From a virus: a DNA stretch of 26,861 nucleotides. A program made the translations under genes and the position numbers. Below the pieces are notes generated by a model. It saw only the letters and a program-made list of their open reading frames with translations. It did no database searches and was not told the DNA's origin. The stretch is taken from positions 1 to 26,861 of IMG/VR virus record IMGVR_UViG_3300033571_001860; one strand, written 5' to 3'. Shown here one piece after another: positions 1-26,861 of the stretch (position 1 is its first letter; each line of letters starts with the position of its first letter).

Positions 1-1080
1 TACAGCCGTAATCGTATCGGTCCAAGAAACGAACTCACCAGTCGCTTTGGGTCGATGCCAACGGTCCCCTGGAAGGGCCACAGCAGGCAGATCCAATAGG
101 GTCTCTTTGTCGGCCCCCCACACCAGATCCGACGGCCCACGAGCAGGGTCCAAAGCCAGAACCGAAAAGTCCGATAGCTTTAGAGGGAATTTAAGAGCGT
201 CGGATAGGCTGGTAGACAGCATGAACTGGAGCATGAAGTTGCTCCGACTCATACTCTGTTCCCGTTCAAGCAGGTTAATCTCCGAGAAGCGAGTATCTGT
301 TGGTTTCCAAGCTAAAGTCTCAAATCCGTGTTCTTCGATGTCAGCCTGAAGTTCCTTAGCAAGAACATCTTCATACCCAGTCAGTTCTTTTGGATACCTA
401 GCGGGCCACACCATTGGAACATAACCACGTTCCCTAAGTGAATTATAAATGGTAAAGCAAGATTGAGGTGTGCCAAGGAAGATAATGCGGCTATCCTTTT
501 TAGGTGTCAAAACGGATTCAAACTCAGTGACAAGCTGAAGAAGTTTTTCCCTCATCATGTCTGTAGCTGAATTTGTGGGTGTTTCAATGTCGTCAGCAAT
601 CAGAATGTCTGCCCGAGAACCCGTCAACTGACCGCTGATACCCACGCTCTTTACGGATGGGCTTTGGGCAGGCTTTGCTCCAGCAACATCAAAGGACACT
701 CGTGACCAGCGTTGATCGTCGTCTTGCGGAGCTAGGTGGTTAAGCCACGCCACGTCGATAATCACCTTTTGACAAAAGATTGAAAAGTCATCGGCACGTT
801 GCTTGCTGGCCGACACCACCATGATCTTCTTGTCCCTGTCGCAGAACAAATTCCACAACACAAAGGCAGCCGTGACCCAGCTTTTTCCCAAACCTCTGAA
901 ACATTGCAGCTGAATACGTTTACCACCGTATTGGAGATAACGCGCCATAGCCAATTGAGCACGAGTAGGAGTAGGAAGATCTAATGATTTCCAAACTAAC
1001 TTTAAGAATATACTAAAGTCTTCCTTCAATCTTTGCTCTAAATTTTGTGGCGATTGCTTCAAGTTCTTCGAGGGTTGCAT
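1..1080 (-). CDS. terL: Terminase large subunit (T7 gp19-like), 3' end outside window
   Basis: ATPase-nuclease motor that drives DNA into the prohead and cuts the concatemer. The first 360 codons are present and the gene runs off the left edge. The start is the ATG at 1080: an in-frame TAA lies three codons upstream, and the conserved N-terminal stretch (EDFSIFLKLVWKSL, typical of T7-type terminases) begins about 20 residues later. Walker A is FRGLGKSW (residues 61-68), Walker B is IADDIE (161-166), and the first nuclease-domain aspartate lies in LALDPARG (D311). The start codon sits inside the 3' end of the upstream HNH gene, with a 68-nt overlap and no clear Shine-Dalgarno sequence. The protein normally works with the small subunit encoded upstream and docks on the portal. 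Family assignment is firm; the exact start is slightly less certain. Confidence 0.96.
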   Translation of the reverse strand, partial: MQPSKNLKQSPQNLEQRLKEDFSIFLKLVWKSLDLPTPTRAQLAMARYLQYGGKRIQLQCFRGLGKSWVTAAFVLWNLFCDRDKKIMVVSASKQRADDFSIFCQKVIIDVAWLNHLAPQDDDQRWSRVSFDVAGAKPAQSPSVKSVGISGQLTGSRADILIADDIETPTNSATDMMREKLLQLVTEFESVLTPKKDSRIIFLGTPQSCFTIYNSLRERGYVPMVWPARYPKELTGYEDVLAKELQADIEEHGFETLAWKPTDTRFSEINLLEREQSMSRSNFMLQFMLSTSLSDALKFPLKLSDFSVLALDPARGPSDLVWGADKETLLDLPAVALPGDRWHRPKATGEFVSWTDTITAV

Positions 1081-1516
1081 TTGATTTTATAGAATTGGCT
1101 TTGTTAGAAATAACCCAAATGTTGTCTGGAGTATAACCCTTAGATGAATCGATTCTATCTAAAGACGGAGAGTTGTCACATGCTCCTTTGCCTTCGCTAC
1201 GAAATAGAGGAATGCCAAGTAATGGACAATGGGATGGTACTTTTATGTCTGTGTAATTGATCGTATGCTCAAACCCTTTTTTCCGGGCCCGGCGTTTTGA
1301 TCTTTCCCACATTTCATGCTCGACCGTTCCGTGTTGTCCATGCCTTACGCCTTTTCTGCAAACACATCCTTGTTGTTTTCTAGCATTTGCAAGTAATAAT
1401 TCAACTTGAGCGTGGCAAAAACTGCAATGATATGGATAATACCATTGCGAAGGTGCATTAACATGGCGCTGTAAATGGGCTCTAAGGTGGCCCGGACCTT
1501 GTAATGGTGTCAACAT
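1013..1516 (-). CDS. HNH endonuclease with N-terminal zinc-finger cysteines
   Basis: Small DNA endonuclease of 167 residues. Cysteine pairs C31/C34 and C51/C53 look like a zinc-binding N-terminal module. The C-terminal half (about 97-152) carries a pattern seen in phage HNH/homing-type enzymes: CPLLGIPL, then SLDRIDSSKGYTPDNIW and NKANSIKSNAT. The gene is visibly richer in A/T than the structural genes, which fits lateral arrival. It lies directly upstream of the large terminase and overlaps its start by 68 nt. It could be a free-standing homing endonuclease, or a packaging-associated HNH protein of the kind often found beside terminases. Sequence alone does not separate these. The N-terminal PLQGP is repeated in a mini-ORF just upstream. 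Confidence 0.85.
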   Translation of the reverse strand: MLTPLQGPGHLRAHLQRHVNAPSQWYYPYHCSFCHAQVELLLANARKQQGCVCRKGVRHGQHGTVEHEMWERSKRRARKKGFEHTINYTDIKVPSHCPLLGIPLFRSEGKGACDNSPSLDRIDSSKGYTPDNIWVISNKANSIKSNATLEELEAIATKFRAKIEGRL

Positions 1517-1518
1517 AC

Positions 1519-1551
1519 CTAAACATGTGTGAAAGGGCCCTGTAGGGGCAT
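1519..1551 (-). other. Possible 10-codon leader ORF (MPLQGPFTHV)
   Basis: A short ATG-to-TAG frame ends 2 nt before the ATG of the HNH gene, a spacing suited to re-initiation. Its PLQGP repeats residues 4-8 of the HNH protein, and the five codon pairs differ only by synonymous changes (CCC/CCA, CTA/TTA, CAG/CAA, GGC/GGT, CCT/CCG). Its start codon sits at the loop edge of the hairpin at 1535-1560. It may be a remnant of a duplicated gene start, a regulatory leader, or chance. Confidence 0.25.
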
Positions 1552-1560
1552 ACAGGACCC
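1535..1560 (-). terminator. Strong hairpin after the 101-residue ORF, weak terminator candidate
   Basis: On the minus-strand RNA, GGGUCCUGUA pairs with UACAGGGCCC (10 bp, one U-G wobble) around a 6-nt loop. The complementary strand would have a C-A mismatch instead, so the hairpin is best formed in the transcribed direction. It starts 12 nt after the stop of the preceding gene. Only UUUC follows the stem, so termination would be weak; an RNase processing site or mRNA-stabilising element is equally possible. Confidence 0.5.
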
Positions 1561-1572
1561 GATGGCGACGAA

Positions 1573-1878
1573 TTAAGTGGAGTAACTATTCCGTTTTAGA
1601 CGACCAACACCTTTTGTAGATGTTGAAGGCTTTGTAGTCTTTGGTTTTGTCGCCGTAGGCTTTGCAGCCTTTGGTTTAGAAGGAGTTGACTTTTTAGGTG
1701 CTGGACCAATACCGTCTCTATGGGTTTTTGGAGATCCTTTTGCTTTGTTTAGTTTTACAGCATATCCAAACAAATTTTCATCTGGAGTGGATATGTCGTA
1801 TTGAGGACCTTGCATCTTAAATTTTTTGGCAGCGTGCCAAGCGGCTTCGTCAACCGTTTTATACTTTTTGCTAGGCAT
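1573..1878 (-). CDS. Small basic protein with Lys/Pro/Thr-rich tail, unknown function
   Basis: I do not recognise a characterised family. The first ~60 residues look like a small folded domain (start MPSKKYKTVDEAAWHAAKKF, then a YDISTPDENLFGYAV segment). Residues ~62-93 form a low-complexity tail of AKP/TKP-type repeats, strongly positive and probably disordered. The gene starts 3 nt after the stop of the 45-residue basic gene, so it belongs to the same translationally linked run. A DNA- or RNA-binding or condensing role would suit the charge but is only inference. The hairpin at 1535-1560 follows it. Confidence 0.75.
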   Translation of the reverse strand: MPSKKYKTVDEAAWHAAKKFKMQGPQYDISTPDENLFGYAVKLNKAKGSPKTHRDGIGPAPKKSTPSKPKAAKPTATKPKTTKPSTSTKGVGRLKRNSYST

Positions 1879-1881
1879 AAT

Positions 1882-2019
1882 CTAACCTTTACGTTTACGG
1901 CTCTTGCCTGCCTTACTAAGAGCAATAGCAATCGCCTGTTTTTGAGGACGACCTTCCTTTACCATCTTGCTGATGTTTTTGGAGACGGTCTTCTTTGAAG
2001 ATCCACGAGCTAGGGGCAT
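1882..2019 (-). CDS. 45-residue basic protein, DUF6496-like
   Basis: A tiny gene easily missed by length cut-offs. It encodes 45 residues starting [20 protein letters not shown] and continuing [18 protein letters not shown] before a Lys/Arg tail. The pattern [29 protein letters not shown] is one I associate with a widespread phage family (DUF6496 from memory, not checked). The [10 protein letters not shown] helix is the most constant part. Function is unknown. It begins 2 nt after the stop of the upstream gene and ends 3 nt before the next start, an operon-like arrangement. Confidence 0.85.
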
Positions 2020-2021
2020 GA

Positions 2022-2273
2022 TCAACCACACTTCCAACGTTTAAGAGCAAGGGCTTTGCGGGTAGGCTTTCCGTTCTTTTTCATAGGTCCTGGATTGCCG
2101 CTCATGCGAGCACAGAAGGACCGTTTGCGGGGACCACCCTGCGGCTGAGGGGCCTTTAAGTTAGACCCCGTAGCAGCATTGTATTTGGCTCGGCCTTTGG
2201 CGGTGAGGCCGCCCTTGCGGGACTTTTCACCACGACCCAGAGAAAGGCTGACGCTCTTTTTGGCCACGATCAC
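2022..2273 (-). CDS. 83-residue basic protein, DUF6321-like
   Basis: The start is a GTG that overlaps the TGA of the upstream gene (GTGA); an in-frame GTG two codons later is an alternative. The visible signature is [20 protein letters not shown], then [21 protein letters not shown] and a terminal KRWKC. This matches a small-protein family common in marine phages (DUF6321 from memory). The two cysteines (in SFCAR and WKC) and the regular Lys/Arg spacing suggest a nucleic-acid-binding mini-domain, but no function is established to my knowledge. It belongs to the cluster of small basic proteins between the two terminase genes. Confidence 0.85.
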
Positions 2274-3145
2274 TCACCACGGAGTTTCGTGTTGTACTTT
2301 TTACCGCGCCAGGTGAAGGTGGACTTACCGGCCTTACGAGCGGCAGCAAAGGACGAATCGAAGCTCGAAGCAGCACTGCCACCACCGGAAGACGCCTTGC
2401 GGGGTCCAACAACGGGACTGCCCTTGATGGCAGATGCCCTTTTAACGGCTGCTTCACGAGCCCCCTTGAAGCTAGACGTGGAGCCCTTGGCAGCAGCTTG
2501 AGCATTCCGACGACGTGCTTCATCGCGGCTATTTACACCGGGAAGTGCTTCATCCAGCTTACGAGCAGCAGGCTTCAGGGCACGTCCCAGGGCCTGTCCA
2601 GCCCTTGTAGCGAGAGGACTCAGAGCAGCATCAGCGGCCACACCAGCAATCGCAGAAGCCGGACCACGAGCAAAGCGTGCGCGAGAAAGGGCACCACTCA
2701 TCCGACCCATGGCCTGCTTGGCACCACGAGCGGCCTGCGCTGCCTTACGGATCTCTTGACCACGCTGAGCAGCAGCACGCACCTGACCGGAATCACCGAT
2801 GGTACGCATCTGTTGGACACCCTGACGGGGCAGATTCTGACCAGCACGGGCAGAGTTGGGAAGGGTAACGGCCTTGCCCTTTGTGGCTACGGGCTTGCCT
2901 TGCGCCTGACGGCGTGCCTGAACAGCCTTGGCGCGGATCTGACGCATGGCAGGGCTGTTGCCGTTCGTGATGGCGCGAGGCTGCCTGCCGGAAGGCTTAG
3001 AAGGAGTGGCTGCCGGAGCAGTAGGAGCCTTGGCAGACATCCCTTTGGTGCCACTCAGTTGGGGACCGCCCTTGGCGATCTTTTGCATCTGAAGTTTGCG
3101 TTGCTGTTGGGTCCGCATCGTCGGACCTTTTTTCTTTGGTGCCAT
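2270..3145 (-). CDS. 291-residue Ala/Arg/Lys-rich protein with FTWRGKKYNTK C-terminus
   Basis: Very basic protein with no clear folded domain over most of its length: N-terminal MAPKKKGPTMRTQQQRKLQM, a long Ala/Arg/Gln-rich middle (about 80-200), and a Ser/Gly/Ala linker. The last ~30 residues (SFDSSFAAARKAGKSTF then [14 protein letters not shown]) resemble a short C-terminal motif I have seen in other marine-phage proteins. That suggests a modular tail, perhaps a docking or targeting signal. The start ATG at 3145 follows a 32-nt gap after the previous gene. Role unknown. A virion-internal DNA-binding protein or a packaging accessory is possible from charge and position only. Confidence 0.8.
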   Translation of the reverse strand: MAPKKKGPTMRTQQQRKLQMQKIAKGGPQLSGTKGMSAKAPTAPAATPSKPSGRQPRAITNGNSPAMRQIRAKAVQARRQAQGKPVATKGKAVTLPNSARAGQNLPRQGVQQMRTIGDSGQVRAAAQRGQEIRKAAQAARGAKQAMGRMSGALSRARFARGPASAIAGVAADAALSPLATRAGQALGRALKPAARKLDEALPGVNSRDEARRRNAQAAAKGSTSSFKGAREAAVKRASAIKGSPVVGPRKASSGGGSAASSFDSSFAAARKAGKSTFTWRGKKYNTKLRGE

Positions 3146-3177
3146 TATGATAGGTGCTCCGTTTTAAGATGTTGTTC

Positions 3178-3402
3178 TTAGACGCGACGAACGCGCCCAG
3201 TCTTGTCTCCGCTGTTGGAGCTGGGAACACGATCGGCCTTACGGACGGTACGCACAGCAGTGGTAGCAGCAGACACGGTGGCATTCAGAGCAACGGTGGT
3301 GGCAGATGCTTGAATGGTTTTATTAAGCTGGTGCTGATCGATTTGACCAGGGGCGGAGGAAATGGAGCCGTAGGCGGAACCGCCAGCAGGAAGAGTTGCC
3401 AT
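3178..3402 (-). CDS. 74-residue hypothetical protein
   Basis: I do not recognise this protein. It starts MATLPAGGSAYGSISSAPGQ and has a Thr/Ala/Val-rich middle (ATTVALNATVSAATTAVRTV), compatible with a helix or a small structural element, and a basic end (GDKTGRVRRV). No membrane segment or catalytic motif is visible. It sits between the CxxC-type HNH gene and the 291-residue basic protein with gaps of about 30 nt on each side, and runs in the same direction as all neighbours. Confidence 0.65.
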   Translation of the reverse strand: MATLPAGGSAYGSISSAPGQIDQHQLNKTIQASATTVALNATVSAATTAVRTVRKADRVPSSNSGDKTGRVRRV

Positions 3403-3432
3403 GATGATAAGTAGCGATGTTTGCTTAGTTAA

Positions 3433-3750
3433 TCAGGTTGTGGTCCAAGACAGGACCTTAGAAAAGTTGGAGGCATCAAAGGACTCCTGCCCAATCCACC
3501 AACTTAACCAATGATTAGAGCCCTTCGATTGGTTACAGTTGATGCAGGCGGGCACGACATTGTGGGTGGTGTCGTGGCCTCCATGAGCCTTTGGATGGAC
3601 ATGATCGAGCGTCAAGTTCTCAGACGAGCCACAATAAACACATTGGTTGTTCCAGTGTTCCTTGATGGCGGTCCTCCACATGCGCTTTGCTTCGGCTGCG
3701 GTCATGGCCTTTAGGAAGTAGAGGTATTCAGAAGGATCTTTGAGAGGCAT
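3433..3750 (-). CDS. HNH endonuclease (zinc-ribbon HNH)
   Basis: A 105-residue metal-dependent nuclease with a complete HNH core: CVYC (C37, C40), LTLDHVHPKAHGG (D49, H50, with P53 and G57-G58), HNVVPAC (N64, C69) and C72 followed by NQSKG. The four cysteines should bind a structural zinc, and the DH...N residues form the beta-beta-alpha metal site. The N-terminal helix (MPLKDPSEYLYFLKAMTAAE) is family-specific. Position near the terminase genes raises a packaging role, as described for HNH proteins beside phage terminases; a homing nuclease is the alternative. Confidence 0.92.
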   Translation of the reverse strand: MPLKDPSEYLYFLKAMTAAEAKRMWRTAIKEHWNNQCVYCGSSENLTLDHVHPKAHGGHDTTHNVVPACINCNQSKGSNHWLSWWIGQESFDASNFSKVLSWTTT

Positions 3751-3768
3751 GAGGCCTACTACGGTGGT

Positions 3769-3915
3769 TTACTTCTTCTTGGGGAACCCTGCTTTCATCG
3801 CACTGTACGCCTTTGGAGACACCGTGCTCTTGCTTTTTGGACGACTGGTTCCGGCCTTGCGACGCTTGTTGATGTTTGCGTAGAGACCAGGGGGCTTGGC
3901 GTTTCCTTTGTTCAT
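3769..3915 (-). CDS. 48-residue Lys-rich protein, marine-phage family
   Basis: A gene too short for usual cut-offs. Its ATG overlaps the TGA of the preceding gene (ATGA). The product starts MNKGNAKPPGLYANINKRRK, continues AGTSRPKSKSTVSPKAYSAM and ends KAGFPKKK. The pattern PxGLYANINxRRKAGTSR...STVSxKAY..MKxGF recurs, to my recollection, in many marine podo- and myovirus genomes; no function is known to me. Charge is strongly positive. The other frame over this stretch gives an unconvincing low-complexity product, so I prefer this one. Confidence 0.85.
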   Translation of the reverse strand: MNKGNAKPPGLYANINKRRKAGTSRPKSKSTVSPKAYSAMKAGFPKKK

Positions 3916-4178
3916 TTTTTGGTACCTTTGCCGTTGTGGCCGTTACGGGCGCGGTTTTTGGATGGCGATTCAAGAACCATACGGCCATCTTTGGTGTGAG
4001 AAAGGTCGTGGCCACCCTTTCCGGCAATGCCACGGCGTCTCCGTTCGGTCCACCGCTCTTCCGAAGCATTCTTAACGGTGGGTTTTTTGTTAAGTTTGCG
4101 CTGATAGGCAGCCTTTTTGGCAGCTGCCTTTGGGTTTTCAGCGTAGTATTGGGCGGATTTACTCTTTTTTGGCGCCAT
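3912..4178 (-). CDS. 88-residue basic protein, marine-phage family
   Basis: Start chosen at MAPKKSKSAQYYAENPKAAA (ATG at 4178) rather than an upstream ATG five codons earlier, because MAPKK...YYAxNPKAAAKK is the usual beginning of this family as I know it. The middle has ERRRRGIAGKGGHDLSHTKDG and the end SPSKNRARNGHNGKG. The HDxSHTKDG...ESPSxNRARN pattern is recurrent in cyanophage genomes. Function unknown; strongly basic. It overlaps the membrane-protein gene by 20 nt and the next gene by 4 nt, so it is tightly coupled in the run. Confidence 0.85.
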   Translation of the reverse strand: MAPKKSKSAQYYAENPKAAAKKAAYQRKLNKKPTVKNASEERWTERRRRGIAGKGGHDLSHTKDGRMVLESPSKNRARNGHNGKGTKK

Positions 4179-4374
4179 CGTTGATAAATACAAAGGTTTC
4201 TAGGCGCTCCAAGCGTTGATTGGCGGCATCTGCTCGATTAACAAGCACATCAACAGACTTGGCAATGTTGTGGAGGGTCAAAATATGCCAACTGAACAGC
4301 CCAAGGGCCGCAGCAGCAATGAGGTTGCGGATGGTTTCTTGGTTGTGGTCCTCATCTGATGGCCTGTTCGACAT
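4159..4374 (-). CDS. 71-residue single-pass membrane protein in the Rz (18.5) position
   Basis: The start is MSNRPSDEDHNQETIRNL (ATG at 4374); an in-frame ATG nine codons earlier would lie deeper in the small-terminase gene. A hydrophobic segment at about residues 17-34 (NLIAAAALGLFSWHILTL) is followed by a helical, charged stretch with heptad-like spacing (SVDVLVNRADAANQRLERLE). In T7 the gene right after gp18 is 18.5, an inner-membrane spanin with an N-terminal membrane segment and a helical periplasmic part. This protein matches that position and layout but is about half the length, so a spanin role is only a candidate. It overlaps terS by 23 nt. Confidence 0.75.
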   Translation of the reverse strand: MSNRPSDEDHNQETIRNLIAAAALGLFSWHILTLHNIAKSVDVLVNRADAANQRLERLETFVFINDGAKKE

Positions 4375-4582
4375 CCTCCATCTCCAATTCAAGTGATTCA
4401 AACAGCATCGAAAGGGGGCTGCCTGTTACAGCAAGCCCCGTGATGTTATTCTTTGACAACCAGTCGGCAGCAGCCTTAAGATCCTGGGTGGTAGCAGTTC
4501 CACTCTTGATTCTGGAGATCAGCTCGTCCGTAACAAGTTGGTGGAGTTCGTTAAATTGCTCTTCGGTTGCACGATCGGCCAT
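4352..4582 (-). CDS. terS: Terminase small subunit (T7 gp18-like)
   Basis: DNA-recognition subunit of the packaging motor, 76 residues, slightly shorter than T7 gp18. The N-terminal TEEQFNELHQLVTDELISRI, the TATTQDLKAAADWLSKNNIT core and the acidic C-terminus (LELEMEDVEQAIR) match short helical small terminases of T7-like phages, in which a (T/D)LKAAxxWLxxNxI helix is typical. A GAGG lies 11 nt upstream of the ATG as a possible ribosome-binding site. It is separated from the large subunit by about 3.3 kb of small genes, whereas in T7 only gene 18.5 intervenes. Confidence 0.82.
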   Translation of the reverse strand: MADRATEEQFNELHQLVTDELISRIKSGTATTQDLKAAADWLSKNNITGLAVTGSPLSMLFESLELEMEDVEQAIR

Positions 4583-4597
4583 AAGACGAGTCCCTCA

Positions 4598-4912
4598 TCA
4601 GTTAGACCAGGGAAGCCCGGAGGCCCTTGTGGGTTGGCGCTGCTCGTCCAGCTGGGCTTGAAGGGCGGCCTCAATGTCGGCAACCTTTTCGTCGCCAAAC
4701 TTTTCTTTGACCCAGCCGATGACGATCTCTTCGGTCAGGTCAGCAAAGGGAATCAGGTCATCCTCGGGGCGTTCAAAGCCGAGACTGCCATAGGCCCCTG
4801 CGGTGTAGGTGCCGTCGTTGGCGTCGATGGTGTAGTGAGCCACAAAGACGTAGCCATCAGCGGTCTCGCGCTCCAGTTGGGCGATGTGCCAGGTGAAAAC
4901 GGTGGTGGACAT
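4598..4912 (-). CDS. Conserved 104-residue phage protein, function unknown
   Basis: Acidic protein with an N-terminal beta-rich domain: TTVFTWHIAQLERETADGYV, then VAHYTIDANDGTYTAGAYGS. A helical C-terminal half (EEIVIGWVKEKFG, then VADIEAALQAQLDEQ) follows. This layout (xTWxIxQLER..DGYVxxAHYxxxAxDGxYxAxxYGSxxFE) is one I recognise from many cyanophage genomes, where it usually lies close to tail-fibre genes. No enzymatic motif is visible. It sits between the second fibre and terS; a virion accessory or fibre-associated protein is possible. No ribosome-binding site is evident in the 53-nt gap before it. Confidence 0.85.
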   Translation of the reverse strand: MSTTVFTWHIAQLERETADGYVFVAHYTIDANDGTYTAGAYGSLGFERPEDDLIPFADLTEEIVIGWVKEKFGDEKVADIEAALQAQLDEQRQPTRASGLPWSN

Positions 4913-4965
4913 GGTTAGTGGGTGACTGTGTAAGTTTAGTACGGATCAGTAGTGAGTAGGACTAA

Positions 4966-6366
4966 TCAGCAAGCCATCAGCACGCAGGGCACGCAGTAGC
5001 TGCCATCGTCGTAAGTGCAGGTGACGTGATTGGATGTCACCTTGGCGATGGTCTTGCTGCGAACGATGTCATCGTCCTGAGGTTTGGCAGTGCCATCACC
5101 AGCGGACATTAGCAGTTGCCCACGATGCACTGGGATGCCTGCTGAGATGCGGATGATGAAGTCACCCGTCATCGCGCAGTAGAAGTCATCGGTGTAGGTG
5201 TCGTCGTCATCATCCCAGGCTTGGAACACGCCAGACACGTTCGGATCACCTTCAACGTCGCTCACCTTCATGCGGTTGAGCTGTTCGTTGTCTTCATCGC
5301 CCCACTCGCACATCTCATCGATGTTGCTCAGCACAGTGCCGCGTAGGATCTCTTCTCGGGGCGCACCACCTGAAAGCTGGGACCAGCGAGAAAGGTGAGC
5401 GCCGTTGTAGCTGACGGTGGTGCCGGAAATAGAAATATTTCCCTCTGCTGTTCCGTCTTGTGCAAATGTAACCAATGTTCCATCATCAGTAATACGATTA
5501 AGAAGCATCAATTGATCTGCATCTCGGGCTGCTTGAATAACTCCAGCAGCTCCAAGAGTTACTCCTTTTACGGTGGTTTGGTTCCAAATAATATCTGTGC
5601 CTTGAGTGCCAATATTTACAAAATTACTACTCGTAATCCTCATCCTCTCCGTCGGAGAAGACGCCACATCGGCCGTAGTGGAGAACACTAGGCGGCCGGG
5701 AAAATCACCCGCCGAAGTGGTTGCGTCTGTATCACAACGAATCTGAGCAAATTGCCCAGCGCCAGTATCCGTGAAGTTGATTGTTCCAATATCTGAGCCG
5801 GCGCTCAATCCAGTAGCAGCGCCGCCATAGCCGATTGAAAAGTACCCGCCAAATGCGTTTGCGCTATTACCTTGAACAGCTAACTTGCTGTATTGAGAAG
5901 ATGAGCCGGTAGGGGCGCTAGACGTGCCAACTAACAGGCGTCCTGAGCTGTCGATGCGGACGCGTTCCGCGCTATTCGTGAAGAATCGAAGTGGATGAGT
6001 GGTTGCAACATATATGTCCGCCGCCGAGTTTGCGTTGTCAATTCCGAAATAAGAGTCAACAGTCCCATTCGTGACCCTGAGGTATGCGTTTGCTGCCGAA
6101 CTCTGGAGATGTAGAATCGTAGTGGGGCTCGTAGTGCCAATCCCTACGCGGCCTGAGGCATCAACAAACAACCGCCCCGTGCCGCCCGTGCTGATCGCAA
6201 TCTGGTCTGCACCGGGTCGGTAGATGCCAGTATTAAGGTCATTTGCAAACGCAATGCCAGGAGACCCAGCGGCGCCATCCGCAGCAGCAGAAACCGTACC
6301 AGTTCCCGTAAGGACCGGTCCGTACTCCTCTAGTTTACCCGTAAATGGGTTGAATTTATATGCCAT
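4966..6366 (-). CDS. Second tail fibre / receptor-binding candidate
   Basis: A 466-residue protein. The N-terminus MAYKFNPFTGKLEEYGPV is a common opening for marine-phage fibres. Next come GIAFANDLNTGIYRPG and GRVGIGTTSP, the latter a triple-helix/beta-roll type motif of fibres. The middle (about 75-320) is Ser/Thr/Asn/Gly rich with repeated GRLLVG- and ERMRI-type units. The C-terminal ~140 residues form a conserved-looking block (EEILRGTVLSNIDEMCEWGD, MKVSDVEGDPNVSGV, GDGTAKPQDDDIVRS, ending DDGSYCVPCVLMAC). Likely a host-recognition appendage attached to the tail. The stretch coding for about residues 242-310 is more A/T-rich than its flanks, suggesting mosaic exchange. No S74-type self-cleaving domain is visible. 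Confidence 0.88.
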   Translation of the reverse strand: MAYKFNPFTGKLEEYGPVLTGTGTVSAAADGAAGSPGIAFANDLNTGIYRPGADQIAISTGGTGRLFVDASGRVGIGTTSPTTILHLQSSAANAYLRVTNGTVDSYFGIDNANSAADIYVATTHPLRFFTNSAERVRIDSSGRLLVGTSSAPTGSSSQYSKLAVQGNSANAFGGYFSIGYGGAATGLSAGSDIGTINFTDTGAGQFAQIRCDTDATTSAGDFPGRLVFSTTADVASSPTERMRITSSNFVNIGTQGTDIIWNQTTVKGVTLGAAGVIQAARDADQLMLLNRITDDGTLVTFAQDGTAEGNISISGTTVSYNGAHLSRWSQLSGGAPREEILRGTVLSNIDEMCEWGDEDNEQLNRMKVSDVEGDPNVSGVFQAWDDDDDTYTDDFYCAMTGDFIIRISAGIPVHRGQLLMSAGDGTAKPQDDDIVRSKTIAKVTSNHVTCTYDDGSYCVPCVLMAC

Positions 6367-6378
6367 TGTAGGTATTCC

Positions 6379-6603
6379 TTAGCTCTTGGTAACAGTAAGA
6401 AGGTTCCCATTACCATCATAGGTAAGGGTAAGGGTGGCCACGGTTTGACCAGCAGCACCACCATTCTTAAAGACAATGGTGCCAGGGTTTGCCCCACTGT
6501 AGTTGGACAGGCTAACGTAGTCGTGCTCAGGAATGCTCAGGCCATCCGAAACCTGCTCAGCTGAGTACCGACCAACTGGAATTGAATAGGTTGTTGCAGT
6601 CAC
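6379..6603 (-). CDS. 74-residue fibre-associated small protein, GTG start
   Basis: The frame is open further upstream, but the real start is most likely the GTG at 6603. A GGAG lies 7 nt before it, and the protein then begins (V)TATTYSIPVGRYSAEQVSD, whereas the upstream extension only duplicates the endolysin DNA in another frame. The rest (SIPEHDYVSLSNYSGANPGT, TIVFKNGGAAGQTVATLTL, YDGNGNLLTVTKS) is beta-strand rich. The HDYVSL...NPxTIVxKxGGAxGxTVATLTLxYDxxGNL pattern recurs in cyanophages next to fibre genes, to my recollection. Function unknown; a minor virion or fibre-assembly protein is plausible. It ends 12 nt before the fibre ATG. Confidence 0.82.
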   Translation of the reverse strand: MTATTYSIPVGRYSAEQVSDGLSIPEHDYVSLSNYSGANPGTIVFKNGGAAGQTVATLTLTYDGNGNLLTVTKS

Positions 6604-6655
6604 AAGAATGCTCCACAAAGAGAAAAAAAAAGAGAGAAAAAAGCTGCTCAGGGTC
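6604..6655 (-). terminator. U-rich intergenic tract, weak terminator candidate
   Basis: After the endolysin stop the RNA reads CUGAGCAGC and then two U runs (six and nine) separated by CUCUC. The upstream stem (CUG/CAG) is only about 3 bp, so a canonical rho-independent terminator is not supported. Nothing else recognisable lies here except GGAG before the GTG start. Confidence 0.25.
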
Positions 6656-7207
6656 TTAGATTCGTCGTAGGTCCATGAACCATCCAGTGTTGGGACCATC
6701 CACCGCCCAGCGTTTGGTCCAGTTCTTCCAGGAATAGCTAACGGACTTTCCTCCAACCCCTCGCCTTGGATACCCACCATTGACATTATCGAGTTCCCCA
6801 TAGGGGTCATGAAAGATGCCGTGGGTGTCGGTGGCTCCAATCAACAGAATCCAGTGCCCACCGCCTCGTGGGGCAGAAGCTGGTCCATGATGAAGAAAGC
6901 CCACAGGCACAGGAATGCCAGCAAACAGCCGATCGTAAAGGCTCTGGACGTTTCCATTGGTAAGGAACGTGGCCTTGACGTTGTATTGGGCTGCTGCTTT
7001 GATCTGTGCCTGTGAGTTTGTGGTGTCTCCAAACTTAAGAACGGTCTGGAGATACTGATCATCAGCGTTGCGTCCGTACAAGGCAGAGGGGCAGAGGTAC
7101 TTGATTCCCATCGCCATTGTCGAACTAAAGCAAGAGCGTTCAGCGTGAGCTGTACGACTATCAAGCTGACTGTAATACTGAGAAACAGGCAAAAGAATGT
7201 GAGTCAC
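6656..7207 (-). CDS. C39-like cysteine peptidase, probable endolysin
   Basis: A 183-residue protein with a papain-like peptidase pattern: C26 in ERSCFSSTMAMG, H118 in GGGHWILLIGA and D134 in HDPYGE form the expected Cys-His-Asp triad. Loop and strand features (IPVPVGFLHHG, GGYPRRGVGGKSVSY, WTKRWAVDG) fit C39_2-type domains. No transporter or signal peptide is attached, so it is a free soluble enzyme, and its place 6 nt after a holin-like gene suggests it cuts the peptide part of host peptidoglycan at lysis. T7 instead uses an amidase encoded early. Substrate is inference; the fold call is good. Confidence 0.82.
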   Translation of the reverse strand: MTHILLPVSQYYSQLDSRTAHAERSCFSSTMAMGIKYLCPSALYGRNADDQYLQTVLKFGDTTNSQAQIKAAAQYNVKATFLTNGNVQSLYDRLFAGIPVPVGFLHHGPASAPRGGGHWILLIGATDTHGIFHDPYGELDNVNGGYPRRGVGGKSVSYSWKNWTKRWAVDGPNTGWFMDLRRI

Positions 7208-7213
7208 AACGTC

Positions 7214-7411
7214 TCACTTAAAGAGGTCCTTAACGCGATTGATCTGGTCATCCTCAGTACGATGAGGCTTGACGGCCTCCACAACCTTGAGGAGAAGCTG
7301 AACAATGCTGTTGGAGCGATACTTGCTCACACCAATCAGCTCAGAAGCAACGAAGAGTCCAAAAAAGACGGCTGCCTCATAGGACAGCTTGAGACCGAAG
7401 AAGGTAATCAT
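7214..7411 (-). CDS. Holin-like small membrane protein (gp17.5 position)
   Basis: A 65-residue protein with one clear membrane segment (about 10-27, SYEAAVFFGLFVASELIG), then a second amphipathic stretch (SNSIVQLLLKVVEAV) and a charged C-terminus (KPHRTEDDQINRVKDLFK). T7 gp17.5 is a 67-residue class II holin encoded right after the tail fibre. Here the protein lies in the equivalent place, upstream of the endolysin, which supports a holin role: timed permeabilisation of the inner membrane to release the peptidase. I see no sequence motif that proves it. Confidence 0.7.
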   Translation of the reverse strand: MITFFGLKLSYEAAVFFGLFVASELIGVSKYRSNSIVQLLLKVVEAVKPHRTEDDQINRVKDLFK

Positions 7412-7425
7412 GGTTGATAAAATGG

Positions 7426-7560
7426 TTAGGATTTGCCTTGACCACGAAGCTGCTTACGTCCGTGGTTCGGTAAGGAACGTTGTCCCTGCCCCTGTCTGGT
7501 TCGTTTCGGGGGGCCGGGAACGTGAACGACCTTATTCATTGAGCCATTTGGTTTGGCCAT
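7426..7560 (-). CDS. 44-residue basic protein with KKxRGQGK-type end
   Basis: Another gene below usual length cut-offs. It encodes MAKPNGSMNKVVHVPGPPKR, then TRQGQGQRSLPNHGRKQLRG and ends QGKS. The KTRQGxG...KxxRGQGK pattern resembles small proteins found in several cyanophage groups. It starts 6 nt after the tail-fibre stop and ends 14 nt before the holin-like gene, filling what would otherwise be a 155-nt gap. Strongly basic and proline/glycine rich, probably unstructured alone. Function unknown. Confidence 0.8.
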   Translation of the reverse strand: MAKPNGSMNKVVHVPGPPKRTRQGQGQRSLPNHGRKQLRGQGKS

Positions 7561-7566
7561 TTCTTA

Positions 7567-8565
7567 TCAGATGCCGCTGTATTGGAGGCCAATAAGGCCA
7601 ACATCAAAGGTTCCAGAGGTTGTTGATACTCGAATCGATGTAAGAGTACCACTCAATGCTTTATAGGCATTACCGAGGATAACAGTGCCAACTCCATCCA
7701 CCATCAGTTGGAATGAAGCAACCCACATGGTACTGGTTTGACGAACCAAGTCAATGGTACCAGTTATAGATTGGCTGGCGTTAGCAGGACCACCAATAAG
7801 AATAGAGGTGCTACTGCTGTATGATCCTGATGTTGCTCCAAGAAGGACTGCACTACTTACATAACCGGTGGTTTCAACTCCTGCCGAAGAACCTAATTGA
7901 ACAGTGTATCCAGTAGCAGCAGAAGTTCCAGAAACACCAACAAAAGAAATGACAGCACGATCTGCCCAATTTGGTATTGATGTAAAGTTGATTTGTGTGT
8001 CTGGAGTGTTGACGATCAGGGCAGCTCTTACGTCAAAACGTGATCTTTCTTGTACCGCATCAAAGGTGGTTTTCAATGCGTTAGCAGACACGGCCTTTGT
8101 GGGACTGCTATCGTTGGTGGCATCTGCCAGCCTAACAATTCCAGCTGTTGCATCAGTAGCAGTTGGTTGACCAGCAGCAAAGACAATAGGTCCAGTCATG
8201 GTGCCGCCCGTTCTTGGCAGGGCAGCATTTGCTAGGTTAAAGACTCCGTTTGCAGTGTTTCGGGTCTCCTGAGCAATGTAGATGCTTTGAGTGAAGTTAT
8301 CGTTTAGATCATCTGCTTTGATAGATGAACCAGGGTAGAAGGTTGCTTCATTGTCAGCATCTTGAGTTTCCCGATAGATTCGGATTGCTACTCCGTTTGC
8401 TGGAGCAGTAGTGAACTGAATCGTGCTGGCATTAGCAAAGACAAACGCAGTCGTTGCTGTCCCATTAAGGGTTGCTTTAACGTCCGCCTCATCGATGTAA
8501 GGAAATGAAATCGAGTAAAGTACTGTGCTTCCATTACCTGTGTAGAGATTTTCGGTAACAGCCAT
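7567..8565 (-). CDS. Tail fibre (T7 gp17-like N-terminal domain)
   Basis: A 332-residue fibre. The first ~110 residues carry the T7 gp17 attachment-domain pattern: ENLYTGNGSTVLYSISFPYI, VKATLNGTATTAFVF, GVAIRIYRETQDADNEATFYPG and GSSIKADDLNDNF. This part anchors fibres at the tail-tube junction. The rest has a collagen/phage-fibre style GGTMTGPIVFAAGQPTATD repeat and a Ser/Thr/Val-rich, beta-rich C-terminal domain (about 185-332) that should meet the receptor. It is shorter than T7 gp17 (553 residues). It is followed within 6 nt by the 44-residue basic gene. Confidence 0.92.
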   Translation of the reverse strand: MAVTENLYTGNGSTVLYSISFPYIDEADVKATLNGTATTAFVFANASTIQFTTAPANGVAIRIYRETQDADNEATFYPGSSIKADDLNDNFTQSIYIAQETRNTANGVFNLANAALPRTGGTMTGPIVFAAGQPTATDATAGIVRLADATNDSSPTKAVSANALKTTFDAVQERSRFDVRAALIVNTPDTQINFTSIPNWADRAVISFVGVSGTSAATGYTVQLGSSAGVETTGYVSSAVLLGATSGSYSSSTSILIGGPANASQSITGTIDLVRQTSTMWVASFQLMVDGVGTVILGNAYKALSGTLTSIRVSTTSGTFDVGLIGLQYSGI

Positions 8566-8584
8566 TGGTTATTTGGAATGAAAA

Positions 8585-11500
8585 TTACTGCTGTTGACTG
8601 TATTTGACAAGATCATAAATACCACCTCGCTGCTGCCCCTGTTCCATGAGGAACCTGTTCTTGCGTTCAATGAAGCCCTCATTGGTTGACTCCATCTGCC
8701 GCTTAGCAGCATTGATGTATTCATTGAAGATCTCCTCTGTCCTACGCTTGTAGTAGGGCTCGACAAGACGTTCCTGTGGTGTAAGAGAACTCTCCTTCCA
8801 CTTCATTTCATCCGCCTTAAATTCCTTGGAAGCAAAGTGCCGGGCCAAAGCCTTTTCCAATCCCATGTCGGCAATAAGTTGCTTGACCTCTGCTCGCTCC
8901 TTGCCGGTATACAGTTGACCGGTGGTTGCTCGCTGGAGTTCGCTGTATTTCTTATGCCAAATGTTTAATTCAAGAAGCTTCTGAGCAACAGGACTTTGAT
9001 TCTCATCAAGGGTTTCAAACGGAACGGTAGCGTTAAAAGGACCGCCTGTGGATCGAAGTATAGGCTTACCAGTCAAGATGTCCGGCTCATAAGGAGCCAT
9101 CTTGCTGATTCCAGGCCACATTTGAGCAAGAGTCTTTTGGAACAGACTGTCATACTCACGATAGTAAGGGTCGCTGGCATTGGCCCAAGCCTTTCTGGCT
9201 CCAGTCCAAGGCACGATCTGCGTGTTGACAAAGTTCAAACCAGCAGTAGATACCGTGTCCAGAAATGTATTTGGATTACCAGGAATGTCCTTATTGTTAC
9301 CGACAAGTTTAGACCACGATTCCTGTGGATTCAGGATAACAGAAATTCCATCCAAGTTAGCTAGATAACTCTTCTCAACAAAGCTTCCCATAATGGCATA
9401 AGTCAGAGCAGCACCAAGTTGGTTGAAGTCTTCAATGTCACCATAACGAGAAAGGTGACCAAGATCAGCCGCAGCAGCAATCCAGTTGGACAGTGGTTCG
9501 AACCAAGAGTAAGAGACCCACTTGTCTCCAACCTTAACCGAACGAGCTTGAATGCCTTGTTGCCTCCACCGTTCACGTTCAGCCGGATCATACGGAGCAT
9601 TACCAGTCAGCGTTCCACTAGCACCAGCGGTGTATCCAATGGACAGCAGGAGAGAACCAACGGATTCCCTACCACGCAGTTCAGCAAGAGTAAGCTCATC
9701 TCCAGCCTGAAGGGCCTTACGATACCCAGACAGGAATTTACCAATCAACGGCGTGAATCCGAGCTGGTAGCCCATGATGTTGGCAGGGGTCCGAATGAAG
9801 GGAAGGATGTACTTACCAGGGGCAAGTCCCTTGACTTCAATACTGACCAACTCTTCCAGCTTCTTGGCAAAGGTGCCGGGGTCGTTGGTAAAGGTAACCT
9901 CATCAGCGTACTGACGAAGTGCCTTGTCCGTGATCTGTCCGGTCTTAACGTCAATACCACGACCCATAGCGATCATGGCATGTTCCATGGTTTCAGCGAA
10001 GTTCTTGGCGCCCTTCTCTGAAGCATAGATAAAGGCATCTTCAGCAATCTTCTGTCGAACTGCCATGGTACGGATGAAGTCATCCGAAGACATCATGAGA
10101 CGGCTGGGAAGCTCTGTCCAACTCAGGAAGGAGTCCAACCACCGAATGTGACCAGCAACCATGCGTTGAGTATCATTGGTAGCAGCCAACTCAAGACCAT
10201 CAATCATGGCCTTCATTTCTACCTTTGACACAAGGTTTGCGCTGCTCCAGCCTGCCGGAACACCACTCTTAAAGGTTTGACCAGCAACCTGAGACGCCTC
10301 AAGAACTGAGTTAAAGATGGCAGCATAGCCCTCTCCAGCAGCTCCAATAAGGCGATCGTTGCCTTCCATGATGCCGCGAATACCAATCATGGTGGGCTGA
10401 TACACAAGCCTCGCAGCACCAGAAAGGTTCCTGATGATGGTCTTTGGTCCAGACAGAATGTTGTTGTAGAACATTCCAAGGGCCTTCTTGCCTGCGTACC
10501 GGATCACGGTTTGAGCAAAGGAGATGGTCTTAGCAGGATCTCCACCAGACAGCGCCATAGCAAGGGCCATCTGACGAGCCTCTGTACGAGCAGCAGGATC
10601 TCCAGTTCTCATCAGGTACTTCACATGATCTGCCCACTTACGCAGCAGCTTTGTGGTAAGAACAGTGCCACCTTCTTCGGTTTCCCGAGCAGCCAGTTCA
10701 TCCAGAGTGCCCTTCCAAGACTTACCAACAGCAAGACGACGACCAGCCTCAAGGGACCACGACTCTTTGCGAAGCATGGCAAGACCAGCCACCTGATCCA
10801 CAAGTCGATCAAAGTGGTTGCCCTCAGGAAGACCAGCACCTTCAGATCTCAGATAATCATCACCAATGTTGGCTGCCTTTTCAGACAGACGCCTCATCAT
10901 TGCTTGGGTGACAACGATGGCCTTGGTTTTGATCTGTTCAGTACCAACCTCACCAGTAAAGGTTTGCCCCTCCTTACGGAAGGCCTCAAGCAAGGACTGT
11001 TGGACTTCTTCTGCCGATCTAGCGGTATCCAGAACGGACTGATAGCTGTCGAGGACCTGTTGATCGATTGCGGTAACAATCCGCTTGACCTCCGAAGGCT
11101 TAAACCGACGGTACAGGCTCTCCATATTATCTTTGTAATACGAAAGAGCTTCATCGATTTTGGCCCGCCAACCATCAGTCATGTTGGCATTTTTTGTTGC
11201 CGCATCCGTAATCCAGACACGGTTCTGAAGGATGGCCTCAGGAATGTCAAACTTACCAATGTCAGCAGCGGTTTGAGTCCTACTACCTCCACTGGGCAGG
11301 CCTTCTGAACGTTGAAGAATGTTGTTGTCGATGTCCTTGAGTTCATCGTTGGCAGCATCCAACTGCTTCTTAAGCTCAGCACCGTCTTCCCAAGGATCGG
11401 ATTGACGACGCTTGATGTCATCAATCTTATTGAGAACCTCATCGCGGGTTAGTTGGTCAGCATCTTCCCATCGAATGGCCTCTTCGGTCTCCTTTACGGT

Positions 11501-12643
11501 AGCCTTAGAAGTAGCGTTGTCCAGTTCCTTGTTTAGGACCTTCACAGACGCGTCAATGGCTTCTGCTCTGGTTTCATCGGTGACTGCTTTGCCAAATGGA
11601 CGAAGTTTTTTACGGAATACATCGACAGCCTTAAAGGTAGAGCCAAGAGCATCAGCAACGATACCAAGACCCATGTCTTCAAGACCAGCAAGGATTCGAT
11701 ACCGAGCCTCACTGTCATAATCAGGATCACCAAGAACAGCAGCAGGGACGAACTGACGTAGGTTCTCAGGAAGAGCTTCATCTAATCTAGCAAGCAGGGT
11801 AGGACCACCCTTATCAGAGGTGTCTGCGTGGATAAAGCCAGCAAAGAAGTCCAACCCTCGATCACGAGTGAAGCTAGCCATCTTGTTCTTGCTGACATCT
11901 CCAGGTGTAATCCTTCTCAGCATCCTGGCACCATTGATAAGCTTCAGGAGTTCAGCCCCCTTGGCCATCATAGGATCCTCTGGAGTGAGTCCAAAGTCGA
12001 TCTGGGCCTTGATGTACCTATCGCTTCTGGGGTCCTGTTCAGGGGCCACAGGGGCACCAATCATCTCACCTGTGCGGGCAATGATCTCTTGACTAGCAGT
12101 GATTGCTCGTGAGCCATAGTCCTCAATGATGCCTGGGCCAGAACCCTTAAGCAGCATCTTGGCGGCTTCAACAATTGGCTTCAGTTGCTTCTGCCTTTCA
12201 CCACGAGTCTGTTCAACCTTTACAGCCAGGTCTGATTTTTCCTTGCCAAGCCTTGTTTGCTTTCGCTTTTCCAGTTGCTTGACATCTTTGATGCCATAAA
12301 TGTTCTTGTCAACAAATTCACCACCCGCAGCAACGATGGGGGCTGCTGCATCACTGATGGCCTCAAACGGTGCCAATACGGCTCCACTGATGGCCTTTCC
12401 AGCAACCTCAGCCGGATTCCAAGTCTGCCGATTCCTTTTGGGACGACCCTTGGCTCGCTTCGCAGCTTTATCGGTTGCGATCTTTTCTTTAATCTGTCTA
12501 GATTTTTGAATCGCAGCCTTTGTTTGCTTGTTGCGATTTTCTTCTTCAATTTGAGAATTAGTCTTCCCAGAATCCAGCGCAGACACTGATGTGGTGTCTT
12601 GGTATGAATACTGAGAATCCCACGAATCAGTAAGGCTAGGCAT
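8585..12643 (-). CDS. Internal virion / ejection protein (T7 gp16-like), no lysozyme domain
   Basis: A 1352-residue protein, close in size (T7 gp16 is 1318) and identical in position to gp16, which leaves the capsid first and helps form the channel across the cell envelope. The N-terminus (MPSLTDSWDSQYSYQ, then a Lys/Arg/Gln-rich helical region to ~80) has no SLT-type transglycosylase; T7 gp16 has one there. Most of the rest is predicted helix. LPFIRTPANIM at about 947-957 matches a motif common in ejection proteins, and the C-terminal ~150 residues are charged helices (SSLTPQERLVEPYYKRRTEE). A gap of 82 nt with hairpins separates it from the gp15-like gene. Confidence 0.88.
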   Translation of the reverse strand: MPSLTDSWDSQYSYQDTTSVSALDSGKTNSQIEEENRNKQTKAAIQKSRQIKEKIATDKAAKRAKGRPKRNRQTWNPAEVAGKAISGAVLAPFEAISDAAAPIVAAGGEFVDKNIYGIKDVKQLEKRKQTRLGKEKSDLAVKVEQTRGERQKQLKPIVEAAKMLLKGSGPGIIEDYGSRAITASQEIIARTGEMIGAPVAPEQDPRSDRYIKAQIDFGLTPEDPMMAKGAELLKLINGARMLRRITPGDVSKNKMASFTRDRGLDFFAGFIHADTSDKGGPTLLARLDEALPENLRQFVPAAVLGDPDYDSEARYRILAGLEDMGLGIVADALGSTFKAVDVFRKKLRPFGKAVTDETRAEAIDASVKVLNKELDNATSKATVKETEEAIRWEDADQLTRDEVLNKIDDIKRRQSDPWEDGAELKKQLDAANDELKDIDNNILQRSEGLPSGGSRTQTAADIGKFDIPEAILQNRVWITDAATKNANMTDGWRAKIDEALSYYKDNMESLYRRFKPSEVKRIVTAIDQQVLDSYQSVLDTARSAEEVQQSLLEAFRKEGQTFTGEVGTEQIKTKAIVVTQAMMRRLSEKAANIGDDYLRSEGAGLPEGNHFDRLVDQVAGLAMLRKESWSLEAGRRLAVGKSWKGTLDELAARETEEGGTVLTTKLLRKWADHVKYLMRTGDPAARTEARQMALAMALSGGDPAKTISFAQTVIRYAGKKALGMFYNNILSGPKTIIRNLSGAARLVYQPTMIGIRGIMEGNDRLIGAAGEGYAAIFNSVLEASQVAGQTFKSGVPAGWSSANLVSKVEMKAMIDGLELAATNDTQRMVAGHIRWLDSFLSWTELPSRLMMSSDDFIRTMAVRQKIAEDAFIYASEKGAKNFAETMEHAMIAMGRGIDVKTGQITDKALRQYADEVTFTNDPGTFAKKLEELVSIEVKGLAPGKYILPFIRTPANIMGYQLGFTPLIGKFLSGYRKALQAGDELTLAELRGRESVGSLLLSIGYTAGASGTLTGNAPYDPAERERWRQQGIQARSVKVGDKWVSYSWFEPLSNWIAAAADLGHLSRYGDIEDFNQLGAALTYAIMGSFVEKSYLANLDGISVILNPQESWSKLVGNNKDIPGNPNTFLDTVSTAGLNFVNTQIVPWTGARKAWANASDPYYREYDSLFQKTLAQMWPGISKMAPYEPDILTGKPILRSTGGPFNATVPFETLDENQSPVAQKLLELNIWHKKYSELQRATTGQLYTGKERAEVKQLIADMGLEKALARHFASKEFKADEMKWKESSLTPQERLVEPYYKRRTEEIFNEYINAAKRQMESTNEGFIERKNRFLMEQGQQRGGIYDLVKYSQQQ

Positions 12644-12725
12644 TTAATGAAACCCCCCGCAAGGGCGAATGGTAAATGTTTGTGGGAAGGGACCTCCCCG
12701 CAAGAAAGTCCCTTTGGTTCCCAAG
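12644..12725 (-). promoter_or_regulatory. Intergenic hairpins between gp15-like and gp16-like genes
   Basis: On the minus-strand RNA, AAGGGAC pairs with GUCCCUU (7 bp, plus positions 12687-12714) around a 14-nt loop containing CUUGCGGGG. A second short stem CCC-UUGC-GGG followed by GGGUUUCAUU lies just before the gp16 ATG and repeats CUUGCGGGG. This could be a weak terminator, a processing site or a translational element; I see no promoter I can name. A G-rich run 9 nt before the ATG may act as ribosome-binding site. Confidence 0.45.
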
Positions 12726-15700
12726 TTAGAATGCAACGTGGAGATGATCATCATGACCAGGAATGGCCTTGGACCGTGGTCCACCAATCAACTTACCGTT
12801 CTGGTAGTAACCCTTACGGTCCCAGAACAGCTCGGTGACTCCCAATGCCGCAGCATTGTTTTTCAGATAATCATACACCCTGTCGAGTTGTGTAACGCTA
12901 TTGTTTTGAAGAGGAAGATCAAGAGCACTGGCAACGTGATGTTTGGAGTCATAACTCCGCCTACCAACCCTGCCACCACCTTTGTCAATGTATCCTTTAT
13001 TGATGTCAAAGTTTGGATGTTGCCAAATCTTAGCACCCATATTGAGAAGCATCTGACCAACCCTAACGGTCCGCTGTGGAGCAGGAAGATTACTTAGGTT
13101 TGGATCCACTCCGCCTTGTTGCCTTTCCATCCTCATGTTCTGAAGATAGGATCCAAGCTTTGCTGGAGTCAGATTCTTCATAGATGTCCATTCATTCTGA
13201 AGATCCTGAATGGCAGCTGCGCGATTGGCTGCTGTGTCTGGAATCCTACCGGACATGTAGTCATTGAGTCGGTTCCTCCAAGGAAGAGCCTCTTCCATAA
13301 CCACGGCCTGGAACGCACGATCTTGGGTTTCCTTATTGAATGGAGCATCCATAGGAATGCCAGCCTTCTTGGCTACAGCAGCGAAGGTGTCGGCCTTAAA
13401 TTGGTAGGCTCCAAAGTGAATAACACGCTGACCATTGATCGTGTAGTCACCACGAATAACATCTCTTACCTTGAGATTGGTAAGGTTTGGGTCGGCGGGA
13501 CCAGTACGGGCAACCCCAAAGTTGTACTGTCCATAAGGATTAGTACCACCCCCTTCCTTCTGAATCAAATCATTCTGGAATGTAGCAAAGGTTCCCCCAG
13601 GCGCCGACTGTACTTGAAGCGAGGCCTTTGTTTGCTGCTGCTGCCGTAGTGTGTCCAGTTGTTGGATAAGGCGGCGTCGTTCGGAAGGTGTAAGCTCACC
13701 GGCAAGACGAGCAGCGATGCTAGGAGAAACTGCTTTTGCATTTCGTAGGAATGTTTGTTGATCAGCGTTCGGTGTCCAGGTCATGCCGTTTTTAGTGGCT
13801 TGATCGGATAGATACCGATTAACGTCCTTGTATCCAGAAGCCTTGGCAATTCGAACAATGCTATCTGAAATCTTGCCTCCTTGATTGACTGCCAATTGTT
13901 CATTAGCAATCATCTGGGCAGGAATGTCAACTGCGTCTGGAGGAATAACAGGAGTTGCTGTGGATGAGATTCGATTGGTAACTGCGTCTAGGACGTTCTT
14001 TGGTAGGGTTGTAGTAAAGGTTGGAGGGACAAGAGACGGAGCTTTATCCGTTGCCTTTTCAATGTTTGGAGCAGAATGAGTATCTGGATTCCAATAGTAG
14101 GAGGAGTTAGTGTCACTCAATTCTTGGCGAGCTAGGGCTGCAAGATCTTGAGAAACCTTAACAAGATTTACTTTTTGATTTGCATCTATCTGTGCCTGAA
14201 TAATGTCTTGATACTTTGACATGGCCTTAGCAATGGCTACTTCTGCAACCACCTTAGCCTGTGCCTTGGAAGCTTCTGATGGCACTATAGAGCCGGTAAA
14301 TGATTTGGTTTGCCACGCACGAATCAAATTTACTGCTTGATCCTTGGCATCCTTGAAGACATCATTAACCGTTTGTTGCTCAGCAAGTGCTGGATTAGCT
14401 ACTGCTTGATCATAGACACTCTTATCGATGGTGCCGTTGGCCAGATAGGTATCAAGAATTGACTTGGTGATTTTATTAGCACCAACCAACATACTACCAT
14501 TACGAATGCCCGCCAGCAAGGCTATCTCAAATGAAGTACTACCACCTGTACGAGCATTTCTAACTTCATCCTCCGACATTCCAGCAAGACGCATTCTTGT
14601 GGCAAGGCCATTTGTTGGGTCGTTGATTGCTACATCTCGTTGAGCTGCTGGAAGAGCATTGTATCTCTCAGCTTCCTGCATAAACAATGCGAGCTGCTCT
14701 GCCTTCTGAGCCTTTTCTTGATCGGCTCCAAAGTCCCGAAGCTTGCCTTCAAGTTCTTGGAACGTCGGCAAAAAGCGTTCCCGATAGGTGCCAACTCCTG
14801 AAGGATGTTTGGTACCACCAAGATTCGTTAAAAGAGCAGTTGCACCAATCTGATCACCTGCTGCTACCTTTTCATTGTAAGACGCAGAAAGCATCTTTGG
14901 AAATTCCTCATTGATCTCTTGATAGCCATATGCCGCAAGAGCCTTTTCCAAGGACATCGAAGCAGACTGTGCTGTGCCAGTATCTGTGATACCTCCAAGG
15001 ATAGACACACCTTCCTTAAAGGCAACGTCCTTCTGCTGTGCCTTGGCATTAGCATCCAGTTCTTTGCCCCAGTCCTCCATCAAGCGAATCTTGGTGATGG
15101 CAATGTTGTTACCAGCATGTTCCATCAAGACCTGAGGATTGATCTTTGAAATGCCAGTATCAATCGACCACTGTTCCGTGAGTAGTTCAAGGGCCCTTTC
15201 AGCTTGAGCCCTTCCCATACGCGGACTGAGGGTGATCTCTGTATTGTTGTCTGGATCAAAGATCTTTACGTTTCGATTTCTGGCATCGTTGATGTAGTTT
15301 GCCAGAGAAAACGGAGCATTCTGTGCCTGAGCAATGCTGTAGCCATAGGCTTCCCAACCCTTTAGAGCAGGAGAGTTGTTGCGAATGCCAGCACTGACAC
15401 CCTCGGCTCCAGGAATAGTTTCTGCCGCATTGGCTAATTGATTGTCTCGCTGGGCTGCCTCCTTTAGACGCGTTTCCGCTTCTTTGTGTTCCTGTTGGTA
15501 TTGAGGTGTGACCTGAGGACCACGCTTATTGAGGAAGGCAGAGAAGCCCTTAGCAATTTGCCTCTTCTTCCACTCCTCTCCTTGTTGTTGGACAAACTTA
15601 CTAAGGGTGGAACTGAAGGCAGTCAACTCTTGGACATCACGTTCTTGAAGACGTGCCCTTCGATCAACTGCCTCCAGCATCTGTTGGCTAGGATCATAAG

Positions 15701-15782
15701 CTCTAACAGGAGCAAATTCCCCACCAACGGTAGGGCCGCCAAGTTGTACCTGAGGCCCCTGTGATTCATAAATACTAGCCAT
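12726..15782 (-). CDS. Internal virion protein (gp15-like) with two C-terminal peptidoglycan-hydrolase domains
   Basis: A 1018-residue protein. The N-terminal ~700 residues (start MASIYESQGPQVQLGGPTVG) are helical and Gln/Ala-rich like T7 gp15 (747 residues). Two extra domains follow. Residues ~735-865 look lysozyme/transglycosylase-like: FQNDLIQKEGGGTNPYG with candidate E743, HFGAYQFKADTFAAVAKKAG, then a QDRAFQAV helix. Residues ~885-1018 have the LAS/M15 metallopeptidase signature: H948 and D955 in SKHHVASALDL and a terminal GHDDHLHVAF (H1013, H1015), as in D-Ala-D-Ala carboxypeptidases. The protein is likely ejected with gp14/gp16 and opens the cell wall for DNA entry. The metallopeptidase call is stronger than the lysozyme call. 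Confidence 0.87.
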   Translation of the reverse strand: MASIYESQGPQVQLGGPTVGGEFAPVRAYDPSQQMLEAVDRRARLQERDVQELTAFSSTLSKFVQQQGEEWKKRQIAKGFSAFLNKRGPQVTPQYQQEHKEAETRLKEAAQRDNQLANAAETIPGAEGVSAGIRNNSPALKGWEAYGYSIAQAQNAPFSLANYINDARNRNVKIFDPDNNTEITLSPRMGRAQAERALELLTEQWSIDTGISKINPQVLMEHAGNNIAITKIRLMEDWGKELDANAKAQQKDVAFKEGVSILGGITDTGTAQSASMSLEKALAAYGYQEINEEFPKMLSASYNEKVAAGDQIGATALLTNLGGTKHPSGVGTYRERFLPTFQELEGKLRDFGADQEKAQKAEQLALFMQEAERYNALPAAQRDVAINDPTNGLATRMRLAGMSEDEVRNARTGGSTSFEIALLAGIRNGSMLVGANKITKSILDTYLANGTIDKSVYDQAVANPALAEQQTVNDVFKDAKDQAVNLIRAWQTKSFTGSIVPSEASKAQAKVVAEVAIAKAMSKYQDIIQAQIDANQKVNLVKVSQDLAALARQELSDTNSSYYWNPDTHSAPNIEKATDKAPSLVPPTFTTTLPKNVLDAVTNRISSTATPVIPPDAVDIPAQMIANEQLAVNQGGKISDSIVRIAKASGYKDVNRYLSDQATKNGMTWTPNADQQTFLRNAKAVSPSIAARLAGELTPSERRRLIQQLDTLRQQQQTKASLQVQSAPGGTFATFQNDLIQKEGGGTNPYGQYNFGVARTGPADPNLTNLKVRDVIRGDYTINGQRVIHFGAYQFKADTFAAVAKKAGIPMDAPFNKETQDRAFQAVVMEEALPWRNRLNDYMSGRIPDTAANRAAAIQDLQNEWTSMKNLTPAKLGSYLQNMRMERQQGGVDPNLSNLPAPQRTVRVGQMLLNMGAKIWQHPNFDINKGYIDKGGGRVGRRSYDSKHHVASALDLPLQNNSVTQLDRVYDYLKNNAAALGVTELFWDRKGYYQNGKLIGGPRSKAIPGHDDHLHVAF

Positions 15783-15791
15783 TGGTTAGCC

Positions 15792-16364
15792 TCAGGGTTT
15801 GAATTCTTTGAATGTTTGAGCACCACTAATAAGTGACCCACCAATACCCGACACGAGTCCAAGCGCACTTGGAGCACTGGGTTTGATCATTCTATTGGCA
15901 GCCGCAATAGCGTTGGCACTTTGGGCCTGTTGATAGGTTTCTTGGCCCCTCAATAGGTAATCCTGGTTGGCATAGCCAAGGTTCATGCCAAGGGTAGCCA
16001 TGTCCTTGCCATAGGTACGCTCAGCATCCTGAGCCAACAAGCCAATGGACTTACCAACCCTGCCAGAAGCCAGAACCTTGCCTTGGGTTTGAAGAGCAGT
16101 GGCCATGACCTTTTGCGCATCCACGGCTGCCTTGTCGTATTCATTTTTGAGACGCATCTGATCGGCCACATAGGCACGGTTGGCTGCCTCAGCATTCAAC
16201 TGGATCTGACGGTTGTAGGCCGTTTGAGAGGCCTGATATGCCGCCATCTCTCCTTGATACTGTTGCTGCTGTGCTTGATACGAAGCAATGGAACCAACAG
16301 CACTAGAGGTAAAAGATGCAATGCCTAGCCAAAGGGCTGTTTGAGAAGCAGGATCTACGCACAT
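15792..16364 (-). CDS. Internal virion protein B (T7 gp14-like)
   Basis: A 190-residue protein, near T7 gp14 in size (196). The N-terminal Ala/Ser-rich helix (TALWLGIASFTSSAVGSIAS) could insert in the outer membrane after ejection. It is followed by a Gln/Ala/Tyr-rich coiled region (YQAQQQQYQGEMAAYQASQ) and a Gly/Ser-rich end (GLVSGIGGSLISGAQTF). It overlaps the gp13-like gene by 10 nt and is followed by the gp15-like gene after 9 nt. With the gp15- and gp16-like proteins it should make up the internal core. Confidence 0.88.
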   Translation of the reverse strand: MCVDPASQTALWLGIASFTSSAVGSIASYQAQQQQYQGEMAAYQASQTAYNRQIQLNAEAANRAYVADQMRLKNEYDKAAVDAQKVMATALQTQGKVLASGRVGKSIGLLAQDAERTYGKDMATLGMNLGYANQDYLLRGQETYQQAQSANAIAAANRMIKPSAPSALGLVSGIGGSLISGAQTFKEFKP

Positions 16365-16849
16365 TTTGTTAGTTTAGCAAATTCTACATAGGTTAAGCAG
16401 TTGGGACCCACGGTCCGATACATGAGCTTCTTAAATCCAAGCATGTGGAGCAGCTTCATGTGAAGTGTGTTTCGTGGATCAGCCACGTTGTGGAGTACAT
16501 CATAGGAAGTCAATTGATCGACCCATCTTTTTGCTTCCTTTACGAATAGTTTTGGATACGGACGGACATGGTGCGTGGTTAGCATCCATATGGCTCCGCA
16601 ATGGGCATCTGTTCTGGATACCCCCGCAATTCCGCAGAGGTTACCTTCTGGGTTGATAAAGGTGACCGCTATTTCCGAATGACGAATGGAAAGGGTAAGG
16701 GCCAAGGTCGGAATGTGACCAAGACCCTCAACCTCTCTTCTATCATCCTCTTGTAGGTGTTCCGCTACATAAAAGGCATCTTCAATGGTGGCGGGGCGAA
16801 TGAGTTCTACTGCCTCAGCACTCCTCTGGTTGTGAAGGATCCTTGCCAT
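16355..16849 (-). CDS. Internal virion protein A-like (gp13-like, GNAT-type fold)
   Basis: A 164-residue protein between tail tube B and gp14, the place of T7 gp13. The layout resembles a GNAT acetyltransferase fold: LIRPATIEDAFYVAEHLQED (strand 1/helix 1), ITLALTLSIRHS-like strands, NLCGIAGVSRTDAHCGAIWML, then a helix and NVADPRNTLHMKLLHMLGFK, which looks like the conserved late helix of GNAT folds. T7 gp13 shares this GNAT-like look and is not a known enzyme. Start ATG at 16849 gives a 43-nt overlap with gp12; no better in-frame start is seen close by. Catalytic activity is unproven. Confidence 0.8.
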   Translation of the reverse strand: MARILHNQRSAEAVELIRPATIEDAFYVAEHLQEDDRREVEGLGHIPTLALTLSIRHSEIAVTFINPEGNLCGIAGVSRTDAHCGAIWMLTTHHVRPYPKLFVKEAKRWVDQLTSYDVLHNVADPRNTLHMKLLHMLGFKKLMYRTVGPNCLTYVEFAKLTKCA

Positions 16850-19779
16850 GTTAGGCTTGTGATAGCGGTTGGGAGGGGGTAATCAGCTTTGATTGTGATG
16901 TCTACCTGATCTGCCTTAGCCATGATGGGAATCGTATTGGTCGGATTCCTTAGCATTGGTAGGGTCTGTGCCAGGTATTGGTTGGCTGTGATTTGTGGAA
17001 GTTCTGCCAAGTAGTCTTCTCTTCCATCAGCACTCACCTTAACGCTGTAAGGTCCAGAGTTGTAGCTGCTGATGTCGATCCGGTAGATGGTAGGAACATT
17101 AAGAGTGTCGGAGGCGTTCTCGCTTGGTTTGTAGTAAAGAGCAGGAAGGGTTGCTTCTGCCTCGTATCCTACCCCAAGGGCCCAAGGAAGGGATGTCTGG
17201 TTTCCATCCACCAACACGAAGTACCGTTGACCAGCAGGTGAATCATCATCAAACTGGAGTGGAAGGTTGTTGACTAGGCCTGGATTCTGTGGATCCAAGG
17301 AAACAGCAACAGCAGTTCCAGTAAAGCTTTCAATCTCTTCCTTAAAGCAGAGCTTGGTTTGATCAGTTCCGGACAAGTAGACCTTCACCGGATTGTAATC
17401 GTACAAGTCCAGTCTGGTATCCACATAGGTCCCATCATAGAGCAATGCCCCGCTGGAGGACTCCGTGACCAGATTGATCTTGCTCAGGAATGGGGTTGGT
17501 TGGTTGGTGACAACGTACATGTGTTCATTGTCAAAGTCAACCAAAGAGATGGTTCCAGGAAGAATCCACTTGAACCAGCTGTTCATCAGAGCCTTGTCTT
17601 GACTGACGAGCCACCGATAGAGGTAAACAGCATTCCGTTCTTGTAGGGACAAGATGGCCAACGTGTTGGAAATGGTGCTGCCCTTGAAGGAAATCACATC
17701 TCCTGGAATGTACGAGGGAATGGTTCGAGTGATCTCAACCGTCTGTGGCTTTGTGGAAGAGTCGGTGATCAACATTTCCCTGATGCTGGCGGCCCTGACC
17801 GTTTGATCCAGAATCATGAAAGAGTTGCCGGAATCCAACGGAGAGATGGTGGCATCCTGGCTGAACTTAGAAACCAGATTGATCTCAGCAGTTGATGGGC
17901 TGAATGCCTCTGTTGATGTTTCAAGGATGTACTGAGCGTTGTCCGCAAACAGCATCAATCCTCGTGGAACTTGAAGGGCATGAGTCAGCTGAACTGGCTT
18001 CTGTGATCCACAAGAGATGTCAATCGGATCGCTATCAACAATGGTGATGACGGTGCTGGCAAAGAAGTCAAAGTAACTTCCAGCCTGACTGCAAATCACG
18101 TTGTCGTTGCTGAAGAAGATCAGGCGATTCTTAAAGAAGTTGATACCAGAGATCGGATACCCAATAAAGGTAGGATTGGGATTGGTTTCCAGATCACCAA
18201 CAACCCTTGAGTTCCAATACTGATTAGCAATCTCGTCTACGGTACCTGTTGCGGTACCCACGGCTGTGATAGTGAAGGTGTCACCACGATCGGACGTAAC
18301 CACATTGTTTGCGGTGTAACCTTGTCCAGCACGAACAATCTTGATGCCATCGATTGCGTTTGGAAATGAATCAACAATCTGAATGCCTGACTTAGTAGGG
18401 TTGGTTCCCACCTGAGCAGTGAAGGCTCCAACTTGAGTGATCTTTCTATTTCCAATGACAACGGCATTGAGGTTGGTAGTGGTCGCAACCTTCACACCAC
18501 CAACATACCAGTCATAGCGGTAAGAGTAGGTGATATAACTTCCACCACGAGACCCATAACTTGTAACAGGAACTGTATACCTGGAAACGTAATCCGTTGT
18601 GGAAACGTTTGTGGATGTAGTAGTGACGGTTCGAGTGGTAGTAGAGGTAATCTCAAGACGCAGGTCCTTACCAGTTCCACCAGAAACAGCAAAGCTTTCC
18701 CCAATCTGATACTGACCAAAGGTATTGTTGGTAATGGTAATGGTTTGAGGAACACCAGTGATGGTTGCTGTTTGGGTAACCGCTGTTGAATCCAGATTCC
18801 TAAAGGTGAAGGTGCCGTTTGCCTCACGAATAAGCGCGTGGGGCATTGTGGTGGCATCAAACTTCAGGGGAACACTTGGACCAATGGTTTCCTTCCAAAC
18901 GCCTGCCCCATAGTTTTCTCCATTGCTGGTAACGAACTTCACATAGTAGTCATCACCATTGACAGTCTTGTCACCAGAAACCTTTAGGATGGCGCCATTT
19001 TTGAACTGTTTTGGTAGAACCGTGATCGATGGAACCTCATCTCTGTAGGCCTCCAATGCGGATCCTGTTGGTCCTCCAATTGCCTTGATGTCAAAGGCAG
19101 CTCCATCATTCTTTGTGATGTAAATGGAATTACCAACTGCTGTTGCTGTAAATCCACTTCCTGCTCTATTGATGCCCTTCTCGTGGTTAGTATCGTGTGT
19201 TGACGTTAATGCTGTTAGGATGGTACTCAAACCACCATGGTTAGAGGCGGTAGTAAAGAATGAGTCAACATTATTAAGAGTAATGGTATACTTCATGTCT
19301 CCGCCAACAGTGTTAATGTTGACGAATGCGTAGTTAACCTTGGCAGCACTTGAAGTACCATTACCAGTGGCCATCTTGGTGACCACCTTCTTGTTCAACA
19401 CAAAGTAGTAGTCATTGATCTGGAGCAGCTCCAGGTCGGTTGGGTTGGTATGGGTTGCGTAGGTGGTTGCTGATGCTGCTGGAGTGTTGATGGTCTTGGC
19501 TACCCCAGAATCAGCATCCCAGATTTTTGGCACACCGTTGGAAGCAAACTGGATGATGTAGCGTTCTTGATCATCTCTGGTGGCAAAGAACCACGCCGCC
19601 CCACCACCAGCTCCACTCAGTGCTCCAATGGCCTTCAAGCCAGGACGCTTGATCAGACCAAAGGCCGGGTCTGGAAAGTAGTTGGTACAGGATCTTAGCT
19701 GACCAGCCAACTTAAACGCATCTGCTTGCTGAGATACCCCACCAATCAGGTTGGGAATTTTCTGAGAAATAGTAGCCAT
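16807..19779 (-). CDS. Tail tubular protein B (T7 gp12-like), nozzle
   Basis: A 990-residue tail nozzle protein, longer than T7 gp12 (794). The N-terminal signature MATISQKIPNLIGGVSQQAD, then NYFPDPAFGLIKRPGL, and a first-domain motif (DLELLQINDYYFVLNKKVV) match the family closely. The middle (about 180-480) contains inserted Thr-rich beta domains (e.g. TSTTTRTVTTTSTNVSTTDY). The C-terminal half has the usual beta-propeller features (YRWLVSQDKALMNSWFKW). The start overlaps the gp11 stop as TGATG, indicating coupling. It assembles below gp11 and carries the fibres. Confidence 0.95.
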   Translation of the reverse strand: MATISQKIPNLIGGVSQQADAFKLAGQLRSCTNYFPDPAFGLIKRPGLKAIGALSGAGGGAAWFFATRDDQERYIIQFASNGVPKIWDADSGVAKTINTPAASATTYATHTNPTDLELLQINDYYFVLNKKVVTKMATGNGTSSAAKVNYAFVNINTVGGDMKYTITLNNVDSFFTTASNHGGLSTILTALTSTHDTNHEKGINRAGSGFTATAVGNSIYITKNDGAAFDIKAIGGPTGSALEAYRDEVPSITVLPKQFKNGAILKVSGDKTVNGDDYYVKFVTSNGENYGAGVWKETIGPSVPLKFDATTMPHALIREANGTFTFRNLDSTAVTQTATITGVPQTITITNNTFGQYQIGESFAVSGGTGKDLRLEITSTTTRTVTTTSTNVSTTDYVSRYTVPVTSYGSRGGSYITYSYRYDWYVGGVKVATTTNLNAVVIGNRKITQVGAFTAQVGTNPTKSGIQIVDSFPNAIDGIKIVRAGQGYTANNVVTSDRGDTFTITAVGTATGTVDEIANQYWNSRVVGDLETNPNPTFIGYPISGINFFKNRLIFFSNDNVICSQAGSYFDFFASTVITIVDSDPIDISCGSQKPVQLTHALQVPRGLMLFADNAQYILETSTEAFSPSTAEINLVSKFSQDATISPLDSGNSFMILDQTVRAASIREMLITDSSTKPQTVEITRTIPSYIPGDVISFKGSTISNTLAILSLQERNAVYLYRWLVSQDKALMNSWFKWILPGTISLVDFDNEHMYVVTNQPTPFLSKINLVTESSSGALLYDGTYVDTRLDLYDYNPVKVYLSGTDQTKLCFKEEIESFTGTAVAVSLDPQNPGLVNNLPLQFDDDSPAGQRYFVLVDGNQTSLPWALGVGYEAEATLPALYYKPSENASDTLNVPTIYRIDISSYNSGPYSVKVSADGREDYLAELPQITANQYLAQTLPMLRNPTNTIPIMAKADQVDITIKADYPLPTAITSLTWQGSFTTRGVLRQ

Positions 19780-20393
19780 CAGCGTGCCAGTGCCCGGTAA
19801 GGAGTGTAGGAGATGTAGTAGTTCTGTCCTGTTTCAATGCCAAACACGTTGGCTTCGGAGGTCTGGGTATCGTAGGACAGACAGTTGGCACGAGCCATGC
19901 CTTCATCTGATTCAAAGATCCGGAACTTCACAGCATCGATGTCCCCAGCCACTCGATCATAGAAGATGCGGGTTGCCTTGATCACGATGTAGTCCTTGAA
20001 CACCTGTGGAAGATCTTCAAAGTCAAAGGCCCAGATCACATCACAATAGATCGTGGTGTTAGCGGGAAAGGTAAAGGTGTGGCTAATCTTGTCGTAGAGC
20101 TGGCCATTCCGCAATACGGTCTGGTATTTCTGTACGTTAGCAATCTTGTTGTCCGCAATCTGAAGAACGTTTGTCGGAACAGCAATGATGCCGCTTGCAT
20201 CAGACACGAAGGGGTACTTGTATTCGGTGTTGAAGTTCCACCCTTCTCCTTGAACAGAGCGGTTGGCATCATCCAGGATGCTAAGTGCTGAGGCCACCTC
20301 TGGATTGAACGTGTCGAGTGAAGTCACCGGAGCCTGTCCGATGCCAGTCAGCATTTGATTAACAGCTTCAAGCTGCGTGGTTGCGAATGTCAT
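19779..20393 (-). CDS. Tail tubular protein A (T7 gp11-like), gatekeeper
   Basis: A 204-residue adaptor (T7 gp11 is 196) that sits between portal and nozzle. The correct start is the ATG at 20393 (MTFATTQLEAVNQMLTGIGQ). The frame stays open for 47 more codons upstream, but those overlap the capsid end and the terminator and are not family sequence. Family features: AVNQMLxxIGQAPVTSL, then ALSILDDANRSVQGEGWNFN, the KDYIVIKATRIFYDR helix and a C-terminal GQNYYISYTPYRALAR. It is the first gene after the capsid terminator, so it depends on read-through or a separate promoter. Confidence 0.94.
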   Translation of the reverse strand: MTFATTQLEAVNQMLTGIGQAPVTSLDTFNPEVASALSILDDANRSVQGEGWNFNTEYKYPFVSDASGIIAVPTNVLQIADNKIANVQKYQTVLRNGQLYDKISHTFTFPANTTIYCDVIWAFDFEDLPQVFKDYIVIKATRIFYDRVAGDIDAVKFRIFESDEGMARANCLSYDTQTSEANVFGIETGQNYYISYTPYRALAR

Positions 20394-20420
20394 TGGACGA
20401 GAGTCAGGGACGACTAAAGA

Positions 20421-20453
20421 TAATAAAAAAGGGGCCACCAATAAGGCAGCCCC
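20421..20453 (-). terminator. Rho-independent terminator after the capsid gene
   Basis: On the minus-strand RNA, GGGGCUGCC pairs with GGUGGCCCC (9 bp, two G-U wobbles) around loop UUAUU, followed at once by UUUUUU and AUUAU. It lies 25 nt after the capsid stop, as T7 T-phi lies just after gene 10. Partial read-through would give high capsid and lower tail-gene expression. Confidence 0.9.
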
Positions 20454-20464
20454 AAATGATAACG

Positions 20465-20480
20465 GATAGAAGCGTCTATC
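20465..20480 (-). other. Hairpin at the capsid stop codon
   Basis: GATAGA and TCTATC form a perfect 6-bp stem with a CGCT loop on the transcript. The stem begins within the capsid stop codon and ends 11 nt before the terminator stem. It may shield the 3' end of the capsid mRNA or influence termination of translation; no direct evidence. Confidence 0.5.
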
Positions 20481-21480
20481 AGTTAACGTTGCGGAAAGCA
20501 CCGGCACAGGACACCCGGACAGGGCCCGCACCATAGGCCAGACGGCCCACGATCACATCACCCTGGTAGATGACCTTGGTATCAGCACCAGTGGTCTGAA
20601 CCGAAGGACCGATGGCTTCAACCACACCAGCAGCATCACGATGGAAGATCAGGCCGCAGGCATTGGTGAAGTCGGTAGCAATGCCGTAGTTGTTGTTCTC
20701 ACCGGTAACGGCAGCAGCATCAATGTTGGCACCGCTGGGCGAGCCATACTTGCCGAGGAACGGAATGTTGTTCGACTTGTAGATCTTGATGCCGGCGATC
20801 TCATAGAGACCTTCGCCGCTGTTCAGGTTACCCTGGGTGTTGCCGTACTCACGGTTCAGGATGTTGGTGTCAACCTGACTGATCAGGGCGTAGTACTGAC
20901 GGGGGCTCAGAACGGCCACACGACCATCCTTAGGAGCAGCGATCTCGTCCAGGCGGGCAGCGGCTTCAAAGAAACCGTCCACGAGGGCCTGAGCATCATA
21001 CTCCTTGTTGGCACCCAGGTTCACACGGAAACCACCAGGCTCGCCGGTCACAGCAGCAGACAGTCCCGAAGCACGATCCAGAACGCGGAAGATCCGACGA
21101 TCATAGAACTCAGCCAGGCTCTGACCGATCTGACGAGCGATAGGACCGCGGATGTCATACTGGGCCAGGGTCTCGTTCAGGTCATAAACGAACGCAGAGG
21201 CAACCAGCAGGTCGTCCATTGCGATGGTGGTCTCAGCCACAGGCGGGTTGCCAGAACCGAGGATGGCGCTACCAGGAGTGTGGTAACCAGCCGAGATACG
21301 ACCGGTGTGGATGAATTGAGCTTCCTTGCCGTTACGGAGGGTACGGTTCTGAACCAGACCCTTGGCAATGGTAGCGTTACGGAAAGCTTCATACACCTCA
21401 CCGGTGAAGAGCTTCAGAAACAGAGCTTTAGTGTCGCCAGCCTTGTTAGACTGACCGAGTTGAGTAAGAGTTGCAGTCAT
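20479..21480 (-). CDS. Major capsid protein (T7 gp10-like)
   Basis: A 333-residue HK97-fold shell protein, near T7 gp10A (345). Start ATG at 21480 (MTATLTQLGQSNKAGDTKAL). Family landmarks: ALFLKLFTGEVYEAFRNATI, FIHTGRISAGYHTPG, AMDDLLVASAFVYDLNETLA, ARQIGQSLAEFYDRRIFRVL, VAVLSPRQYYALISQ, GIKIYKSNNIPF. There is no Shine-Dalgarno sequence before the ATG, yet the 447-nt structured leader and the terminator make this gene a separate expression unit. A T7-type -1 frameshift product is not possible here: the -1 frame closes at the end of the gene. Confidence 0.97.
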   Translation of the reverse strand: MTATLTQLGQSNKAGDTKALFLKLFTGEVYEAFRNATIAKGLVQNRTLRNGKEAQFIHTGRISAGYHTPGSAILGSGNPPVAETTIAMDDLLVASAFVYDLNETLAQYDIRGPIARQIGQSLAEFYDRRIFRVLDRASGLSAAVTGEPGGFRVNLGANKEYDAQALVDGFFEAAARLDEIAAPKDGRVAVLSPRQYYALISQVDTNILNREYGNTQGNLNSGEGLYEIAGIKIYKSNNIPFLGKYGSPSGANIDAAAVTGENNNYGIATDFTNACGLIFHRDAAGVVEAIGPSVQTTGADTKVIYQGDVIVGRLAYGAGPVRVSCAGAFRNVN

Positions 21481-21511
21481 TGTCTTTTAAGAAAGTAGGG
21501 TTATCACGTTT

Positions 21512-21523
21512 TCAAGTACTTGA
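21512..21523. repeat. Perfect 12-bp palindrome TCAAGTACTTGA
   Basis: A complete self-complementary sequence 32 nt upstream of the capsid ATG. As RNA it could form only a small hairpin; as DNA it could be a dimer-protein site. Function unknown. Confidence 0.6.
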
Positions 21524-21557
21524 GTTTTATCCGGATTTGAAGTATTCAGTTTTTGGG

Positions 21558-21601
21558 CAATACGTCCGTTGTATTGGGTATCCTCCGCAGAGGGCCAATA
21601 C
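21558..21601 (-). promoter_or_regulatory. Mutually exclusive hairpins in the capsid leader
   Basis: On the minus-strand RNA the order is GUAUUGG (21601-21595), CCAAUAC (21577-21571), GUAUUG (21563-21558). The middle element can pair with the first (7 bp, enclosing a further CCUC/GAGG stem at 21593-21582) or with the third (6 bp, 7-nt loop). Both pairings are perfect but cannot coexist, the geometry of an attenuator or switch about 80-120 nt before the capsid start. No ligand-binding class is recognisable. Confidence 0.5.
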
Positions 21602-21602
21602 T

Positions 21603-21616
21603 CCAGTTCGAACTGG
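21603..21616. repeat. Perfect 14-bp palindrome CCAGTTCGAACTGG
   Basis: As RNA it folds to a 5-bp stem with a UCGA loop. It lies between the tRNA-like element and the competing hairpins. The GTTCGAAC core recalls a tRNA T-loop, but the flanks cannot form a T-stem in that register. Confidence 0.6.
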
Positions 21617-21645
21617 GTTTTTAAAGAGGTTGTCCCATCCTCAAA

Positions 21646-21717
21646 AGGTCGAGCTGGATTTGCACCAGCACTGAGTTCCAGTTTCGCCTGGCTGCCTCTA
21701 CATTGGGCTATCGACCT
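21646..21717 (-). ncRNA. tRNA-like element (72 nt), possibly a degenerate tRNA
   Basis: The segment folds as a cloverleaf: acceptor AGGTCGA/TCGACCT (7 bp, perfect), T8-A9 in place, a D-arm GCC...GGC with A14, a T-arm GCTGG/CCAGC (5 bp, perfect) with loop TGCAAAT (tRNA consensus TTCRANY, one mismatch), and a 7-nt variable loop. The anticodon arm is abnormal: CCAG/CTGG gives four pairs with a six-base loop GCGAAA and no U33, so I cannot assign an anticodon. CCA is not encoded and U follows the acceptor. It could be a decayed tRNA or a tRNA mimic that guides RNase P cleavage of the capsid mRNA leader. Confidence 0.5.
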
Positions 21718-21777
21718 AGCGACCCCCAGGTTTGAGCTTCCAATGGATAGGCTTAGGGGGTGTTGTTTAATTTGATG

Positions 21778-21822
21778 GCCTACACGTAAACAAATGCCTC
21801 AGGGACAGCCAGAGGTGTAGGC
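21778..21822 (-). other. Inverted repeat GCCTACAC / GTGTAGGC in the capsid leader
   Basis: A perfect 8-bp stem (21778-21785 with 21815-21822). An inner CCTC/GAGG pairing is possible. The stem covers the final TAG of the interrupted short frame. Confidence 0.55.
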
Positions 21823-21893
21823 TCTATTTGGTTGTCCGCGCCAAAAGGCAGCGGGACGGTTCACCATCCACCGGGAATCCATCCGGTGTACAT
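21780..21893 (-). other. Interrupted short reading frame with internal UGA
   Basis: From an ATG at 21893 the frame reads MYTGWIPGGW, then UGA, then TVPLPFGADNQIEPTPLA and VPEAFVYV before TAG. The second half looks protein-like (Pro/aromatic pattern, no low complexity) although it has no start codon of its own. It could be a decayed small gene, a recoded 37-residue peptide, or chance. There is no clear ribosome-binding site. Not in the scaffold frame. Confidence 0.3.
21869..21888 (-). other. Hairpin CACCGG / CCGGTG early in the capsid leader
   Basis: A perfect 6-bp stem with an 8-nt loop; ACGG and CCGT further out could extend it as a second helix. It overlaps the start of the interrupted short frame. 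Confidence 0.5.
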
Positions 21894-21927
21894 TCGCCGT
21901 TACAAAGCCACGGACGCGGGCACTAGA

Positions 21928-22788
21928 TCAGAGCAGATCTCCAGAAGCAGCCAGACGATCTTCAACATCCATACGGTATGCTGGATCGTTGCGGTACCTC
22001 GGATCACTAATGGCCTGAGCTAGTTCGGCCTGAGAACGGAATCCCTTGACGGAATTACGGACGTTCTTTCCAGAGACCTGTTGTCCTTCAAAGCCCACGG
22101 AGTCCTTGTATCGTTGGTTAAGTGCCTGAACAGCAAAGAAGATCGCATCCTTGTTTCCGCTGTTGACTACGTTGTCATACGCAGCAACTTCGGTAGGAGA
22201 AAGATTGTCTGCTGCCCAAGCAAGGGTTTGGTTGTATGCCTCGTTGCCACCAACAGAATTGATGATGGACTGGGCATCAGCATCCGTAAGCACCTGAGGA
22301 GGAGCTGCTGGAGCATCCTTAATGCTGTTGAGATACGCCTCCACAAGTTTTTCGGAGGGCAGTTCCTTGAGCCGCTTAAGGGTCTCAGGCTTGAGTTGGT
22401 TATTGTTGGAGTAGTACTCCTCGGATGCCTCCTTGAGGAACTGGGCCTCTTCCGAGATCTCCGGCTCCTCTTCGGTTGTGGCTTCCTCTTCCTGCTCAGA
22501 GGCTTCTTCTTCCTCTACCTCAGCATCCTCAGCGGGCTCAGGTTCCTTCTGTCCAAGTTTCTTTTCCAGCTCTTTGTAGGCCTTCTCAAGATCCTCAGCA
22601 GACTTGAACTTACCAGCATAGCGCAGTTCTGACTCAGCATCCTCTCGGGCCTGGTCATACTTGCGCTGCTCACGTTCCTGTTCTTGCTCGATTAGCTTTT
22701 CGCCAACATCAAGGAGACGAGCCTCTTCAGCCCGTTGGGCCTCCTTTGCATCAAGATCGTCAGTTGAATCGAAAGTGGTTTCTTGCAT
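21928..22788 (-). CDS. Capsid assembly scaffold (T7 gp9-like)
   Basis: A 286-residue, highly acidic and helical protein that guides shell assembly and then leaves the prohead. The N-terminal ~75 residues are charged helix (ERQ/EQE-rich), residues ~75-115 form an acidic run (EPAEDAEVEEEEASEQEEEA), and the C-terminal third (QVSGKNVRNSVKGFRSQAEL) is more mixed, with a DPRYRNDPAYRMDVEDRLAA segment probably contacting the capsid protein, as scaffold C-termini do. Position between portal and capsid and the composition support the call. The ATG overlaps the stop of the 88-residue gene by 1 nt (TGATG). Confidence 0.9.
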   Translation of the reverse strand: MQETTFDSTDDLDAKEAQRAEEARLLDVGEKLIEQEQEREQRKYDQAREDAESELRYAGKFKSAEDLEKAYKELEKKLGQKEPEPAEDAEVEEEEASEQEEEATTEEEPEISEEAQFLKEASEEYYSNNNQLKPETLKRLKELPSEKLVEAYLNSIKDAPAAPPQVLTDADAQSIINSVGGNEAYNQTLAWAADNLSPTEVAAYDNVVNSGNKDAIFFAVQALNQRYKDSVGFEGQQVSGKNVRNSVKGFRSQAELAQAISDPRYRNDPAYRMDVEDRLAASGDLL

Positions 22789-23054
22789 CAGTTGTAGACG
22801 CCGCGAACGACGCCAAAGGTTGGGGTGTGAACTTTAGGACCATGGCTACCCACCAAAGGACGAGACTTGTTTGCTCGAACCTTGGGTTTGCCTGCGTACT
22901 TGTTACGGGTACTCAGCTCAATAGGAACCTCATAGTCCTCTGGATTAAGTTCCAGGGACTCCTCTTGTTCCTGGTTGAGCTGGAGGCTGTTGTCCTGTTG
23001 GGAGTATTCCTCCTCCACCGCCTGTAATGTTTTGGAGCGTCTGGGTGATGCCAT
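22788..23054 (-). CDS. 88-residue hypothetical protein overlapping the portal 3' end
   Basis: I do not recognise this protein. The N-terminal half (MASPRRSKTLQAVEEEYSQQ, then a Gln/Glu-rich stretch) is read from DNA that also codes the last 36 residues of the portal. The second half (YAGKPKVRANKSRPLVGS, HGPKVHTPTFGVVRGVYN) is unique coding sequence and looks like a real small domain. The stop overlaps the scaffold ATG as TGATG, which supports translation. Start uncertain: an in-frame GTG at codon 13 is an alternative and there is no clear ribosome-binding site for either. Confidence 0.7.
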   Translation of the reverse strand: MASPRRSKTLQAVEEEYSQQDNSLQLNQEQEESLELNPEDYEVPIELSTRNKYAGKPKVRANKSRPLVGSHGPKVHTPTFGVVRGVYN

Positions 23055-24630
23055 CTAATGCTTGAGGGTTCTTTGTTGGATCCATCAACGGGCTACCGGC
23101 AAACTGTCCGGCCTGATCCGTCAAGGATTGGAGTGCTTGCTGACGTTGCATCTGCTGCATCTCCGTGTTCTGTTGTTCTTGGGTCTTGACCAGATTCAGA
23201 ATGTCAATGCCTTGAGCAGCAGCAAGACGCTTGACTGCCTCATCAGGATTGATGAACTTCATCATGGCCTCAGGTCCAAGAGCCTGGGAAATGGTCTGGA
23301 GGAACATCATGAGAGATTCCCGATCCTGACCACGACCAACTCCTTCCAGACCAGCAATCACCGTTGGGAATACGATTCCCTTTGGCAGCTTAGGAACTTC
23401 TCCAGAACGCTGAAGAACCGCAAGCTTTCGATTGAGGTAGGGACGGAGCAGTTCAACCGTCAGATTACCATAGATACCACCAAGCTGCTCGTTAAGCTCT
23501 TGCTGGGTGGCCCTGATCTCCTCTGCGGTTGTACGTTCGGACTGCCTGACCGTGAGAATCAGGAAGGCCTCTGAGAGTCTCTGCGTAAGACTCTGGATCA
23601 TATTAAAGGAGGTGCTGAAGTCCTGGGCCTTGCCGACCTGGACCACCGACACATCCTCTGGACGACCTTGAATGATGGCACCATTGCCTGCCTTAGCAAG
23701 GTTAGACGGCTTCACTGTGGCAGCAGGGCTGACCAGGAACACCACCTTTGCAGCAGCAGCACTGCCCTCCACCATGGCCTGCATCAACGCTTCCAGGGAC
23801 TTGAGATCACCAAGAAACTCTTCGATGCGACCACGACCGTAGTCCTCACCATCAACAACGTTGAAGCGAAGGGGAAGCCAAGGAGTCACATTCTTTGGAG
23901 CCTTGCTCAGGCTGTTGGGAACGATCTGTCCATCAACTTCTTGCTTCCAGATCCATTGGTTGTTGATCAGCTTGGCCCATGTGTAAACAACGGCCTCACC
24001 TTCACCAACAGAAATGTCCGCAATCGGAGCAGTCCCACTGGTATCATCAACAGCATTGATGTTGCGATTGTTGGTGGTTTGGAGTTCCTTTGGAAGGAAT
24101 TGACGATCAACGGCCTCAACCGTAATGACCTCAATTGGCTCGCCTTCTCCATCACGAACCACAACGAAGCGGTCCAGAGGATAAAGCTTAACACCCTTGG
24201 AACCCATAAAGACCAGGGCATTGCCCGTCACAATCAGGTGCTTCATGGCTTGATGAAGGATCACCCGATCTTGGGATTCAGCAATGGATTGCATCACTAC
24301 CCGTTCCATCTTTGCCAGACTCAGATCGATTTCGGACCTGACCTTGGCATCGATTTGTGGATCGTTGGTTATCTTACCATCGTTGATCTGGAGCTTGAAG
24401 AAGGTGGTGTTGACTGGAAAGAGACTGAGCATCAGCTTGGAGGCCATTACATTGACCCCCTTGGCTCCAATCGATTGCCACGGAGTTGGCAGCTTTTGAC
24501 CATTCATTGAGCCCGTGGGCGTCAGCAAATGGGGAATGCTTAGGGTAGCACAGTCTCTAGCAGTATCAAGGAAGATCGTCCTGTCGCTAGATAGTCTTGC
24601 ATACCTAGAAGCGGCAGTTTGACTTTCCAT
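22945..24630 (-). CDS. Portal / head-tail connector (T7 gp8-like)
   Basis: A 561-residue protein (T7 gp8 is 536) forming the dodecameric DNA gate at one capsid vertex, where the terminase docks and gp11 attaches. Family landmarks: the N-terminal ARDCATLSIPHLLTP, then PTPWQSIGAKGVNVMASKLM and LFPVNTTFFKLQI; WLPLRFNVVDGEDYGRGRIE; FLILTVRQSERTTAEEIRAT; QELNEQLGGIYGNLTVELL. The C-terminal ~60 residues are Gln/Gly/Pro rich and probably flexible. It begins 2 nt after the preceding small gene and shares its last 110 nt with the next gene in another frame. Confidence 0.97.
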   Translation of the reverse strand: MESQTAASRYARLSSDRTIFLDTARDCATLSIPHLLTPTGSMNGQKLPTPWQSIGAKGVNVMASKLMLSLFPVNTTFFKLQINDGKITNDPQIDAKVRSEIDLSLAKMERVVMQSIAESQDRVILHQAMKHLIVTGNALVFMGSKGVKLYPLDRFVVVRDGEGEPIEVITVEAVDRQFLPKELQTTNNRNINAVDDTSGTAPIADISVGEGEAVVYTWAKLINNQWIWKQEVDGQIVPNSLSKAPKNVTPWLPLRFNVVDGEDYGRGRIEEFLGDLKSLEALMQAMVEGSAAAAKVVFLVSPAATVKPSNLAKAGNGAIIQGRPEDVSVVQVGKAQDFSTSFNMIQSLTQRLSEAFLILTVRQSERTTAEEIRATQQELNEQLGGIYGNLTVELLRPYLNRKLAVLQRSGEVPKLPKGIVFPTVIAGLEGVGRGQDRESLMMFLQTISQALGPEAMMKFINPDEAVKRLAAAQGIDILNLVKTQEQQNTEMQQMQRQQALQSLTDQAGQFAGSPLMDPTKNPQALDGITQTLQNITGGGGGILPTGQQPPAQPGTRGVPGT

Positions 24631-24632
24631 TG

Positions 24633-24848
24633 TTACTTACCGATGTTGAGTCCAGTCTGGGTAGATCCACCAGTACTGAGGGGAATACGCAGAGCTGAAG
24701 GACCTTGGGCTGCTTGACGAGCAGAGGCCCTCATGGATTTAGCAGGTTCTACCTGGGTAGGAATCTTGCTGGTGATAACCGGTTCCGGTGGAGCAGGAGG
24801 CTTTGGCGGAGGCGGCATTGCGGGAACGGAGGGGGCACCTAGGCACAT
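24633..24848 (-). CDS. 71-residue Pro-rich virion assembly protein (gp7.3-like)
   Basis: Located directly before the portal, where T7 has gene 7.3 (tail/virion assembly). The N-terminus is Pro-rich (VPAMPPPPKPPAPPEP), the middle helical and basic (SMRASARQAAQG), and the C-terminus LRIPLSTGG...TGLNIGK matches a short terminal motif (LxIPLxTGGxxxGLNI) shared by gp7.3-like proteins in autographiviruses. A minor structural or assembly role is likely; the homology rests on the end motif and position. It overlaps the upstream gene by 10 nt. Confidence 0.78.
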   Translation of the reverse strand: MCLGAPSVPAMPPPPKPPAPPEPVITSKIPTQVEPAKSMRASARQAAQGPSALRIPLSTGGSTQTGLNIGK

Positions 24849-25048
24849 GATTGTGTCTTTCCTTTGAGATAGCGGATGATGGAAATGGCCCCCGCTTGGA
24901 AGGCCAATGTTTTTTCTGGAAGAGTATATTCTGGATAGACATCTGGATACATCTGATCCAGTTCCTCAATCAACTTGATTAGATCAACCTGACCTCCAAC
25001 CACACGGGTCAGAGGCAGGGTCTCTTCATCCAAAAACGGACTAGCCAT
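24839..25048 (-). CDS. 69-residue hypothetical protein
   Basis: Start chosen at MASPFLDEETLPLTRVVGGQ (ATG at 25048), which overlaps the nrdB stop by 8 nt; an upstream in-frame ATG would run 90 nt further inside nrdB and is less likely. The rest (VDLIKLIEELDQMYPDVYPE, then EYTLPEKTLAFQAGAISIIR and YLKGKTQSCA) reads as an acidic N-terminus, a helix, and a short helix-turn. No function is recognised. Its tight spacing between nrdB and the gp7.3-like gene suggests co-expression with the head genes. Confidence 0.75.
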   Translation of the reverse strand: MASPFLDEETLPLTRVVGGQVDLIKLIEELDQMYPDVYPEYTLPEKTLAFQAGAISIIRYLKGKTQSCA

Positions 25049-25769
25049 ACTGAGGAAGATCGGTGTTAGAGGCTTCAAAGAATGCTGGCATCCGAGCACG
25101 CTGGGTATCGGAAAGGCCAGGCGCCTTGCCTCGTTCATAAAGGGAATCAGACTGCTTCAACCAGAAGTCCTTATCCAGATACTTGTTTTCCGAAGAAGAC
25201 AAAGCATCCACTACCCATCCAACAGTCGCTCGGCGTAATCGATTGAGGCTTGATGTGGACTTGAGGCCCAACTCGGAGCAGACCATTGAGTGGACGGCAA
25301 CGTGAGTCTGCTCGTCACGGCTGATGTCTGCTGCTGTGGTGCGGATTCCGATGTCTCCGTTGAATCGGAAGAAGGGGAGGATGACAAAGAAGACACTGCG
25401 TTCAAGGATGGCGGCCTTTAGGATGGGGTGTTCTGGAGCTTCTAGCCAGGCCTTGAGGATGTGCTGTGATTCTGCTTCGGCCTTTGGATTGGTTCCGTGA
25501 GCAGCAACAACATAGTTCAGGGCCTGATCGTGACGCTCTTCATCAAGCTGATTAGAAAGCAGGGCTTCCCTTACACCAGGGGTCTTGGGAAGATCCTTTT
25601 CCAATCCTTGCTGAAGGAACTCACGCACTGGCAGCTCCAGGTGACGGAGGCAGAGAGCACGACGGATCGCCTCTTCTGCCCCTTCAACCAGTTTACCAGC
25701 TTGGACAGCAACCGGCGTCCATTTTCGTTTACGGGCAATTACTTGATCATACGGCGATAGGATAGTCAT
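25041..25769 (-). CDS. nrdB: Ribonucleotide reductase small (beta) subunit, class I, short form
   Basis: A 242-residue ferritin-like radical-generating subunit, clearly shorter than cellular NrdB (about 320-375). Likely dimetal ligands: E45, E77 and H80 (LDEERH), E123 (ILERSVFF), E153 and H156 (SRDEQTH). The residue at the usual radical-tyrosine place, four after the first histidine, is L84; the nearest tyrosine is Y86. The C-terminal Y241 (LPQYG) fits the tail tyrosine that relays the radical to the alpha subunit. The start overlaps the nrdA stop as ATGA. Cyanophage enzymes of this kind were once labelled class II and later reassigned to class I after an overlooked beta gene was recognised. 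Confidence 0.88.
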   Translation of the reverse strand: MTILSPYDQVIARKRKWTPVAVQAGKLVEGAEEAIRRALCLRHLELPVREFLQQGLEKDLPKTPGVREALLSNQLDEERHDQALNYVVAAHGTNPKAEAESQHILKAWLEAPEHPILKAAILERSVFFVILPFFRFNGDIGIRTTAADISRDEQTHVAVHSMVCSELGLKSTSSLNRLRRATVGWVVDALSSSENKYLDKDFWLKQSDSLYERGKAPGLSDTQRARMPAFFEASNTDLPQYG

Positions 25770-26861
25770 TCTCCACAGGGAATACAGGGCTCATCAATTG
25801 GTTTAACTTTCGGACAACCACAATCAGGATCCACCTCCTCTTCAAAGGAGAACAGTTCCTTAAAGTCATCATCCAGGGCAGCCAGGGCATCATCCTTGGC
25901 TTGGGTGTCAGGCATTACCTGAAGAGCGTAATAAAGGGAAGTCTGTGGCGAGGTCAGCCAATTATCAAGGAACTGTTCGTCATAGGTGACCACATCACTC
26001 CAGCTGTTGAAGGAGTAGCCATGGAACAAACGAGTATTGGTAAACAGACGGACGATGCCATCTGCCACCCGCTTGTAGTCATCCCAACCTACTTCCGAAG
26101 CAATCTCGCAATCGGACGGATAATCATACGACTGAACCCCAAACGTTCCCGAGTCACGATCAATGTGACGGCTAATAGGAGGAGCCAACTCTGGAGCGGT
26201 AGTGTAGCCCCGAAGATCAATGTTGCTGTAACTACAAGAAGCGGTAGGGGCAATAGCAAACGCCCGATCCATCTTAGCTTGACGGGCCAGCTGTGCTGCT
26301 GTGTCAATCGCAGTTGCAAGCTCGTTGACAAGGACTTCGGCTCTAGAGCCGGTGAGACGACGTGTGAAGTAAGCATCCAGGGCCTTTCCAAACTCTTTGT
26401 AGGACACGTTGTAGTATGCCAAGAAGTTTGCCAAACCCAAGATTCCTAAGCCTACCTGGCGGTCCACTTCTGGTGGTAGATATTCTCCTGTTTTTCCAAC
26501 ACCTGTCTGACCGTGAAGACTGATCAAGGAACTCATTCCTTCCACGAATGCTGGCACTAGGTCATCGACCGCACAAGCACCGAGATTGACGTGCTGAAGA
26601 AGACAAGTGCCACGACTAGGAAGATAAACCTCAAGGCAGACATTTCCATAGATTCGTTTTCCGTTGCTGTCGTAGCGGATCTTGTTGAGCCAGAGGTCAC
26701 CCTTCTTGATTCCATCAAGGGTAGCATCGATCAATTCCTGAGAAGCAGTCCCAAGAAAGCTCCTGTCAACATTAAGGCATCGCTTCACCCACGCAAGATC
26801 TGAACGACTGGCACGGATGAAATCAATAGCATCGGGATGAGTATAGTCAAGATGACAAACA
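25766..26861 (-). CDS. nrdA: Ribonucleotide reductase large (alpha) subunit, class I, 5' end outside window
   Basis: The frame is open to the right edge, so the first part of the gene is missing; 364 codons plus the stop remain. It makes deoxynucleotides for phage replication. Visible: GNVCLE with the catalytic N-x-C-x-E triad (Cys codon at 26636-26638), a redox cysteine in GTCLLQHVNLGA, VDRQVGLGILGLANFL, IAPTASCSYSNIDLRG, the YY pair in SLYYALQVM used by class I enzymes for radical transfer, and the C-terminal cysteines CGCPK and PCIPCGE that re-reduce the active site. The YY pair and the adjacent beta gene argue for class I rather than B12-dependent class II. Confidence 0.95.
   Translation of the reverse strand, partial: VCHLDYTHPDAIDFIRASRSDLAWVKRCLNVDRSFLGTASQELIDATLDGIKKGDLWLNKIRYDSNGKRIYGNVCLEVYLPSRGTCLLQHVNLGACAVDDLVPAFVEGMSSLISLHGQTGVGKTGEYLPPEVDRQVGLGILGLANFLAYYNVSYKEFGKALDAYFTRRLTGSRAEVLVNELATAIDTAAQLARQAKMDRAFAIAPTASCSYSNIDLRGYTTAPELAPPISRHIDRDSGTFGVQSYDYPSDCEIASEVGWDDYKRVADGIVRLFTNTRLFHGYSFNSWSDVVTYDEQFLDNWLTSPQTSLYYALQVMPDTQAKDDALAALDDDFKELFSFEEEVDPDCGCPKVKPIDEPCIPCGE

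Follow-up and report, generated by a model that had tools for sequence, protein, structure and literature searches.

A tRNA-like element adjoining an abiF-type antitoxin RNA in the capsid gene leader of a T7-like cyanophage

Results

Organization of the scaffold-capsid gap

The window, i.e., the whole stretch of 26,861 nt that we analyzed (IMG/VR record IMGVR_UViG_3300033571_001860), belongs to a T7-like cyanophage whose main genes are encoded on the minus strand. The major capsid protein (MCP) gene (20479-21480, minus strand; PHROG 267, E = 3e-76) encodes a protein with 72% identity to that of Synechococcus phage S-CBP2, and the scaffold (head assembly) protein gene lies at 21928-22788 on the same strand (PHROG 1052, E = 5e-60). 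The 447-nt gap between these genes contains several elements, all on the minus strand. Read from the scaffold gene, these are a structured RNA that we named cassette A (21834-21921), an optional hairpin RNA of 51 nt (cassette D; 21774-21824), an abiF-type antitoxin RNA (RF03085; 21722-21760) recognized by its Rfam score and covariation, a 4-nt spacer CGCU (21718-21721) where a cleavage site is predicted, a tRNA-like element of 72 nt (21646-21717) recognized by its minimum free energy (MFE) cloverleaf and covariation, and a leader core (21481-21645) that gap comparison found to be common to relatives without the tRNA-like element. The 3′ end of the tRNA-like element is located 165 nt before the capsid start. 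The element is on the strand of the capsid gene and, as a preliminary description of the sequence had reported, in the capsid gene leader.

Comparing the whole gap to phage records by DNA similarity returned no match; anchoring on proteins and searching with element-specific patterns did work. No Syn5-type phage promoter, whose sequence we take to be ATTGGGCACCCGTAA, was found in the window, even with up to three mismatches.

Structure and identity of the tRNA-like element

The tRNA-like cloverleaf is real. Read on the minus strand from 21717 to 21646, it consists of AGGUCGA, UA, GCC...GGC, AG, CCAG, GCGAAA, CUGG, AACUCAGU, GCUGG, UGCAAAU, CCAGC and UCGACCU. The acceptor stem (21717-21711 with 21652-21646) forms seven of seven pairs, and the T-arm (21669-21653), the only one of its consensus in the window, forms all five pairs of its stem. 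The D-stem (21708-21706 with 21696-21694) contains 3 bp and the anticodon-type stem (21691-21688 with 21681-21678) contains 4 bp. The parts listed in the preliminary description, including U8/A9, are thus all present. The cloverleaf is both the MFE and the centroid structure in RNAfold (−26.3 kcal/mol; z = −2.34; 4 of 200 shuffled sequences folded as well). The comparative evidence presented below is far stronger than the fold. When the tRNA-like element and the abiF RNA were folded jointly, they formed two separate structures.

An intact tRNA is ruled out. The preliminary description had recommended tRNA finders, and neither of the searches that we ran called a tRNA: ARAGORN returned none over the window and the tRNA model of Rfam (RF00005) did not reach E = 5 against the element, even in a search restricted to 601 nt. 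The 7-nt anticodon loop with U33 that is typical of tRNAs is missing; the loop (21687-21682) is GCGAAA. The preliminary description was correct about these six bases and the absence of U33, but this loop length is particular to the window contig, since the nearest relatives present a five-base loop, GACAA. The element possesses the G53-C61 pair characteristic of RF00005 along with its acceptor and T stems, which covary. It also presents the roughly 12-bp stack of acceptor and T-arm that characterizes RNase P substrates (7 + 5 bp). RNase P and RNase Z both read the acceptor-T stack and the elbow and do not require an anticodon arm. An element that kept this stack and elbow and lost its anticodon fits recognition by RNase P or RNase Z rather than decoding. 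On the plus strand, a match to a plastid ycf2 family scored 17.4 bits, where the cut-off is 65.7. That family also matches the antisense of true tRNAs, so this match reflects the shape of a tRNA and not a plastid element.

Distribution of the element among related phages

We compared the gaps of 80 IMG/VR loci with a capsid identity of 87-100% (the window clade). Their lengths increase stepwise, from 170-200 nt up to 494 nt. All contain a constant leader core, and 5′ of this core they carry either optional cassettes (A, B [the abiF RNA], C and D) with the tRNA-like element or merely a short GGGGAC-UGCAAU-GUCCCC hairpin. Among the 52 distinct gaps of this clade, the tRNA-like element was found in all 25 that bear cassettes versus two of the 27 that are cassette-free, and the short hairpin was found in 25 of those 27; these gaps come from related loci and represent an association rather than 52 independent events.

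Three further capsid queries and ten named isolates extended the comparison to 164 unique upstream regions. We searched the 450 nt located 5′ of the MCP gene for a T-arm, defined as a 5-bp stem enclosing the loop T[TG]C[AG]AN[TC]. This pattern was found in 98 of the 164 regions, against 7.1 expected from shuffled sequences and two of 164 in the MCP coding sequence. A T-arm or a tRNA-like element therefore occupies this slot in most of the cyanopodoviruses sampled. The forms are diverse: true tRNAs in NATL1A-7 (tRNA-Gly, 70.5 bits) and L383 (tRNA-Trp), degenerate cloverleafs in L038, L066 and the window, and elbow-only forms without an anticodon arm in Syn5, S-TIP28, S-TIP37, L012 and L040. In S-CBP42 and P-SSP7, the 5′ half of the tRNA-like overlaps the terminal part of the gene that precedes it. 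The elements of Syn5 and P-SSP7 are unannotated in their records. The tRNA-Gly of NATL1A-7 is already annotated, and with so many relatives carrying such elements the claim that T7-like phages offer no described equivalent is not supported.

Two variants were also observed at this position. The tRNA-like of the L325 capsid leader presents a seemingly enlarged D-loop, for a total of about 89 nt. Many cyanopodoviruses (L203, L204, L206, L207, L413, L418, L420 and L421) carry in place of the tRNA-like a second class of hairpin with the loop CACCUCAGAGUCGGA.

Covariation of the stems

Because the elements in the count of 98 regions had been selected partly for a paired T-stem, only a test in which elements were picked by their T-loop alone counts as covariation. 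In elements selected in this manner, all four other T-stem pairs were formed in 90% of cases (mean of 3.80 pairs versus 2.59, with a maximum of 2.88, in 500 re-deals). Of 35 distinct elements, 25 showed acceptor pairing of at least 5 bp, whereas swapping 3′ strands gave on average 9.5 such elements and at most 18; the evidence for the acceptor rests on this swap test, as the automatic acceptor search is weak for single elements. The preliminary description had named a lack of covariation in the acceptor and T stems among relatives as one result that would refute its reading, and both stems covary.

These results indicate that the structure of the element is selected and that decoding is not, because the stems covary while the loop counts six bases in the window and five in the nearest relatives, and the anticodon arm is missing elsewhere. 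The element looks like a tRNA mimic under structural selection, a part of the earlier interpretation that our analyses uphold; its alternative of a decaying tRNA also holds in part, given the real tRNAs that relatives carry in this slot.

An abiF-type RNA precedes the tRNA-like element

The earlier interpretation missed the element located 4 nt upstream. A permissive Rfam search identified an abiF RNA (RF03085) at 21760-21722 of the minus strand, ending just before the CGCU spacer. It scored 33.9 bits (E = 2.6e-6 for the record), below the Rfam gathering cut-off of 37 bits, and homologs from the same module scored 39.9, 41.0 and 55.7 bits. The AAGCC...GCUCAAA core and the outer stem of abiF are present in the window, where the outermost C-G pair of the inner stem is U-U, and the helices of this RNA covary. 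No exact match to the abiF core of the window was found in genome contigs.

Genuine abiF RNAs (RF03085; AbiFr, RCd22) are the antitoxins of AbiF/Abi_2 and display the same hairpin and outer stem. The phage form differs from them in lacking a toxin gene in its records, in being present as a single copy and in being followed 3-5 nt downstream by a tRNA or tRNA-like element. No AbiF (Abi_2) gene was found in the window or in 34 other phage records (nine relatives and 25 module records), most of which are fragments.

We then searched for abiF RNAs with a pattern that includes neither spacer nor tRNA, and 56 viral contigs matched. Outside the window clade, a tRNA called by ARAGORN begins 3-5 nt past the abiF stem in 22 of 26 distinct modules. 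Seven kinds of tRNA are represented according to ARAGORN naming (Gly, Leu, Ala, Val, Met, Trp and Cys), some of these calls being themselves degenerate (L087 and L555). These counts are drawn from related phages. A spacer is present in all modules; outside the window clade it is CACU, and once CUCU. In the capsid leaders of L551 and L563, the element downstream of the abiF RNA is a tRNA complete except for the anticodon arm. In the T4-like isolate S-SZBM1, an abiF RNA of 55.7 bits precedes CACU and an annotated tRNA-Ala. A separate and looser abiF pattern yielded 16 stem-supported elements, five of them with a tRNA within 10 nt; these included some of the same modules, as well as L084 and L129. 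Finally, each partner occurs alone in some phages: the slot holds a tRNA-like without abiF in Syn5, P-SSP7 and L031, and abiF RNAs without a recognized tRNA were found in L131, L554, L568 and L574. This indicates that neither strictly needs the other.

Several abiF RNAs were encountered in other phages. Mycobacterium phage Thibault carries one (54.9 bits) and Arthrobacter phage Mimi carries one within a tRNA cluster (33 bits), in both cases with no tRNA directly abutting (records L579 and L580). In Synechococcus phage S-EIVl (L581, 1500-1600), an abiF RNA that is half-degenerate precedes UACU and a tRNA-like that is itself degenerate, all unannotated.

AbiF systems in Cyanobiaceae

In 5 of 300 Cyanobiaceae genomes, an abiF RNA (31.5-33.6 bits) immediately precedes an ORF resembling AbiF. 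Another such locus was found in Synechococcus HJ21-Hayes. Pfam confirmed Abi_2 at five of these six loci (138-168 bits), and PADLOC called AbiD at all three of the host loci submitted to it. Host and phage RNAs have ACACC...CAAA...GGUC(A/G)CU in common, and the likeness stops where the phage tRNA-like begins. The apical loops of the Cyanobiaceae RNAs differ from that of the phage RNA, and these hosts therefore need not be the direct source of the phage abiF.

Discussion

AbiF has been proposed as the ancestor of Cas13. It is a single-stranded RNA nuclease that is held by its RNA (PMC12737573), and the abiF RNA of Clostridioides difficile, RCd22, neutralizes its toxin in trans (PMC12373285). 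We consider it probable that the tRNA-like element is the 3′ half of a module composed of an abiF mimic and a tRNA, in which cleavage by RNase P makes the 3′ end of an antitoxin that disarms AbiF. The module would begin with an abiF-type antitoxin RNA that is an orphan, continue with the 4-nt spacer and end with a tRNA or tRNA-derived element, and the late phage transcript would be ordered as scaffold, structured RNAs, abiF, tRNA-like and capsid. Host RNase P would read the stacked acceptor and T-arm and cut at the 5′ end of the tRNA-like, between 21718 and 21717 as predicted. This cut would generate the 3′ end of the abiF-like RNA, with a predicted product of about 45 nt ending in ...GGGGUCACU-OH. 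If such a cut defines the antitoxin 3′ end, abiF RNAs would be expected to end 3-5 nt before many tRNA species, as they do. Bacterial RNase P favors U at position −1, and U is found there in 19 of 29 curated elements (boundaries set by eye). Host RNase Z may in turn cut at the 3′ end of the tRNA-like, which would create a new 5′ end for the capsid mRNA. Once released, the abiF-like RNA would bind and neutralize host abortive-infection toxins of the AbiF type (HEPN RNases), as genuine abiF does in trans. Both cleavages and the neutralization are steps that we infer. The window clade would then have retained a tRNA devoid of decoding as a signal for processing and punctuation, when many other cyanophages carry a real tRNA in this role. 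With somewhat less confidence, we lean toward the view that this is a widespread counter-defense device of cyanophages, in which host RNase P produces an orphan abiF RNA by means of a tRNA spaced by 3-5 nt, and that in T7-like cyanophages this tRNA has been reduced to a non-decoding processing tag, which also punctuates the capsid mRNA.

Alternatively, the tRNA-like might serve the capsid mRNA only, as a punctuation or stability element at the scaffold/capsid boundary that is either cut by RNase P/Z or shields the 5′ end by its structure, abiF being incidental cargo. T-arm or tRNA-like elements do occupy this place in the abiF-free phages Syn5, S-TIP37 and P-SSP7, and bare gaps hold a hairpin there. 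We nevertheless find this unlikely: the 3-5 nt adjacency recurs with many tRNAs, including in a T4-like tRNA cluster remote from any capsid gene, and cassettes of the window clade never occur without the tRNA-like. Processing to protect the capsid mRNA, as initially suggested, is unlikely to be the whole story because an abiF RNA sits 4 nt upstream. Since the tRNA-like also occurs without abiF, a function at the boundary between scaffold and capsid genes may have come first and may still be exerted in parallel.

The possibility of a decaying tRNA, raised in the preliminary description, would imply that the gap once acquired a real tRNA, which is now degenerating without function. Real tRNAs in the slot of relatives give this idea a starting point, and the T-loop (UGCAAAU), D-arm and anticodon loop of the element are degenerate. 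Neutral decay should however spoil all stems alike, and acceptor and T-stem pairing is upheld across distinct sequences. Relative to its close homolog in L555, the window element kept 19 of 19 pairs, five of which changed on both sides (two in the acceptor and three in the anticodon stem) and none of which was broken. These compensatory changes maintain the stems and render mere decay quite improbable. Least credible of all, and very improbable in our view, is a decoy or replacement for tRNAs attacked by toxins, for although phage tRNAs are known to counter tRNA-cleaving defenses and the element is coupled to an antitoxin RNA, its anticodon arm is the least conserved part (loops of 5-6 nt; wholly gone in several relatives), whereas an anticodon nuclease decoy would have to preserve precisely this arm.

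The components of the module that we favor, an abiF mimic matured through a tRNA, are already known separately: phage RNAs are processed by RNase P (PMC11143913), abiF RNAs act as antitoxins, and phages carry antitoxin mimics. An abiF RNA was likewise reported in a lytic T4-like cyanophage, S-CREM1, as an Rfam match with a conserved motif, and the portion of that article concerning it proposes no tRNA partner or anti-AbiF role (PMC9964418). The toxI-like locus of PhiTE is similarly a phage RNA that mimics an antitoxin to escape an abortive-infection toxin, although ToxI belongs to another antitoxin family (Blower et al. 2012, via PMC9391042). M3 RNA and C4 antisense RNA are also phage RNAs other than ordinary tRNAs that are matured by host RNase P (PMC11143913). 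They differ in being other RNAs, from coliphages, joined to no antitoxin or capsid gene, and the cleavage in our case is a deduced one. In mitochondrial tRNA punctuation and t-elements, polycistronic RNA is likewise cut at positions marked by tRNAs or structures resembling them; those cases concern organelles and the present one a lytic phage. To our knowledge, no tRNA-based processing is known for the PhiTE toxI-like locus. The literature that we searched, which covered few subscription papers, contained no description of the abiF-tRNA module or of tRNA-likes in cyanopodovirus capsid leaders.

If our interpretation is true, RNase P, an enzyme essential to the host, is put to use by phages for the maturation of an RNA directed against AbiF, and some of the "decayed" phage tRNAs discarded by gene finders would have a function. 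It would also offer a search rule, namely to inspect the sequence just 5′ of phage tRNAs. The tRNA-likes in the leaders of Syn5 and P-SSP7, both well-studied T7-like cyanophages, make the processing step testable in existing laboratory systems.

Other elements of the capsid leaders

Cassette D presents compensatory changes between the window and L012/L013, and its presence varies between near-identical phages: L007 and L008, which hardly differ from the window phage, lack it. It may be another trans-acting RNA. Nothing matched when 300 Cyanobiaceae genomes were searched with the model of cassette D (R1) and 201 with that of cassette A (R2); these searches had no positive control, and the negatives therefore carry no weight. 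The motif GCCCGYGUCCGUGGC...ACGGC of the 5′ part of cassette A recurs in other cyanopodoviruses (L234, L380, L392 and L394), within the core of their capsid leaders, so this cassette may be a duplicated leader module. In L041, L046, L056, L057 and L063-L065, an ORF of the LAGLIDADG homing-endonuclease type (WAAGLFEGEGS, recognized by eye) is inserted downstream of the leader core, ahead of the capsid gene. Finally, glutamine-II riboswitches were found a few hundred bases 5′ of the capsid gene in L203, L210, L413, L417 and L419, and more than 1 kb away in L414.
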